Assembly (NCBI GenBank): GCA_029940475.1
Contig: JAPYUT010000003.1
Coordinates: 1-64,000, forward strand
Origin: Verrucomicrobiales bacterium
GTDB taxonomy: Bacteria; Verrucomicrobiota; Verrucomicrobiia; Verrucomicrobiales; DEV007
Direction: 5' to 3'
DNA length: 64,000 bases
Position 1 is the stretch's first letter; each line of letters starts with the position of its first letter. The translations under genes and the position numbers were made by a program. The notes beneath the pieces were generated by a model. It searched no databases. It was given only the letters and a program-made list of their open reading frames with translations, and was not told the DNA's origin. This document shows positions 1-64,000 of the stretch, in pieces.

Positions 1-1032
1 GGGGATGATGATTTACAGCTTGATGAGGTGTTGCGCGGGAAACCGTCCCTGGTTGGCTATGAAATCGGGGGGGAAGCTGCCCTGATTGTCCGCGGGCGGC
101 GGGTCACGGTTGCAGGAAACGGGGAAGTCGGGATTCACCTTGCTGCGGCAACAGGAAGGAAGGCCAAGTGTATTGTATTAAAAGGCAGGAACGCGGCAGC
201 CGATCTTAGTGCGTTGCGTTTCGCGGCCCTTGCCCGCAGTAAGGCGCCTTTCCCCGCCGCGAAGCCTCCATCTCCTGGTCTTGAGCGCGGCACATTGATG
301 ATCATTGGCGGTGGAGCCATGCCGCGCGGGATCATTAGTGAATTCATGAAGGAGGCCGGCGGCAATAAAGCGTCCATCGTGGTGTTGCCTACCGCCGTTG
401 CCGATCCGGTGCCCGGGAAATCATCGATTGCGGATTCCTTCCGGAGAGCCGGCGCCAAAGAAGTGACGGTACTGACTGGTAGAACACGGGAAAAGGTGGA
501 AAGCGAGGAATACCTGAAGGCATTGCGCCAGGCCACCGGCATCTGGTTCGGGGGCGGGCGGCAATGGCGTTTTGCTGATGCCTATCTCGATACCAGCGCG
601 CTGCACCTCATGCATGATGTACTCGCCCGCGGCGGGGTCATCATGGGAAGTTCGGCAGGGGCATCGATTCAGGCTGATTACCTGGCACGCGCCAATCCAC
701 TGGGTAACCGCGATATTATAGCTGAAGGCTACGAGCGTGGCCTGGGCTTTATCAAGGGGGTGGCCATCGACCAGCACTTTGCCCAGCGCAACCGCTTCCA
801 GGACATGTCCTTGCTTGTCGGGCGCTATCCGCAGTTGTTGGGTATAGGCATCGATGAGGGCACTGCTTTAATTGTTGAGGGACAGGTCGGCAGGGTTGTC
901 GGCAGTGGCAGGGTGCATTTTTATGACCGCAGAAAACCTGTCATTAAAGGCAAACCTGATTACGAGTCAGTCGATGCCGATGGCCGTTACCAACTGGTTA
1001 AGCGCAGCATCCTGGATCCCGGGAAACAGTGA
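1..1032 (+). CDS. Cyanophycinase-like S51 peptidase, 5'-truncated, tandem domain
   Basis: The reading frame is open from base 1, so the gene begins outside the window; the GTG at 28 is not a convincing start. The complete domain starts near GTLMIIGGG (about nt 289) and carries the S51 nucleophile motif GSSAGAS (about nt 646), a downstream DQHFAQRNR block with a candidate catalytic His, and GIGIDEGTALIV. Cyanophycinases cleave cyanophycin (Asp-Arg polymer) to dipeptides; related S51 enzymes are dipeptidases. The residues before the complete domain (LVGYEIGGEAALIVRG, then a VAGNGEV stretch) mirror the end of that domain (GIGIDEGTALIVEG, then VVGSGRV), so the protein probably contains two S51 copies, the first with a degenerate DEG motif. 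Substrate is not decided by the sequence. It ends at TGA 1030-1032. Confidence 0.8.
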   Translation, partial: GDDDLQLDEVLRGKPSLVGYEIGGEAALIVRGRRVTVAGNGEVGIHLAAATGRKAKCIVLKGRNAAADLSALRFAALARSKAPFPAAKPPSPGLERGTLMIIGGGAMPRGIISEFMKEAGGNKASIVVLPTAVADPVPGKSSIADSFRRAGAKEVTVLTGRTREKVESEEYLKALRQATGIWFGGGRQWRFADAYLDTSALHLMHDVLARGGVIMGSSAGASIQADYLARANPLGNRDIIAEGYERGLGFIKGVAIDQHFAQRNRFQDMSLLVGRYPQLLGIGIDEGTALIVEGQVGRVVGSGRVHFYDRRKPVIKGKPDYESVDADGRYQLVKRSILDPGKQ

Positions 1033-1092
1033 GGATCCTAGCCAGTGCCCAAGTTGAGCAATCCTTGCCAAAATTGACGATCGTAGGGCGGA

Positions 1093-1332
1093 TTATTCTC
1101 TGATGTGTACTATTTTTATGCGCCCGGAGGTTCCGCTCTTGATTGTCACGTTGGTTTTCCGGGTTCCAAAATGGCGGGCAACAAGAGCAAGTAATTCCTT
1201 GTTGGCCTTGCCGTCCACGGGAGGGGCTTGAACCCTTGCAACCCAGCTTCCGTCGGCAAGTTGACCCAATGAATTACTTGCCGAGCGAGGCCTTATCCTG
1301 ATCCGGAGTATCTGTGTTGGGTTGCGGGTCAT
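1093..1332 (-). CDS. DUF167 (YggU-like) family protein
   Basis: This 79-residue protein has the compact DUF167 layout: an N-terminal beta strand with LRIRIRPRS, then WVARVQAPPVDGKANKELL and a C-terminal VTIKSGTSGRIKIVHI. The PPVDGKAN block is the family signature. Members are small cytosolic proteins of unknown function, found in nearly all bacteria and archaea. It is on the minus strand and divergent from the carbamoyltransferase gene, with about 200 bases between them in which I see no other gene. The length matches the family. Confidence 0.85.
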   Translation of the reverse strand: MTRNPTQILRIRIRPRSASNSLGQLADGSWVARVQAPPVDGKANKELLALVARHFGTRKTNVTIKSGTSGRIKIVHIRE

Positions 1333-1541
1333 TTCCCGGTCAGGTTACTCCCGCCCGGAAATTCCTGTAAGTTGAAATTTTCTGCAGATAATGTGGCCAT
1401 GCAGGACGTTTTTCCTTGAATAATTAATCAGGTTATTCGTCTGCCTGTTAATTACGCTGTAGCGGAACCCTGCAGGAAGTAGCCGTTTCCAGCGTGGATG
1501 AAACACCATCAGATCTTTTAATTTATTCAAGTTTAGCAGTT

Positions 1542-4500
1542 ATGGGAAAATATCACATGGGGATCAATATGGGGCATGATCGCTCGGTTGCAGTGGTCAA
1601 GGACGGTGAAATAGTGGTGGCTATTGAGCAGGAGAGGCTGGATCGCATTAAGCACAGCGTCGGGTTTATGCTTCAGGCTCCGGAGGCGCTGGGGCAGATT
1701 CAGGTCCCGGGCGAAAGCATTGCCTACTGCCTTGACCATTTGGATATGCCACTGGGGGAGATGGCTTCAATTACCGCCAACATGCCGGGGATTGACAAGG
1801 CTCCCGAGATCCTGCGCGGTAAATTTTCAAAGGATGTCGCCGCCCAGGTGAGGACTGTTCCCGGTCACCACCTGGCGCATGCCTATTCAGCATTTTGGCC
1901 TTCCGGTTTTGAGGAGGCACTGGTGCTGGTTGCTGATGCCAGCGGCACCACTTTCCCGGGATCCGCAGGACGCTGTACGGAGTCCTACACCCTTTACGAG
2001 GGTCGTGGCACAGAACTTCGCGAGTTGCATGGCGAACAGGTAAAAGCACACCTTGCCGCGTTGTCGACACTGGGCTTCGTCTACGAGGCGGTTTCACGCC
2101 GGGCAGGGTTTGTCACAACCCTGCATTCCGGATTGAGCTTTCCCGAGGCGGGTAAGCTCATGGGGCTTGCGGCATACGGCGGGACGCAGGAAAACTGGGA
2201 GCGATGGTTCCACAAGGAAAACGGGAGTTACCGGATCAACATGTCGGCTTATGATATTCTCCTTGAGATGGAGGCGCTTGAGAAGCGTTATGACAATGGT
2301 GAGGGCAAGCCTTATTTCCGGCCATGGCTGGTGGACCTGGCCTACAAGGTGCAAACCGAGCTGGAGGAGGTGCTTTGTGAATTGGTTGCTGATGCCTGTG
2401 CCCAGACAGGATTGAAACGCGTTTGCATGGCGGGTGGGGTGGCCCTTAACTCGGTCGCCAATTACAAGATTCTCCGTGCATGTCCACTGGAGGACATCTT
2501 TGTATTCCCGGCAGCTTCCGATAACGGGATTGCCGTTGGCTGCGCCCTCTGGGGTTACCACAATGATGAGGGTGGATCTGAACGTTCGCTCCTTGGATCG
2601 GCCTGTTTTGGCCGCAGCTACAGCAGTGATGAGGTCGATGAAGCCATTGCCCAGTTCTCAGACCTTCTGGTGGTTGAGGAACATGACTTTGAGGGCATGA
2701 CGGGCCGGGTTGCGGAAGCGCTCGCAAAGGGTAATATCGTGGCGCGATTTGAGGGAGGATCAGAATTCGGGCCGCGGGCCCTGGGGCATCGTTCCATCCT
2801 GGCGGATCCGACCTATGAACGCATGAAGGACGTGGTCAATGCGCGGGTTAAATTTCGGGAGGCCTTTCGCCCATTTGCCCCGTTTGTTCCCCTTGATCGT
2901 GCCGACGAGGTCTTTGAACTGGACAATCCCTCTCCCTATATGCTCCTGGTTGCTCCCGTGCGTGAGGAATTTCGCGCAAAGTTGCCGGCTATAACCCACG
3001 AGGACGGCACAGGTCGCATCCAGACCTGCACCCCGGAACAAAATCCCTTCTTCCATGAGATCTGCGACAAGGCGGAAAGACTGAGAGGTGGAGCACCGGT
3101 GCTCCTGAATACCAGTTTTAATGTGGCCGGGCAGCCGATTGTCGAGACGCCCAAGGAGGCGATCGAGACTTTTCTGCGCACGGATATTGATTACCTCGCG
3201 CTTGAGGGGCGATGGATCCGCCGCCGTCATCAACCAGTTAAGGATTATGCCGATCACGTGCGTGGCCTTGAGGTCGAGGCTCATCCGCACGGGCTGGATC
3301 CCGGCCAGCCGGGGGTGCGCAACATGATGAGTGATCTTGATGCTGCCATGTTCATGGGAACGGTCAGCAGCCACTGGAGTGAGAATGAGGTGAATGCAAT
3401 TTCTGCAGAATGCGGCCGTTACAAGGAGACCAGTTGCCTGTTCATGCAATCTCCTTTCCTGGCACCGCTGGAAACTCAAATCGGGGCGGATGCGACCCTG
3501 ATCATTGATCCCAGGGGGCATTCGGTACTGGTTGATGAAACCGGAAAGCAGAGTGAAATGCGCCTCGATATGGATCAACTGCAGACATTGCTGGCACTTC
3601 GGCATGCCCCGGGGAGTTTTACCGAAAAATTGCGCCTGGAGCTTGCTGCGACCCCGGCAGAATTTGATGACATTGTGGCTGAGATGATCACGGTAGCGGC
3701 ACAATTCGCAGTGACCGTGCACGGCGGGTGGTCAGAGGGTTTGTCGTCCGTGGCAATGGAGGATATCCCGGTTACATCAGGGTTTACACTTGCAGTTTAC
3801 GAAGCAGATGAAGTGAATATCATTGCACGGTTGCGCAGTGTACGACGCTCCATTGTCGGCCATGGTTACACGGAGGTGGCAATTTGTGAGATGCTCAAGG
3901 TTGAATCCCTTCAGGCGATTGAGCCTACCAGGCTTCATTATTACGACAAACATGTTCTTCCCGAGACACCGCTGGCTGATCTTGTGCGACTCTTCCAGTT
4001 AAGGGCTTCAGTGTCCCGGGAACGTGCGGGAAAAATATTTAGCGACTTGGATTTCGATCTCCTCGAAGTGCTCGGCATCATTGTGGACAGGGAAGGGATG
4101 ATCTGGGGAGGAGTAGACCTGTTTTGTTCCGGTGGGTTACTTTTCGCAACCGATCATCGCTATATGCTCAGGGAAGAAGATCGGCTTGATGAAGACCCGG
4201 TCATGTATATCGGGATGGACAGCCACGGTCTGGTGCAAACCGCACCAAGGGAAGCCTGCGGGCGGGTGCTGGATCTGTGCTGCGGATCAGGGGTTCAGGG
4301 GCTTGTAGCCAGCCGATATGCGCAGCACATCGTGGCGGTTGACCTTAACCCGCGCGCGATCAGGTTTGCCCGCTTTAATGCACAAATCAACGGCATCGCC
4401 AATTACGAGGTGCGGCTGGGAAGCCTTTACGAGGCAGTCGGCAATGAGCAGTTTGACTGCATCCTTGCCAATCCACCCTTCGTCCCAAGTCCTGAGCAAT

Positions 4501-5333
4501 CCCTGAAGTTTCGTGATGGCGGGGCAAGTGGTGAGAATGTGCTCAGGGCGATTATTGAGGAGGCATGGCAATATCTCAGTCCTGAAGGTCGTCTGTGTAT
4601 CGTGACGGACCTGGTGGATGTGCAATCCTATGAGGCAAAGCTTAAATCCTGGCTGGGTGAAGCGGATGCCTGTGCGCTTATCCTTACAACTGCTGATCGT
4701 GACGAAATCCTGTTCTCGGTGCCGCATTGTCATGCGCCTTTCTCGCAATCCCTTGCTGAATATAATGACGAGCTTGATCGCTGGGTGGTAAACTTCCGGA
4801 GTGCGGATTTAAATGCCGTCAACTTCGGTTACATCTTGGCATGGAAAAGTGAGGCAACCTCAGGCTGTGACATCACCACCCGGACGATTCATAACCCGTC
4901 CAAGCCTGTTTGGAAGCAGGTAGAGCAGTGGCTACAGCAGCGCAAGTTGTGGGACAGCGACGATGCAGATTCATTGATCCTTGCCCCGCATCCCGGGTTG
5001 AAGATTCTCACCGAGGAAAGTCCCTCGGGAGAGGACAAGCGTTGTGAGTTGTGTTTTCCGGATGATCCTTTCTTCACCAACTACGAGGTGAGTTCTTTAA
5101 TCGCCGATGAAATCAGGAGGATAAAGCTGACTGAACCAACCCTTTCAAGGTGGAGGGGGTCGCCGGATTATCCTTGGGTGGAGAACCTGCACCGCCTCGG
5201 AGTCTTACAACTTAACAGGACAGGCAACAGCATGGAGGATTGCGGGCCTGTTGCCAGGGGGAATCCTGACAGCCGGATTGAGCAACGTGCCACGAAGACA
5301 ACTCCCACCTGTTTATCGAGTTATCTCGGATAA
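1542..5333 (+). CDS. Carbamoyltransferase fused to class I SAM methyltransferase
   Basis: This is a fusion of about 1263 residues from the ATG at 1542, chosen because GINMGHDRSV, the usual carbamoyltransferase N-terminus, follows within a few residues; a GTG at 1494 and an ATG at 1557 are alternatives. Residues 1-570 form a complete NodU/CmcH-type carbamoyltransferase: EQERLDRIKH, HHLAHAYSAF (about 109-118), FGPRALGHRSI (about 409), RPFAPFVP and NTSFNVAGQP. These enzymes transfer the carbamoyl group of carbamoyl phosphate to a hydroxyl, via carbamoyl-adenylate. Residues about 580-830 are unrecognised. Residues about 840-1130 look like a PrmC/HemK-type methyltransferase, with VLDLCCGSGVQG (about 909) and LANPPFVPSPE (about 975), preceded by a winged-helix-like leader resembling DUF7059. 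The substrate is unknown. It stands alone, convergent with the next gene. Confidence 0.85.
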   Translation: MGKYHMGINMGHDRSVAVVKDGEIVVAIEQERLDRIKHSVGFMLQAPEALGQIQVPGESIAYCLDHLDMPLGEMASITANMPGIDKAPEILRGKFSKDVAAQVRTVPGHHLAHAYSAFWPSGFEEALVLVADASGTTFPGSAGRCTESYTLYEGRGTELRELHGEQVKAHLAALSTLGFVYEAVSRRAGFVTTLHSGLSFPEAGKLMGLAAYGGTQENWERWFHKENGSYRINMSAYDILLEMEALEKRYDNGEGKPYFRPWLVDLAYKVQTELEEVLCELVADACAQTGLKRVCMAGGVALNSVANYKILRACPLEDIFVFPAASDNGIAVGCALWGYHNDEGGSERSLLGSACFGRSYSSDEVDEAIAQFSDLLVVEEHDFEGMTGRVAEALAKGNIVARFEGGSEFGPRALGHRSILADPTYERMKDVVNARVKFREAFRPFAPFVPLDRADEVFELDNPSPYMLLVAPVREEFRAKLPAITHEDGTGRIQTCTPEQNPFFHEICDKAERLRGGAPVLLNTSFNVAGQPIVETPKEAIETFLRTDIDYLALEGRWIRRRHQPVKDYADHVRGLEVEAHPHGLDPGQPGVRNMMSDLDAAMFMGTVSSHWSENEVNAISAECGRYKETSCLFMQSPFLAPLETQIGADATLIIDPRGHSVLVDETGKQSEMRLDMDQLQTLLALRHAPGSFTEKLRLELAATPAEFDDIVAEMITVAAQFAVTVHGGWSEGLSSVAMEDIPVTSGFTLAVYEADEVNIIARLRSVRRSIVGHGYTEVAICEMLKVESLQAIEPTRLHYYDKHVLPETPLADLVRLFQLRASVSRERAGKIFSDLDFDLLEVLGIIVDREGMIWGGVDLFCSGGLLFATDHRYMLREEDRLDEDPVMYIGMDSHGLVQTAPREACGRVLDLCCGSGVQGLVASRYAQHIVAVDLNPRAIRFARFNAQINGIANYEVRLGSLYEAVGNEQFDCILANPPFVPSPEQSLKFRDGGASGENVLRAIIEEAWQYLSPEGRLCIVTDLVDVQSYEAKLKSWLGEADACALILTTADRDEILFSVPHCHAPFSQSLAEYNDELDRWVVNFRSADLNAVNFGYILAWKSEATSGCDITTRTIHNPSKPVWKQVEQWLQQRKLWDSDDADSLILAPHPGLKILTEESPSGEDKRCELCFPDDPFFTNYEVSSLIADEIRRIKLTEPTLSRWRGSPDYPWVENLHRLGVLQLNRTGNSMEDCGPVARGNPDSRIEQRATKTTPTCLSSYLG

Positions 5334-5350
5334 CGCAATGCGTGTGTGGT

Positions 5351-6658
5351 TTAACGATGCCGTTGTGGCGGATTGAGCACCTGTTGCTGGGCGCCCGGAG
5401 GCAGCCCGCTGGTTGCCAGCCATTCCCTTGCTTCGCTTGCGTTACGCTGAAACATCGATTGACCAGCCCGTATAAGGGCGCCTTCGCGCGCATCGGCATC
5501 ATTGATCTCTGCGGCCCATGCAATGGCTGCCTGCGGATTTTCCGAGGCAAGGCGCCTGGAGAAGCCGCTAATGGCGGAGTCGCGTTCCGGTGATTGCGGC
5601 ATGGTGATCAGGTGCTCGCTTGCCGCTTGCGGGTCGCGTTTTGCCCATTCACCAAAAGCCGATGAAAGGCCAGCGGATTTCCCCTCGCCTGCAGCAAGTG
5701 AATCCAGCCAGTTGATTGCGGCGACCGGATCCCTTTCCGCCCACTCGTCACCGACTTCCTCGATCACGCGGGCGTTATGGGCTTCACCGGCAAAGCGTTC
5801 TGCCCAGGCTGCGGCACCCTGAGGGTCAACGGCGACATAATCATGGGCCACACGATCCATGGCAGCCGCCCGCATTGGACCATCGGGCAGGTTTTCTGCC
5901 CACAGTGATGCTTCAAGGGGTCCCCCGGCGCGCAGCACCCTGGAGGCGACAATACCAAGCATTCCCTGTGCTTCTTTGTCACCCATTTCAGCTAATTGAT
6001 ACGCGTAGCGCGCTGCTGCTGAGGGATCATTATCTGCTATGCCGCTAATCATGGCGCCCCTTAACCCGGCACGATCACCTTCAGGCAACTCATTGAACCA
6101 ATTAAAGGCAAGATCAGGTTGCGCACTTGCCCAGCCAGCCATCGTCACCGCCATGTCCAACTCCCGCGTCTTCTTGCCGTTTAAAACCGCTTGCGCACCA
6201 CCAATAGCTCCCCAGGCGTAGTGAAAATCCTTAAACTCGGCGCTTTCCGGGCGCAACGACTTGACCTGCTCGCGTATCAGCAGAGCATTTTCCGCTGTCA
6301 TGCCCTGAAGAAGCCGGGCAAAGGCCATTCGCCGGCGGACAGGGTTGCTGTCCTTGGTCATCAAGTGTCCAAGCTGCTCAATGTCCCAATCGCTTAAGGG
6401 TTGCCGTGCAGCGGCTGGCAAGCCGGCAGCAATAGCTAAGGGTGTGCCTGGCCTGTTTAAGTTGGCAGGGATTGCCGATGCCCCGGCTTTGGGTGCGCGG
6501 GTATTGCTGATGGGGGCAAGTGAAGAGAGCGGAGATGAATGCTTATTGCCTTGTTTGGGTTCCGGCGATTGATGCTGCGTGGTTCTCGCGGATCCTACTA
6601 CGAATGCAATAACCGCGATTAAAAACCAACAGCAGTGCATGAATGGCAAATTTCGCAT
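5351..6658 (-). CDS. Secreted/membrane-anchored alpha-repeat protein of unknown function
   Basis: I do not recognise a characterised family. The N-terminus (MRNLPFMHCCWFLIAVIAFVVG) is a signal peptide or membrane anchor, followed by a low-complexity linker to about residue 80. The rest is a series of about seven degenerate repeats of 30-40 residues built on a pattern like W-A-x-R-D-P-x-A-A-x-x-W, for example EWAERDPVAAINWL, EWAKRDPQAASEHL and RLASENPQAAIAWA. This suggests a helical solenoid for protein-protein binding. Similar uncharacterised repeat proteins are, to my knowledge, common in Verrucomicrobiota. It lies downstream of the PQQ gene on the same strand, 134 bases away, and converges on the carbamoyltransferase with 17 bases between stops. 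Confidence 0.7.
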   Translation of the reverse strand: MRNLPFMHCCWFLIAVIAFVVGSARTTQHQSPEPKQGNKHSSPLSSLAPISNTRAPKAGASAIPANLNRPGTPLAIAAGLPAAARQPLSDWDIEQLGHLMTKDSNPVRRRMAFARLLQGMTAENALLIREQVKSLRPESAEFKDFHYAWGAIGGAQAVLNGKKTRELDMAVTMAGWASAQPDLAFNWFNELPEGDRAGLRGAMISGIADNDPSAAARYAYQLAEMGDKEAQGMLGIVASRVLRAGGPLEASLWAENLPDGPMRAAAMDRVAHDYVAVDPQGAAAWAERFAGEAHNARVIEEVGDEWAERDPVAAINWLDSLAAGEGKSAGLSSAFGEWAKRDPQAASEHLITMPQSPERDSAISGFSRRLASENPQAAIAWAAEINDADAREGALIRAGQSMFQRNASEAREWLATSGLPPGAQQQVLNPPQRHR

Positions 6659-6792
6659 TGTGTGATTCTAAGATGTTAAATGATACAAATAAAGGGTTTA
6701 TGATACTTACCGGGCAGATAGGATCCGATTCCGGGAACCTCCTCTATACCGCTGTTTGCAGCAGGAACTTACGGTATTTCTTTGTCGGCGAA

Positions 6793-8337
6793 TTAACTTT
6801 TACTGCGCAGAGCCAGCAGGGTTTTTTCCGAACGGATATAAATTGTCGAGGAATCGATAGCCGGGGTTACCAGGACAGGCTCCTTGAGATCGTAACGGTG
6901 GATCAGCTCAAATTTTCCCCCGGTTTTCACCACTGATAGCAATCCAAAGTTTGAGATCAGGTAAAGGTGATCGTTGGCCACTATAGGGGAAGCGCTGTAT
7001 TGGCCGGAACCGTCGAGGCGTTCGCGATAAAGCTGGGTGCCGTCTTTGGCATCAACTACCGCGAGCAATCCGCCATTTCGCACCAGGTAAATATGGCCCT
7101 GGTAGAATAGCGGGGAAGGAATTTCCGGGATGCTGCGGTTGAGTTCCCAGCTTGCATGGCTGTCCTCAACATTGCCTTCGCCACCGGGCCTGATCGCCAT
7201 CAGCAAGGGCCTGCCGCGTCGAAAGGACATGTGGGCGGTATATTCTTCATCAGTCCAGAAGCCGTCCCTGTTCTTGTCGACCCAGCCGAATATCCCGTCG
7301 AGTCGCCCCTTGCGCTGCTGTTTGTTCTCCGGCAAGGGGATGCCGAACCCGGGATGACCGAGGGGCAATTCGGGACGCAACGGGTAGGTGAAGTGCCCGG
7401 TCATTTCCTTGCGTTCCAGTTTGCCGTCATTGTTGGCGTCAAAGCGCATGATTGCCTGCCAAAAGGGTTGCGGGTCGATTTTGTCGTCAGCGCCGCCACC
7501 CAGTTGTGCTGATGAGATGTAAACGTGGCCGTTTCCCGCAACCGGGACAGCGATTGTCTCGCGGGAAAATCCGCCGACGAACCATTTCTCGGCGCCGGTG
7601 TCCGGATTATAGCTGCGCACACGGCCATTGCCCAAAACGATGAGTTCTTCATCTTCTCCGTGTTTCCAGATCATCGGCGTTGACCAGCCACTGCGATGAT
7701 GCGGGCGCTGGGCTTCCCATGCCACCTCGCCGGTATCCTTCTTGAAGGCGACGATTTTGGATTGGCTTAACTTGCTCTTTAGGAGGTTACTGTCGTTGTC
7801 GATAACAAGGATCACCGTGTTCTTGTATGCGATTGGTGAGGTCGACATGCCGTAGAGGCTCTTGGGTGTTGAGATTGACCGGGCCCATTTTTCCAGACCG
7901 TCGTGGTCATAGCAGATCAGGCCAAAGGAGCCGAAGTAGACATAGACATGTCCTGCATCAACCAGGGGGGTTGATGTTGCGGGACTGCTTGTCTTGTGGA
8001 CTTTTTCCAAGGGGACTTCAGGAGCCTCGCGTCGCCACAGGGACTTACCGGAACTGCTCTCAAAGGCAAGCGTGACAAGACGATTATTGTCGATTGCAGT
8101 CAAAAATATTTTTCCGTCCGAGAGCACCGGAGAGGAAAGGCCGGGAGGGATCGCCACTTTCCATGCTTGGTGACCGGCTTCCGGTTTTAATGGCGGGCGG
8201 CAGCCCTGTGCCACACCTGAGCCGTTGGGCCCCCTGAACTGGTTCCAGGATGGGGCATCGGCCCCTGTTCCTGATGGGCCTGCTGCGAGGGTTATCGCCA
8301 TGATCAAGGATTGGAAACGCAGCGGTCTGAAATTCAT
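6793..8337 (-). CDS. Secreted PQQ-like beta-propeller protein with EF-hands
   Basis: I choose the ATG at 8337 because it gives a clean signal peptide (MNFRPLRFQSLIMAITLAAG); an upstream start at 8370 exists. The mature protein starts WNQFRGPNGSGVA, the typical opening of planctomycete/verrucomicrobial PQQ-propeller proteins. Blade motifs include SSGKSLWRREAP, DTGEVAWEAQRP, NPDTGAEKWF and DGTQLYRERL. Two EF-hand loops, DANNDGKLERKE and DKNRDGFWTDEE, sit between blades in the middle of the protein. No dehydrogenase active site is evident, so it is more likely a scaffold or binding protein in the periplasm or at the cell surface than an enzyme. Calcium binding is inferred from the loop residues. 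Confidence 0.82.
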   Translation of the reverse strand: MNFRPLRFQSLIMAITLAAGPSGTGADAPSWNQFRGPNGSGVAQGCRPPLKPEAGHQAWKVAIPPGLSSPVLSDGKIFLTAIDNNRLVTLAFESSSGKSLWRREAPEVPLEKVHKTSSPATSTPLVDAGHVYVYFGSFGLICYDHDGLEKWARSISTPKSLYGMSTSPIAYKNTVILVIDNDSNLLKSKLSQSKIVAFKKDTGEVAWEAQRPHHRSGWSTPMIWKHGEDEELIVLGNGRVRSYNPDTGAEKWFVGGFSRETIAVPVAGNGHVYISSAQLGGGADDKIDPQPFWQAIMRFDANNDGKLERKEMTGHFTYPLRPELPLGHPGFGIPLPENKQQRKGRLDGIFGWVDKNRDGFWTDEEYTAHMSFRRGRPLLMAIRPGGEGNVEDSHASWELNRSIPEIPSPLFYQGHIYLVRNGGLLAVVDAKDGTQLYRERLDGSGQYSASPIVANDHLYLISNFGLLSVVKTGGKFELIHRYDLKEPVLVTPAIDSSTIYIRSEKTLLALRSKS

Positions 8338-8509
8338 TTTGCCGGAGAGTTTGGCACAAGTCATAGCCACCCGGCAACCCCGGAATCACATCGCCATGGC
8401 AACTTGGCCCTGGTTTCATGGAAGGCTATAATCACTTTGCTGTTTTTCACCTGCGGGAGATCGTCCAGTCATCTGTGGCGGGGAGGCTACTCCCGATGTA
8501 GATTTATCA

Positions 8510-9352
8510 ATGCTCGAACTTCTGCTAGGAAGACATCATACCCTGCGCGTGTCTTCCCGGCACAGTGCCGGCTTGATGCTTGATGCCGGTGAACATGGTG
8601 AAATCCTGCTGCCCAGGCGTTATGTGCCCGATGGCCTTGAGCCGGATGGTGAGGTTGAGGTATTTATATCCCTTGATTCCGAGGATCGACCGGTTGCAAC
8701 TACCGAGTGCCCTCTGGTAAAGGCCGGTGGGTTTGCCCTGCTCAGGGTTGCTGCCGTGACGCGTGTTGGCGTGTTCCTCGACTGGGGTATGCCCAAAGAC
8801 CTGCTGCTGCCTTTTGCCGAGCAGATCCGCCGCTTAAAGGTTGGCGATAATGAACTGGTGCATGTTGATGTTGACCGGGTCAGCGGGCGGTTGGTGGCTT
8901 CGGCAAAGCTCAATAAGTTTGTCGCGGATACGGCACCATCGCATTTGCATGGGGGGAACATGGTATCGCTATTGATCGTGGAGAAGACCGATTTAGGAAT
9001 CAAGGCGATCGTTGATGATTGCTGCTGGGGATTACTGCGCAGTGATGGCGGCAATCTACCTGTACGCGGCATGCGTTGCAGTGGATATATCAGCCGCGTG
9101 CGCGAGGATGAGCTGATTGACCTCAGCCTGGATCCCCCGGGATATGCCAAGGTGCCTGTCGCCGCAGAGAAACTTGCCGCGGTATTGTCGGCTGCGGAAG
9201 GGGGCTTTCTTCCCATTCATGACAAGAGTCCGCCGGAGCAGGTGCGGGAGATTCTCGGTATCAGCAAAAAGGTATTCAAGCAGGCTGTCGGCGCGCTTTA
9301 TAAGGCCGGAAGTATTCGCATTGGCGAGGATGGTATTTATTGGCTGAAGTAG
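8510..9352 (+). CDS. CvfB-family S1-like RNA-binding protein
   Basis: This 280-residue protein matches the CvfB/YitL layout: tandem S1-like OB folds followed by a C-terminal winged helix. Motifs include GEILLPRRYVPDGL, the S1 block VTRVGVFLDWGMPKDLLLPFAEQ (split here between its two halves), GYISRVREDELIDLSL, and the winged-helix tail PEQVREILGISKKVFKQAVG ending with a GIYWLK strand. CvfB proteins bind RNA and affect virulence-gene expression in Staphylococcus; the role here is unknown. Length equals the family norm. The following small gene starts 6 bases after the stop, with its ribosome binding site (AGAGGAG) overlapping this stop, so the two are probably co-translated. Confidence 0.85.
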   Translation: MLELLLGRHHTLRVSSRHSAGLMLDAGEHGEILLPRRYVPDGLEPDGEVEVFISLDSEDRPVATTECPLVKAGGFALLRVAAVTRVGVFLDWGMPKDLLLPFAEQIRRLKVGDNELVHVDVDRVSGRLVASAKLNKFVADTAPSHLHGGNMVSLLIVEKTDLGIKAIVDDCCWGLLRSDGGNLPVRGMRCSGYISRVREDELIDLSLDPPGYAKVPVAAEKLAAVLSAAEGGFLPIHDKSPPEQVREILGISKKVFKQAVGALYKAGSIRIGEDGIYWLK

Positions 9353-9358
9353 AGGAGT

Positions 9359-9616
9359 ATGCCGGCAAAGAAGAACAAGATTGACCCTGAATCATTGTCG
9401 GGGAAGGCCTTGGAAAAGGAGGCATGCCGCCGTATTAGGCTCGCCCGCAGCCGCTGGAAGGATCACAATAATCGTGCGTGCCGGGCTGAGCGCGAGAAAG
9501 CCCTTGAGCTCTATGAGAGATTGAGCCAAGAGCAGCGTGAGAAAGTGCCTCAGGAGTTGCGGGTGTGGTTGCGTTATCGCAGTGAGAAATATTTTGGCAA
9601 AGGCAATAACCCCTAG
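9359..9616 (+). CDS. Small basic/charged protein, unknown function
   Basis: An 85-residue protein rich in Lys, Arg and Glu (predicted helical: SLSGKALEKEACRRIRLAR, then REKALELYERLSQEQREKV). It is preceded by AGAGGAGT immediately upstream of the ATG, overlapping the TAG of the CvfB-like gene, which supports real translation and an operon link. I recognise no family. Its charge and neighbour suggest a nucleic-acid-associated role, but that is inference. Confidence 0.6.
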   Translation: MPAKKNKIDPESLSGKALEKEACRRIRLARSRWKDHNNRACRAEREKALELYERLSQEQREKVPQELRVWLRYRSEKYFGKGNNP

Positions 9617-9637
9617 CGGGCACCAAGGGGGAGATGA

Positions 9638-9660
9638 GCGCAGGGCTGCGCCGTATTTTT
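9638..9660 (+). terminator. Possible weak intrinsic terminator
   Basis: A 5-bp stem GCGCA/TGCGC with a GGGC loop is followed by CGTATTTTT. It lies between the convergent 9359-9616 gene and acnA. The stem is short and the T-run is interrupted, so function is uncertain. Confidence 0.35.
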
Positions 9661-9665
9661 GCGGC

Positions 9666-12455
9666 TTAAGATGTTTCCAGGATCTGTGCAAGTACGTATG
9701 GCAGGATTCCCCCGGCGCGGTAGTAGTCAATCTCGATTGGGGTATCCAGCCTCACTACCAGCGGGTAATCCTCCTCCTTGCCTTCAGCCTTGTGGACTGT
9801 GAGGGTGGCTTCATCCCTTGGATTGATGGTGTTGCTTAATCCCGTGATCGAGAAAGTGGCATCGTGGTGAGCGCTGACCCTGTCGTAATCGGCCTGGTTT
9901 TTGAAGTTCAATGGCAGGACACCCATGCCGATCAAATTCGAGCGGTGAATGCGTTCAAAGCTCTTTGTGATCACTGCCTTGACACCCAGCAATCTGGTGC
10001 CCTTGGCTGCCCAGTCGCGACTTGAGCCCATGCCGTAATCATCGCCACCGATGACAATCAGCGGTGTACCGGAATCCTGATAAGCCATCGCGGCATCATA
10101 GATATGCGTGGCGGTACCGGTATCGGTGGATTTCGGGTTGGCGAGGACGGGAACTTCGGTATTGCCAAAATAGGTGGTATAACCACCTTCTATTCCCGGC
10201 ACCATGAGGTTCTTGATACGCACGTTGCCAAAAGTACCGCGGGTCATTACCCGGTCGTTACCACGACGACTGCCAAAACTGTTGAAGCTGGCTTTCTCGA
10301 CACCATTGGCCTTGAGGTATTCACCGGCCGGGCTGTCCTCCTTAATGGCGCCGGCCGGACTGATATGATCGGTGGTGACGGAGTCACCAAAGATACCCAG
10401 TGGGCGGGCACTGGTGATATTCATGATGTCCACGGGCCTGCCGGTGTATCCCTCGAAGAAAGGCGGCAACTGGATATAGGTGCTGCTTTGCTCCCAGGCA
10501 TAGGCGGCCCCGGTCTTGCCGGGAATTTCCGCCCATTTCGGGTTGGCGGAATCAAAATCTCCGTAGAGTTTGCTGTAGACTTCCGGTTTAAGTGCGCTGG
10601 CAAGCAATTTCCTGACCTCGTCCTGAGTTGGCCAGAGATCGGAGAGGAAGACCGGATTTCCCTGGGTGTCGGTGCCGAGCGGATCCTTGGTGAGATCCAG
10701 GTCAACGCGCCCGGCGAGTGCATAGGCGACAACCAGTGGTGGGCTCATCAGGAAATTAGCCTTGATCGAGCCGTGGATGCGGGCCTCGAAGTTACGGTTT
10801 CCGGAAAGCACACTGGCACAGACGAGGTCGCCTTCGGTGATGGCGGCCTCAATTGAGGGGTGCAGTGGCCCGGCATTGCCGATACAGGTGGTGCAACCGT
10901 AGCCAACTGTCTGGAAACCAAGTTTATCGAGTTCCACCTGGAGGCCGGTGGCTTCAAGATAATCAGTGACCACTCGTGATCCCGGGCCGAGCGAGGATTT
11001 CACGTAAGGTGCGATTTTAAGCCCTTTACCGTTGGCTTTTTTCGCCACCAGGCCGGCAGCGATCATGACACTTGGATTGCTGGTATTCGTACAACTTGTG
11101 ATTGCCGCAATCAATACTGAACCGTGGCTTAGCTCAGTCGTGGTGTCGATTGCAGTGATGGTTTCCCCCTCGATGAGAGGGTTATCGAATTCGCCGGCCG
11201 GTGTATCGAGATGAAGGGGCACACGTGTATTGCGTTTCCCGGCAGGCAAGCCGAAGCCTCCCGTATCGACAGCGCTTTCAAACAGTGAGTTGAACCTTTC
11301 CCCGAGCAGGGGAACATCGATGCGGTCCTGTGGACGTTTCGGGCCGGCAACGGCCGGGACAACACTCTCTAAATCAAGTTCCAGGTCATCGGTATAATCG
11401 ATGTCGCCCTTGTCATGGATACCGAAAAGTTCCTGTGCCTTGAAGTAGTTCTCGACAGTGAGGCACAGGGCCTCATCCCGGCCGGTGCCACGCAGGTAAT
11501 TGATGGTTTCGCCATCAATCGGGAAGAAGCCCATGGTGGCACCGTATTCTGGAGCCATATTGGCTATGGTGGCTCGATCCGGGAGGGAAAGTGCCCCGGC
11601 ACCGGGGCCGTAAAACTCAACGAATTTTCCCACCACGCCGTGTTCGCGCAGTATCTGGGTAATCTTCAGGGTCAGGTCAGTGGCAGTGACGCCCTCGGCA
11701 AGTGAGCCGTGCAGATAGACGCCAACCACTTCCGGCACGAGAAAAGTGACCGGTTGCCCGAGCATGCCCGCTTCTGCCTCGATGCCGCCGACACCCCAGC
11801 CCACGACTCCGATTCCGTTGATCATGGTGGTGTGGGAGTCAGTACCCACCAGAGTGTCCGGGTAGTAGCTATTATTTTTGTTGAGCACTCCTTTGGCAAG
11901 ATACTCAAGGTTTACCTGGTGGACGATTCCTATACCCGGGGGAATCACGGAGAAGGTATCAAAAGCCTGTTGGCCCCACTTGAGAAACTCGTAGCGTTCC
12001 GCATTGCGAATAAACTCTATTGCCATGTTGCGGTCGAGGGCAGCCTCGGAACCCGCGAAGTCAACCTGCACTGAATGGTCGACGACGAGGTCGACCGGCA
12101 CCAGCGGTTCCACCGCCTTTGGATCGGCTCCCTGGGCTACAGCCGCGTCACGCATGGCGGCGATATCCACCAGCAGGGGAACCCCGGTAAAGTCCTGCAG
12201 GACAATACGGGCGACAGTGAACGGGATTTCGTAACTGCCCGGTGATTTGGCATTCCAGTTGGCAAGATTGTTAATATCATCCTCAGTGATTTTCCTGCCG
12301 TCGCAATTTCGCAGGACGGATTCAAGGACGATACGGATTGAAACGGGCAATCGGTCAAGGTTGGGTGCGATGCCGGCATCACGCAGGGCGGGCAGCGAAT
12401 GCAGGATCCCTTCGGTATCATTCCCGGTTTGAAAAGTTGCGGTGCAGTTGTTCAT
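9666..12455 (-). CDS. acnA: Aconitate hydratase A
   Basis: This 929-residue enzyme isomerises citrate to isocitrate in the TCA cycle using a [4Fe-4S] cluster. The cluster ligands are visible in [10 protein letters not shown] (about residue 450) and [10 protein letters not shown] (about residue 516). Other family motifs are [22 protein letters not shown], split by the substrate loop, and the C-terminal swivelling-domain [10 protein letters not shown]. The length and the swivel at the C-terminus identify the AcnA/IRP1 type, slightly longer than the 891-residue E. coli AcnA. It works with the NADP isocitrate dehydrogenase at 43.6 kb. It is monocistronic, with a 271-base gap upstream. Confidence 0.96.
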
Positions 12456-12576
12456 ATTGAGCCTGCCAAGCAGTAGTCTCAGCGTGCGTATAGTAGAGAA
12501 CTATGAAGGCGCAGCAAGCAGGGAACGAGAATGTCGGTATATAAGCCTGAAATATGTCCTGTTAAGCAAATACCCC

Positions 12577-12597
12577 GCGCCCGGTTGAATCGGGCGC
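12577..12597. repeat. Perfect 7-bp inverted repeat
   Basis: GCGCCCG and CGGGCGC are separated by seven bases in the 271-base gap (12456-12726) between divergent acnA and the secreted transglutaminase-like gene. No T-run follows on either strand, so it is not a standard terminator. It could be a regulatory hairpin or chance. I see nothing else in this gap. Confidence 0.4.
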
Positions 12598-12726
12598 AGG
12601 GCTGCGGGAGACCTGTATGTCGGGTGAGGCGGGTTTATGGTGCCGGCGCCAACTGGTAGCTGACAGCGTAGAAGTCACGATCGTTTGCCAGTGGCAGCAC
12701 GACTGTGCTCGGGTTACAATGGGCAG

Positions 12727-13977
12727 ATGCGCCTGATAATTATCGCGATTCTGGGATTTGCGGGACTGTTGCAACCGGCATTCTCCCGAACCCTTTTACT
12801 GGAACGTTCCTCCGCCGGCTGGCGTTATGATGATGACGGCAAGGCCGCGGAGGGTTGGCAGGGCGCTGGCTTTGATGATGCGCAGTGGAAGAAGGGGAGC
12901 GCACCCCTTGGATACGGTGATCGCGGGCTCTCGACCACAGTGGGTTTTGGCGGTGACCCTGACACAAAACACGCGGCGACATTTTTCCGGCGCCGCTTTG
13001 AAGTGCCTGCGGGGTCTATGTTTGCCCGGGTGAACATGTCCGTGCGCTGTGATGACGGGGCGGCATTAACGTTGAACGGCAAACAACTGGCCCGCTTTAA
13101 CCTTGGCCGTGGCAGGGTGACTGCGGAGACTTTTGCGGATGAGGCTCTCTCGGGCGAGGAGGAACAGGAGTTCCATCGACTCGAGGTTCCGGTTGAGCTA
13201 TTGCGTGAGGGCACAAATGTAATTGCAGTTAGTGTCCATCAGGTGGGTCCCTCCAGCAGTGACCTGGCGCTTGACCTGGAGATTGTCGGTCTTACTGAGG
13301 AGGATCTGCCGAAAAAGGCGGTGGTGCGCGCCGCGGCAAGGCCGGTCATTAACGCTTATCACAAGGGGCATTTCGTTTCACCCGGGATGCGTATTCCGGA
13401 CGGTTATGCGGACGGGGGAACCTACATGAAAATTAAAGAAGACGGAACGGTGGTGGCAACACGGGAGGTTATAATGGTTGATCGTGAACGTGACATTAAA
13501 TTGGCCGGGCATATTAAGTTTGCACGTTCAAAGAGGGAATTACCGGAGGTTGAGCGGGCGCAGGTCCTGGCCCGCTACATTGATAAAATCACCTCACCGG
13601 GTGGAGATCGGAATTTAGCCGAGGCGGCAACGCGCAAGTTGATGGATTTCCGCAACAGCGAGATATTACTCGGGGAGATTGCCGAATACTGTGGCGGCGG
13701 AGTTTGCCGCCACCGCTCATTACTGTTCAAGATCATGGGGGATGAAGCCGGGCTCAGGGTTGGTCTGAGGCGTGGCCACATGAAGTCTCGCGGCAGGATT
13801 CTCGGCCGTCACGCGTGGAATGAAATTACCCTCGAGAATGGCGGCAGGCGGATTGTCGATGTGATGAACCCGGAGAAGAATTTCAAGCTGCCGGTTGCAG
13901 AAAAGGTGTCCTCCAGATACGCGGGAATCAAGGGCGAGGACCTATACAGGGAAAAAGCCCCGGAAGTAGTCGATTAG
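12727..13977 (+). CDS. Secreted jelly-roll + EDR1/transglutaminase-like protein
   Basis: The ATG at 12727 begins a signal peptide (MRLIIIAILGFAGLLQPAFS) and is preferred to an upstream start at 12685. The mature 416-residue protein has two parts. Residues about 20-210 form a galactose-binding-like jelly roll (GWQGAGFDDAQWKKGSAPLGYGD, in two pieces, and LREGTNVIAVSVHQ), also seen in CotH-type proteins of this phylum. Residues about 250-410 carry a papain/transglutaminase-like core resembling plant EDR1 domains: GGVCRHRSLLFKIM with Cys about 328, GRHAWNEI with His about 362, and IVDVMNPE with Asp about 377. The Cys-His-Asp triad is intact. A secreted peptidase or acyltransferase is likely; the substrate is unknown. 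Confidence 0.75.
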   Translation: MRLIIIAILGFAGLLQPAFSRTLLLERSSAGWRYDDDGKAAEGWQGAGFDDAQWKKGSAPLGYGDRGLSTTVGFGGDPDTKHAATFFRRRFEVPAGSMFARVNMSVRCDDGAALTLNGKQLARFNLGRGRVTAETFADEALSGEEEQEFHRLEVPVELLREGTNVIAVSVHQVGPSSSDLALDLEIVGLTEEDLPKKAVVRAAARPVINAYHKGHFVSPGMRIPDGYADGGTYMKIKEDGTVVATREVIMVDRERDIKLAGHIKFARSKRELPEVERAQVLARYIDKITSPGGDRNLAEAATRKLMDFRNSEILLGEIAEYCGGGVCRHRSLLFKIMGDEAGLRVGLRRGHMKSRGRILGRHAWNEITLENGGRRIVDVMNPEKNFKLPVAEKVSSRYAGIKGEDLYREKAPEVVD

Positions 13978-14018
13978 TGCTTCTTGAGGGGAAGCGTAGA
14001 GAGTTCTAGGGTTGCCTG

Positions 14019-14612
14019 GTGTTGCAGGTTGAAAAATTGTGTTTTCTGGATTGGGGGCCACTGAGTTTTTCTGTGGATTCCGGGGAATGCCTGGGTCTTA
14101 GCGGTGAGTCCGGCTCGGGGAAATCCCTGTTATTGCGGGCTATCGCCGATCTGGACGAGCATGGAGGGGAGGTGTTGCTTGATGGCAAAAATTGTGTCGA
14201 CCAGCCGGGGGCTGCGTGGCGGGGCAGGGTGGCAATGCTGGCGGCAGAGTCACGCTGGTGGTTTGACTCAGTGCGTCCGCATTTTCCTGGAGGAGCAGAT
14301 GAATCGGTGTTCAGCGCTCTGGGCTTTGCCGGCAGTGAGGTGATGGATTGGGAGGTGAGGCGATTGTCGGCGGGAGAGAAACAACGGCTGGCACTGGCAA
14401 GGTTGCTTGTGCGTGAGCCCCGCGTGCTCTTGCTCGATGAGCCAACGGCCAATCTTGATTCCCGTTCAACCGGTCTCGTTGAGGAGGTTGTCGCTATCTA
14501 TCGGGATAAGCAAAAGGTGCCGGTTGTCTGGGTGGGGCATAACGAGGAGCAATTGAGGCGGGTGGCGAACGATGTGTTGCGGATGCAGGGCAAACAACTG
14601 GAAGAAGCCTGA
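14019..14612 (+). CDS. fetA: ABC transporter ATP-binding protein (FetA-like)
   Basis: This short 197-residue ATPase has Walker A GESGSGKS, signature LSAGEKQRLALARLL, Walker B VLLLDEPTANLD and the H-loop WVGHNEE. It starts at a GTG. The next gene overlaps it (TGATG at 14610-14614) and encodes a UPF0014 permease, the pairing of E. coli FetAB (YbbL/YbbM), an exporter linked to iron homeostasis and oxidative stress. Cytoplasmic face of the inner membrane. Assignment rests on the partner as much as on this sequence. Confidence 0.82.
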   Translation: MLQVEKLCFLDWGPLSFSVDSGECLGLSGESGSGKSLLLRAIADLDEHGGEVLLDGKNCVDQPGAAWRGRVAMLAAESRWWFDSVRPHFPGGADESVFSALGFAGSEVMDWEVRRLSAGEKQRLALARLLVREPRVLLLDEPTANLDSRSTGLVEEVVAIYRDKQKVPVVWVGHNEEQLRRVANDVLRMQGKQLEEA

Positions 14613-15406
14613 TGGATATTATCGAGCTTGAGTCATGGGAACTTGCTCTGGCGGGGACTCTTGTAGTTGCCCTGGCAGCCTGCACGCTGTCAGCGAGACT
14701 GGGTGTTGCAAGATCTCTGTTAATTGCGGCAGTTCGCATGGTGGTGCAGTTGTCGTTGGTTGGGCTGGTTCTCAGGGAGCTCTTTAAGGCCAACAACCCA
14801 TGGGGGATTGGCCTGATTGCCCTGGTGATGCTGGCAGTTGCCGGGCGTGAGGTATCCGCCCGGCAAAAATATCGTTTACGCGGCATGTGGGGGTATGGAA
14901 TCGGCACCGGTGCGATGTTTGTGTCGTCGTTTGCGGTATCTGTTTTCGGGCTGGCGGCGATTGTCCGCGCGGAGCCCTGGTGGGATCCCCGTTATGCCAT
15001 TCCTGTCCTGGGGATGTTGCTGGGCAATACCATGACAGCGGTGACACTGAGTATTGACAGGTTAACGTCTTCTGTTTGGAACAGTCGCGAAACAGTTGAG
15101 GCGCGACTGATGCTTGGCGAGACAGGTATCGAGGCGGTGAGTGACTTTACCCGTGAGGCATTACGCGCGGGCCTCATCCCGGTGATTAATTCGATGGCGG
15201 TTGCGGGGGTTGTGAGCCTGCCAGGGATGATGACTGGACAGATCCTCGCCGGCAATCCGCCGGGAGACGCGGTCCGTTACCAAATCCTGATATGGCTGCT
15301 GATCGCAGCAGGTTGTGGCTTCGGAATGATGCTGGCGGTGCGTATGACTGCCCGTCGGCTTTTCGATGAGCGTGACCGCCTGCGATTGGATCGTTTTTGC
15401 CGATAG
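14612..15406 (+). CDS. fetB: ABC transporter permease, UPF0014 (FetB-like)
   Basis: A 264-residue integral membrane protein with about six or seven hydrophobic segments. It carries the UPF0014 blocks AVRMVVQLSLVGLVL, PVLGMLLGNTMTAVTLS, EARLMLGETG and SMAVAGVVSLPGMMTGQILAG. Together with the preceding ATPase it should form an exporter homologous to FetAB. The start ATG overlaps the fetA stop by one base, indicating translational coupling. It converges on the C39-like protease with 34 bases between stops. Confidence 0.88.
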   Translation: MDIIELESWELALAGTLVVALAACTLSARLGVARSLLIAAVRMVVQLSLVGLVLRELFKANNPWGIGLIALVMLAVAGREVSARQKYRLRGMWGYGIGTGAMFVSSFAVSVFGLAAIVRAEPWWDPRYAIPVLGMLLGNTMTAVTLSIDRLTSSVWNSRETVEARLMLGETGIEAVSDFTREALRAGLIPVINSMAVAGVVSLPGMMTGQILAGNPPGDAVRYQILIWLLIAAGCGFGMMLAVRMTARRLFDERDRLRLDRFCR

Positions 15407-15440
15407 GTGAATCGGGAGGTGCCAATAGTGGCATTGCTGC

Positions 15441-16676
15441 TTAAATCTTGAAGTAGAAAGCAGCGTAACTGGTAGCTTCCAGTTCTTCTATGTGCATGCG
15501 TTTACCCCTTGTGTGCTCGCCCCAGCTTTCCATGAAGATTACCTCTCCGGTGTTCTCGTTAAAGCCGGTGACAACAGAGGCGTGACCGGGGTCAGTCTTT
15601 GAAGTTGGCCAGGTGGAGCGGTCAGCGGCATTGGCTTCGGGTAATGAAGTGCCATTGGCAGCAGCATGGTGTAAGCGGTTGCGCTCGGAGCTGTAGCGCC
15701 GCCAGACGACAACCGGAAACCCCTTCTCCAGATATTTCTTTGCGCGATTAAAGTCGAAGCTGCCGCTGCGCTGGACACTGGCGTCGGCTTCTTGCGCCGC
15801 CGCCCGGTAGAGGTCCAGGATTTTAGACCCCTTGGCACTGCCAGTGTTGCGAAATCTGGCACCGGCGGCAAGGGCATCAGTATTCATGCGCAAGCCCAGG
15901 TAGTGGGTAGCCATCCCTAGCGTGCTGACCGCGCAGTAGGGGCGCAGGCCCTGGCGGAACATCGGGATGCCCCCGATGGTGATATCGCCAGTGGCATGGT
16001 GTTGCACGTTGGCAAGCAACTGCTGACGGCGTTGCCGCTTGTTCAGTGCGGCTATCTCGTCATCAAGATAGTCGCTGGCAATGTCTTTTGTGCGGATAAT
16101 AATCAGGCTTATTGAGTGATTCTCGATGGCTGAGAAACGCAGCGTTAGATTGCCCGACCGGTAATCCTGATAGGTATTTCTCAGCAACGCAGTGCGTCCG
16201 ATGATTGCATCGTCAGGACCATCATCCATGCGGTCGGCAAGCGTATCCTCCAGTGCTTCCTCAAGATGGGCGTAGCGCTTTTTGAAATCACGCTGGAGGG
16301 TTTTGAGATCTTTTTTCTCGCGGCCGGGCTGGTAACCGAAAAAATGCCCGGCATCCAGGTAGAGTGCGGCTATTGATTGCAGTTGACCTTTTTCAGTATT
16401 GGCAAACACCGCTGCCGGCCTTTCCCCGAACACCATTGGGTTCACAGTGAAGAGCTTGACTTGATTGCCGTCGAGCGATGGAATGGTTTGCCATATACGC
16501 GGCAGCTTACCGCCTTGCCAGACCTCGGCGGCGAGTAACTCGTCAGTCAAATCCTCATCAATGTCCTTCGGCTGGAAAGTGGCGCCGAAGAGATTTCCGC
16601 CGAAGTTCTGCGGGATGGCGGATGTGCTGGCGGCGCTCAGAAGCAATGCCGCGGTTCCGAATAATAAATTCCTCAT
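15441..16676 (-). CDS. Secreted C39-like papain-fold peptidase
   Basis: The ATG at 16676 gives a signal peptide (MRNLLFGTAALLLSAASTSA) and is chosen over 16721. Residues 20-230 are an unrecognised N-terminal region, starting near LFGATFQPKDID. Residues about 235-411 resemble C39-like peptidases: GLRPYCAVSTLGMATHYLG with the nucleophile Cys about 249, DPGHASVVTGFN with the His about 365, and VIFMESWGEH. The protein should be exported. Peptidase activity is inferred from the conserved Cys and His; the substrate is unknown. Related proteins are, as far as I recall, frequent in Verrucomicrobiota. Confidence 0.72.
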   Translation of the reverse strand: MRNLLFGTAALLLSAASTSAIPQNFGGNLFGATFQPKDIDEDLTDELLAAEVWQGGKLPRIWQTIPSLDGNQVKLFTVNPMVFGERPAAVFANTEKGQLQSIAALYLDAGHFFGYQPGREKKDLKTLQRDFKKRYAHLEEALEDTLADRMDDGPDDAIIGRTALLRNTYQDYRSGNLTLRFSAIENHSISLIIIRTKDIASDYLDDEIAALNKRQRRQQLLANVQHHATGDITIGGIPMFRQGLRPYCAVSTLGMATHYLGLRMNTDALAAGARFRNTGSAKGSKILDLYRAAAQEADASVQRSGSFDFNRAKKYLEKGFPVVVWRRYSSERNRLHHAAANGTSLPEANAADRSTWPTSKTDPGHASVVTGFNENTGEVIFMESWGEHTRGKRMHIEELEATSYAAFYFKI

Positions 16677-16877
16677 TTCCGGAAGCTTACTATGGCTGAC
16701 ATCCCGTGACAAGGGACTCAAGCACCTGAAAATTGTTGCCGGCGCGGAAGATTTTCCCTTGGAAAGAGTTTACATCAGGTTTGTTTATCAAGGGGCAGGG
16801 AGGGTAATAAGCCCGACTGGAGAGGATCCGTTCTTTTGCGATTTGAGATGGGATGCGGAAACCTGCCCGGGCGGCAT

Positions 16878-17807
16878 TTAAGTTCCCGATTTTTTTTCAG
16901 CCTTGGTGGAAGGGGGTATTTTCCAGCCTGATTTTCTCAGGCGACGATCGAAAGAGAAGGGAGTTTTTGTTTTCGGGTCGATGGTGATTTGTACCGGGGG
17001 GAACTTGGCGTTAACCCGGTCGAGTTGGACGCGCGTGATGTTGAGGGCGTTTTTCCATGGTTTGTCCACTATCCATTTGTGTCCATCCGCGTGAAGAAAA
17101 AGGACGGGTTTACCGAATGCGGCACAGAGTTCACCGAAGCGATTGCAAAATGGCTCGAACCCAGCCTTGGCATTGGTTTTTCCCTTTCCTTGGCCGATCG
17201 GGTTGGCCTGGCAGCAGACAACAGCGGCATTCACAGTTTTCCCGTGTGCGCTGAATTGCGCCTGGATCCAGTCGTTGTTTTCACGAAAACGACGGGTCCA
17301 TTCTTTGCGGTCATGAACCCGGCCGCCGACCAGGTTGATGCCGATAACGAGGGTTGCTTTCCTGGAGAAGGCGAAATTTTCCGGTCTGATCTTCTGGCGG
17401 GCGGTTTTCCATTCCTCCGCGAAATTATTTTCCAGGATGCCGAGGTGCTTTACCCAGTGTGTCCAGCCAACATCGGGATCCGGGCGGTCGTTCCACTCGT
17501 TGTCCCCGGGAACGATGTAGGTGGGAATTTTGTTGCCGTCGGTAAGAAGTTTCCTGATAAACGAGTAATAGGACTCGGTGAGTTTGCCTTGACGCGCCAT
17601 AGCCCCCGAGTTGATGTCACCGAGGTGGATGAGGAATGCGGAGGTTTTCGTTTTATTTTCGTTGCGGATGTAATGCCGGATGGCGGCTGCATCCTCACCG
17701 GTATAAGGACCGCAGCCCATCGCGGAGAATATCAGCGGCCTGGTTTCCTGATCAGCCATGCCGCTGCAGGCCAGCGAGGCAAAGCAAATTGCGAAGGTGC
17801 GGAGCAT
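16878..17807 (-). CDS. Secreted metallophosphoesterase-like protein with altered first motif
   Basis: The 309-residue protein starts with a signal peptide (MLRTFAICFASLACSG) and has the calcineurin-like motifs HLGDINSG, PGDNEWND and HADGHKW...DKPW. This pattern fits a secreted family that normally opens with a GDTPY-like motif supplying a metal-ligand Asp. Here the corresponding stretch reads MGCGPYTGED, with Cys in place of that Asp, so the first metal site may be altered. The Asn of GDNE and the His of the last motif are present. Likely periplasmic phosphoesterase or a degenerate relative. It diverges from psd, about 40 bases away. Confidence 0.7.
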   Translation of the reverse strand: MLRTFAICFASLACSGMADQETRPLIFSAMGCGPYTGEDAAAIRHYIRNENKTKTSAFLIHLGDINSGAMARQGKLTESYYSFIRKLLTDGNKIPTYIVPGDNEWNDRPDPDVGWTHWVKHLGILENNFAEEWKTARQKIRPENFAFSRKATLVIGINLVGGRVHDRKEWTRRFRENNDWIQAQFSAHGKTVNAAVVCCQANPIGQGKGKTNAKAGFEPFCNRFGELCAAFGKPVLFLHADGHKWIVDKPWKNALNITRVQLDRVNAKFPPVQITIDPKTKTPFSFDRRLRKSGWKIPPSTKAEKKSGT

Positions 17808-17846
17808 AGATTGCGTGGGGCGATTGTTTGGCGATAGTCAGGGACT

Positions 17847-18755
17847 ATGCCTGAAATGGAGTCGATTCTTTATTATAACCGATATACCGGGAATATCGAG
17901 AGCGAGGCAGTCTATGGTGAGGGGTTCCTTAGGTTTACCTATGGCAACCCGCTGGGCAAACTGACTTTGTCGGCAATTGTGAGGCGCACCTGGTTTTCGC
18001 GCTTCTATGGCTGGCGGATGCGTCGACCCGGCTCAGCACGGAGGATAAGGCCGTTTGTTGATCGCTACGGCCTTGACCCGGAGGAGTTTGCCGATCCAAT
18101 AGCCGGGTTTGAGAATTTTGACGCGTTTTTTGTACGTAAATTACGCCCCGCAACACGCCCGTTTTCCGGAGACCCCTCCGCACTTGTATTCCCTGCCGAC
18201 GGCAGGCACCTGGCAGTGGCGGATCTTTCGGAACATGACGGGTTGTGGGCCAAGGGGCAGGAATTTGATTTGTCGCGGTTGCTGGGCAGCAAGCAGCTCG
18301 CAGAGCGTTACCAGGGGGGGGCGGCGTTGATTTCGCGCTTGTGCCCCACTGATTATCATCGCTACCACTTCCCCTGTGAGGGGGATGCGGGAAATTCAGA
18401 GCTGCTTAACGGTTTCCTGTATTCGGTAAACCCGATCGCATTAAGGCAACGGGTTGCGTATCTCTGGGAAAACAAGCGTTCATTGACTGTGTTGCGTTCG
18501 CGGCAATTTGGATCGGTGGCGTTGCTGGAGATTGGAGCAACCTGTGTTGGCAGCATCGTCCAGACTTATCTTCCCGGGCCGGTAGAAAAGGGGATAGAGA
18601 AGGGATATTTCCGGTTTGGCGGGTCAATGACGATGATGCTCTTTGAGCGTGACCGGGTGATCTTCTCCCCCGACCTGCTGGAGCATGGAGCACAGGGTCG
18701 TGAGGTCTATGCCCGCGTGGGTGACTGCTGCGGGAACGCCTGTAAAAAGGCTTGA
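17847..18755 (+). CDS. psd: Phosphatidylserine decarboxylase proenzyme
   Basis: Converts phosphatidylserine to phosphatidylethanolamine at the inner membrane. The proenzyme self-cleaves at a Gly-Ser bond to form the pyruvoyl cofactor. Here the site is FGGSMTMM near residue 257, the GGS variant typical of the longer type 2 enzymes, unlike the LGST of E. coli. Other family motifs are DRHLAV-type (DGRHLAVADL), CPTDYHRYHFP with the catalytic His, and LEIGATCVGSI. The 302-residue length agrees with this subtype. The genome should also have a phosphatidylserine synthase, which is not in the window. Confidence 0.93.
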   Translation: MPEMESILYYNRYTGNIESEAVYGEGFLRFTYGNPLGKLTLSAIVRRTWFSRFYGWRMRRPGSARRIRPFVDRYGLDPEEFADPIAGFENFDAFFVRKLRPATRPFSGDPSALVFPADGRHLAVADLSEHDGLWAKGQEFDLSRLLGSKQLAERYQGGAALISRLCPTDYHRYHFPCEGDAGNSELLNGFLYSVNPIALRQRVAYLWENKRSLTVLRSRQFGSVALLEIGATCVGSIVQTYLPGPVEKGIEKGYFRFGGSMTMMLFERDRVIFSPDLLEHGAQGREVYARVGDCCGNACKKA

Positions 18756-18788
18756 GCACTGCGCTGCAGGACAAGCCGTCCTTTGGCT

Positions 18789-19682
18789 TCAGTAATCGCG
18801 TTCCAAGAGATAGTGCGCCATCTCATGAAGCCGTGAGGCTTTGCTGCCGAGCGGTTTGAGAGCTGCGATTGCCACGGAGGTAAGGCGTGCGGCTTCCCTG
18901 CGGGATTTTTGCAGCCCGTGGAGTGAGGGATAGGTTGTTTTGTTGGCTGCCATGTCCTTGCCGGCACTCTTGCCGAGTTTCTCGCTGCTCTGGGTAATGT
19001 CGAGGATGTCGTCGATTACCTGGAAGGCAAGCCCGGTGGATTGGCCGAATTTAGTCAGGGCGGCAAGCCTGCGGGGGCTTGCACCGGCGGCCATTGCGCC
19101 AAGGCGCAGTGAGCAGGTCAATAAAGCCGCAGTCTTGCTTTCGTGAATAAAGCGCAATTCACGGCTACTCAGCCCTCCACCTTCACCCTCAATATCCATG
19201 ACCTGCCCACCAACGAGATGCTTGCTGCCTGCAGTGAGTGCCAGTTCGTGAACCATGTCCCCGGTACTGTATTTCCTGGCAGGTCTGCTGAAGCCGATGA
19301 TCTCAAAGGCGAGTGTAAGCAGTGCATCACCGGCAAGCACGGCGACAGCCTCACCGTAAATCCTGTGGTTTGTTGGATTGCCGCGTCGCAGATCGTCATT
19401 ATCCATACAGGGAAGATCGTCGTGGATCAGCGAATAAGTGTGGATGCATTCCACTGCGCAGGCTGCGGGAATAGCCAGGGTGTCGTTTCCTTCACATGCC
19501 TCTGCCGCGGCGAGGCAGAGGATCGGGCGTAAGCGTTTTCCGCCCGCAAAAACACTGTAGCGCATTGCTTCATGGAGAGTCCTTGGACGGCATGAGGCGC
19601 GCGGCAGAAATTCCCGCAGCGCCGTATTTATCCGCTTTTGCTGTGCAGCGGCATAGGTTTTAAGGTTCCCGGCAGACTTCAC
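18789..19682 (-). CDS. ispA: Polyprenyl (farnesyl) diphosphate synthase
   Basis: A 297-residue trans-prenyltransferase. The first Asp-rich motif is DDLPCMDNDDLRRG (about residue 94) and the second is VIDDILDIT; the GGKRLRP and GDALLT motifs are also present. The four-residue spacing in DDLPCMD marks the type I/II bacterial FPP synthase group. It condenses IPP with DMAPP/GPP, giving FPP for quinone side chains and undecaprenyl phosphate. The product chain length cannot be fixed from sequence alone. It converges on psd with 33 bases between stops, and asd lies just upstream on the same strand. Confidence 0.92.
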   Translation of the reverse strand: MKSAGNLKTYAAAQQKRINTALREFLPRASCRPRTLHEAMRYSVFAGGKRLRPILCLAAAEACEGNDTLAIPAACAVECIHTYSLIHDDLPCMDNDDLRRGNPTNHRIYGEAVAVLAGDALLTLAFEIIGFSRPARKYSTGDMVHELALTAGSKHLVGGQVMDIEGEGGGLSSRELRFIHESKTAALLTCSLRLGAMAAGASPRRLAALTKFGQSTGLAFQVIDDILDITQSSEKLGKSAGKDMAANKTTYPSLHGLQKSRREAARLTSVAIAALKPLGSKASRLHEMAHYLLERDY

Positions 19683-19687
19683 AATAT

Positions 19688-20689
19688 TCAGGTTAACAGT
19701 TCAGCGATCTGGACTGCGTTGAGTGCGGCCCCCTTGCGAACCTGGTCGCCAACCACCCAGAAAGTCAGGGCATTGTCCAGCACGATATCTTCGCGGATAC
19801 GTCCAACCAGGCAGTTGTCTTTGGCGGTGGTGTCGAGTGGAGTTGGGAATAAGCCCTCAGAGGGATTGTCACAGACATCGACGCCCGGCGCGGCACGAAT
19901 GAGTTCCCGGGCCTTATTGACATCCGGGCTCGACTCGAATTGCGCGGTCACTGCAATTGAGTGTGAGCGGTAGACGGGAACACGCACGCAGGTGACCGAG
20001 GCGCGGAAGTCGGTGGCACCGAGAATCCTCCGGCTTTCATTCTCCATCTTCATTTCCTCCCTGGTGTAGCCGTTGTCCAGGAAGGCATCGACCTGGGGGA
20101 TCACATTAAAGGCGATCTGGTGGGGATAGACTTTCATCTCAACGGGATTTCCCTCCGCGATGGCCTGGATTTGTGTCTCAAGCTCAAGGATCCCCGCCGC
20201 TCCGCTGCCGGATACGGCCTGATAACTTGATGCGATAACCTTCCTGGCATTCCACTGCCGGTGCAGCGGGTTGAGGCCCATCAGGGTGACAATGGTGGTG
20301 CAGTTCGGGTTGGAGATAATTCCCTTGTGTGTTTCGGCATCCTGAGGATTGATCTCGGGAATCACCAGCGGCACATCCGGATCCATGCGGAAAGCTGAAG
20401 AGTTGTCGATTACAACTGCTCCGGCGTTGACGGCAACCGGGACGAATTCCCTGGAAATGTCTCCACCGGCACTGAACAGGGCAATGTCGATACCGGTAAA
20501 GGAATCAAGAGAAAGTTCCGCCACGCTGATATCCTGCCCGCGGAAGTGGATTGTTTTTCCAGCTGAGCGTGCCGATGCCAGTGGTGTTAATTTGCCAATG
20601 GGAAAATCGCGTTCTTCAAGGCATGTTGCCATTTCCTGCCCTACGGCGCCGGTAATGCCGACAATCGCTACATTTGGTTTATCTGCCAT
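19688..20689 (-). CDS. asd: Aspartate-semialdehyde dehydrogenase
   Basis: Reduces aspartyl phosphate to aspartate semialdehyde for lysine, threonine, methionine and diaminopimelate synthesis. The start at 20689 (MADKPNVAIVG) precedes the NADP-binding VGITGAVGQEM; a longer frame to 20755 lacks homology. The catalytic Cys is in SNPNCTTIV, followed by QAVSGSGAAG. The His-containing RVPVYRSHSIAV block is also present. The 333-residue length is typical. It starts five bases after the ispA start codon upstream neighbour and diverges from the L,D-transpeptidase gene by about 60 bases. It feeds metX at 25-26 kb. Confidence 0.95.
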   Translation of the reverse strand: MADKPNVAIVGITGAVGQEMATCLEERDFPIGKLTPLASARSAGKTIHFRGQDISVAELSLDSFTGIDIALFSAGGDISREFVPVAVNAGAVVIDNSSAFRMDPDVPLVIPEINPQDAETHKGIISNPNCTTIVTLMGLNPLHRQWNARKVIASSYQAVSGSGAAGILELETQIQAIAEGNPVEMKVYPHQIAFNVIPQVDAFLDNGYTREEMKMENESRRILGATDFRASVTCVRVPVYRSHSIAVTAQFESSPDVNKARELIRAAPGVDVCDNPSEGLFPTPLDTTAKDNCLVGRIREDIVLDNALTFWVVGDQVRKGAALNAVQIAELLT

Positions 20690-20749
20690 GGTTGTTGCGT
20701 ATTTTATCCGTTGCTTGCGGGACGGAGATTCTAGCGCGTGGTTACGGCG

Positions 20750-21229
20750 ATGCAAACAAGAGAGAACAATGCTGGAGGAAGGAGCGTTGAGATCTCAATT
20801 CCAGGTCAGCATTTGCGGGTGTTTGATGGCAAGAGGGAAATAGCATCCTTTATCGTGTCGACTTCAAAATTCGGGGTGGGGAGCAGGGAGGGCAGCAACA
20901 TGACGCCGCTGGGTAATTTTAAAATAAGTGAGAAGATTGGTGAAGGAGCAGCGCTTATGACGATTTTTAGTGGCCGGGAACCGGTTGGTGTTTATGATCG
21001 TGAACAATCATCAGGGGAGGACCTTGTCATGACGCGTATAATGTGGCTGCATGGATCCGAGGCGCATAATGCCAATACGCGCGGGCGTTATATCTATATT
21101 CACGGCACCAATCAGGAGCATTGCCTTGGGCAACCTGCCAGTTTCGGCTGCATTCGAATGGGCAATGAGGATGTGGTGGACCTGTTCGAAATGATTGATG
21201 TCGGCAACAGGGTGAGGATCTTTGAATAG
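20750..21229 (+). CDS. L,D-transpeptidase (YkuD fold)
   Basis: The YkuD catalytic block is clear: IYIHGTNQ followed by PASFGCIRMGNEDVVDLF, with the nucleophile Cys and the preceding conserved His. The N-terminal part has GQHLRVFDGKREIASFIVST and TPLGNF, the usual strand before the core. These enzymes form 3-3 cross-links in peptidoglycan or attach proteins to it. No signal peptide is obvious in this 159-residue form from the ATG at 20750 (a GTG at 20738 is also possible), so export is unclear. A short lipoprotein follows about 85 bases downstream. Confidence 0.85.
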   Translation: MQTRENNAGGRSVEISIPGQHLRVFDGKREIASFIVSTSKFGVGSREGSNMTPLGNFKISEKIGEGAALMTIFSGREPVGVYDREQSSGEDLVMTRIMWLHGSEAHNANTRGRYIYIHGTNQEHCLGQPASFGCIRMGNEDVVDLFEMIDVGNRVRIFE

Positions 21230-21313
21230 CAGAGCAGATACTTGCAAAGGCGATTTCCTTCGCTAGTTTCCTGACTGAACCAACGATCAACCATACCATA
21301 CTAAATAGACTCT

Positions 21314-21469
21314 ATGAAATTGCTTCGTATATTTTCTCTGCTTGCCGCTGCTAGCGGGTTGCTTATTCTAGGTGCCTGTAAATCGCGTAATGTTGCGCCT
21401 CTGGTCACCCAGCCCGATATTGTGCCGAGTGCTATTGCCCCTGGTGCCTACATTGACAGTGGCAAGTAA
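21314..21469 (+). CDS. Small lipoprotein (51 residues)
   Basis: A short open frame encodes MKLLRIFSLLAAASGLL followed by ILGACKSRN and an Ala/Pro-rich tail ending YIDSGK. The lipobox LGAC with a hydrophobic h-region and KLLR n-region is a textbook lipoprotein signal; the mature chain is about 28 residues, acylated at Cys. It is directly followed by a strong intrinsic terminator, which supports expression. Function is unknown; location after an L,D-transpeptidase hints at cell-envelope work. Confidence 0.75.
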   Translation: MKLLRIFSLLAAASGLLILGACKSRNVAPLVTQPDIVPSAIAPGAYIDSGK

Positions 21470-21497
21470 ATAGATCAAGCCAGCAAGGCTCTCGAAG

Positions 21498-21529
21498 GGC
21501 GGGTGATTCCAGGATCACCCGCCTTTTTT
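21498..21529 (+). terminator. Rho-independent terminator after small lipoprotein
   Basis: A perfect 10-bp stem GGCGGGTGAT/ATCACCCGCC with a six-base loop (TCCAGG) is followed by six T. It ends the lipoprotein transcript. The stem and T-run also overlap the last codons of the convergent mpg gene (stop at 21515-21517). Confidence 0.9.
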
Positions 21530-22087
21530 CTGTGCACTGACAAACTTGCTTCCTTTCTTTAAAAAGCGCCATGGCAGCTCAGCCGATCTGCTAATGCCAA
21601 TACGGGTGGTGGTGAGGATCTCAACCGGTGACTCGGGTTCGTGGAAGCGGAATTTTGCAGTGCGACTCACGAAACTTTTACCGTGGTCCCGACCGTCTAT
21701 TGCCATCGCAATTGTCAACTTACCGGGACCGGAGCACAAATCGCGGATATTTTCCCTGCCCCGCCGCCGGCGCATGGTCGTAATTCCGCGTTGAGGTTCA
21801 AGTGCACGCAACAGCACGAATCCGTCACCGGATTTGCCCTTCACCAGGACGTTGGCCAGCCAATACATGCCGTAATTAAGGTATACGTATGCAGCGCCGG
21901 CATCGTGCTCGGCAACGAACCGGCGTGCTGACGGGCGCGAGAAGGTATGGGCGGCCTCATCACCCACGGCGGCATAGGCTTCGGTCTCAACCACGATGCC
22001 GGAGCAGTTGCCGCACTTGAGCTCAGCCCCGATCAATTTCCGGGCGGCAGTGAGGGGATCGGTGCGGAATGACTCGGTATCTAGCAT
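21515..22087 (-). CDS. mpg: 3-methyladenine DNA glycosylase (AAG/Mpg family)
   Basis: The 190-residue protein has the AAG family core: GVVETEAY-like IVVETEAYAAVGDEAAH, the YVYLNYGMYW block, and LLRALEPQRG with PGKLT downstream (LCSGPGKLTIAMAI). The Glu of VETEAY is the catalytic residue that activates water. It excises alkylated and deaminated purines in base-excision repair. Its 3' end overlaps the intrinsic terminator of the convergent lipoprotein gene. Length agrees with bacterial members. Confidence 0.92.
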   Translation of the reverse strand: MLDTESFRTDPLTAARKLIGAELKCGNCSGIVVETEAYAAVGDEAAHTFSRPSARRFVAEHDAGAAYVYLNYGMYWLANVLVKGKSGDGFVLLRALEPQRGITTMRRRRGRENIRDLCSGPGKLTIAMAIDGRDHGKSFVSRTAKFRFHEPESPVEILTTTRIGISRSAELPWRFLKKGSKFVSAQKKGG

Positions 22088-22169
22088 CCGGTAGGTTTTT
22101 CTTGATCAGGTGTTCTGGAGCCGGGTGTTTATTGCGCCGGTAAATAATACTATTGCTGTGGAGGCAGGG

Positions 22170-22925
22170 CTACAAGCCGGTGGGGTGGTCAATAAACGCG
22201 TGCTTTACTCCATACTTCTGCGCCAGGTGGCCGGCCAGGGCCTGCACGCCGAAAGTCTCGGTCGCGTAGTGCCCGGCGTAGATCAGGTTTACTCCCAGTT
22301 CCTCGGCAAGGGTGTAGGTATGGTGCGGACCTTCACCCGTGATGAAAGTATCAATTCCGCTTGCGGCCGCCGATTCAATTTGCGCTCCAGCCCCTCCGGT
22401 GATGACACCGATGTGTTTTACCCTTGAAGTTGCCCCGGGGGCGAGATGCACCGGGCCACTGACCGCTTTCTCGATTTTCTTAAGCAGGGTTCTTCGCTGC
22501 ATATCAACCTCAAAACGAAGGCCGATTGGAATTCCCTGCCAATCAAGGAAGGGGGTTGGCTTGCCCAGGCCGATGGCTTTTGCCAGCAGGATGTTGTTTC
22601 CGAATCTCGGATGGACATCGAGTGGAATGTGGCAGGAGTAGATCGCCATGTTGGCGGCCATGGCCAATTTCAGTTTTTCATAAAGGGCTCCCTGGATTCT
22701 CTGCGTTCCTCCCCAGAACATGCCGTGGTGGACGATCAGCAGGTCGGTCTTCGACTTGACGGCTTGGCGGATCACGGGCAGCACGGCATCAACGGCAGAT
22801 GTGATGTTGCATATCGACTCCCCGCCATGCAACTGCAGCCCGTTGAGAGCACCGGGATAATCGGGGATCTTGCTTATTTTAAGCTGGCGATCGAGGTATG
22901 CGACAATGTCGTTAAGCTTGGCCAT
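22170..22925 (-). CDS. NIF3-like dinuclear metal-centre protein
   Basis: This 251-residue protein has the NIF3/DUF34 metal motifs: LLIVHHGMFWGG near the middle and GHYATETFGVQALAG near the C-terminus. The start MAKLNDIVAYLDRQLKI and PGALNGLQLHG are also typical. The family forms hexameric rings with a two-metal centre; E. coli YbgI is an example, and links to GTP cyclohydrolase I have been suggested. The reaction is not settled. It diverges from ychF with about 47 bases between starts. Confidence 0.9.
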   Translation of the reverse strand: MAKLNDIVAYLDRQLKISKIPDYPGALNGLQLHGGESICNITSAVDAVLPVIRQAVKSKTDLLIVHHGMFWGGTQRIQGALYEKLKLAMAANMAIYSCHIPLDVHPRFGNNILLAKAIGLGKPTPFLDWQGIPIGLRFEVDMQRRTLLKKIEKAVSGPVHLAPGATSRVKHIGVITGGAGAQIESAAASGIDTFITGEGPHHTYTLAEELGVNLIYAGHYATETFGVQALAGHLAQKYGVKHAFIDHPTGL

Positions 22926-22972
22926 GTGTCACTCTTGCGCCCCTTGCGCTTCAAGTCTAGTCTCCCCGCCCT

Positions 22973-24091
22973 ATGCTTAAGGCCGGAATAGTAGGAATGC
23001 CGAACGTCGGGAAATCGACTTTGTTCAATGCCGTGACCCGCAACCGCAATGCGGAGGCGGCCAATTACCCGTTCTGCACGATTGATCCCAATGTTGGCGT
23101 GGTTACCGTCCCGGATCCGAGGCTGCAGGTTTTGAGCGATATGTCAGGCTCACAGAAGCTGATACCCGCAGCCATTGAGTTTGTGGATATCGCCGGTCTG
23201 GTGGAGGGGGCATCCGAGGGAGCCGGCCTGGGCAACAAGTTCCTGGCCAATATTCGCGAGACCGATGCCATTGTGCAGGTTGTGCGCTGTTTTGAGAACG
23301 ATGAAATCATTCACGAGCTTGGCAGCGTAGACCCGTTGCGTGATATTGAGATCATTAACGCGGAACTGGTTCTCGCTGATCATGCAGCCCTCGAAAAGCG
23401 CAGGGCGGCACGCGAGAAGAAGGCCAAGGGCGGGGACAAGGAGGCCAGGGCAGAGCTCGATGTGATGGATAAGCTGTTGCCGCATCTTGATGACGGGAAT
23501 CCTGCACTTACGGCCGACATCAGTGATGATGAGCGAAAGCTCATGATGCGGGAGTTTTTCCTGCTCAGTTCAAAGCGCACTATTTTTGCCTGCAATGTTT
23601 CCGAGGATGAGTTGGCGGCTGCGCTGAATGATCCCGAGGGCAATCCGATGGTGGGCAAAGTGCGCCAGTACGCAAAGCAAGCGCACGGGGCGGAAGCGAT
23701 CGTTATTTCAGCACACATCGAGGAGGAAATGATTGACCTGGAGATTGAAGAGGCAGCGGAGTTTCTTGCCGACATGGGTATAAGCGACAGCGGCGTGTCG
23801 GCGTTGATTCGTTCTGTTTACCATCTGCTTGGCCTGAGTACTTACCTGACAACAGGTGAGCAGGAGACCCGTGCCTGGACGATCCCCACCGGGGTCAAGG
23901 CACCGCAGGCGGCAGGGGTTATCCATACTGATTTTGAGCGCGGCTTTATTGCCGCCGAGGTGGTTCATTATAACGACCTTACAGAGCTTGGTTCAAAGGC
24001 GGCAGCCCGTGATGCCGGCAAACTGCGCATTGAAGGCAAGGATTATGAGGTCAGGGACGGTGATGTTGTTGAGTTCCGCTTTAACGTGTAG
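22973..24091 (+). CDS. ychF: YchF-type redox-regulated P-loop ATPase
   Basis: This 372-residue member of the OBG GTPase superfamily has G1 GMPNVGKS, G3 [12 protein letters not shown] and the NVSEDEL region in place of the canonical NKxD, consistent with ATP rather than GTP preference. A coiled-coil helical domain sits near residues 130-190 and a C-terminal TGS-like domain ends [13 protein letters not shown]. YchF binds ribosomes and affects stress responses. Length is close to the 363 residues of the E. coli protein. Confidence 0.96.
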
Positions 24092-24170
24092 CGGCGCTGT
24101 TGCTTCCAGCGCGGCGATCGCGCGCAATCACCTTGCAAATTAACGCTGCCAGTGAACATTCGTATGCCAC

Positions 24171-25004
24171 ATGAGTGTCCTCGGCTCGAGCTTTAAGGAA
24201 CCGGTCCGCATCCTTTCCGACCTGCACCTGGCTCACCCGGGAAGCACAGTGTCCGATGTCCGGCAACTGTGCCCCCTGCTGGAGGGAGCCGGGACACTGC
24301 TGTTCAACGGTGATACCTTTGAGTTGCGTAAAGAGGCTCTTCGCAAGAGGACTGAAGAGTGTCGTTCTGAGCTCGAGGAATTGTGCAGGGAACTTGGTGT
24401 TGATCCCGTGTTCATGACCGGCAACCATGATCCCAGGATTTCCGGGCATCATTATTTTGATCTTTGCGGGGGCAAGGTATTCCTGACCCATGGCGATATT
24501 CTCTACGAGGATGTTTCGCCGTGGAGCAAGCTGATTGCTGATATGCGCGAGGTGCTTGACCGCATCCGCAGGGAGTATCCTCCTGATTATCTCAATGACC
24601 TTGAATTGAGCCTGAACGCGGCCAAGCGTATTGCTGCAGAGACCAGGGTGCGCAAGGCGATACGGGTGGGCAGTTTTCGCACATTAAGAACGCTGTTGGC
24701 CGAGGCATGGCCCCCTCACCGCCCGGCAATGATTCTCAAGACATGGCTGTGCTCACACTATCGCGGGCATGAGGTTCGCAACCGGTTTCGTCCCAAAGCT
24801 GATTTTATTATATACGGGCACACACATCGGGCCTTATTGCATGAGCATGCCGGTAAACATGTCATCAATACAGGTGCCTTCATGCCACTTTCCAGAGCCA
24901 TGGTGGTGGAGATTAAAGGCGGCGAAATGATCGTGAACGAGATTTCCAGAAGGGCAGGTACCTTTCAGAAAGGTCGTCAACGGGCGGCGTGGAAAATTGC
25001 CTAG
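24171..25004 (+). CDS. Calcineurin-like metallophosphoesterase (LpxH-like)
   Basis: All five metal-binding motifs are present in order: SDLHL, NGDTFEL, GNHDPR, THGDILYE and YGHTHRA. This is the LpxH/YbbF-like arrangement, in which UDP-2,3-diacylglucosamine is hydrolysed in lipid A synthesis; but the 277-residue protein has an extra helical stretch (about 125-200) and substrate is not certain. No signal peptide is seen, so it is likely cytoplasmic. It is 79 bases after ychF on the same strand and convergent with metX. Confidence 0.78.
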   Translation: MSVLGSSFKEPVRILSDLHLAHPGSTVSDVRQLCPLLEGAGTLLFNGDTFELRKEALRKRTEECRSELEELCRELGVDPVFMTGNHDPRISGHHYFDLCGGKVFLTHGDILYEDVSPWSKLIADMREVLDRIRREYPPDYLNDLELSLNAAKRIAAETRVRKAIRVGSFRTLRTLLAEAWPPHRPAMILKTWLCSHYRGHEVRNRFRPKADFIIYGHTHRALLHEHAGKHVINTGAFMPLSRAMVVEIKGGEMIVNEISRRAGTFQKGRQRAAWKIA

Positions 25005-25093
25005 CAGGTCGGCAGGGGGAACAGTTTCCGTGCCTTTCCAGCAAGCTGTTGCAGGCATGCTTGTTCATTCACAAGTAACTTACCTGCAAAAAG

Positions 25094-26260
25094 TTAATCA
25101 GTATTGTTTTCGAGTATGAAATGCAGGTGGGGGGTATACAAATTCGGTTCGAGCAAAAAAGAGTCATGCCCTTTTTCTGAATGCACGGTAATGCGGGTGG
25201 GGGCTATGCCGCCCTGAGCTATTGCGGCGGCAAGATCCTCCTGTTGATCGGGATAATAACAGACATCGGAGTCGATCGTAAAGATCAGGTAATGTTGATG
25301 TTTGCAGCGTGCGAACATTGCAGCGTAATCCTTGAAGCCCGCCTCGCCCAGCAGGTCGAAGCTTTGCCATGCATCCATGATACGCAGGTAGGTGTTGGCA
25401 TCGAAGCGGCGCACAAATTTCTGGCCCTGGTGAAGCATGTAAGACTCGATCGGGGTGCGTAGCGCGTACCAGGAATTATCCTTCTCGATTCCGCCCTGCA
25501 CAATTTTTCTTGCCCGGCGCTCAAGTGTGTTGAGTGAAATGAATGCCTTGTGTCCGATCATCCGGGCCAGTGCAAGCCCGCGTTCCGGGGTCTTGCCCTC
25601 GTAGTAGTTTCCGCCCTTGAAATTACCATCCGCTTCAATCGCCGAGATCTGTTCAAGGTTGTGGATCCTCTGCAGTAATGAGGTGGCGATCCCGCTGGCG
25701 AGTGCCACCACTTTATCGACGCGTTCAGGGTAACGGGTGGCCAGGCTGAGTCCCATCATTCCCCCCAGCGAACTGCCAACGACGGCATGCAGTTTGTTGA
25801 TTTCAAGATGGTCGAGGAGCTTGATCTGTGAATCAACGATATCGCTGATGGCAACACGCGGGAACGATGATCCGTAGGGTTTTCCGGTCGCCGGGTTTTC
25901 AGAACTTGGCCCGGTTGAGCCATAGCAGCCCCCGAGATAGTTTACGCATATGACACAAAATTTTTCGGTGTCGAGTGCCTTGCCCGGTCCCACGAAGCCG
26001 TCCCACCAGCCAGCCTGGCATTCCTTGTCCCACTGGACGGTGAGCCCGGGAACACTTCCGGTATGGCCGGCGGCGTGCTGGCTCGCGCTGAGGGCATGAA
26101 AGAGCAGGATCACGTTGTCGTGCTCCTTGGAGAGATCGCCATACATCTCGTAGGCCAGGGTAAAATCCTCAAGGATCTCACCACAGCGCAGCACAAGCGG
26201 CGAGGCCGCGTCTGTGAAGTGGAAAAACTGAGTTTTTGTCTGGCCGATGCTTCCGATCAT
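25094..26260 (-). CDS. metX: Homoserine O-acetyltransferase (MetX family)
   Basis: A 388-residue alpha/beta-hydrolase-fold acyltransferase. The nucleophile elbow is VVGSSLGGMMGL; GSTGPSSENPATGKPYGSSFP is the family-specific block (shown here in pieces: GSTGPSS and YGSSFP); the C-terminal His is in EKGHDSFLL. It transfers an acyl group from acyl-CoA to homoserine for methionine synthesis. Whether acetyl- or succinyl-CoA is used cannot be read by eye. The upstream divergent gene is a methyltransferase, but not an evident MetW. Confidence 0.92.
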   Translation of the reverse strand: MIGSIGQTKTQFFHFTDAASPLVLRCGEILEDFTLAYEMYGDLSKEHDNVILLFHALSASQHAAGHTGSVPGLTVQWDKECQAGWWDGFVGPGKALDTEKFCVICVNYLGGCYGSTGPSSENPATGKPYGSSFPRVAISDIVDSQIKLLDHLEINKLHAVVGSSLGGMMGLSLATRYPERVDKVVALASGIATSLLQRIHNLEQISAIEADGNFKGGNYYEGKTPERGLALARMIGHKAFISLNTLERRARKIVQGGIEKDNSWYALRTPIESYMLHQGQKFVRRFDANTYLRIMDAWQSFDLLGEAGFKDYAAMFARCKHQHYLIFTIDSDVCYYPDQQEDLAAAIAQGGIAPTRITVHSEKGHDSFLLEPNLYTPHLHFILENNTD

Positions 26261-26324
26261 GCGATCGGGACTGTAATCGCGAATTTCATAATGACGAATG
26301 CCGAAATTCGGGCGAATGGGCAGG

Positions 26325-27092
26325 ATGTCTTATAAGGATTATAACGGGCTTGAAGCAGAATTGTATGATGTGTTGCGCGGGGGCGATGAAATGGATGAAA
26401 TAGGATTTTATAGCAATGTGGCGTCCGAAAAAGGCGGGACCTGCCTTGATGTGGGTTGCGGCACGGGACGTGTCCTGATTCCTCTGGCTCAGCAGGGAAT
26501 TGATATCATGGGCCTGGATTCATCGCAGGTCATGGTTGAGCAGTGTCGTTCCAGGGTCTTGGCGGCAGGCTTATCAGCAGAAATCGTGAGGGATGACATG
26601 AGAAATTTTGATCTCGGTAGACAATTTAACCTGGTGATTGTCCCGGGCGCCTCTTTCCAGCTTCTCGATGCGCGCGCGGATGCCAGGGCATCCCTGGAGC
26701 GTATGCGCGCTCATTTATTGCCGGGAGGTCTGTTGCTGATGAGTCTTTTTACACCATACTACGAGATTGTTAACGAGTCACTGGATGGGGTCTGGAGACT
26801 GGAGAAAGACGAGCCGTTTGGCGATGAGGGACAGCGGGCATTGTGTCATGTTTGCTCTGACCTTGACCGCTGTGAACAACTCATGGAGACGAGGCATCGA
26901 TTTGAAGTTATTGATGGCGGTGGCGCTACTCTTAACTCGGAGATGAAGCTTTCCCGGCTGCGCTGGTACGGAAAATATGAGCTGGATCTTTTACTGGCAG
27001 CTGTCGGGTTTGGCTCGGTGGAGATGCTCGGGAATTTCGGGGACTATGAAGCCGGTGACGGAGATACCGCAGTGGCTGTTTTTGCAACATGA
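26325..27092 (+). CDS. Class I SAM-dependent methyltransferase
   Basis: Start ATG at 26325 (MSYKDYNGLEAELYDVL) is chosen since the preceding codons from 26298 lack similarity; GGGCAGG lies just upstream. Motif I is CLDVGCGTGRVLIPLA, motif II IMGLDSS, motif III DMRNFDL, and GGLLLMSLF follows. The 255-residue protein is otherwise generic. It lies immediately before the ferritin-like/ATP-grasp gene, with TGATATG at the junction (stop, one base, ATG), so the two are almost certainly co-translated and functionally linked. Substrate is unknown. Confidence 0.85.
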   Translation: MSYKDYNGLEAELYDVLRGGDEMDEIGFYSNVASEKGGTCLDVGCGTGRVLIPLAQQGIDIMGLDSSQVMVEQCRSRVLAAGLSAEIVRDDMRNFDLGRQFNLVIVPGASFQLLDARADARASLERMRAHLLPGGLLLMSLFTPYYEIVNESLDGVWRLEKDEPFGDEGQRALCHVCSDLDRCEQLMETRHRFEVIDGGGATLNSEMKLSRLRWYGKYELDLLLAAVGFGSVEMLGNFGDYEAGDGDTAVAVFAT

Positions 27093-27093
27093 T

Positions 27094-29046
27094 ATGACGC
27101 TGCTTTTATCGAGGATAAATAGACCAGTGATGATGCAGTTGCAGGTAAAAGAGGTCGCCGAGCGGGTGCTGTTTGCTTCCTCACTGGAGGAAAAGCTTCG
27201 ACCTGCCCGGGGCCGGGTAATCGATGATAATACAGGAGCCGCCATTATAGTCCCAGATGCCCCAGGACGTCCGGACGGTTTGCATATTAGTCCGAAAGGG
27301 ATACGTGCGGGCTTTCCGGGTATTCACCGTATTGATCAAGAGCATGAGCGCGGTATTTTACTGCACTTTCTGGCCAACCATGAATTGCTTGCCGCGGAAC
27401 TGATGGCCCTGGTCTTGCTCAGGTTTCCTGAGGCGCCGCATGAATACCGCGCCGGTGTTTATCGAGCAATGCGTGAAGAGCAGATTCACACGCGGCTTTA
27501 TTTGCGGCGCATGCGGGAATGCGGTGTTGAGTTCGGGGAATTACCACTGAACAATTATTTCTGGCGGCTGATTGCCCCGGTGGAGTCACTAATGGACTTT
27601 GTGACGCGCCTGAACCTGACCTTTGAGCAGGCAAACCTTGATTTTTCCCGGCATTACGCCGCGCTTTTCCGTGAAGCCGGTGATCCGGCCACAGCCACTA
27701 TACTGGAGAAAATTTATCGCGACGAGATTGGTCATGTAGGGCATGGGGTCAAGTGGTTCCGGCGCTGGAAAAGTGGCGAGGATAGCGATTGGCAGGCTTT
27801 TGGTAAACAACTGACTTTTCCGCTTAACCCTGCAAAGGCCAAGGGGCTTGCACCCTTTAATAAGGAAGGTCGTCGCCTGGCCGGGCTGGACGATGACTTC
27901 ATCAGCAACCTTGAAATTTGTGCGCAGTCGCGCGGCAGGACCCCGGTCGTGCATTGGTTTAATCCGAATGCGGAGTTGCATGCCATGAGAGTGGCCGCCG
28001 GATCACATTTTGAGATGAATAAATTCCAGCATGCACTGGAGCATGACCTGGAGATGCTGATGATCTCCTGGAGCCGTCGCGACGACATGGTCATCATGCG
28101 CAAACCACCTTCCAGGGATCATCTTTTGTATTTGCGTGAGGCAGGCCTGCAGATGCCCGAGATAATCGGGGTGGGGGAACCTGACAATCGCAAACTGGGC
28201 GGCCTGCGTCCGTGGGCATGGTCGCCTGACGCTGTTGAGTTCCTGAAGCCATATGCGGCAAGGGTTTCGGAAAAGGTTGATTGGCAATGGCGCGATGACC
28301 TGCCGGCGCAATGGCTGTCAAAGGAGATTGGGTTGCGCCTGGAGAAATTGTTGGATGTGGGGGACAGGCGGGCCGTCGTATGCAGGGATGTGGAATCTGC
28401 CGTTGCCGTGGCGAGGGAGGCCACCATGCTTTTCAAGGCGGCTTATTCCTGCGCCGGGCGCGGGCATCGACGAAGCGACGGCAATGAAGATGAACTGCGC
28501 AGCTGGCTGGGGAGCATTATTGCAAGTCACGGCTGCGTTATTGCTGAGCCGTGGCTTGAAAGGGTGATGGATTTTTCCGCCCTCTATGAGATGAAGGCAG
28601 GACAGGTGGACCTGGTGGGGATGACCCGGATAGAGAATGATGCGGCGGGGAGGTTCCGGGGCATCAGTGTTGCGCCGAGGTGGAGCAAGTTGCTTGGGGA
28701 GGAGGTTGCGCAGTTCCTGTTTGCCCAGGAGCAGGTCATGCAGTGGTATGGAGAGAAAATCCCGGAGGCACTGGCCGGGCTGTTGCCGGGGTATGCCGGT
28801 CCGCTTGGGGTTGATGCAATGGTTTACCGGAGCACGGCCGGGGCACTTGCCCTCAGGCATGTTGTTGAGCTTAATGTGCGCATGACAATGGGGCGGGTTG
28901 CCCTTGAGTTGCAGAGCAAGCTGGCACCGGCAGGGTGGGGTGCGTTTCGGGTATTGCGCAAGACTGATACGGTGAAGGAGGGATCGATCATTCTTAATGA
29001 CCCGCAACATGCCAGCGAGTTCCTGGCTGTCTGGGAATATGGCTAG
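27094..29046 (+). CDS. DUF455 ferritin-like domain fused to ATP-grasp-like domain
   Basis: From the ATG at 27094 (alternatives 27130/27133) the protein has 650 residues. Residues about 15-300 resemble DUF455, a MiaE-related ferritin-like fold; di-metal ligands are visible in QEHERGILLH and ANHELLAAEL (about 83-98), EEQIHTRLY (about 128) and DEIGHVGHG (about 210). Residues about 370-645 look like a divergent ATP-grasp ligase: FKAAYSCAGRGHRR (about 447), GVDAMVYRS and the metal-binding VELNVRMTMG (about 591). The fusion suggests an oxygen- or metal-dependent step followed by ATP-dependent carboxylate-amine ligation. It is coupled to the upstream methyltransferase. Function is not known. Confidence 0.78.
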   Translation: MTLLLSRINRPVMMQLQVKEVAERVLFASSLEEKLRPARGRVIDDNTGAAIIVPDAPGRPDGLHISPKGIRAGFPGIHRIDQEHERGILLHFLANHELLAAELMALVLLRFPEAPHEYRAGVYRAMREEQIHTRLYLRRMRECGVEFGELPLNNYFWRLIAPVESLMDFVTRLNLTFEQANLDFSRHYAALFREAGDPATATILEKIYRDEIGHVGHGVKWFRRWKSGEDSDWQAFGKQLTFPLNPAKAKGLAPFNKEGRRLAGLDDDFISNLEICAQSRGRTPVVHWFNPNAELHAMRVAAGSHFEMNKFQHALEHDLEMLMISWSRRDDMVIMRKPPSRDHLLYLREAGLQMPEIIGVGEPDNRKLGGLRPWAWSPDAVEFLKPYAARVSEKVDWQWRDDLPAQWLSKEIGLRLEKLLDVGDRRAVVCRDVESAVAVAREATMLFKAAYSCAGRGHRRSDGNEDELRSWLGSIIASHGCVIAEPWLERVMDFSALYEMKAGQVDLVGMTRIENDAAGRFRGISVAPRWSKLLGEEVAQFLFAQEQVMQWYGEKIPEALAGLLPGYAGPLGVDAMVYRSTAGALALRHVVELNVRMTMGRVALELQSKLAPAGWGAFRVLRKTDTVKEGSIILNDPQHASEFLAVWEYG

Positions 29047-29069
29047 AGAGAAGAAGAATTGATGACCGG

Positions 29070-32000
29070 TCAGGGAAGCTCGACTGCCCGCACACGGAAA
29101 TACATATCACGCAGTTCTGGGGGATTATTCAGCACCTCACTCTGGTAAACCCGGGTGCTTGTGCCATCCCCGTTGGGGGTCGTGCTCAAGAGGGTGAGCT
29201 GTTCGTCGGATTTACTCCAGTTGCGCAGTGTGTCGGAGAACTCAACCATGGCGAGAAAACCTGCGACTTGATCCCTGAGAGTCAATGTAAGCTGCAGCCG
29301 ATACGCTCCATCGGCACCGATTGTCGAGATTTCCAGCGAACGGCTAGAACCCGGGTTGCGCGGGTCTGTTCCCAGAAGGTATTCCAGGATATTTGCTGCA
29401 CCATCATGGTCAGCATCAGCAAGAGGACCGGATATGCCGGGGTTGGCGATCTCGGCGGGAGAGAAGAAAAGTGTACGCCAGTCGAAGGGCTCTGAGTCGT
29501 CAATGCCCGGGCTGCCTCCTGTATCGGGGGAAAGTTCCCAGTTGAGCGGCTCGCCTCCGTATCCTGCCGGCAGGAGGCGTTGCAGTGAGAACCCGCTACC
29601 GTCTGCAGCGACTGGCCAGGGTGCGCCATCATCGTAATCAGCAATATCCACCGAGACATGGAGCTCGGGTTCGCCGGCGACATCGCTGGACTCGGGGACC
29701 TTGATACGGATTTTCTCACCACCATTGTCGAGCCGTCCGGGGTAGGGGCCAAAGATTGATACCCCCTGCGGCACCCCGTGCTCTGTCCTGAACTCGGTCG
29801 GGTCTCCACCAATGAGCAGCACCAGTGCGCCGGCTTCAAGATCAGGCGTATCAGGGGCAAAGATGAATCCGCTACCGCTTACCTCGACGCCGGCAAGGGG
29901 CAAGGCGGCGGCGGAGATATTCTTGATTTCAATGAATTCGGTTCCGCCGGCAGCCGGGTTGTACATTAATTCCGAGATCACCAGCGGTCCTGTGAGCGGG
30001 GCGGCGTTTAATCCGCCGAGGGTTTCCGCCGACATCGGCACGTGATGGATCTCGCCTGTTGAAATGACGTGCCTGCCAAAAGACACCCCGGAGGAGGCAT
30101 CACCGAAACTGAAGCCGGCCACGTAGTCCAGAGGCTCGCCTGCTGAGGTTGCGGCTACCAGGAATACTTCCTCGCCGAATGAATCAAGGGCAAATCCCGT
30201 GAATTCACCTTCATCGAAGGTCAGATACCCGCCCGCTGTGATCACGGTGTCCTCCGGGATGCGGAATTTTCCAGGTTGACTGAGATTATCAGTGAGAAAC
30301 CACCCGGACAGGTCCACCGGCGATACGTTCGGGTTGTGTAATTCAATGACATCAAGTTGCGGGATGACTGAATTTGTCAGCACTTCGTTGACGAAGATGT
30401 CGGGCAGCTCTGCAGGTGTTGGTTCAGCAGTTCCGGGTGACCCGAGCACGCTACGGCTGCTGCGCCAGCCGGCATCTTCGGCAACGAGGGATTGCCCGTT
30501 TTTCGCGATATCCTCAGAGTAGGAAAAGCTTTGGATTACACTGCCGTTGGCTGCCGACAGGGTTAGTGTTTCCCCGTTGTTGTCGAGTGCTCCAGTGTAG
30601 ACCCCGGCAATGAGGGCGTTTCGGGTGGTGCCGTAAAGCTGCTCAAAGGCGGCAAGGTTGCGGACTATGAGGACACGTTCCCCAGGGGTCAAGCTGCGGC
30701 CTGTAAAGCTAAATTCAATGCCTTCGGTAAAGGAAGTATTGGTGAGCGAGATGGTGTCATTGGAGATATTCTGCAGCTCAATCCATTCGAAGTCACCGTC
30801 TTCTGTGAGGCCGTCACCGAGGTCGTAGGGGTCATGCATGATCTCGACAATCGCCAGCTTCCCGGCACTCGCGCGAGTCTCATTGACGAGGTATTCCGCC
30901 TGTATCGGTGCGCTCCATCCGGTGCCCACAGGAGTTTGGCCGGAGCCTGTAGAATTACCGCCACCACTGTCAAAAACGCGGGCGAACAAGCGCGAGGTTG
31001 CGCTGAGGGTGATGGCACCGGTGTATTCAATGCCGCCTGCGCCACCCTCCCCGGCATCCTCGTCGAAGCCGGCAACAAGCTTTACCTGGTTAAGAAAATC
31101 ACTACTCGTGGTGCTCTCGTTGAGGGCGTGGATGGCGAGAAGGTTCTCGCCGGGTTGCAGGAGGTTGAAGAAGTTACTGGCCTCGAAATTCTGGAAGGTG
31201 GTCGCGATGCCATCATCGGTTGTCTGGGTCGCCGAAGAATTCCAGCTTACATTTGCAGGAGCGAGATCGGCAGCGATTTGTGTGCCGTTAAGATAGGCGA
31301 CGAAGCCGTCATCACAGCGAGCCTGCAGTGTCATGAAGTTCCAGCCGTCGAGCTCGTTGCCGTTGACATTGAATTTAATGCGCACATAACAGGAGGTACG
31401 TCCCGCCATTTGTGTGTCGACATCGATATTGATGTAGGGCTCATAACCGCTACTGCGCTCGTAGCCGATGCCGTTGCGGCCTGATAACCAGCTGCTGTCG
31501 TTGAAATCAGGATCCGTACGCCATTGGGAACCGATGTCGGAGCCCGGGACAAGGGCGCGTACCGAGGCTGATTCGCCGACAAGGGTTGTACCCTCAATGG
31601 TTCCGGACTCGGTTGCCGGCCGCGGATCACGGCCATCAAGGGTATAATAGATCTTCTGGCCGGCCCCGAGCGGGGCACTCAGGGTAACCGTGGTTCCGGA
31701 CGGGTAGATGCCGGAAGTGCGGTTGGTGGCCGGGCGCGGCGCGAATCTGCTGTCTATCCAGTTCAGGCGGGTTGCCAGCCAGTCCTTGAGGTGATTTACC
31801 TCACCCTGGTAGCTGCCGAAACGCGGCTGGTCGGACCAGCGCTGGAAATTGCGCACCTGCGACTCGTTGAGCTCGGCAGCCATGTCGTCGATGATCGCGT
31901 GGATGTTGGCAGTGGCAAAGGCCCCGTCACGCAGCTCAAAGTAGCGGTCGATGTAGGCCTGCCAGAAATTCTCGTCATCGAAGAGCGTTACCCACCAGGG

Positions 32001-34271
32001 GTAGGTGAAATAATTGGTGCCTCCGGACCATGTGGAGGGATTGTCGTCGCGTCCATCGGTGGATTCCATTGAGCGGTCGAAGTCCCAGATCGGGCCGAAT
32101 TCGATCTTGCCCTGTCGTGTCTTGAAAAAATAGGTCGAGAGCCGCAGGGCGTCGGCGTTGAGTGACAGGACGTTGAGCAGGTGGTGATCGACCCAGGAGC
32201 CGACATCAATATAGTCGCTGTATTGAGGAGTACTTAGCGATGCATTCATTGAGTTAATGTAATTGCGTATCCAGTCAGATTGCGCGGATGTGACATCGTC
32301 TTCCTTCGGGTAAACCCAGCCGAGCGTCCTGCCGCCGGCGGAGATCCCGGAGTCACCCGGGTCGAGGCGGTCGATCTTCAGCATGTAGCCGCCGGTGATA
32401 CCCGGTTCCTCGTTCAGGCTTTGGGGTAATCGCTCGACGTCGACACGCTCCTTGTCGCGTGAGATTTTTTCCATGAAGGTGTAGACCCCGTCGTAGTCGT
32501 TGCTGTAGTTGAGGTCTCCCCCGTTATCATCCTTGAACAACTCGACAAACCTGGTGCGCGTGGCGTAGCGGCCGACCTGGTTACTGAGTTCATAGATAAA
32601 GGCGTTGCGCATCAGTGATCGGTCGTAGCGGGACCGTGCATTGAGAATCCAGTCAGATTCCTCGGGCAGGCCCAGTGGAGCGATGTTCTTGTTCTTGTTG
32701 AACTCGTCCCAGGCCTCGATGGAGAAGGCTTTCTTTGGGAATCCGGAGGATGATGAGCCGCGTACCTTCCAGCCGCCGCGGGTGCCGAGATCATAGGGGC
32801 GGTTCAATGTTGTGCGCCCGCTGGCGGGATCGGGCTCGAAGAAGGCGAAGAAGGTGAAGGCCTTGCCGTTGGATGCGCTCGCCCCGCCACTGAAACGCTC
32901 CATAATGACAACGGGGATATCGGAGCTGAATGACTGCGCGTTGCTTGATAGCCGGATGTAGCCCTCCTCACCCACCGGACCGGGAGTGAGTCCGTTTTCA
33001 AAGGCTCGTGCGCGCACGAGCGTGGAGGATGAGATACTGATGCCACCGCCGTTGAACAAGGTGGAGCTTGCCGTGGGGACATCGCCGTTGGTGGTGTAGC
33101 GAATCTGCGCAGCCGGCGACGGGGTGGCAAGATTTACAGAGAGAGAGCCGGTAAAGCCGCGCCCGGTCTCGGAGAAAGTGACGCCTCCGGAGGGGAGCCC
33201 CTGCTCAGTGCCGTTGGCACTCCCCGGGCTGGACGCCTGAAAATATCCGGGACTACCGAGTTCACCGGGATCAGAGACGAATTGCGCTTCCAGTCTCGGC
33301 AGGGCGAGCAAATCCGAACTGGTGGTATCGCCGTTCATTGCATGAATGCCAAGCAGGTTATTGCCGGCATTGAGCAGGTTGGCCGCCTGCGCGCTTAAAT
33401 CAGTATCCACAAAGGCGGTGGCCTGCCCGTCGGGGTGATCCGTCGATGCATCGGAATTCCATGTTGGGTTCGCGGGCTTGTTACCGGAGGCGATCTCGCT
33501 GCCGTTGAGGTAGGCGACGAACCCGTCGTCGTATTTCATGCGAAAGGTGAGGCCGGCGATGCCATCCAGTGAATCCAGGCTGAATGGGATTCGGATATAA
33601 ACAGTGGAATTAATATCGTAGGTTTCGGCTTCAACGTCTCCACCGGGGCCAATAAGGTTCTGGTAACCGCTGGAGCGTTCGTAGCCGATACCGGTTGTGG
33701 CATCTTCCCAGGCACTGTCGTTAAATTCAAGATTGCCCCAAGCTGTGCCGATATCTGCAGTGGGAACCAGCAACTTGCAGGCATCCCCCTCGCGCACCAG
33801 TACGCTCGTGGTGTTGCCGCCGGTTTGAGTGAGGCCATAGGAGATGTCATCAAGTTGCTCGGGATAATCAGTAAATCCGGAGATCACGCTCTGGCTGTCC
33901 GGGTCGATCAGTGCAAGGTAGCCTCCGGGTTCTTTGGGTAAGCGGAAATTGGTATGAAGTTCACCGACGTTGCGATCCTTGTTCGAGGCGAAGACAATAA
34001 GGTATCCGCCGGCCGGCAATGTGACCTCGGGGAACTGCCACTTGTCGAGTTCTCCGGGATCGTCGGTGAGATAATAGCCGTTGAGATCTACAGGGTTCGG
34101 ATCCGGGTTGTGGATCTCGATCCAATCCGGGGAGTCGGAGTCTTCATCGTAAATGGCCGAGTCGTTGGAAGCCATGAACTCTGTGATCAGTGGCGCGGCA
34201 TTCAGCGTGAGCGACGTGAACAGTGAGAGGCAAAGGGCGGGTAAGGGGAAATACTGGAGGAATGAGGGCAT
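29070..34271 (-). CDS. Giant secreted CotH kinase/lamin-tail protein
   Basis: A 1733-residue exported protein (signal peptide ends near LTLNAA). Domains in order: lamin-tail (LITEFMASNDS, WIEIHNPDP) at about 25-130; jelly roll with IGYERSSGYQNLIG at about 170-330; chitobiase-like (IRYTTNGDVPTASS) at about 370-430; a CotH kinase-like domain at about 450-830 with FGPIWDFDRSMEST; a second chitobiase-like segment and a second jelly roll with IGYERSSGYEPYIN; then three or so lamin-tail repeats (AIVEIMHDPYD, VNEVLTNSV, ISELMYNPAA). The C-terminus has DADHDGAANILEYLLGTDP. CotH domains can phosphorylate proteins. It is last in the three-sulfatase run. Confidence 0.88.
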   Translation of the reverse strand: MPSFLQYFPLPALCLSLFTSLTLNAAPLITEFMASNDSAIYDEDSDSPDWIEIHNPDPNPVDLNGYYLTDDPGELDKWQFPEVTLPAGGYLIVFASNKDRNVGELHTNFRLPKEPGGYLALIDPDSQSVISGFTDYPEQLDDISYGLTQTGGNTTSVLVREGDACKLLVPTADIGTAWGNLEFNDSAWEDATTGIGYERSSGYQNLIGPGGDVEAETYDINSTVYIRIPFSLDSLDGIAGLTFRMKYDDGFVAYLNGSEIASGNKPANPTWNSDASTDHPDGQATAFVDTDLSAQAANLLNAGNNLLGIHAMNGDTTSSDLLALPRLEAQFVSDPGELGSPGYFQASSPGSANGTEQGLPSGGVTFSETGRGFTGSLSVNLATPSPAAQIRYTTNGDVPTASSTLFNGGGISISSSTLVRARAFENGLTPGPVGEEGYIRLSSNAQSFSSDIPVVIMERFSGGASASNGKAFTFFAFFEPDPASGRTTLNRPYDLGTRGGWKVRGSSSSGFPKKAFSIEAWDEFNKNKNIAPLGLPEESDWILNARSRYDRSLMRNAFIYELSNQVGRYATRTRFVELFKDDNGGDLNYSNDYDGVYTFMEKISRDKERVDVERLPQSLNEEPGITGGYMLKIDRLDPGDSGISAGGRTLGWVYPKEDDVTSAQSDWIRNYINSMNASLSTPQYSDYIDVGSWVDHHLLNVLSLNADALRLSTYFFKTRQGKIEFGPIWDFDRSMESTDGRDDNPSTWSGGTNYFTYPWWVTLFDDENFWQAYIDRYFELRDGAFATANIHAIIDDMAAELNESQVRNFQRWSDQPRFGSYQGEVNHLKDWLATRLNWIDSRFAPRPATNRTSGIYPSGTTVTLSAPLGAGQKIYYTLDGRDPRPATESGTIEGTTLVGESASVRALVPGSDIGSQWRTDPDFNDSSWLSGRNGIGYERSSGYEPYINIDVDTQMAGRTSCYVRIKFNVNGNELDGWNFMTLQARCDDGFVAYLNGTQIAADLAPANVSWNSSATQTTDDGIATTFQNFEASNFFNLLQPGENLLAIHALNESTTSSDFLNQVKLVAGFDEDAGEGGAGGIEYTGAITLSATSRLFARVFDSGGGNSTGSGQTPVGTGWSAPIQAEYLVNETRASAGKLAIVEIMHDPYDLGDGLTEDGDFEWIELQNISNDTISLTNTSFTEGIEFSFTGRSLTPGERVLIVRNLAAFEQLYGTTRNALIAGVYTGALDNNGETLTLSAANGSVIQSFSYSEDIAKNGQSLVAEDAGWRSSRSVLGSPGTAEPTPAELPDIFVNEVLTNSVIPQLDVIELHNPNVSPVDLSGWFLTDNLSQPGKFRIPEDTVITAGGYLTFDEGEFTGFALDSFGEEVFLVAATSAGEPLDYVAGFSFGDASSGVSFGRHVISTGEIHHVPMSAETLGGLNAAPLTGPLVISELMYNPAAGGTEFIEIKNISAAALPLAGVEVSGSGFIFAPDTPDLEAGALVLLIGGDPTEFRTEHGVPQGVSIFGPYPGRLDNGGEKIRIKVPESSDVAGEPELHVSVDIADYDDGAPWPVAADGSGFSLQRLLPAGYGGEPLNWELSPDTGGSPGIDDSEPFDWRTLFFSPAEIANPGISGPLADADHDGAANILEYLLGTDPRNPGSSRSLEISTIGADGAYRLQLTLTLRDQVAGFLAMVEFSDTLRNWSKSDEQLTLLSTTPNGDGTSTRVYQSEVLNNPPELRDMYFRVRAVELP

Positions 34272-34366
34272 GTCTGGGGGAGGTATTGGGACAACTTAGC
34301 GCAGAAATGCGGGAATGAGAAGAGACTAAGAATAAATGTGTAGCCACCGGAGTTTGCAGGGAGCAT

Positions 34367-35806
34367 TTATTTTTTTCTCCGTGGAGTCCAGATTGGATCA
34401 ATCATCCCGGCATTCTCGGTTTTCCACAACTCGATCAACTCTTCAGTCCGGGATGTCATTGTGACGGCGAGATCATTGGTTTCCCCAATATCCTCCTTCA
34501 GGTTATACAGGCTCCAGGATTTGCTGCGCTGGCGGAGAATCTTCCAGTCCCCTTTGCGCAGGGCATGACGATCACCAATACGCCAGAATAGATGACGGTG
34601 TGGAGCTTCATCTGATTTCCCGGTGAGAAAGGGCAGGAGATTGATGCCGTCATATTTTTTCTTTTGCGGTTTAGTGCCAGCAGCCGCACAGGCGGTGGGG
34701 AACAGGTCAAGAGTGCTTACCGGGTTTGAGTAGACTGAAGTGGCAGGAATGACCCCCGGCCAGCGCATCAGGAAGGGCACACGCAATCCGCCTTCGTAGA
34801 CCTGTCCCTTCTCGCCGCGAAGTGGAGCATTGCTGGATGTAAGTTCGCGGGTCGGTCCCCCGTTGTCGGAAAAAAACACAACCAGAGTGTTGTCTTGCAG
34901 GCCGGTGTCCTTGATTTTTTTCAGCACCGCGCCCACCGAGTCATCGAGGTTTGCCAGCATGGCGGCGAAAATGCGCCGGTGGATGTCCTCGATATGTGCG
35001 AATTTTTCCATATACCTCTCAGCCCCCTGCAGTGGGCTGTGCACGGCGTTATAGGACAGGTAGAGAAAGAACGGACGATCCTTGTTGCGATCGACAAAAT
35101 TTACCGCCTCGCGGGTTAGGGCATCGGTTAAAAACTCTTTTTCCTCAACGGGTTGTCCCGCGCGTAAAATCGGGTTATCAGCATCGTAATCCGGTTCATT
35201 GCTTCCCATGTGCGCGGTATAGATGGTTTCCCCGTCCTTTGAGATCCATCGCCCTTTTGACAGGCCGTTGGGCAGGGTGCGGCGGCGCAGCATTGTCGTC
35301 ACTTCCCGGTAAGGAGGCGGGACATAGTAGTGACCCTCGTGAAGGAAACCGTAAAACGTGTCAAAGCCGCGCCGTTGAGGATGGTACTTGGCCGTGCCCC
35401 CGAGATGCCACTTGCCAATGAGGGCAGTGGTGTAACCGGCGGCGCCCAGTTGGTCGCTCAGGGTGCGCTCGGTTACCGGCAGGCCGGCATCAGGATCCTC
35501 GTTATGCGCCCCGGTTGGATTGAATTCATAACCGAAGCGTGCCTGATAGCGTCCTGTCATGAAGCCGGCACGCGATGCACTGCAGAAGGGCGCGGTGACA
35601 TAGGCATCGGTGAAGCGTACGCCTTCGCGCGCGATTGAATCGATGTGCGGTGTCGGGATATCGGTGTTTCCCTGACAGCCAAGTTCCGCAAAGCCGAGGT
35701 CATCGGCAACGAGCAGCACGATGTTCGGGCGGGCACTGAGCATTGACCCTGAGGTGAGCAGGAACAATAACAGCAAAGAGGCCCGGACAGCTGACAGGAA
35801 GAGCAT
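34367..35806 (-). CDS. Secreted sulfatase (arylsulfatase/GALNS-like)
   Basis: This 479-residue sulfatase has a signal peptide (LLLLFLLTSGSMLSA), metal-binding VADDLGF, and the formylglycine motif CSASR in PFCSASRAGFMTGRY (about residue 76), the C-x-A-S-R variant. Downstream motifs GKWHLGG, FFLYLSYNAVHSPLQ and FFSDNGGPT supply other active-site residues. The sequence is nearest, by eye, to arylsulfatase/N-acetylgalactosamine-6-sulfatase types acting on sulfated glycans. It lies 57 bases after sulfatase 35864-37336 and 95 bases before the CotH gene on the same strand, which suggests an operon. Confidence 0.92.
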   Translation of the reverse strand: MLFLSAVRASLLLLFLLTSGSMLSARPNIVLLVADDLGFAELGCQGNTDIPTPHIDSIAREGVRFTDAYVTAPFCSASRAGFMTGRYQARFGYEFNPTGAHNEDPDAGLPVTERTLSDQLGAAGYTTALIGKWHLGGTAKYHPQRRGFDTFYGFLHEGHYYVPPPYREVTTMLRRRTLPNGLSKGRWISKDGETIYTAHMGSNEPDYDADNPILRAGQPVEEKEFLTDALTREAVNFVDRNKDRPFFLYLSYNAVHSPLQGAERYMEKFAHIEDIHRRIFAAMLANLDDSVGAVLKKIKDTGLQDNTLVVFFSDNGGPTRELTSSNAPLRGEKGQVYEGGLRVPFLMRWPGVIPATSVYSNPVSTLDLFPTACAAAGTKPQKKKYDGINLLPFLTGKSDEAPHRHLFWRIGDRHALRKGDWKILRQRSKSWSLYNLKEDIGETNDLAVTMTSRTEELIELWKTENAGMIDPIWTPRRKK

Positions 35807-35863
35807 TTTGCTAAAGGTACGAATTAAATAATCCTTTGTAAACCGCTTGATGGCAGGGGGTCC

Positions 35864-37336
35864 CTAGATTTCCGGGACCGGGTCGCTGGGCTTTACCGGC
35901 TTTCCCTCCCAGGTCACCGCTCCTGTTTCCGCGTCGTAAGTAAGGATACGGGCGCGGCTTCCCGGGGCCGGCTTGCGGTTATTTTCCGGGATCCACTTGC
36001 GGTGTTCAGCAATGACTGACTGGTATTCGGCACTGCCGGCGAGGTTGGTCCACTCATTGGGGTCTTTTTCCATGTTGTAGAGTTCCTCACTGCCATCGGC
36101 GTAGCGGATGTAGCGCCATTTTTCGGAGCGCACCCCGTTGTTATCGTGGTTGTGGCAGGTGATTGCCGGGCGCCTGCGCTTGGCTTCGGCATTTTTGAGT
36201 TGTGGCATCAGGCTGATGCCTTCAAGGCCCTGCTTGGCCGGAAGGCCACAGAGCGCGTTGAGGGAGGGATAGATGTCCAGCAGCTCCGCGGGTTGATTGC
36301 AGCGTCCCGTGCCAATTCCCGGGCCGGCGAAGATCAGCGGCACGCGGGTGCCGTCATCCCACAGGGTATTCTTGCCGGTGATTTCTTTTTCACCGATGTG
36401 CCAGCCGTGATCGGACCACAACACGACGATGGTGTTATCGGCAAACCCGTTGCGTTCAAGCGCCTCCAGCACCCGGCCAACCTGGGCATCGACAAAGCTG
36501 GTGCAGGCCAGGTAGGAACGGGTAAGGTTTTTCCATTCATTGTTTTCTTCCAGAAATTTCAGGCGAACCTCAGGCAAACTCCAGTGCATGTACCATGAAA
36601 ATCGTGGAGTATCCTTGCGGTCATTGCGACGGATCTCGGGCAGCTTGAGGGTTTCCTCGGGATAGAGATCAAACCATTTTTGGGTGGCGAAGCAGGGCAC
36701 GTGCGGCAGGAAGAAACCCGCCGACAGGAAGAACGGCCCTTCAGGCTTGGCGTCGAGTTGTTCCACCGCCCAGCTTGCGATCTTGTAGTCGCCCTTATCC
36801 TCGTCCCTGTGCGGGAAGGTTCCCCAGTCAACCAGCCTGTGTGGTTGCGGCGTATTCTTGACAAGTCGCTCTTTTGGGAAGGGCGCGCCGGTAGCCCCGG
36901 GTCCAATGACATCGAATTCCTGGTTTTTTTCTCGGTTTCTACCGTATCTTCCATGGTAGATCTTGCCGGCTGAAAGGGTCTTGTAACCGTGTGATTTCAG
37001 GTATTGCGGCAGGGTGAGCAGATCCTTGAACTCAGGTACATCGCGGAACCAGGGGGCAAGGCCGTAGATGCCGGTGGTGGTCGGGCGCAGGCCGGTCATC
37101 AGGCTGGTACGTGAGGGGTTGCACAGCGGTGACTGGCAGTGGGCGTTGAGGAATACCGTGCCGCGCGCGGCAAGCCTGTCGATATTCGGGGTCTTTATTT
37201 GCGGGTGCCCACCAAGGCATCCGATCCAGTCATTCTGGTCATCGATCGCGATGAAAAGGATGTTCGGCTTCGTTTTTGCCGTCGCCGATGAGGATACCAG
37301 CGTGGCGAGAAGGGCAATTTTCAGCAGGGATGTCAT
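35864..37336 (-). CDS. Secreted sulfatase (iduronate-2-sulfatase-like)
   Basis: A 490-residue exported sulfatase. Key motifs are FIAIDDQNDWIGCLGGHP, the modified-Cys motif CNPSR in PLCNPSRTSLMTGLRP, GKIYHG and LWSDHGWHIGEKEI. The DDQNDW and LMTGLRPTTTGIY features are those of iduronate-2-sulfatase-like enzymes, which in PVC bacteria attack sulfated algal or host glycans. Its ATG overlaps the stop of the upstream sulfatase gene by four bases (ATGA at 37333-37336), showing translational coupling. Confidence 0.92.
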   Translation of the reverse strand: MTSLLKIALLATLVSSSATAKTKPNILFIAIDDQNDWIGCLGGHPQIKTPNIDRLAARGTVFLNAHCQSPLCNPSRTSLMTGLRPTTTGIYGLAPWFRDVPEFKDLLTLPQYLKSHGYKTLSAGKIYHGRYGRNREKNQEFDVIGPGATGAPFPKERLVKNTPQPHRLVDWGTFPHRDEDKGDYKIASWAVEQLDAKPEGPFFLSAGFFLPHVPCFATQKWFDLYPEETLKLPEIRRNDRKDTPRFSWYMHWSLPEVRLKFLEENNEWKNLTRSYLACTSFVDAQVGRVLEALERNGFADNTIVVLWSDHGWHIGEKEITGKNTLWDDGTRVPLIFAGPGIGTGRCNQPAELLDIYPSLNALCGLPAKQGLEGISLMPQLKNAEAKRRRPAITCHNHDNNGVRSEKWRYIRYADGSEELYNMEKDPNEWTNLAGSAEYQSVIAEHRKWIPENNRKPAPGSRARILTYDAETGAVTWEGKPVKPSDPVPEI

Positions 37337-38703
37337 TTTAAGGTTTTCTTTGTCGGTTTCTTGTTGCTTGTGCGCTTGGCTCCTTTGAGCGCAGTGAGGC
37401 GTGCAGCGATGTGCGCAGCGGAAGCTTCTGTGATTGCGAGTTCGGCATCAAGAGATGCCTTCAGTTTTTTGTAGTGTGCAAGAACCTCTTCGCTCAATGT
37501 GTTAATGGGGAGAGGATTTTTCTCGTCAGGATCCCTTGTCACGTCATAGAATTTTTCATCGGCGTAAAGTTTATAACGCCGGTTACGCGTGTGCTGGCTG
37601 GCTTTCTCCCGCTTGCCGTTGCGTTCATACCAGCAGTAGATATGGTCACGACCCTTGAATTCAGTGTTACCCTTAAGCAGGGGAGCGAAGCTGACGCCGC
37701 GCAGGCCGAGTTGCTTTGGCACCTTGGCGCCGCCCAGTTCGCAGATTGTCGGCAGCCAATCGGATAAATCGACCAGGGTACTGGAAACATGGCCTTTTGG
37801 CACAGTGCCTGGCCAGCTGGCAACCATCGGGACATGCGTGCCGTTGTCCCTGGGTGAGCCTTTGCCGCCCCTGTAGGGCTTGCCGTTTAGTTGCGAGGTA
37901 ACGCTGGTGGCGGTGCCGTTGTCGCCGATGAAAAGCAGGAGCGTGTCCTCACGCAATCCGAGGGAATCAAGTTTGGTATCGATTTTGCCAACGATCTTGT
38001 CGGTGTAGGAGACCATGTCCTTGAAGTATTTCGGTTGTGCCTGCCCCTTTCCCCCCTTGGCGGTTTTGTCGTAGTCGGGGCTGTCGGGTGTCGGCTCGAA
38101 AGGCCAGTGAGGCAGGATCATCGGGTAGTAGACAAAGAACGGGGCATCTTTTTTGCGCTCAATGAACTCACAGATAAAGTCACTGACCAGGTCCGGCCCG
38201 TATTCGCCTTTTCGGTAGTCCTTGAGCTTGCCGTTTACCTCAAGACCGGGATTGGCATAGCGGCTCGGGCGGCGGGTGAGCTGCCACAGGCAGTATTCAT
38301 CGAAACCAAAGTTGGTTGGTCCTTGAAGTCCGCCCTCGAGTTGCCATTTGCCGGCAACGCAGGTTGCATATCCCGCTTTTTTCATCAGCTGGGCGAAGGT
38401 GGTGGACGCCGGGTCAAGGAATCCAAATTTGAGATAGTTGCGGTTGTTGTAGATGCCGGTCATCAATTGCACGCGTGAGGGGGTGCATATCGGCTGTGAG
38501 TGGGCGTGGGTGAAGCGGATGCCGCCCTTTGCCAATCGATCAAGATGAGGGGTCTGGTAGGATGTCCTGCCGTTGGAGGACATGCATTCAAATCCCATGT
38601 CATCGGCCATGATGGCGATGATGTTGGGTTTTGCGGCGGCAGGCAGGGCACTGCACAAGGTCAGGCTCAAAAAGGTCAGGATGCGGACTGGATTCATTTT
38701 CAT
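37333..38703 (-). CDS. Secreted sulfatase
   Basis: The start at 38703 (MKMNPVRILTFLSLTLCSALPAAA) gives a signal peptide; 38733 and 38697 are alternatives. The modified-Cys motif is CTPSR in PICTPSRVQLMTGIY. Metal-binding IMADDMGFE, GKWQLEG and FIGDNGTATS are in the expected order. An unusual basic C-terminus (RTSNKKPTKKTLK) follows the fold. It is first in a minus-strand run of three sulfatases and overlaps the next by four bases. It diverges from the FAD oxidoreductase gene, about 150 bases away. Substrate not determined. Confidence 0.92.
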   Translation of the reverse strand: MKMNPVRILTFLSLTLCSALPAAAKPNIIAIMADDMGFECMSSNGRTSYQTPHLDRLAKGGIRFTHAHSQPICTPSRVQLMTGIYNNRNYLKFGFLDPASTTFAQLMKKAGYATCVAGKWQLEGGLQGPTNFGFDEYCLWQLTRRPSRYANPGLEVNGKLKDYRKGEYGPDLVSDFICEFIERKKDAPFFVYYPMILPHWPFEPTPDSPDYDKTAKGGKGQAQPKYFKDMVSYTDKIVGKIDTKLDSLGLREDTLLLFIGDNGTATSVTSQLNGKPYRGGKGSPRDNGTHVPMVASWPGTVPKGHVSSTLVDLSDWLPTICELGGAKVPKQLGLRGVSFAPLLKGNTEFKGRDHIYCWYERNGKREKASQHTRNRRYKLYADEKFYDVTRDPDEKNPLPINTLSEEVLAHYKKLKASLDAELAITEASAAHIAARLTALKGAKRTSNKKPTKKTLK

Positions 38704-38852
38704 TTGGGATTCTAGTTGTTCGTATGCAGGCATTGGAAGTGATTAATTACGCCCGTTTGCTGTCAGCAACCAGCATTAGATATTCAAACTGCATGGTTAC
38801 AGGCGGCGCGGATCCACTTTGGGATGTGAGCGGCGGCTGAAAATATATCCAT

Positions 38853-40145
38853 ATGGGGAAGGACACCTTGAACATTAATACTGCCGGTGATCGCGTTGTC
38901 GTGATCGGCGGCGGGGTTATTGGCCTTTGTGTTGCCTATTATGCCCTGCGTTCCGGAAAGCAGGTGGTGGTGATTGAGCGTGAAGTACAGGGAGGTGGGA
39001 ATTGTTCAGGGAAAAATGCCGGGATGGTGGTGCCCAGCCATTTCGTGCCGCTGGCAGCACCGGGGATGATTGCGCTGGGGTTGCGCTGGATGTTCAATCC
39101 GGAGAGTCCGTTTGCCTTCAGCTTGCGCCCGGGACCGGCACTGATGCGCTGGGCGTATTTGTTCTGGCGTCATGCCAACAGACCTCACGTGGAGGCCTGT
39201 CGCGGGTTGCTCTGTGAGCTGAACCTGAAGAGTCGTGAGCTGTTTGTTGAGTTGTCCGCTGAATTTGATTATGGACTGGTGAAGCGTGGATTGTTGATGC
39301 TCTGCGAAAAGCAGCAGACTCTTGAGAGTGAGGCAAGCCTTGCAGAAAGTGCAAGGGAACTTGGCCTGGATGTTGAGGTCTGCAGCACCCGCAGACTCAC
39401 TGAGATTGATCCCGGTATTGAGATGGCAGTTACCGGGGGCATCTGGTTCAAACAGGATTGCCACATGGATCCCGGGGCGTTCACATCCGGATTGCGTGCG
39501 AAGATCATCGCCATGGGGGGGGAAATCAGGTACGAAGTCGATGCTGAAGGGTTTCTCCGTGAAGAAGGAAAGGTTAAGGCAGTGCAGGCATCGGCAGGTT
39601 CTGCACGCAGTGAGGAGATTGAAGCTGACCAGGTTGTCATTGCGGGTGGTGCGTGGTCGGCAGACCTGGCGCGTGGATTGGGCCTGAAGTTGCCGATGGC
39701 GGCAGGCAAAGGTTATTCAATGACGCTGAGTGAGCCGGTGCAATTACCGCGGATATGTTCAATCCTGGCCGAGGCCAGGGTGGCTGTGACCCCGATTGGT
39801 GATGCGTTGCGCTTTGCCGGGACCATGGAGATTGGTGGCCGAAACCTCTCGATTAACGAGCGTCGGATTAAGGGAATCTGCAAGTCGGTCTCCCGTTGTT
39901 TTCCGCAGTTTAAAGAGCGGCAGTTTGATGGAGTGGAGCGCTGGGCCGGTTTGCGACCTTGTTCGCCGGACGGATTGCCATACCTTGGGCCGGCAGGTCC
40001 GGGCGCAGAGAATGTTTTTATTGCCACGGGTCACGCCATGATGGGCTTGAGCCTTGCCCCGGTAACCGGTTATCTGATGGCACAGCTTTTGAACGGGGAT
40101 TTTCCGGATATGGATATCGCTAAACTGACACCGGCCCGGTTTTAA
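38853..40145 (+). CDS. FAD-dependent D-amino acid (hydroxyproline) dehydrogenase
   Basis: A 430-residue DadA/DAO-fold oxidoreductase: VVVIGGGVIGLCVAYYALRSG binds the ADP of FAD (given in pieces: VVVIGGGVIGLC and AYYALRSG), and the C-terminal WAGLRPCSPDGLPYLGP and ATGHAMMGLSLAP are the substrate/flavin region. The next gene, 15 bases downstream, is a proline racemase family enzyme. That pairing is seen in trans-4-hydroxy-L-proline catabolism, where the epimerase makes cis-4-hydroxy-D-proline and a dehydrogenase oxidises it to pyrroline-4-hydroxy-2-carboxylate. Specific substrate is inferred from context. Confidence 0.85.
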   Translation: MGKDTLNINTAGDRVVVIGGGVIGLCVAYYALRSGKQVVVIEREVQGGGNCSGKNAGMVVPSHFVPLAAPGMIALGLRWMFNPESPFAFSLRPGPALMRWAYLFWRHANRPHVEACRGLLCELNLKSRELFVELSAEFDYGLVKRGLLMLCEKQQTLESEASLAESARELGLDVEVCSTRRLTEIDPGIEMAVTGGIWFKQDCHMDPGAFTSGLRAKIIAMGGEIRYEVDAEGFLREEGKVKAVQASAGSARSEEIEADQVVIAGGAWSADLARGLGLKLPMAAGKGYSMTLSEPVQLPRICSILAEARVAVTPIGDALRFAGTMEIGGRNLSINERRIKGICKSVSRCFPQFKERQFDGVERWAGLRPCSPDGLPYLGPAGPGAENVFIATGHAMMGLSLAPVTGYLMAQLLNGDFPDMDIAKLTPARF

Positions 40146-40160
40146 GCTAGGTTTCGCCGC

Positions 40161-41117
40161 ATGTCCCGTTACCCGCATCGCATCAGTGTTATTGATTCCC
40201 ATACCGGGGGTGAGCCGACCCGGGTGGTTATGGCTGGCGCTCCCGACCTCGGTGGCGGCACCATGGAGCAACGTCGCCTTCGGTTTACCGGGGATGCTGA
40301 TTTCCTGCGTCCGGCACTGCTCGGTGAACCGCGGGGATTTGAGGCCATGGTGGGTGCGTTACTGTGTGAGTCCGAGATTCAGGACTGTATCTGCGGTGTC
40401 ATATTTTTCAATAATTCAGGACTGCTCAACAGTTGCCTGCATGGAACGATCGGCCTGATCAAGACCCTGGAATTTAAAGGCAGGATAAGTGCCGGGGAGC
40501 ATCGTATTGAGACACCGGTGGGTATCGTGAGGGCAACATTGAATCCTGACGGCTCGGTGACTGTCGCCAATGTGCCGAGTTATCGATATCGTGAAGCCGT
40601 GGTGGTGGAGCTTCCCGGGTGGGGTGAGGTGCGCGGAGATATAGCCTGGGGGGGGAACTGGTTTTACCTTGTTGAGGGATACGGCCCGGAATTGACGCTT
40701 GGCAACGTGTCCGGGTTGTCTGAGTTTACCCTTGCGTTAATGAATGCACTGGAGGTGGCGGGAATCACCGGCGAGGACGGCGCCAGGATTGATCACGTTG
40801 AACTCTTTGGTCCACCGCCGGATCAGGACAGTGATTCACGCAATTTTGTAATGTGTCCTGGCGGACAGTACGATCGTTCCCCATGCGGTACCGGTACCAG
40901 CGCGAAACTGGCCTGCCTGCATGCCTCAGGAAAGCTGGAGGCGGGTGCCATCTGGCGGCAGAGCAGCATTCTGGGGACTGTTTTCGAGGGCCGGGCTGAG
41001 CCTCTCGAGGATGGCCGGGTTACCCCTTTTGTGACCGGCAGGGCATGGGTGAACGGTGAGTGTGAAATAGTAATCGATCCGGATGACCCGTTTGGCTTGG
41101 GGATAGCGCAGGCATAA
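40161..41117 (+). CDS. Proline racemase/4-hydroxyproline epimerase family
   Basis: This 318-residue protein opens with IDSHTGGEPTRVV and holds both catalytic cysteines: NSCLHGTIG, corresponding to the canonical MCGHGTIG, and SPCGTGTSAKLA. Since the second Cys is retained, it should be an epimerase/racemase and not a trans-3-hydroxyproline dehydratase, which has Thr there. The Gly after the first Cys is Leu here, which is unusual. It sits 15 bases after the FAD dehydrogenase and probably acts on 4-hydroxyproline, e.g. from collagen or algal glycoproteins. Converges on the PEP-CTERM gene with 15 bases between stops. Confidence 0.88.
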   Translation: MSRYPHRISVIDSHTGGEPTRVVMAGAPDLGGGTMEQRRLRFTGDADFLRPALLGEPRGFEAMVGALLCESEIQDCICGVIFFNNSGLLNSCLHGTIGLIKTLEFKGRISAGEHRIETPVGIVRATLNPDGSVTVANVPSYRYREAVVVELPGWGEVRGDIAWGGNWFYLVEGYGPELTLGNVSGLSEFTLALMNALEVAGITGEDGARIDHVELFGPPPDQDSDSRNFVMCPGGQYDRSPCGTGTSAKLACLHASGKLEAGAIWRQSSILGTVFEGRAEPLEDGRVTPFVTGRAWVNGECEIVIDPDDPFGLGIAQA

Positions 41118-41132
41118 GCGCTCAAAAGGGGC

Positions 41133-41821
41133 TCAAGCCACGTGTTTGCGCCGTGCCAGGACCGCGAAGGCCGTGATCATGACCAGGGCAAGGGCAAGGG
41201 CAAGGGATGAGGGTTCCGGGACTGCCTTGATCTGGTCAAGGATGAGCGAGGAGTTTATCGATTCGCCACGGATCAGGCTGCCGGCGCTGAGTGCGTTACC
41301 GCCGGAAAAGATTTCCATGCGCGTGACGTTACTCATGGTGTCGGTGTAGGAACCGTTTCCCTGGGCAACATGACTGAGGTCGTTTGGTATGATTTTGAAA
41401 GTAAGCGTCTGCCATTGAGGATCACCAGGATTATTGTTCGTAATTGGCACGGCAGCCGTCGTGAACCAGCCCCCTGGGCCATTAAAGGCGAGGCGAAGAT
41501 TAATTGTGTCAGGACCGAACGTGCCGGCTTCCAGCTGGATTGCCATGATGCACCGCCAATGTAGTCACCTGTCCACTGAAGGTCGTTGAACATTGCCATC
41601 CTGCTTCCCGGACCGCCCCCGCCCGATGAGTCATTGCGTAGATATGGAGAACCGTCGTTGCCAATCCCCGTGGCAACCGGAGGGTTGGATGAAGGGTTGC
41701 CTTCCAACCAGCCGGAAGGCCCATTGCTGAAATCATCAACCTGGAACAGGGTGACGGCAGAGCTTGTCCCTGATTCGAGAAATATAGCCAACACCAAGAG
41801 AGGAAGAGCAGGGATCTTCAT
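41133..41821 (-). pseudogene. PEP-CTERM protein split by a frameshift
   Basis: Two overlapping minus-strand frames together make one protein. Frame A (from ATG 41821; an ATG at 41836 lies five codons upstream) begins with a signal peptide (MKIPALPLLVLAIFLESG) and runs DDFSNGPSGWLEGNP to LQWTGDYIGGAS near 41548. Frame B continues with MAIQLEAGTFGPDTINLRLAF, given here as MAIQLEAG and TINLRLAF, to the PEP-CTERM sorting signal AVPEPSSLALALAL, a hydrophobic span and RRKHVA. The junction at about 41545-41550 lacks one base relative to an intact frame. PEP-CTERM proteins are exported and processed by exosortase. Sequencing error or true mutation cannot be separated here. No homopolymer is at the site. 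Confidence 0.85.
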
Positions 41822-42074
41822 TGGATAATATGGCATGTTTTAGATAACCGACTGGAATTAAGGTGCAGGCCGCCATGGGGCGCAAACCGTTGCCCGTACA
41901 AACTTTAGCGGCGGCCGTGACAAGATAATCGTTGAAATGACGGTGAGTGTGCGTACAAATTCAACAGGTCATCAACAAGTCATGTGGTGTATGCATGGCT
42001 TGATTTTGACCCGGAGCATTACATGACCATAGTGTTGGTGCTATCCAGCTGATTCAACCGAACCCAACCAGATA

Positions 42075-43349
42075 ATGAACTTTAGATTGCCCTTGCCTTT
42101 GATGGCCTTTTTATGTGTTTTGCCGTGCCTTTCTTCCGCTCAGGAGGATCAGGCAAAGGCCGAAGCGGGCGGCACGGGCAATGAGTTAGCTGTTTTGGCG
42201 ACACCACACGGACATCATGAGGATGTTCCGGAGAAAAATCTAAAGCTGTTGCTGCAGCCGCTTACCAAGGGCGAGTTGGGCGTAGAGGCGCAAGCCTGGC
42301 TTGACATCGTCAAGGTCAAAGTGATGCAGGTTTCGGAAATGACCATCAAGGCCGGTTCCGGATCAGCTGAGCAACTGGTGCATCTAAGGGAGGCAAAATC
42401 TGCGGCACTCGCGCGGTTTAAACTGGTCCTTGCTGAACTTGGTGCCAAGGGCGGAGATGTCACCGAGTTCATGGCCTACGCCAAGGCGGTGGGAGGAGCT
42501 CAGGTGGACGTTACCGACGCGGCGGCGACATGGGAAGCCTTTACCGGCTGGCTGGTTGCCAAGGAGGGTGGGGTAAAGTGGGGATTTCAGGCACTGAAAT
42601 TTTCGGCAATCCTCTTCATTTTCTGGATTATTGCCAGGTTTGTTCGTCGTGTGGTGAGCCGGGCTGCAGAGCTCAGCGATCGATTCTCTGAACTCCTTGA
42701 GCAGTTCCTGGTCACGATCTCGTTCCGGGGGGTGATGTGCGTTGGTCTGCTGGTTGCCCTCGGTACTGTTGGCGTGAACGTCGGAGCCCTGCTGGCGGTT
42801 ATAGGTGGCGCCTCTTTCATCATCGGCTTCGCGCTGCAGGATACGCTTGGGAATTTTGCCGCCGGGGTAATGTTGCTGATTTACAGGCCGTTTGATGTCG
42901 GTAATTCAGTTGAGGTTGACGGTGTCACCGGCAAGATCGACAGTGTCAGTTTGGTAAGTACCACAATCCGCACCTTTGACAATAAAGTCGTGCTGGTGCC
43001 CAACAGGAATGTCTGGGGGCAGGTCATCACCAATGCTTCTGCAAGCGAGACGCGCCGGGTTGACATGGTTTTCGGGATTGGATACGAGGACGATTCCAAT
43101 AAGGCCAAAGCGATCCTTGAGCGCATTGTTTCCGAGCACGATATGGTGCTTGGGGAACCCGAACCGTTGATTCAACTGCATGAACTTGCCGACTCCTCAG
43201 TCAACTTCATTTGCCGTCCCTGGGTAAATACAGGTGATTACTGGCAGGTTCATTGGGATGTCATCAAGCAGGTAAAGGCGGAATTTGACAGGGAGGGCAT
43301 CAGTATTCCCTATCCACAGCAGGATGTGCATATTCATCAGGCAGGGTAG
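42075..43349 (+). CDS. MscS-family mechanosensitive channel
   Basis: A 424-residue membrane protein. A signal peptide (MNFRLPLPLMAFLCVLPCLSSA) leads to a periplasmic region of about 150 residues. Three hydrophobic spans follow, near 176-197, 215-238 and 243-262. The pore-lining/beta-domain signature ALLAVIGGASFIIGFALQDTLGN is visible in parts (LAVIGGASF, GFALQDTLGN), followed by YRPFDVGNSVEVDGVTG and LVPNRNVWGQVITN. It opens under membrane tension to release solutes during osmotic downshift. The extended N-terminus is longer than in E. coli MscS (286 residues). The start is preceded by a 238-base gap in which I find no gene. Confidence 0.92.
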   Translation: MNFRLPLPLMAFLCVLPCLSSAQEDQAKAEAGGTGNELAVLATPHGHHEDVPEKNLKLLLQPLTKGELGVEAQAWLDIVKVKVMQVSEMTIKAGSGSAEQLVHLREAKSAALARFKLVLAELGAKGGDVTEFMAYAKAVGGAQVDVTDAAATWEAFTGWLVAKEGGVKWGFQALKFSAILFIFWIIARFVRRVVSRAAELSDRFSELLEQFLVTISFRGVMCVGLLVALGTVGVNVGALLAVIGGASFIIGFALQDTLGNFAAGVMLLIYRPFDVGNSVEVDGVTGKIDSVSLVSTTIRTFDNKVVLVPNRNVWGQVITNASASETRRVDMVFGIGYEDDSNKAKAILERIVSEHDMVLGEPEPLIQLHELADSSVNFICRPWVNTGDYWQVHWDVIKQVKAEFDREGISIPYPQQDVHIHQAG

Positions 43350-43585
43350 GCCTGCCGGGAACGGGAAGCAGGATCAGCGTGGCACAGGATTGCCTTTTGA
43401 CCTTGCGCTGCTTCTCGCTTAAATCCCTGCTCCTGATGTGACCTTGCCTGAGGCTCAGGCGAAATGACGACATGTGCAGGGGCTTGCATCCAGCAAGATA
43501 ACAGGATAAGACAAATCATATTTTTACCCTGATTTTTTTTGTCACCAGGTCACAGCCCATTTTCCCCGAATTGTAATTACCCATC

Positions 43586-45814
43586 ATGTCCAAGAGTCCT
43601 GCCATTATCTATACCATAACCGATGAGGCCCCTGCACTCGCGACCCGCTCGCTGCTGCCGATCATCAAGGCCTTCACCACGTCTTCGGCCATCAATGTCG
43701 AGACGCGTGATATTTCGCTTGCCGGTCGTATTATTGCCAGCTTCCCCGATGCAGTAAGCAGTGAGCAGCGCATCGGCGACGCGCTTGCGGAACTCGGCAA
43801 GCTGGTCAGGACCGATGAAGCCAACATTATAAAGCTGCCCAATATAAGTGCTTCAGCACCGCAGATGCAGGCTGCAATCGCCGAGTTGCAGGCCGGGGCC
43901 TACAATTTACCAGATTATCCTGAGGAACCGGAAAACGATGAGCAACGCGGGATAAAGGAGCGTTATGACAAGGTCAGGGGGAGTGCTGTTAATCCGGTAT
44001 TGCGCGAGGGCAATTCCGATCGACGCGCGCCGAAGGCGGTCAAGGAATATGCCAGGAGAAACCCGCATCCGATGGGGGCGTGGTCAGCGGATTCCAAGAC
44101 CGATGTGATCTCGATGTCAGGAGAGGATTTTTGCTCGAATGAAGTATCGGTTACCCTCGATCAGGAGGACACATTCAAGATCGAGTTTGTTGATACAGAC
44201 GGCACAGTTACCCTGTTGAAGGGCGCCGCCCCGTTGCTTGCCGGCGAGGTCATCGATACCACGGTGATGAACCGGAAGGCCCTTGTCGCATTTCTTGGTG
44301 ACCAGGTGCGGCGAGCAAAGGAGGAAGGGGTGCTGTTTTCGCTGCACATGAAAGCCACCATGATGAAAGTTTCCGATCCGATCATCTTCGGGCATTGCGT
44401 CAAAGTATTCCTGGGCGAGCTGATTGCCAAACACGGGGCCTTGCTTGATGAACTGAATGTTGACTTCAATAACGGCATCGGTGATTTGCTGGCCAAGACA
44501 GCGGAGCTTCCGGAAGCGAGCAAGGCCGAAATTCTCAGTGATCTTCAGGCCTGTTACGAGGCGGGCCCGGACCTGGCAATGGTGAATTCCGATAAAGGGA
44601 TCACTAACCTGCATGTCCCAAGTGACGTGATCATTGACGCTTCGATGCCGGCAATGATACGCACGTCCGGGCAGATGTGGAATGCCGGGGGGAACCCGCA
44701 GGACACCTTGGCGGTAATCCCGGACAGCAGCTACGCCGAGGTTTACCGCACGACGATTAATTTCTGCAAGGAACACGGGGCATTCGACCCGACAACAATG
44801 GGGACAATTCCTAATGTCGGCCTGATGGCACAGAAAGCCGAGGAATACGGTTCACATGACAAGACTTTTGAGAGTCCCGGGGAGGGCAGGATTCGAGTTG
44901 TCGATTCGACCGGGTCTGTGCTCCTTGAGCACGAGGTGGGAGAAGGTGATATCTGGCGCATGTGCCAGGTCAAGGACGCACCGATCCGCGACTGGATAAA
45001 GCTTGCGGTAAGTCGTGCCCGGGCAACCGGGAGTCCTGCGATTTTCTGGCTCGATGAGAATCGATCGCACGATGCAGAGTTAATCCAAAAGATCGGGCAA
45101 TATCTTCCGGAGCATGACACAGAAGGGCTTGATATTCGCATCATGGATCCTGCCGAGGCGACCAGGTTTTCCCTCGAGCGGATGAAGAATGGAGAGGACA
45201 CCATTTCGGTGACCGGTAATGTCCTGCGTGATTACCTTACAGACCTGTTTCCGATTCTTGAGGTTGGAACCAGTGCGAAGATGCTCTCGATTGTTCCCCT
45301 GATGGATGGTGGCGGATTGTTTGAGACCGGTGCCGGTGGTTCAGCACCCAAGCATGTGCAACAGTTTGAAAGCGAGAATCATCTGCGTTGGGATTCCCTG
45401 GGAGAGTTTCTGGCACTTGCCGTTTCCCTTGAGCATTTGGCCCGCCATTATGAGAATTCCGGTGCCGATCTGTTATCCGGGACACTTGGTGAGGCGACAA
45501 CCAGGTTATTGCTAAACAATAAATCTCCTTCCCGCAAAGCGGGCGAACTGGATAACCGCGGCAGCCATTTTTATCTTGCCCTTTATTGGGCTCAGGCACT
45601 TGCCGCGCAGGATAATGATCACGGGCTGAAGGCTGAATTCACGCAGCTTGCCGGGATACTTGCCGCCAATGAGGATAAGATCGTTGATGAGCTCAACAGT
45701 GTGCAGTGCCATCCGGTGGACATTGGCGGCTATTACCGGCCAAAGGATGAATTGGCCAATGCCGCAATGCGCCCAAGTGCAACGTTCAACGCGATCATTG
45801 ACGGTATGGCATAA
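43586..45814 (+). CDS. icd: NADP-dependent isocitrate dehydrogenase, monomeric type
   Basis: A 742-residue protein that matches the monomeric (IcdB-like) isocitrate dehydrogenases in length and sequence: [19 protein letters not shown] at the N-terminus ([12 protein letters not shown]), [38 protein letters not shown] (as [18 protein letters not shown]), [19 protein letters not shown] and NRSHDAEL. It oxidatively decarboxylates isocitrate to 2-oxoglutarate with NADP in the cytoplasm. It acts with aconitase at 9.7-12.5 kb. No neighbouring gene suggests an operon. Confidence 0.96.
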
Positions 45815-45851
45815 GGGTTTTTGGGTCGAGCCGGGAATCCCGCCACAAGTC

Positions 45852-47651
45852 CTATAGCCGGGGCTTCGGCGGTTTAACCGGCATTTTTGCCGGGTCAACT
45901 CCGGTAAGTTTCGTCTTGCGCTTGTAGATCGCCTCGGGAGTGGCGACATAGAGGGTCTTGCGGTCGGGACCGCCGAAGGTTGTATAACACGTGCGCCGTA
46001 TGGCACCCGGGGGTCGGGGCAGGATAAGCTGTACGCGTCCCGGCTGGTCACAAATCTGGATACCGATATCACTGCTGGCCACCAGCAGTCCGTCACGGGT
46101 TGTGCACATGCCGTCAAGGCGGGCTTCAGTCTCGGGGCCGTGTGGCAGGTGCATGTGGAAGTATGGCTGTTTGTTTTTCAGGGAGCCATCCCCGGCGATC
46201 GTGTAGCTGTAGATAAAACGTCCGGTAAAGTTGGCGACAAAGAGCAGCGTCTGGTCGGCGCTTAGCCCGATGCCGTTTGGGCGCTCGAAGGTATCGACAT
46301 CGATTGGTGTTTTGTTCCCGGGATTCAACATTCTGATCCTGCTGGCCTGCGGGTCGGTATAATAGATTTTGCCATCGTGGCGCACGACAATGTCATTGCA
46401 TTTTGTGCCCTCTCCCACGATGACGCTTTCCCCTGTCGTCAGGTCCCAGCTGCGTATCTGCCGTGCTCCCGCGGCAGCACCATAGAGCCGTCCGTCCGGC
46501 CCGAGGTAGAGACCGTTTGTTCGCCCGGTGTTGCCATCAAGAAGCTCAGGTTTGCCTGCGGGTTTTAACCTGTAGAGCTTTGAGTTCGGTACATCGGTGT
46601 AATAGAGGGTTCCATCCGCCGTGCATGCCAGGCCCTCATACCATCCTGTACCGTTCTCGACGACAACTTCCCAGCCTTCACCGTCAATCAGGTATTCAGG
46701 TGCGCGGCTGCTGCATTTTTCGTAGTGGGTGGCGACACGGATTTTCCCGTGATCCCGCCACAGCCACCGTAACGCATCAGGCAGGATGGCGGATCCGTGT
46801 TTACTGTTGTGGCCACCTTCACCGAAGGCATGGTTCACCTCATAACCTGAAAACTGCAGCGCACGCAGCATGGTCTGGTTGGCCATCCACCAGTCGCCAC
46901 CGTAGATATTGAGGTCGTTTTTACCGTCCTGCAGGAAAACACGGATTGGTTTGGGTTCAGTTTTACGAATCAGCGTCGGGTATTCATTGCCACCGCGCAG
47001 GCCGACATAGGTTCCAACTGTTGTGAATACACGCCGGAATGCATCGGGCCGTTCCCAGCACGTCGTGAAGGCGCAAATGCCACCTGAGCTTGAGCCGCAT
47101 ATAGCGCGATCATCGGGATCATTGCTGATATTCAGCCCGTGTTTTTCCTTGAGCAGGGGGATCATCTCGTTGATTAGAAAAAGAGCATAGCGATCTCCCA
47201 TGCTGTCATATTCAAAGGACCTGTTATAGCGCGCCTCGGCATTCTTATTGGTGGCAGGAATGATCCCGGGATTGATGAACAGGCCGATCGTGGTCGGCAT
47301 CTCACCCTTGTTAATCAGGTTGTCAAAGACGTTGGGAACCCGGAACCCACGGTCACGGTTGATATAGTTGCGCCCGTCCTGAAACACCATCAGGCAGGCG
47401 GGCTTGGCTTGCTTATATTGTTCCGGGATGTAGATCCAGTAGTTACGTGTTGTGCCCGGGAAAATTTCAGACTGCTCAAAGATACCGGGAATGATTTTTC
47501 CAGCGGGTATCCCGTCATGTTGCCTGGAATCATCATGGACAGGATAATTGTCAATCTTCCGGCTTGCGGGCGGGGCATTGTTTTGAGCAATGGATGAAGC
47601 GAGGGAAACTGCAAAGAGCAGGGTGAGGGTAAATAGGTATCCGGCAGGCAT
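45852..47651 (-). CDS. Secreted esterase-SMP30/gluconolactonase fusion
   Basis: From the ATG at 47651 (MPAGYLFTLTLLFAVSLASS signal peptide; upstream 47711 is unlikely) the protein has about 599 residues. Residues about 40-320 are an esterase-D/Fes-like alpha/beta hydrolase with nucleophile motif CGSSSGGICAF and a His in GEGGHNSKHG. Residues about 330-595 form a six-bladed SMP-30/gluconolactonase-type propeller with NGLYLGPDGRLYG, NDIVVRHDGKIYYTD and RPNGIGLSADQTLLFVAN. The combination should hydrolyse ester or lactone bonds in the periplasm or outside the cell; such fusions occur in PVC bacteria. It diverges from the DUF1501 gene. Confidence 0.88.
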   Translation of the reverse strand: MPAGYLFTLTLLFAVSLASSIAQNNAPPASRKIDNYPVHDDSRQHDGIPAGKIIPGIFEQSEIFPGTTRNYWIYIPEQYKQAKPACLMVFQDGRNYINRDRGFRVPNVFDNLINKGEMPTTIGLFINPGIIPATNKNAEARYNRSFEYDSMGDRYALFLINEMIPLLKEKHGLNISNDPDDRAICGSSSGGICAFTTCWERPDAFRRVFTTVGTYVGLRGGNEYPTLIRKTEPKPIRVFLQDGKNDLNIYGGDWWMANQTMLRALQFSGYEVNHAFGEGGHNSKHGSAILPDALRWLWRDHGKIRVATHYEKCSSRAPEYLIDGEGWEVVVENGTGWYEGLACTADGTLYYTDVPNSKLYRLKPAGKPELLDGNTGRTNGLYLGPDGRLYGAAAGARQIRSWDLTTGESVIVGEGTKCNDIVVRHDGKIYYTDPQASRIRMLNPGNKTPIDVDTFERPNGIGLSADQTLLFVANFTGRFIYSYTIAGDGSLKNKQPYFHMHLPHGPETEARLDGMCTTRDGLLVASSDIGIQICDQPGRVQLILPRPPGAIRRTCYTTFGGPDRKTLYVATPEAIYKRKTKLTGVDPAKMPVKPPKPRL

Positions 47652-47772
47652 TTTTTCGAAACTAGACCTTGGGATGTGATTTGTCATCCATCTTGAACAA
47701 GTTGCCGGCACAGGATGCCACTGGACATGACTGTGTATAATGACTTAGATTTAAACTGGGAAGCCTTTGCAC

Positions 47773-49176
47773 ATGCAACCAACTGGACCGGAGAGAATGA
47801 TTCTTCCGCCTGAGATAACCAGAAGGAAAATCCTGGGTGCCAGCCTCGGTTGCCTGGGGTATTCACTGGCCGATTTCATGCAGTTGCGCGGTATTGCCGC
47901 CGGCTTACCGGAGACCCGGTCCGGTGGACGTGCCAAGTCGTGTATTGTTTTGTTTGCCTGGGGCGGGATGAGCCATCTCGACACCTGGGATCCGAAACCG
48001 GATGGGCCGCGCGAGATTCGCGGGGAGTTTGACACGATTGCCACAGCCACTGCCGGCGTCCGCGTGGGAGAACACATGCCGTATCTGGCAAAGCAGACCG
48101 AACGGCTGGCAATTGTCCGCTCCATGCACCATGGCAGTGCCGCTCACGGCAAGGCCATGTACTGGAATTTCACTGGGCATGCTCCACCGCAGGAGGACAC
48201 CGCTGCGAATCTGCCGCCATCCTCCGCGGATTGGCCGTCCTTCCCGGCAGTCATCTCCAAGTTTAAAAATGCTCCACAAGGCTTACCTCCTGCTATCCGG
48301 TTGCCATATCCGCTTGTTGATAACGGCTCCCTGCAGGCCGGGGAGTATGGCGGGTGGTTGGGTGGCAGTTATACACCGATTGTCATCCGCACACCGAAGG
48401 GGAAAGAATTTGGTGGTGTTTCCCGCGATCTTGGTGCTTCCAGGATAGATCCGAAAGAGGCCATTAACCGTAAAAAACTCAGCTCAAGGCTTGGCCTTCT
48501 GGGGCACCTTGACCGCTTTGGCGGCGTTGGCGCAGCGCTGGATGACTTGTCACATTTTAGAGGGCTTGCTGCAGACATGTTAATGAGTCCAGTGGTGCGC
48601 CGGGCCTTTGATCTTGATCTTGAGCCCCCCGCAGTCAGGGCCAAGTTCGGTGATCACATTTGCGGCCAGAGCATATTGCTTGCCCGACGTCTGGCAGAGG
48701 CGGGTGTGCCCATCGTGACGGTTGCCTGTGCTGCCGGCGACCTTAACGGTTCCGTGGGTGACCACTGGGATACACATAAAGACAATTTCAACAGGCTCAA
48801 GAAGACCATGCTTCCCGCCTTCGACAGGCCTGCCGCCGCCCTGCTTGATGACCTCAGTGAACGCGGCATGCTGGACGAAACCCTGGTTGTGTTTCTTACC
48901 GAGTTTGGTCGCACGCCCAAGATTAATGGTGGAGCGGGTCGCGATCATTTTCCGAATTGTTATTCCATAGCCCTGGCCGGCGGCGGAATCCGGGGTGGGC
49001 AGGTATACGGGACATCGGACAGGTCCGGTGCTGAGCCGGCCGAGAACGGGTGCACCCCGGCAGACCTGCACGCGACTATTTTTGAGGCACTGGGCTTGCC
49101 TCACAAGGCGACCATTACCGATCGACTGGGCCGGCCCTTTCCGATCAGTGACGGCAGCCCACTGCCGTTAACCTAG
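47773..49176 (+). CDS. DUF1501 secreted protein
   Basis: A 467-residue protein from the ATG at 47773 (an ATG at 47767 is an alternative). The N-terminus has a Tat-like twin-arginine RRKILGASLGCLGYSLADF. The DUF1501 core follows with CIVLFAWGGMSHLDTWDPKP, GEHMPYLA, SMHHGSAAHGKAMYW and the C-terminal VVFLTEFGRTPKINGGAGRDHF. These proteins are related to the alkaline-phosphatase/sulfatase fold and are abundant in Planctomycetes and Verrucomicrobiota; their function is unsettled. They are often paired with DUF1549/cytochrome-type proteins, but none is adjacent here. Confidence 0.92.
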   Translation: MQPTGPERMILPPEITRRKILGASLGCLGYSLADFMQLRGIAAGLPETRSGGRAKSCIVLFAWGGMSHLDTWDPKPDGPREIRGEFDTIATATAGVRVGEHMPYLAKQTERLAIVRSMHHGSAAHGKAMYWNFTGHAPPQEDTAANLPPSSADWPSFPAVISKFKNAPQGLPPAIRLPYPLVDNGSLQAGEYGGWLGGSYTPIVIRTPKGKEFGGVSRDLGASRIDPKEAINRKKLSSRLGLLGHLDRFGGVGAALDDLSHFRGLAADMLMSPVVRRAFDLDLEPPAVRAKFGDHICGQSILLARRLAEAGVPIVTVACAAGDLNGSVGDHWDTHKDNFNRLKKTMLPAFDRPAAALLDDLSERGMLDETLVVFLTEFGRTPKINGGAGRDHFPNCYSIALAGGGIRGGQVYGTSDRSGAEPAENGCTPADLHATIFEALGLPHKATITDRLGRPFPISDGSPLPLT

Positions 49177-49277
49177 CCGGTTTACCGAAAAATATGTTGA
49201 ATTACCTTCCGGAAATTTATTCTAAACCAGTGCATTCGCGGCAGAAAACGGGACCGGCATGCTTGAAGGGGGTATTG

Positions 49278-50759
49278 ATGTGCAGGTTCCTTGTTGTTGC
49301 AGTGGTGGCTGCATTGAGTGGGATTTCCCCGGCTGATACTGAGATTAGCGGCGGCCGGTTTGGCAGTGGAACAACCTGGGAAAACCCGTGGTGGGTCGTC
49401 GATAGCGGCAAGCCCGGGCCAACGGTACTTGTAGTCGGCGGGATGCACGGCAACGAACCGGCTGGATCCCGGGCGGCTGAGCAGATCAGGCGGTGGCCGA
49501 TTGTCCGCGGTAAGCTTCTTGTATTGCCGCAAGTCAACCGGCTCGGCCTTGCTGCAAATATCCGCTGGGCTCCCGATTATCGCAACGACAGGGAAAAGAG
49601 GGACCTGAACCGTAATTTTCCACAGGGAAAAGGAATGAAGCCATTGACTCCGCTCTGCCAGGCGGTCTGGGAGTTCATCAGCAAGCGGCATCCGGACTGG
49701 GTGTTTGATTTGCACGAGGGCTTCGATTTCCATCACCTCAACCCGAAGTCTGTCGGGTCAAGCATCATTACCTTTCCTGAAGGGGCAGCAGTTGCCCGAA
49801 TCATGCTTGATGCGGTCAATGCCGGGATTGATCCGCGGCGGCAGTTCGACTTGTTGGCGAAATCCGGTCCGGTGAACGGCAGCCTGGCAAGGGCATGCGG
49901 CAAACTGCTCGGTGCGAAAAGTTTCATCCTTGAAACAACTTTCAAGGATCAAGCGGTGTCACTGCGCACCCGGCAACATCGAAGAATGGTTTCCACGGCA
50001 CTGCAGCGTATCGGAATGCTTGATCAGGATTGTACTGATATTCTGGCTCCAGTCGCAAAAGACGGCCTGGTGCGTGTCGCGGTTTTTGATGCGGCGGGAG
50101 CCAACGAGGGGAAGGTGTTGAAGGTTCTCGATGACCGGAGCGACTTGTTCGCCTGCCACGTAGGCCCGGAAGACATGATAGAGAAGGTGTTGCAGCAATT
50201 TGATGCCCTTGTCTTCCCGGGTGGCTCAGGCAGTAAGCAGGGTGAGGCGATAGGAGCAAAGGGACGCGAGAACGTGCGGCAGTTCGTGCGTGGCGGCGGG
50301 GGAATTGTTGGTATTTGCGCGGGCGCCTTCCTTTGCACATCCCATTACAAATGGTCGTTGCACCTGATGAACGCCTCCGTGTTCAACAAGATGGTCGAGG
50401 TGGAAGGCAAGGGGCGAAAGTCAATGTGGTATCGTGGTAAACCGGCAGACGTTGATGTGGAGGTTGCGGGTGAGGGCGTGGCGGTGCTTGGCCTTGAGGG
50501 GCTCCACTCAATCCGCTATCATAACGGACCGATTCTTTCTCCGGGCAATGCCCTATCTGCACCGGCTTACAGGTCCCTCGCCTTTTTTCGCAGCGAAAAC
50601 GGTATTTACGAGGAGCAGAAAGGCACCATGGTCGGGGCGCCGGCTGTCGTTGCCTCGGATTTCGGGAAGGGCAGGGTGCTGGCAATCAGTCCCCATTTCG
50701 AGTCAACCAAGGGCAGGGAAATAGTCGTCCTGCGGGCCATTGATTTTGTTCGCCGTTAA
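49278..50759 (+). CDS. M14-like deacylase/peptidase fused to amidotransferase-fold domain
   Basis: The ATG at 49278 is favoured: it has AAGGGGG six bases upstream and begins a signal peptide (MCRFLVVAVVAALSGIS). Residues about 30-280 are a succinylglutamate desuccinylase/aspartoacylase-type M14 domain with zinc motifs GGMHGNEPAGS and FDLHEGFDFH, DLNRNFPQGKG and Glu in ETTFKD. Residues about 285-490 are a BPL_N/class I glutamine amidotransferase-like fold with FPGGSGSKQGE and the Cys nucleophile in GICAGAFL. The enzyme is exported, so amide/peptide hydrolysis of extracellular substrate is more likely than arginine catabolism. It follows the DUF1501 gene by 101 bases. Confidence 0.85.
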   Translation: MCRFLVVAVVAALSGISPADTEISGGRFGSGTTWENPWWVVDSGKPGPTVLVVGGMHGNEPAGSRAAEQIRRWPIVRGKLLVLPQVNRLGLAANIRWAPDYRNDREKRDLNRNFPQGKGMKPLTPLCQAVWEFISKRHPDWVFDLHEGFDFHHLNPKSVGSSIITFPEGAAVARIMLDAVNAGIDPRRQFDLLAKSGPVNGSLARACGKLLGAKSFILETTFKDQAVSLRTRQHRRMVSTALQRIGMLDQDCTDILAPVAKDGLVRVAVFDAAGANEGKVLKVLDDRSDLFACHVGPEDMIEKVLQQFDALVFPGGSGSKQGEAIGAKGRENVRQFVRGGGGIVGICAGAFLCTSHYKWSLHLMNASVFNKMVEVEGKGRKSMWYRGKPADVDVEVAGEGVAVLGLEGLHSIRYHNGPILSPGNALSAPAYRSLAFFRSENGIYEEQKGTMVGAPAVVASDFGKGRVLAISPHFESTKGREIVVLRAIDFVRR

Positions 50760-50829
50760 CGGGAATGAATATTGGCGGCGAAGGCTCGCGTCCCGTGTGG
50801 CAGTTGTGCCGTGACAAGCCTGCAGGATT

Positions 50830-53800
50830 CTACGGGATGTCTGCGGAGTAACTCACGACCTCGCCGGTCTCGGTGGTCCAGTAAAGACGGTTACCTGCGG
50901 CAGCGAGACTGTCCCAGACGGGAAGGTCACCGATTTTGTATTCAGCCAGCAGTGAGCCGTCTTCCCGGTTAATCACACGAAGGATACCGCCTTGCCCGCC
51001 TGCAAGGGCGGCATCCTGCTCGGCGAGTATCTTGTGCACCCCGGGATCCCGTTCGGTCAGGCGCCGGAAGGTTTCCTCCTCATCCATCAAGTCCGGAGGG
51101 CCGGCAATGAACAGGGCATCGCCACTGAGCAGCATGGAGCGCACGAAGAGCGGTGTTTCCTGGGTCCATTTGTGGACCACATGGTAACCGCCTATGCCCT
51201 TGTTCTTGGCGGGCTTACCGGTGAAGCGCATGGCGTTGCCGGCCTTGCCCTTGGCGGGTTGGGCACCCTCCACCGTGCCATGGTTGTTGCCGCCGGAGAA
51301 ATCACGTCCATGTCCACGGTCAAAGGAACAGGCCAATACCAGGGCGTCGCGGTCGGCTGGAGGTGCACCGGGTTTGCCGGCGGTGTTGCTGATTTCCTCA
51401 GCGGACAGTGCGCGGTGGAAGATACGAACTTCATCAATTGAGCCGGAAAAGCCGAAGGGGGCAGTGTATTCGCCGACTGCGCTCAGTGCATCAGCTCCGA
51501 CCTGGAGTCCCTGTTTTGGATTGTCAGTAATAAGGGATCCTGAGGTAGCCGTGGCGACCTGATCGCCGTTTAGATAAAGGTGCATTTCACCTTTTTTACT
51601 GAGGACCCCGGTGACGTGTGACCATGTCTTGGGCGGTGTGCGCTTGGGAGAGACTGCCTGCGTGAGTTCATTGTTCGCGCGCACAGCGAAGTGCAGCTTG
51701 CCTTTGTTCAGGTAGAGGGCGTAACCGTTTTGCGGGCCACCGTGTGCAATGATTGTGCCGTTGGGCTTGCCGGGGTTTATCCAGGCTTCAATTGTCAGTG
51801 CGCTGTTTGTTGGGTTCAGGCTGGCGCTGATTTTGTAATCAATGGCAGTGGTTCCAACACCCTTGGGCGCAGCCGGCTGGCTGGGCACCTCGGCAGCTTG
51901 TTTGGGTGCACAGAAGAGCTGGTGTTCCAGGGTGGTTGTCCACCGGTAGTATTCCGGCTTGCGGCCGAAGCCGAAGATGTTGTCGTTGTCGAACACCAGG
52001 ATCCTGCCTGAGGGTGCGAATTTACCTGCCTGGTGGTAACCGTTGTGGCCGCCGGCGAAACTGCGCCCGTAAACCCAGTAGCTGCGGTGGAACCACGAGC
52101 CGTCGAGAAAACCGGTGGGCGAGAACAGGTGGGCCTCGGCACCGCGTTGCACCGAACCCTGCTTTGCGGCATCGCCGGAGTGCGGCCCGAGGAAAATACG
52201 CTTGCCGCTGCGCTCGAACTGTTGTGAACGCATGTAGATATACTCACCCTTGACGGAGAGGATGTCGGGCAGCCCGACCGGCATCTGCAGGGTTTGCAGC
52301 TGATCCTGTAAATCCTTGCCGGTTTCAGGATTGCGGTCATTGAGTACAACCTCGGTGAGTTTCTTGCCGGATTTAACATCAATTTTAAAGAAACGCAGCC
52401 CGCCATCCAGGAAGTAGGAACGGCCGGCGACAAAATAGGCGATACCCTCCTCCACGAGCACCGTGCCGTGCACCGGCCAGACGGATTCGAGCTGTTCCAT
52501 GGCCATCAGGCGCCTGTCGCGCGGTGCTGCACGGAAGCGCCAGATCAATGACCCGTCATCAGCGCGCAGGCAGTAGACCCAGCCATCGGCGGATCCGAAG
52601 ATGGCACGACCGTCGGCAATGGTGGGCGGTGAGTCGATGCGTCCACCCGTGGTGTATTTCCAAACAGGCTTGCCGCTTTGCTGATCAAGGGCGTGCAGGG
52701 TATGGGCATCGATCCGGGCGACGTAGACTTTTCCCCCGGCGATACTCAGGGCACTGAGAGAGCCGCCGAGTTTCATATTCCATGCAGGTTTCAGTTTTTC
52801 TGAAACAATGGAGGTGCTCTTACCGCTGCGGGCATTGTTGCCGCGGTAAGTTGGCCAGTCTCCGGCAAGGGGTTTTGCGGTGATCTTTGCGTTGTAGGCA
52901 GGCCCTTTTTCCAGGCGTCCTTCAGCAGGGATTGTGGCCGGCAGATTCCGGGTTATTGACGCGGGGGCCAGTGCATTAAGGCCATACATCTTGGCTTCCG
53001 GGTAGCATGCGCAATTGTGGGGTGGTGAGTAGAGCAGGCCGTTACACGGCATGCTGCCGTAGAGACATCCACCGCGTACCCAGTGGTGAATTTCCCAGCT
53101 TTTCTCCTTGGGGTTGACAAACTCGATACCGGTGCGTGATGGCAGGAGAAACTTGTCGGTGGCCTTGGCAATGTAGCAGCGGTGATGAAACCAGTAGGTG
53201 TCGACTTCCGGTGCGAACTGGTTTTTTACCTCGCCGGTTAGCGGGTCACGGCCGGTGAACACCCCGGAGTCCCGGCCACTGGTGGTCGGTGCCGACCAGA
53301 GCAGCCCGCCGGAGACGAGCAGGTCCTCCGGTGACTTGTAGCCCCCGCGGGCATGTTCCTCTGACCAGATTTCCCTGCCGGTTTTGCGGTCAAGTGTGGT
53401 TACCAGCCGATCGCCGCCGGCGAACATGACGACATCGCCGTAGGCGACAAGTTTTGGCCCGAAGTTCTGGGCAACGTATGACTTCATTCCCAGTGACTTG
53501 GATTCCCAGAGGACGTTGCCGCTGGTTTGGCCGAGGCCGACAACTTTCTCGCCGTCAAAGTAGTAGATGCTGCGCTCATCACCTGAGAGGGTCAGTGGCG
53601 CGATCTTGGTTTCCCGCTGCCAGAGCCGCTCGCCGGTCTTGGCGTCGAAGGCCATTATCTTGCGTGGCTGCTTGTTCCAGTGGAATTCTTTGTCAACGCG
53701 CGCCTGGTCGCCGACGTTGAGTTTTGGGGCGAAGCGCGAGGTTTCCATCTCGCCCTTGTTAACCAGCAGGTAGACCACCCCGTTGGTGTGGATGACTTCC

Positions 53801-54720
53801 TCGGTTCCCTCGCTGTCCGCGAAGGTGTTGAGGGTTTTTCCGGTGGCGGCATCAAGGGTCACCACCGGGGCATTGTAGCCAAGTGTGACAAACACCCTGT
53901 CCCCCTCGGCTACAAGGCGCCGTGCGAGATGCGTGGGGCCGCTTTTAAGCGGCCACAGGTGGTTTTGCCAGTCCGGGATATTCCGTTTCCAGAGCACGGT
54001 GCCGTTGAATGCATCGCGGGCGATTAATTGCCATTTCGCCGGCAATTGGATCGATATACGGGAACCCTCATCCATGATGTAGAACAAGCGGCCATTGGCC
54101 GAGACCATGGCACTGGTGCTGGCCATGCGGTCATGGTGACGTGACCAGCGCGGGTTGCCGATCCACTGCAGGTGTCGAGGGGGGCCGACGACATCATCCT
54201 TGGCTACCGCATTACCGGTGGCGCTGTGCAGGTAGTGTGTCCATTCGTCAATATTATCAGGGCGCGGTTTGTGTGTCTTCTCCCACCCGTTGTCTGCGCC
54301 CTTGATAAAGGCGATACCATCGGGAACCAGCACGCGCAGGATTTCATTGATGGGAATGCCCTCCGCAGTGGCATTTTCGCAGACCAGAAGGTTTACCAGG
54401 TTATCGGTGTAAGGCAGGGACTTGCCGCTTAAATAATCGGCGGATACCTCACCGTAGACACCGAGTGCATGGATGTGTTTGCGTGCTGAGCTTACGTTTC
54501 CGGCATCCCGGTCGATGCCCTGTACCTGGTAGCTGTCATTGATCCTGAGGGCAGCAGTCAGTTTACCGTCTCCACAACCGAGATGCACAATGAAACCACC
54601 CTTGATGCCCGATTGCTCAATGATGGTGAGAGCGGTCTGTTCAGGGCTTGCTGCCTGGATACCGGCAGCCATCGGCAGGAGTAGCGTTAGAAAAAGATTA
54701 CAAGCTTTCATGGCAGGCAT
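50830..54720 (-). CDS. Secreted methyltransferase-like/PQQ-propeller/LamG giant protein
   Basis: A protein of about 1296 residues from the ATG at 54720 (54711 is equally possible) with signal peptide (NLFLTLLLPMAAG). Residues about 30-150 carry a Rossmann-type SAM methyltransferase fold with FIVHLGCGDGKLTAAL, VQGIDRDAGNV and LRVLVPDGIAFI. Residues about 160-950 form PQQ-like beta-propeller blades (NGTVLWKRNIPDW, TGKTLNTF, AKTGERLWQRET, GKPVWKYTTGG, DGSLIWRFR). A LamG/concanavalin-like domain follows (ALTIEAWINPGKP, GSIDEVRIFHRALSAEEI), then a last propeller-like end. Surface-exposed; function unknown. It follows the DUF1287 gene by about 115 bases. Confidence 0.86.
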   Translation of the reverse strand: MPAMKACNLFLTLLLPMAAGIQAASPEQTALTIIEQSGIKGGFIVHLGCGDGKLTAALRINDSYQVQGIDRDAGNVSSARKHIHALGVYGEVSADYLSGKSLPYTDNLVNLLVCENATAEGIPINEILRVLVPDGIAFIKGADNGWEKTHKPRPDNIDEWTHYLHSATGNAVAKDDVVGPPRHLQWIGNPRWSRHHDRMASTSAMVSANGRLFYIMDEGSRISIQLPAKWQLIARDAFNGTVLWKRNIPDWQNHLWPLKSGPTHLARRLVAEGDRVFVTLGYNAPVVTLDAATGKTLNTFADSEGTEEVIHTNGVVYLLVNKGEMETSRFAPKLNVGDQARVDKEFHWNKQPRKIMAFDAKTGERLWQRETKIAPLTLSGDERSIYYFDGEKVVGLGQTSGNVLWESKSLGMKSYVAQNFGPKLVAYGDVVMFAGGDRLVTTLDRKTGREIWSEEHARGGYKSPEDLLVSGGLLWSAPTTSGRDSGVFTGRDPLTGEVKNQFAPEVDTYWFHHRCYIAKATDKFLLPSRTGIEFVNPKEKSWEIHHWVRGGCLYGSMPCNGLLYSPPHNCACYPEAKMYGLNALAPASITRNLPATIPAEGRLEKGPAYNAKITAKPLAGDWPTYRGNNARSGKSTSIVSEKLKPAWNMKLGGSLSALSIAGGKVYVARIDAHTLHALDQQSGKPVWKYTTGGRIDSPPTIADGRAIFGSADGWVYCLRADDGSLIWRFRAAPRDRRLMAMEQLESVWPVHGTVLVEEGIAYFVAGRSYFLDGGLRFFKIDVKSGKKLTEVVLNDRNPETGKDLQDQLQTLQMPVGLPDILSVKGEYIYMRSQQFERSGKRIFLGPHSGDAAKQGSVQRGAEAHLFSPTGFLDGSWFHRSYWVYGRSFAGGHNGYHQAGKFAPSGRILVFDNDNIFGFGRKPEYYRWTTTLEHQLFCAPKQAAEVPSQPAAPKGVGTTAIDYKISASLNPTNSALTIEAWINPGKPNGTIIAHGGPQNGYALYLNKGKLHFAVRANNELTQAVSPKRTPPKTWSHVTGVLSKKGEMHLYLNGDQVATATSGSLITDNPKQGLQVGADALSAVGEYTAPFGFSGSIDEVRIFHRALSAEEISNTAGKPGAPPADRDALVLACSFDRGHGRDFSGGNNHGTVEGAQPAKGKAGNAMRFTGKPAKNKGIGGYHVVHKWTQETPLFVRSMLLSGDALFIAGPPDLMDEEETFRRLTERDPGVHKILAEQDAALAGGQGGILRVINREDGSLLAEYKIGDLPVWDSLAAAGNRLYWTTETGEVVSYSADIP

Positions 54721-54834
54721 CGTTTCACGATTCGTGCCATGAAGCAAGGTCGACTGCAGAAATGGACAACCAGGGGGTAATAACAGGTGATTGAGCGGTT
54801 AATGCGGGGGGGAAGAAGGAGTCCCCCGGTTTGT

Positions 54835-55419
54835 TTACTTGATGCGGAAGTGACCGTAGATGGGATACGTGAACAGCGTGTCTTCCTCGCGAGTACCTCG
54901 ACCGATGTTGTGAATGACAAGCGGAACACCCTTTGACGACTTCTTGTCACTGACGATCATGATGTGTGGAAGGTGTCCCGCAACCCTGCAGATGACCAGA
55001 TCTCCGGGTTTGTAATCGTCATTGTTTTTGGTGACGGGAACTTTCCACCCTTTGCGGGTGAAATAGGTTTTAAGGTTTGGAACCCTGCGGTGGTCGATAT
55101 TACGGTCGGTTTTTTTCAGACCCCAATTATCCGGATATTTGGAAAAGTTGTTTCGCATATCCAAGTGCACGAGCTTTTGCAAGTCCATCTCGAGTCCCTT
55201 GCGAAAGGCCCTGATCACGACGTCAGAGCAGACACCGCGATCCGAGGCAACATCCCCCATAGGATATTTGATGGCCTGATAGGAGGGATCGTAGACAAGA
55301 GTGACACCGATTTTGGAGCGAGTAGCATCAATGAGCCTTTGTGGCTTGTTCCTGGAGCCTTGTGCCAGGCTGTGTCCTGCTAGCAGGAAAATGATACAAA
55401 GTGTGCGTAAAAGAGCCAT
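54835..55419 (-). CDS. DUF1287 (YijF-like) secreted protein
   Basis: A 194-residue protein with signal peptide (MALLRTLCIIFLLAGHSLAQ) and the DUF1287 core: YPMGDVASDRGVCSDVVIRAFRKG, split here, DMRNNFSKYPDNWGL, NIDHRRVPNLKTYF, PGDLVICRVAGHLPHIMIVSD and IHNIGRGTREEDTLF. The conserved Cys in GVCSDVV and the His in HLPHIM fit an NlpC/P60-like cysteine peptidase, but this is inference from the pattern. It lies between a sulfatase and the PQQ giant on the same strand. Confidence 0.88.
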   Translation of the reverse strand: MALLRTLCIIFLLAGHSLAQGSRNKPQRLIDATRSKIGVTLVYDPSYQAIKYPMGDVASDRGVCSDVVIRAFRKGLEMDLQKLVHLDMRNNFSKYPDNWGLKKTDRNIDHRRVPNLKTYFTRKGWKVPVTKNNDDYKPGDLVICRVAGHLPHIMIVSDKKSSKGVPLVIHNIGRGTREEDTLFTYPIYGHFRIK

Positions 55420-55457
55420 GCTTTGTATACGTTAACATAGGTTGAGATGTTTCAGGG

Positions 55458-56888
55458 CTATCTGGTAAATTTTATCAACTGCGGGTCCTTGGAGTTGTGC
55501 ATATGCCTGCGCAATTGCTCCTTGAGTTCGGCAATGCGTTTTTTATGAGCGGGCTCGGTGATGAGGTTCTGCAGGGCATCAGGATCCCTTGTGGTGTGAT
55601 AGAGTTCCTCGGGAACACGCTTCGAGTAGAATTCCACCCGGGCGGCAATCCCCGTGTTGGCTTCTGCGGCACTTGTCATTGCCTTCCAGGTGAGGCCACT
55701 GAGGGACTCGTTGCGGAAGCTGGTCTCACCGTCATGCCAGCCGTTCCAGATGTAGCGGAAATCGCGCGTGATGGCCGCGCGCATGGTATAGGCGCGCTTA
55801 CTCGCGATGGTATTGATATGGGCAAAGGCGATGTCGCGTCCGTCCTGTTTTTTACCTTTCAACAGTGGCAGGAATGAACGCCCGTCTGCTCCTTCAAGGG
55901 CGGGTAGCCCGAGGGCGTCGAGAACAGTGGATGCCAGATCAACTCCACCGATGACATGTTCCTTGTCGTGGCTGCCTTCCCTGATCGTCCCGGGCCAACG
56001 CACGATCCATGGCGTGCGGGTGCTGTGGTGCCAGCAGTTGGTCTTGGCATAGGGGAGGGGCATGCCGTGGTCAGAGAGGAACATCACCAGTGTGTTGTCG
56101 CGCATCCCTGCATCATCCAGCGCCTTTAAAACAGCGCCGGTGATGGCATCTGCGCGTTTGACCGAGGTAAAATACTCACTGAGTTCCTGGCGAATGTCGG
56201 GTAAATCGGGAAGGAAGCCGGGCAGTGGGATTTTCGCAGGGTCAAAAGCTATCTTTGTCTCGGGAAAGCCGCCGCCATATTGATGGCTTTTGTTTTTCTT
56301 GTCGCGTTTTTTTGCGTTACTTTCCTGTTTACTGCCGACGAAGGGGCGGTGGGGGTCTTGGGAGTTGGCCATCAGGAAGAAGGGCTTTCCCGCTTTCTTT
56401 GCTGCAGCGAAAAAGGCAGCGGCGCGCTTGCCGAAGAGCTCCGGGGAACGGCCGTTCTTTAGTTCCTTAGCGGCAACAATCTCATTAAATGCTGCCGCAC
56501 GTGAGGGCACGACATGACCGTGCTTGGCCATCAGGCCGGTGTGGTAACCGGCTTCCTTAAGGGCTTCAGGCAGGGTGGGAACACCGGGGTTGATCCGGTC
56601 AAAGCCCAGTGCTCCTGAATTGTGCGGATATCGGCCGGTCATCCACACCGCCCTGCACGGCTGGCAGATGGCAACCGTGACGTGACCATGTTCAAAGCGC
56701 AGCCCCTCGGCGGCCAACCGGTCGATATTCGGGGTAATGCCGGGCAGCGGGCAACCGAATATCCCGGTCGAGTCACAACTCATGTCATCGACGGTAATGA
56801 GCAGGAAATTCGTGACGGCAGTTTTTGCAAGACCCTCACAGGGGAGAGTTAGGAGAATGGATAAGATGAAGGATTTCAGGCTGTTCAT
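55458..56888 (-). CDS. Secreted sulfatase (heparan N-sulfatase-like) with CQPCR motif
   Basis: The start at 56888 (MNSLKSFILSILLTLPCEGLA) gives a signal peptide and the protein is 476 residues; 56945 is an alternative. Metal-binding ITVDDMSCDSTG, HGHVTVAICQPCRAVWMTGRYP, KHGHV and FLSDHGMPLPYAKTNCW are in order. The formylglycine motif is CQPCR: Cys in place of the usual Ser after Pro. The core C-x-P-x-R is kept, so modification by a formylglycine-generating enzyme remains possible. The overall pattern resembles sulfamidase/N-sulfatase types. Lies between ArsS-like and DUF1287 genes on one strand. Confidence 0.9.
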   Translation of the reverse strand: MNSLKSFILSILLTLPCEGLAKTAVTNFLLITVDDMSCDSTGIFGCPLPGITPNIDRLAAEGLRFEHGHVTVAICQPCRAVWMTGRYPHNSGALGFDRINPGVPTLPEALKEAGYHTGLMAKHGHVVPSRAAAFNEIVAAKELKNGRSPELFGKRAAAFFAAAKKAGKPFFLMANSQDPHRPFVGSKQESNAKKRDKKNKSHQYGGGFPETKIAFDPAKIPLPGFLPDLPDIRQELSEYFTSVKRADAITGAVLKALDDAGMRDNTLVMFLSDHGMPLPYAKTNCWHHSTRTPWIVRWPGTIREGSHDKEHVIGGVDLASTVLDALGLPALEGADGRSFLPLLKGKKQDGRDIAFAHINTIASKRAYTMRAAITRDFRYIWNGWHDGETSFRNESLSGLTWKAMTSAAEANTGIAARVEFYSKRVPEELYHTTRDPDALQNLITEPAHKKRIAELKEQLRRHMHNSKDPQLIKFTR

Positions 56889-57002
56889 GGGATGGTGATG
56901 GAAGGGATCAGGTTCGGGAAGATCACGTATTGGCTGAGGATACATGTCCTGTTCAGCGGGAAAAGCAGCTTTTCACCATGGCAGCCTGAATTTTTCCCCT
57001 TT

Positions 57003-57986
57003 TTAAGCAAGGGTTCCGCCGCAGGAGCTTCCGGCACCTGCGGTGCAGCCGAAACAGTGTGTCCCGGTCTGGATGGGAAGTTCTCTGAAGGTGTTGGGAT
57101 CAATTTCCCATGCCTTAAGGTGTTGGCCGTCCTTGAGCGTGGGCAACTCGAGCATCTGGTTAAAATCACAGTCAAACACCTCACCCTGCCAGCTGACATT
57201 GATGGTGTCGCGGCACATCAGGCTGTCGATGGTCGCGGGGTTGAATGCATTCCTGAGCAGGACCATGTAATCAGCCAGGCGGTTCTCGCGCTTGAGGTAG
57301 CTGGCAAAGCGCGCGATGGGCATGTTGGTGATGCAGTAGAGGCTGTTGAAGATGATCTTGAAATGCTCCTGCATGGCATCCCTGTAGTCCTCCTCCAGCC
57401 TGTCCTGAGCCGGGGGCAGGAAGGCGCCGTTCGGGTTGTAGACGAAATGGAGCTTAAGGTGCGGGTTGCGTCCGTAGCCCAGTGCGTTGAGTTTCTGGAA
57501 GGCGCGGATGCTGGCATCAAATACTCCCTCACCGCGCTGCGCTTCGACATTGTCGGGTTGGTAGCAGGGCATGGAGGCGATGATCTCCACTTTATTGTCC
57601 GCGAGGAATTCAGGCACCCATCCGTAACCGGGTTCCTCAATAATTGTCGCGTTCAGACGGTCGATCACCCTGCGGGGAGAATCAAATTGCCGCACGGTTT
57701 TGACCAGCCGGCGAAAATCGGGAACCATTTCCGGACTACCTCCGGTCAGGTCCAGCACCGGGATATCGGTGGACTCGAACCATTCAAGGATCCGGTCGAC
57801 GGTTTTGCCGGTGATGATTTCCCTGCGCCCCGGGCCCGCGTTCACATGGCAGTGGCTGCAGGTCAGGTTGCAGAGCTTGCCGACATTGAGCTGCAGGATT
57901 TCAGGACTGGTGCGATGCAGCACCAGGCTGCGCGCCTTGAGCGTTTTTCCAAATGAAAAATCTTCACTCAGGACATCGGGTGGCAT
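57003..57986 (-). CDS. arsS: ArsS-type radical SAM/Cys-rich protein
   Basis: A 327-residue protein with radical SAM cluster motif CNLTCSHCHVNAGP (Cys-x3-Cys-x2-Cys), LDLTGGSPEM, a conserved SMPCYQPDNVEAQRG, and the DUF3641-like C-terminus with CRDTINVSWQGEVFDCDFNQ and CFGCTAGAGSSCGG. This is the family annotated as arsenosugar-biosynthesis radical SAM protein ArsS, linked to forming arsenosugars with ArsM. Some homologues are selenoproteins; here the C-terminal position is Cys and the frame ends at TAA. No arsM-like gene is next to it. The sulfatase follows about 114 bases downstream on the same strand. Confidence 0.85.
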   Translation of the reverse strand: MPPDVLSEDFSFGKTLKARSLVLHRTSPEILQLNVGKLCNLTCSHCHVNAGPGRREIITGKTVDRILEWFESTDIPVLDLTGGSPEMVPDFRRLVKTVRQFDSPRRVIDRLNATIIEEPGYGWVPEFLADNKVEIIASMPCYQPDNVEAQRGEGVFDASIRAFQKLNALGYGRNPHLKLHFVYNPNGAFLPPAQDRLEEDYRDAMQEHFKIIFNSLYCITNMPIARFASYLKRENRLADYMVLLRNAFNPATIDSLMCRDTINVSWQGEVFDCDFNQMLELPTLKDGQHLKAWEIDPNTFRELPIQTGTHCFGCTAGAGSSCGGTLA

Positions 57987-58110
57987 ATCTGCGGTTTTTT
58001 TGGGAGGGATTATAAAAAGACGGGATTTTTATAATCGAATTATGTCGAGTTTGTGTCAGTTTTCCCTACAAAGTATGAAGCAACCCTGTCGATAAAAACC
58101 ATTAACTTTC

Positions 58111-58728
58111 ATGTATATACCAATTATCGCCGATTTAACCATGTGGATCGTGGGAGCTGTTGTCGTCATTATCATCCTTGGGGTGATCGGGATTTACAAC
58201 GCCCTGGTAACCTTGAGAAACAAGTTCAAGAATGCCTTTTCCCAGATTGATGTGCAGCTCAAGCGCCGCTACGACCTCATCCCGAACCTGGTCGAGACCG
58301 TCAAGGGATACATGAAGCACGAGCGCGGGACGCTTGAGGCCGTGATCCAGGCCCGCGGTGCCGCCACCTCGGCCCGTGAGAGTGCCGCGGCCAATCCCGG
58401 TGATCCTAAGAGCATGGGGGCACTGATGGCTGCGGAGGAGGGTCTTGGCGGCGCGCTCGGCAAGCTGTTTGCCCTTTCCGAGGGCTATCCTGATTTGAAG
58501 GCCAACCAGAATGTGAGTTCCCTGATGGAGGAACTGAAGACAACGGAGAACAAGATTGCCTTTGCCCGCCAGCACTTCAACGACAGCGTCATGTCCTACA
58601 ACAATAAGCGGGAGATGTTTCCCTCAAGCATCATTGCCGGCATGTTCAATTTCGCGGTGGCATCGATGTTTGAGATCGGGGTCGCAGATCGTGAAGAGGT
58701 CACAAACCCCGTTAAGGTCGAGTTTTAG
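58111..58728 (+). CDS. LemA family membrane protein
   Basis: A 205-residue protein from the ATG at 58111; an internal ATG at 58141 is equally plausible since neither has a clear ribosome binding site. The N-terminal membrane span (IVGAVVVIIILGVIGIYNAL) is followed by the LemA core: FSQIDVQLKRRYDLIPNLVETVKGYMKHE, seen in pieces as IDVQLKRRYDLIPNLV and GYMKHE, and SLMEELKTTENKIAFARQHFND near the end. LemA proteins are one-span proteins usually paired with an M48 peptidase or TPM-domain protein, as here. Role unknown. Confidence 0.93.
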   Translation: MYIPIIADLTMWIVGAVVVIIILGVIGIYNALVTLRNKFKNAFSQIDVQLKRRYDLIPNLVETVKGYMKHERGTLEAVIQARGAATSARESAAANPGDPKSMGALMAAEEGLGGALGKLFALSEGYPDLKANQNVSSLMEELKTTENKIAFARQHFNDSVMSYNNKREMFPSSIIAGMFNFAVASMFEIGVADREEVTNPVKVEF

Positions 58729-58823
58729 ATGATTGTGGGAAGCACTGATTTGTCGTGACCTTTTTATCGCACTGGTGTTGTAGAGTCACGCAGGATAGCT
58801 AACAGGACAATCCCTCAAGCAAA

Positions 58824-60815
58824 ATGGACTTTTTCGATCGTCAGGAGGCTGCACGGAAAAGCTCAAAGCGCCTGGTGGTGTATTTCGTGATCGGCGTGCT
58901 GGGTGTCGCCGGATTGATCGGCATTGTCGGGTCGATGGTGGTTGGGTCGATGGCGGAGCGGGAGTATACGATAGGTTCTGCACCCGAATATCCGTGGTGG
59001 AACCCGGGAGCTTTTATCACGATGGCGGGTATCACCCTGGTGTTGATCCTTCTTGGCAGCCTGTTCAAGACCATATCACTTGGCGCTGGAGGATCCGCTG
59101 TTGCCCGCTCCCTCGGTGGGCACAGGATCAACCCCGACAGTGCGGATGTTCATGAGCGCGTTTTGCTCAACGTGGTTGAGGAAATGTCGATTGCCTGCGG
59201 GGTTGCCGTCCCGGAGGTCTACATGCTCGAGGATGAGCACGGCATCAATGCCTTTGCCGCCGGCCGCACCACCAGTGACGCGGTGATCGGTGTCACGCGG
59301 GGTTGTGTCACGCGCCTGACCCGGGACGAGTTGCAGGGGGTCGTTGCCCATGAGTTCAGTCACATCCTCAATGGTGATATGCGCCTCAACCTGCGGTTGG
59401 TCGGGTTGTTGTTCGGAATCCTCATGATTGCCCTGTGCGGAAGGTTAATGCTGCATGCGATGTTTTATTCTCGTTCCTCCAGAAGCAGCAGTAATGACAA
59501 AGGAGGTGGGAAATTGGCCCTGTTAGGGATTGGCTTGGCGTTGTTGATTATCGGTTATTTAGGGGTTTTGATGGCCAACCTGATCAAGGCTGCCGTTTCC
59601 CGTCAGCGGGAGTTTCTGGCCGATGCCTCCGCCGTGCAGTTTACCCGCAACCCGCAGGGCATTGGTGGCGCCTTGAAGAAGATCGGGGGCTTTGTGGGGG
59701 GATCGAAAATCATTGCTCCCCAAGCCGAGCAGACAAGTCACATGTTCTTTGCCCATGGCCTGAAGGCGGCAATGTCCAGTGCCCTTGCGACTCATCCTCC
59801 GATTGCAGAGCGGATCCGTGCCATTGACCCGCACTGGCAGGGCAGCTACCCCGAGGTGGATGTGGTGGTTCCCGTGTCTGATTCCGGTGATACCCGGGCA
59901 GGCGAATCGGCTGCCATCGGGATGGCTTCCCTTGCAGGGGCAAGTGTATCCGGAGGGACACAGCCTGCGCTCAGTGGCTTGGCTGAAGAAACTCCTGCTG
60001 CCGGGATCCTCGACCATGTGGGTGAGATCAACAGCGGACAGGTTGCACACGCCCGGCAGCTTTACGCCTCGGTGCCCAAGTCCTTGCTGGCTGCCGCGCA
60101 CAGTGAGGGCGGAGCCAAGGCCCTTGTGCTGGCGATGCTGTTGCCGCAGGAGGCGGCCCTGCGTGCCGTGGAACTCAAGAAGCTGCTTGAGGCCGGGATT
60201 GATTTTGACACTCATCTGCCGAACCCTGATTTCTTTGATGAACTTACGGGACTGCACTCCTCACTCAAGATCACCCTGATTGACCTGACCCTCCCGGGTT
60301 TAAGGCGGATGGACCCCGGCGAGTATGATCATTTTTTGGCCTTGATGAACAACCTGATTGAGAGTGACCGGCAGGTGGACCTGTTCGAGTTCATGCTGCA
60401 GCGCATCGTGCGCAGGCACCTGGATATCCACTTTAACCGCCACAGGGCCTCTGAAGATCGCTATAAGTCGGCCTCAGTGCTGGTGGATGAGATTGCGGTT
60501 CTCATTTCAAGCCTTGCCGGCTTGAGTAGTGAGGATTCGCAGGCAGTGGAGGGTGCCTTTGCGGCGGGGGCAGCGGAAATTGAGCCGTATATTGGTGACA
60601 AGCTGCCCTTCAAACAGGCCTCAGTTTGTGGCCTGCAACAGATCGACGGGGCTTTGGGCCGGGTCGAGCATGCCATTGCGCCGGTAAAGAAGGTGATCCT
60701 GCACGCTTGCGGCAAGGCGGTGGTTGCCGATGGCATGATTGCCTCGCAGGAGGCTGAGTTGCTGCGGGCGATTGCCGATGCGCTGGATTGCCCGATCCCG
60801 CCGTTCGGGGCTTAG
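58824..60815 (+). CDS. M48 (HtpX-like) membrane metallopeptidase with C-terminal extension
   Basis: A 663-residue membrane protein. Two spans lie near residues 20-45 and 55-80, then zinc motif VAHEFSHILNGD (about 176), two further spans near 190-210 and 228-260, and the third ligand in QREFLADASAVQFTR. Residues 350-663 extend beyond E. coli HtpX (293 residues); the last 60 (KAVVADGMIASQEAELLRAIADAL, in pieces) resemble a TerB-like helical domain. Follows lemA by 95 bases; the pair acts in membrane-protein quality control by analogy with HtpX. The role of the extension is not known. Confidence 0.9.
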   Translation: MDFFDRQEAARKSSKRLVVYFVIGVLGVAGLIGIVGSMVVGSMAEREYTIGSAPEYPWWNPGAFITMAGITLVLILLGSLFKTISLGAGGSAVARSLGGHRINPDSADVHERVLLNVVEEMSIACGVAVPEVYMLEDEHGINAFAAGRTTSDAVIGVTRGCVTRLTRDELQGVVAHEFSHILNGDMRLNLRLVGLLFGILMIALCGRLMLHAMFYSRSSRSSSNDKGGGKLALLGIGLALLIIGYLGVLMANLIKAAVSRQREFLADASAVQFTRNPQGIGGALKKIGGFVGGSKIIAPQAEQTSHMFFAHGLKAAMSSALATHPPIAERIRAIDPHWQGSYPEVDVVVPVSDSGDTRAGESAAIGMASLAGASVSGGTQPALSGLAEETPAAGILDHVGEINSGQVAHARQLYASVPKSLLAAAHSEGGAKALVLAMLLPQEAALRAVELKKLLEAGIDFDTHLPNPDFFDELTGLHSSLKITLIDLTLPGLRRMDPGEYDHFLALMNNLIESDRQVDLFEFMLQRIVRRHLDIHFNRHRASEDRYKSASVLVDEIAVLISSLAGLSSEDSQAVEGAFAAGAAEIEPYIGDKLPFKQASVCGLQQIDGALGRVEHAIAPVKKVILHACGKAVVADGMIASQEAELLRAIADALDCPIPPFGA

Positions 60816-60862
60816 GTGATGTGCTTGCTGGACAGTCATGCTCAGCGGGGCTTAGTAGCCCT

Positions 60863-61750
60863 GTGAAGGATGAGTCGGCCTTGAGGAAATCGCAGGTACC
60901 CTGCTGGCTTTGGCTCAATGTGCTCGGCCTTGATGCGCCGCTTGTAGCCATTGCGTGGCAGTTTTTTTTCGCTGAGGCGTTTCGGCTGAAGATTCCGACC
61001 AGCAATTACCTGGTGCTTGGCCTGGTGGTGTGGGTGATTTATTCAGCAGATCGCCTGCTGGATGCCCGCCGTCTTGGGGATCCACAGGCTGCCTCAGCGA
61101 GGCACCGTTTTTACAGTGATTGGTTTTGGCTCCTGATGCCCTTAACCGGGCTGGCTGCCCTGTTGGCGGTTTTTGCTGTTGTCACGATATTACCGGCAAC
61201 CCTTTTGCATTCAGGGGTGGTGGTGTTCCTTTTTGTCATCGTCTATTTTGTACACCGCATATGGGTGGAGGGTCCAATGCTGGTGGTGGTGCCTAAGGAG
61301 ATATTTTCCGGCATGGTGTTCGCGATCGGGACAACACTGACAGGCTATGCCTGGTCCAATGATATCCCTGATGCTCTCTATTCGCCGGAAGTTTTATGGT
61401 TTGGCGGGCTCTGTTCTCTTAATTGCATGGCGATATCGGTGTGGGAACGCAATTCCGATGCGGATAATGATGGCAATGCACTGCCCCAGATCTGGCCTCC
61501 GGTCGTGCGTTTCTTCCCGGTTTGCGCCTGGGGGTTCACGGTTGCCGGTGCAGTGTTTGCCCTTGCTCATACGGGTACCGTGATGTTCCCGGTCTTACTT
61601 GCAGTCACCAGTGGCGGTGTGTTACTGGCACTTCTGGCATCTATTTCCGGCAGGATATCACCGGCCGCATTGCGTGTAGGAGCAGATGTCGCTGTCATTT
61701 TTCCGGTTCTTGTTTACCTGCCACTGCTGCCGTGGGATTCAACCAGCTAG
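60863..61750 (+). CDS. UbiA-like polytopic membrane protein
   Basis: A membrane protein of about 295 residues with eight or so hydrophobic spans. VVWVIYSADRLLDARRLGDP carries a YxxDRxxD pattern like the first Asp-rich motif of UbiA prenyltransferases (NDxxD). A second Asp-rich cluster, ERNSDADNDG, is in a later loop. The start is uncertain: GTG 60863 gives MKDESALRKS just before the first span; GTG 60821 and a frame from 60788 overlapping the M48 gene are alternatives. The methyltransferase that follows overlaps by 19 bases, so the two may form a lipid or quinone modification pair; inference. Confidence 0.62.
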   Translation: MKDESALRKSQVPCWLWLNVLGLDAPLVAIAWQFFFAEAFRLKIPTSNYLVLGLVVWVIYSADRLLDARRLGDPQAASARHRFYSDWFWLLMPLTGLAALLAVFAVVTILPATLLHSGVVVFLFVIVYFVHRIWVEGPMLVVVPKEIFSGMVFAIGTTLTGYAWSNDIPDALYSPEVLWFGGLCSLNCMAISVWERNSDADNDGNALPQIWPPVVRFFPVCAWGFTVAGAVFALAHTGTVMFPVLLAVTSGGVLLALLASISGRISPAALRVGADVAVIFPVLVYLPLLPWDSTS

Positions 61751-62400
61751 CGCGCCCCTATCGCTGGCTGGAGCGGGCGGTATTTGGAGGCAGGTTGCAG
61801 CGCGCCCGCTGTGCTCATATGCAGACTTTCCTTGCGGCAGAGTCTATACTTCTCCTCGGCGAGGGTGACGGCAGGTTCCTTGAGGCGTTGCTTGCGGCAG
61901 GATGCCGTGCGCAGATAGTCTGTGTTGATGCCAGCCCTAAAATGCTGGATCTTGCCGCGCAGCGGGCAGCGGGCAGGGGAGAGGAGAAAGCGGAAAGAGC
62001 AATTAGAGTAAGGTTTCTAAACGGTGATGTCAGCGATCTCCGGCTGCCCGGGGGATTCCGTCCGGATGTCGTTGGTGCCCATTTCTTCCTGGATTGTTTT
62101 CGTGAGCAGGAACTGCTTGATACAGCGGCGAATATTGCCCGCTGGAGCGCACCCGGAGCGACAGTGGTTATTACTGATTTCACGGTCCCTGATGGGGGGT
62201 GGGTGTGGCGTTTCCGGGGGCATCTGCTGATTTTCTGGATGCTGTTTTTTTTCCGTATTTTTGCAGGTATTTCAGCGCGCAGGTTGCCCGATATCCATAA
62301 CTTGTTGATTAACCGGGGTTGGAATTGCAGGGAGAAAGCCATATTTGATCATGGCTTGATATGTTCCTGGATCCTGGAACCACCCCACAAAAGGTCTTGA
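61732..62400 (+). CDS. Class I SAM-dependent methyltransferase
   Basis: A 222-residue protein. The GTG at 61732 is in frame and starts VGFNQLARPYRWLERAVFGG, the usual N-terminal helix of this family, so the frame upstream to 61522 is not part of the gene. Motif I is SILLLGEGDGRFLEALL, motif II VCVDASPKMLDLAAQRA and FDVV-like DVVGAHFFLDCF; a helix-rich insert with WRFRGHLLIFWMLFFF is hydrophobic and could sit on the membrane. It overlaps the UbiA-like gene by 19 bases and should be co-translated. Substrate unknown. Confidence 0.8.
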   Translation: MGFNQLARPYRWLERAVFGGRLQRARCAHMQTFLAAESILLLGEGDGRFLEALLAAGCRAQIVCVDASPKMLDLAAQRAAGRGEEKAERAIRVRFLNGDVSDLRLPGGFRPDVVGAHFFLDCFREQELLDTAANIARWSAPGATVVITDFTVPDGGWVWRFRGHLLIFWMLFFFRIFAGISARRLPDIHNLLINRGWNCREKAIFDHGLICSWILEPPHKRS

Positions 62401-62495
62401 TCACTTTAATCCTGTTGCTACACTTAGGTGATCGGATCCCCCTGATGCAATGATGGCAAGCTGTCTTTCGGAGGCGGGGTCTGCTCACCGCAGTA

Positions 62496-62501
62496 TATAA
62501 T
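62496..62501 (+). promoter_or_regulatory. Candidate -10 element of the pseudopilin gene
   Basis: A perfect TATAAT lies 40 bases before the ATG at 62541 in an AT-rich stretch. No good -35 is seen 16-18 bases upstream, so it could be an extended or alternative sigma promoter, or chance. Confidence 0.3.
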
Positions 62502-62540
62502 AAATAAATAATACAACCCCCAACCCCAAAATCACAACAA

Positions 62541-63197
62541 ATGAAAACTAAACAAAAGCATCAGGGTTTCACCCTGATTGAACTCCTGGTGGTCATCACC
62601 ATTATTGCCATCTTGGCGAGTGTCTCAGTACCTGTGTATTCTTCCGTTCAGCGTAGCGCAAGATTAACCAAGTCCCTGGCCCAGGCCAAGGGCATACAAA
62701 TAGGAATGTATGCTGAATGGGGTAAGCTAGGCTATCTTCCCGATCCTGAGGATGGCGGTGCGGATGCCAATGCTTATCTTAGGCCGTTAATCAGGAAATT
62801 GAAGACGGAAGAACCGTTCTTTGTGACCGGTTGTGCCTGGCACGGCAAGGCCTCCACCCGTGATGGCGGCGATGATCTGTGGGAGACAAGTACTCCACAG
62901 GGAACTGCACTGGAGGCAGGTGAAAACCATTACGCGGTCAACAGGTTGTCGGATTTCGGTCCGCGCTTCCCAATCATCGCATCCGGCTTTACCAGCAATG
63001 TCGGTGTCTATACTAATAAAAAGACAGACGTCGGCGGTGTCTGGGAAGGACTGGATGCCATTATCATCTTTGGTGATGGCAAGGGTGAGCAGGTATCGCT
63101 TGATGACCAGTATCGCTGGATAAGAAACAAGGGAGGCACCAAGATTGACGTTTTTCAGCAGGAGGAAGTTGAAATGGTCAATCCCACCCAGGGCTAA
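62541..63197 (+). CDS. Type II secretion/prepilin-like protein
   Basis: A 218-residue protein with the prepilin peptidase signal: short basic leader MKTKQKHQG, cleavage at G/FTLIELLVVITIIAIL, and Glu at mature position 5. Verrucomicrobiota encode many such pseudopilins in type II secretion or surface systems. The globular part (GDDLWETSTPQG and IFGDGKGEQ) has no known catalytic motif. It is monocistronic, followed by a strong terminator. The leader sequence is AT/C-rich (62501-62540). Confidence 0.9.
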   Translation: MKTKQKHQGFTLIELLVVITIIAILASVSVPVYSSVQRSARLTKSLAQAKGIQIGMYAEWGKLGYLPDPEDGGADANAYLRPLIRKLKTEEPFFVTGCAWHGKASTRDGGDDLWETSTPQGTALEAGENHYAVNRLSDFGPRFPIIASGFTSNVGVYTNKKTDVGGVWEGLDAIIIFGDGKGEQVSLDDQYRWIRNKGGTKIDVFQQEEVEMVNPTQG

Positions 63198-63224
63198 GTA
63201 TTTTTCTGCCCATATCCATTCACG

Positions 63225-63259
63225 AACCGGATTCGCCACATGGCGGATCCGGTTTTTTT
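63225..63259 (+). terminator. Rho-independent terminator after pseudopilin gene
   Basis: The stem AACCGGATTCGCC (63225-63237) pairs with GGCGGATCCGGTT (63242-63254), with one G-T wobble and a four-base loop, followed by T-run to 63259. It lies 28 bases after the pseudopilin stop. Confidence 0.9.
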
Positions 63260-63428
63260 ATGCAGAGGTTCTGCGTTGGCAAAAATAGGCGGGGTGCGCA
63301 GGGAATACAGTTCTCTGGTTTATGCTAGAACGGTTGGCTGCAGGGAAGTTATTCGTTTCCAGCAACCTTCCAGCTTCGGTGACCGGAGGATTTGCAGATT
63401 ACCTTTGGTAATTTGCTAATCCATTAGG

Positions 63429-64000
63429 CTACTTGCTTATCTTGAGTGCGGGCTTGATGTCGGAAACTGTCCGGAAACCGATCCAGTCACGCCCTTGGAA
63501 TCCTGCGTCGTGTGATTCTCCCGGATCGTTTACTCTCTGGCGAACGGTTAGATCCGGCATGCCGCTTCTTTCGTTGCGGAAACTTCCACCCCGGACAACG
63601 GGGATTTCAGCTCCGAAAATCTCGGGATGATCGATAAAGCTGGATGTCCATTCACTGACATTACCGGCGAGACAAAACACACCTTCAGGACTTTTGTCAC
63701 CAGGCACACTGTCTACCGGTCGCCAGGTTGAATAGTTTTCCTGCGAGGATTTGAACATCTCCAGATCCGGAGCGTTTCCCCAGGGATAAAGGTTACCCTT
63801 CTTTCCGCGTCCGGATTTTTCCCATTCCTGTTCGGTGGGAAGGCGTCGTCCCGTCCATTCTGCATATGCGTAGGCGTCCCACCAGTCTACAAAAACCACC
63901 GGGCAGTTGAGGTCAACAAGATGCCCCTCGTAAGGGATGCCTTTACTGGCGGCATCATAGTATGCATTCCAGTTATCCGGCTTATGGTTTGCTTTGTCCG
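63429..64000 (-). CDS. SUMF1/FGE-fold protein, 5'-truncated by window end
   Basis: The frame is open from the stop at 63429 to base 64000 (about 190 residues seen, with DKANHKPDNWNAYYDAASK at the boundary), so the start is beyond the window. Motifs of the formylglycine-generating enzyme-like C-type lectin fold are visible: PVVFVDWWDAYAYAEWTGRR (in pieces), LPTEQEWEKSGRG, YPWGN, GNVSEWTSS, VVRGGSFRN and WIGFRTV. The catalytic Cys pair that true sulfatase-activating FGE has just after the RGGS motif is missing. It is therefore more likely a ligand-binding SUMF1 relative than the activator of the sulfatases in this window. Confidence 0.82.
   Translation of the reverse strand, partial: DKANHKPDNWNAYYDAASKGIPYEGHLVDLNCPVVFVDWWDAYAYAEWTGRRLPTEQEWEKSGRGKKGNLYPWGNAPDLEMFKSSQENYSTWRPVDSVPGDKSPEGVFCLAGNVSEWTSSFIDHPEIFGAEIPVVRGGSFRNERSGMPDLTVRQRVNDPGESHDAGFQGRDWIGFRTVSDIKPALKISK

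Follow-up and report, generated by a model that had tools for sequence, protein, structure and literature searches.

A conserved fusion of DUF455 and ATP-grasp domains in Verrucomicrobiota and its local methyltransferase neighbour

Among the proteins closest to the one analysed here are the DUF455 family (Pfam PF04305, COG2833) of the ferritin-like superfamily and the ATP-grasp peptide ligases, such as those of the pheganomycin PGM1 type, 8ynd and S. aureus SAOUHSC_02373 (7r8p). Ferritin-like sites serve also as ferroxidases or peroxidases, and the products of ATP-grasp domains include thioesters, esters and phosphates as well. The published ATP-grasp template comprises a linker Lys, a strand Lys, a strand-1 Arg, an acidic residue and an ExN motif (PMC4431377). 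Our search of the open-licence literature returned no description of the function of DUF455/COG2833 and no paper on a DUF455-ATP-grasp (ferritin-like-ATP-grasp) fusion, and two ATP-grasp surveys within that literature make no mention of ferritin. Nor did it return a pathway that combines these activities with a methyltransferase, in agreement with an earlier note on this DNA whose author knew of none.

We analysed a stretch of 64,000 nucleotides from a Verrucomicrobiales bacterium, referred to as the window, in which a DUF455 domain and an ATP-grasp domain are joined in one gene. What is new here is the domain architecture, which is built from known superfamilies. The window protein has the same domain and the same six candidate ligands as standalone members of the DUF455 family and differs from them in being fused to an ATP-grasp module. 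The carboxylate-histidine ligand pattern is also like that of bacterioferritin and RNR R2, although the similarity is weak and there is no evidence of a cage or heme. With the peptide ligases of the PGM1 type, 8ynd and 7r8p the C-terminal part has in common the fold, consisting of a pre-ATP-grasp and a catalytic module, and the Lys/Lys/Asp/ExN template. However, the identity to these ligases is only 12-19%, no Pfam or NCBIfam ATP-grasp model matches the fusion, and the fusion has a putative N-terminal di-metal domain and no biosynthetic cluster.

The gene pair and its two-domain product

Both genes that the earlier note had delimited were recovered at the positions it gave (Table 1). Its description of the second gene as a di-metal domain joined to an ATP-grasp domain was supported by the PF04305 match, the ATP-grasp fold, the intact active-site residues and a conservation that extends beyond the window. 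This gene is a single open reading frame with two domains and invariant catalytic residues; it lies on the same strand as the methyltransferase gene, and the genome from which the window comes yielded one copy when searched.

Table 1. Coordinates of the gene pair, the domains of the fusion and the divergent neighbour in the window.
Feature	Position	Strand	Basis or remark
Class I SAM-dependent methyltransferase gene, 255 aa	26325..27092	+	Pfam Methyltransf_25, E=1.7e-17
DUF455-ATP-grasp fusion gene	27130..29046	+	ORF readable from 27094; likely true start 27130
DUF455 ferritin-like di-metal domain (putative)	27238..27903	+	PF04305; ligand invariance
Pre-ATP-grasp and ATP-grasp domain	27919..29043	+	Foldseek; profile match to 7r8p; residue tally
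MetX-like alpha/beta hydrolase, divergent neighbour	25094..26260	-	Abhydrolase_1; synteny

The stop codon of the methyltransferase gene (27090-27092) is followed by a T and then by an ATG at 27094 (TGATATG), from which all residue numbers of the fusion protein are counted. The earlier note had taken this motif as a coupling of the two genes. The motif is indeed present in the DNA, but a functional start at 27094 did not stand up to comparison: the aligned relatives of the fusion protein start at residue 13-16, and in the nearest relative, from the same genus (L137), the sole in-frame ATG after the methyltransferase stop corresponds in the alignment to Met13 of the window protein. For these two reasons the gene probably starts at 27130, judging from the sequence alignments, which leaves a gap of 37 bp after the methyltransferase stop. 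A true 1-bp gap occurs only in some relatives of genus g214 (L140-L142), so that part of the clade does have tightly packed genes but exact coupling is not common to it.

The DUF455 model matched residues 49-270 with 161 bits (E=4.9e-47), compared to a curated cut-off of 34.3. The candidate ligand set consists of four Glu and two His in the pattern E..ExxH..E..ExxH, and none of the six residues (E97, E129, H132, E178, E211 and H214) varies among the 53 aligned full-length fusions. The DUF455 profile aligned weakly with RNR R2 (best E 0.013), with the ExxH motifs in register (E..ExxH..DExxH), and it also matched an R2-like oxidase and bacterioferritins. The structure models of this domain had a mean pLDDT of 52-55. 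The isolated domain (pLDDT 55, low confidence) was modelled as helical and its Foldseek matches were to ferritin and bacterioferritin, at E 0.03 or worse; none of the Foldseek matches of these models fell below E 0.001. As the profile matches are weak and the fold matches come from a low-confidence model, the assignment of a di-metal site rests on the residue pattern, from which we predict that the domain holds such a site. A profile search with the MiaE model gave no match in the fusion protein.

In the C-terminal part, residues 285-650 had no match among the Pfam and NCBIfam models, and PDB sequence searches with the single protein and with the full alignment gave weak matches only. A PreAtp-grasp match was encountered in one relative, at a sub-threshold score. 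From residue 411 onwards the AlphaFold blocks mostly have pLDDT values of 70-90. The best PDB matches of this domain in Foldseek were ATP-grasp peptide ligases (E down to 4e-9), with biotin carboxylases, GAR synthetase and SAOUHSC_02373 also ranking high, and the family profile aligned with 7r8p along the nucleotide-binding part (E=3e-4). The counterparts of the template residues are K410 (linker), K448 (strand), R490 (strand 1), D574 (acidic) and E592-L-N594; K448, R490, D574 and the ExN motif sit in modelled strands that match the template positions (PMC4431377). K410, K448, D574, E592, N594 and R596 are invariant in all 53 aligned full-length fusions, while position 490 is Arg in 52 of them and Lys in one. 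The stretch VELNVRMTMG, which had been read earlier as ATP-grasp-like, contains the ExN motif, and the metal ligands of the ATP-grasp site are kept rather than lost among the relatives. Taken together, sequence and model identify the C-terminal domain as an ATP-grasp domain. We also considered the R2K ATP-grasp clade (CDC123), which is marked by the absence of the linker Lys and is ruled out by the invariant K410.

Distribution of the fusion and of its single domains

The fusion was found in 22 of the 388 sampled genomes of the phylum and in 56 of the 59 genomes of the window's own family; it is real and old. A sensitive ATP-grasp profile searched against 241 genomes of the phylum gave 11 matches, all in ORFs of at least 648 aa, and thus none is a standalone domain among those Verrucomicrobiota genomes. 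The single domains occur elsewhere, DUF455 alone in Alphaproteobacteria and the ATP-grasp domain alone in Bacteroidales. Standalone alphaproteobacterial DUF455 proteins have the same six ligand residues, and in two of the four records examined the gene adjoins a peroxiredoxin gene. The standalone Bacteroidales homologues, L149:6992-8197 (Parabacteroides) and L150:7001-8104 (Prevotella), are annotated as hypothetical or not at all and have no significant Pfam family. They are homologous to the C-terminal 365 residues of the fusion at 19-23% identity and keep K448, D574, E592, N594 and R596, but they have no DUF455 domain and Lys410 is replaced by Arg. Pfam has no separate family for the ATP-grasp half that the fusion shares with Bacteroidales. 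The DUF455 profile found no relative among viral contigs, and phage records contained none.

Weak DUF455 matches were also seen in other Verrucomicrobiota, in frames of ~445-550 aa that include L058 and L060-L065 at ~450 aa. We set them aside as relatives of the fusion; the two that we read, L058 and L066, resemble other helical proteins and show no sign of ATP-grasp. The frames in L058 and L060-L065 are possibly a related helical oxidase family.

The methyltransferase and the gene neighbourhood

The best NCBIfam model for the methyltransferase was the daptide methyltransferase, with 98.4 bits against a cut-off of 175, and we rejected an identity as a daptide RiPP methyltransferase on this score. 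Most of its solved relatives methylate small molecules or peptides, and several are sugar N,N-dimethyltransferases. We found an ortholog in 17 of the 59 family genomes, a count that includes one 43% homologue and one fragment, and a clear ortholog is absent from 39 of the 56 fusion-bearing genomes of the family. In 14 of these 56 the gene adjoins the fusion within ~50 bp. On the tree the pair-bearing genomes fall in one supported clade of 14 rows, which also holds G398; there, as in G394, methyltransferase and fusion are on separate contigs. In G392 a DNA methyltransferase with an NPPY motif and the gene following it stand between them (L135:447-2917), and by their sequences these are probably a restriction-modification pair. 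At 21 loci sampled outside the family, two of which are short contigs, no methyltransferase homologue was found within ~8 kb of the fusion. The earlier note had described a unit of three enzymes. As a general description this fails because the methyltransferase adjoins the fusion in one subclade only, is split from it in G392 and is on a separate contig in G398 and G394; the three activities are largely apart, with adjacency in the 14 family genomes and none at the 21 loci sampled outside the family. The methyltransferase is a local neighbour only, in one small lineage.

Synteny in the pair-bearing genomes mostly extends to a wider block that includes MetX-like, YchF-like and NIF3 genes. The divergent neighbour in the window, which from its sequence would be homoserine O-acetyltransferase-like (MetX-like), belongs to the block that is conserved with the pair. 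Across the sample, 98 genes lying close to a fusion gene were diverse, and no Pfam family occurred among them more than three times. With no recurrent neighbour family the fusion looks like an autonomous gene, and in most genomes its context is that of an orphan.

On the other side of the fusion gene, and converging on it, the window encodes a 1733-aa protein (29070-34271, minus strand) with a CotH kinase, four Lamin Tail Domain stretches and Fn3-associated/CHB_HEX domains; the gene is kept in several relatives. Two tandem sulfatase genes (34367-37336, minus strand) lie downstream of it.

Possible function of the fusion

We see about an even chance that the fusion works as a bifunctional enzyme in its own right, one that couples a di-metal oxidation to an ATP-dependent ligation; what makes a two-step enzyme probable is that every catalytic residue is kept across the phylum in one joined gene. 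In such an enzyme the four Glu and two His of the N-terminal helical bundle would bind two metals, either two iron or Mn/Fe, and this di-metal site would activate O2 or peroxide to oxidise the substrate. With Mg-ATP the ATP-grasp domain would activate a carboxylate as its acyl phosphate, which it would then join to an amine. Both domains would act in sequence on one small molecule or peptide, a shared substrate being suggested by the fact that they are fused. We infer the metal identity, the O2 chemistry, the amide product and the shared substrate of this scheme. The low confidence of the DUF455 models and the other activities of ferritin-like sites and ATP-grasp domains speak against it. The adjacent methyltransferase may be an accessory particular to its lineage or a passenger with no relation to the fusion. 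More tentatively, with rather less than an even chance in our estimation, the fusion represents an undescribed enzyme class that carries out successive oxidation and amide formation in one chain; its target would be a metabolite or peptide widespread in Verrucomicrobiota, which the methyltransferase would optionally tailor in one lineage.

The pathway proposed in the earlier note would unite the methyltransferase and the two domains as three activities of one modification route, later lost or dispersed in other lineages. The tight same-strand adjacency in 14 genomes, which belong to three genera with 53-78% protein identity, is consistent with this, as is L139, in which the MetX-like gene, the methyltransferase and the fusion stay together though the outer genes differ. 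Since the wider block is syntenic in most of the 14 genomes, the adjacency may simply be inherited order. Together with the lack of a clear ortholog in 39 fusion-bearing family genomes, the 21 outside loci with no nearby methyltransferase, the confinement of the pair to one clade and the probable restriction-modification pair that separates the genes in G392, this leads us to regard such a pathway as unlikely. It also seems doubtful to us that the DUF455 domain is a protective ferroxidase or peroxidase, similar to bacterioferritin or rubrerythrin, with an ATP-grasp domain that makes a metabolite unrelated to the oxidation. Its best fold matches, ferritin and bacterioferritin, point in this direction, albeit from a low-confidence model and with none below E 0.001, and in Sphingomonas and Sinorhizobium the standalone gene comes after one for a peroxiredoxin. 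However, the peroxiredoxin link is absent in Thioclava and Azospirillum, the 98 close neighbours at fusion loci include no recurrent redox partner, and a covalent fusion would be more economical for coupled chemistry.

A role in RNA modification, where the ferritin-like domain would act as a hydroxylase like the tRNA hydroxylase MiaE, we consider very improbable. RlmN lies directly upstream of the fusion in L032 (10021-11151) and L033 (6916-7995), which belong to another verrucomicrobial genus, and L034 has it nearby; L033 also carries an RsuA-like gene downstream, and L126 has MiaA in the vicinity. These links are each confined to single genera and are too lineage-limited to be given more than little weight, housekeeping neighbours being expected by chance; moreover, the MiaE model does not match and ATP-grasp enzymes that act on RNA are rare. 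The conserved covalent link of DUF455 to ATP-grasp is a strong hint to the chemistry that DUF455 may join, and the fusion offers a single-gene target for metabolomics or structural work.
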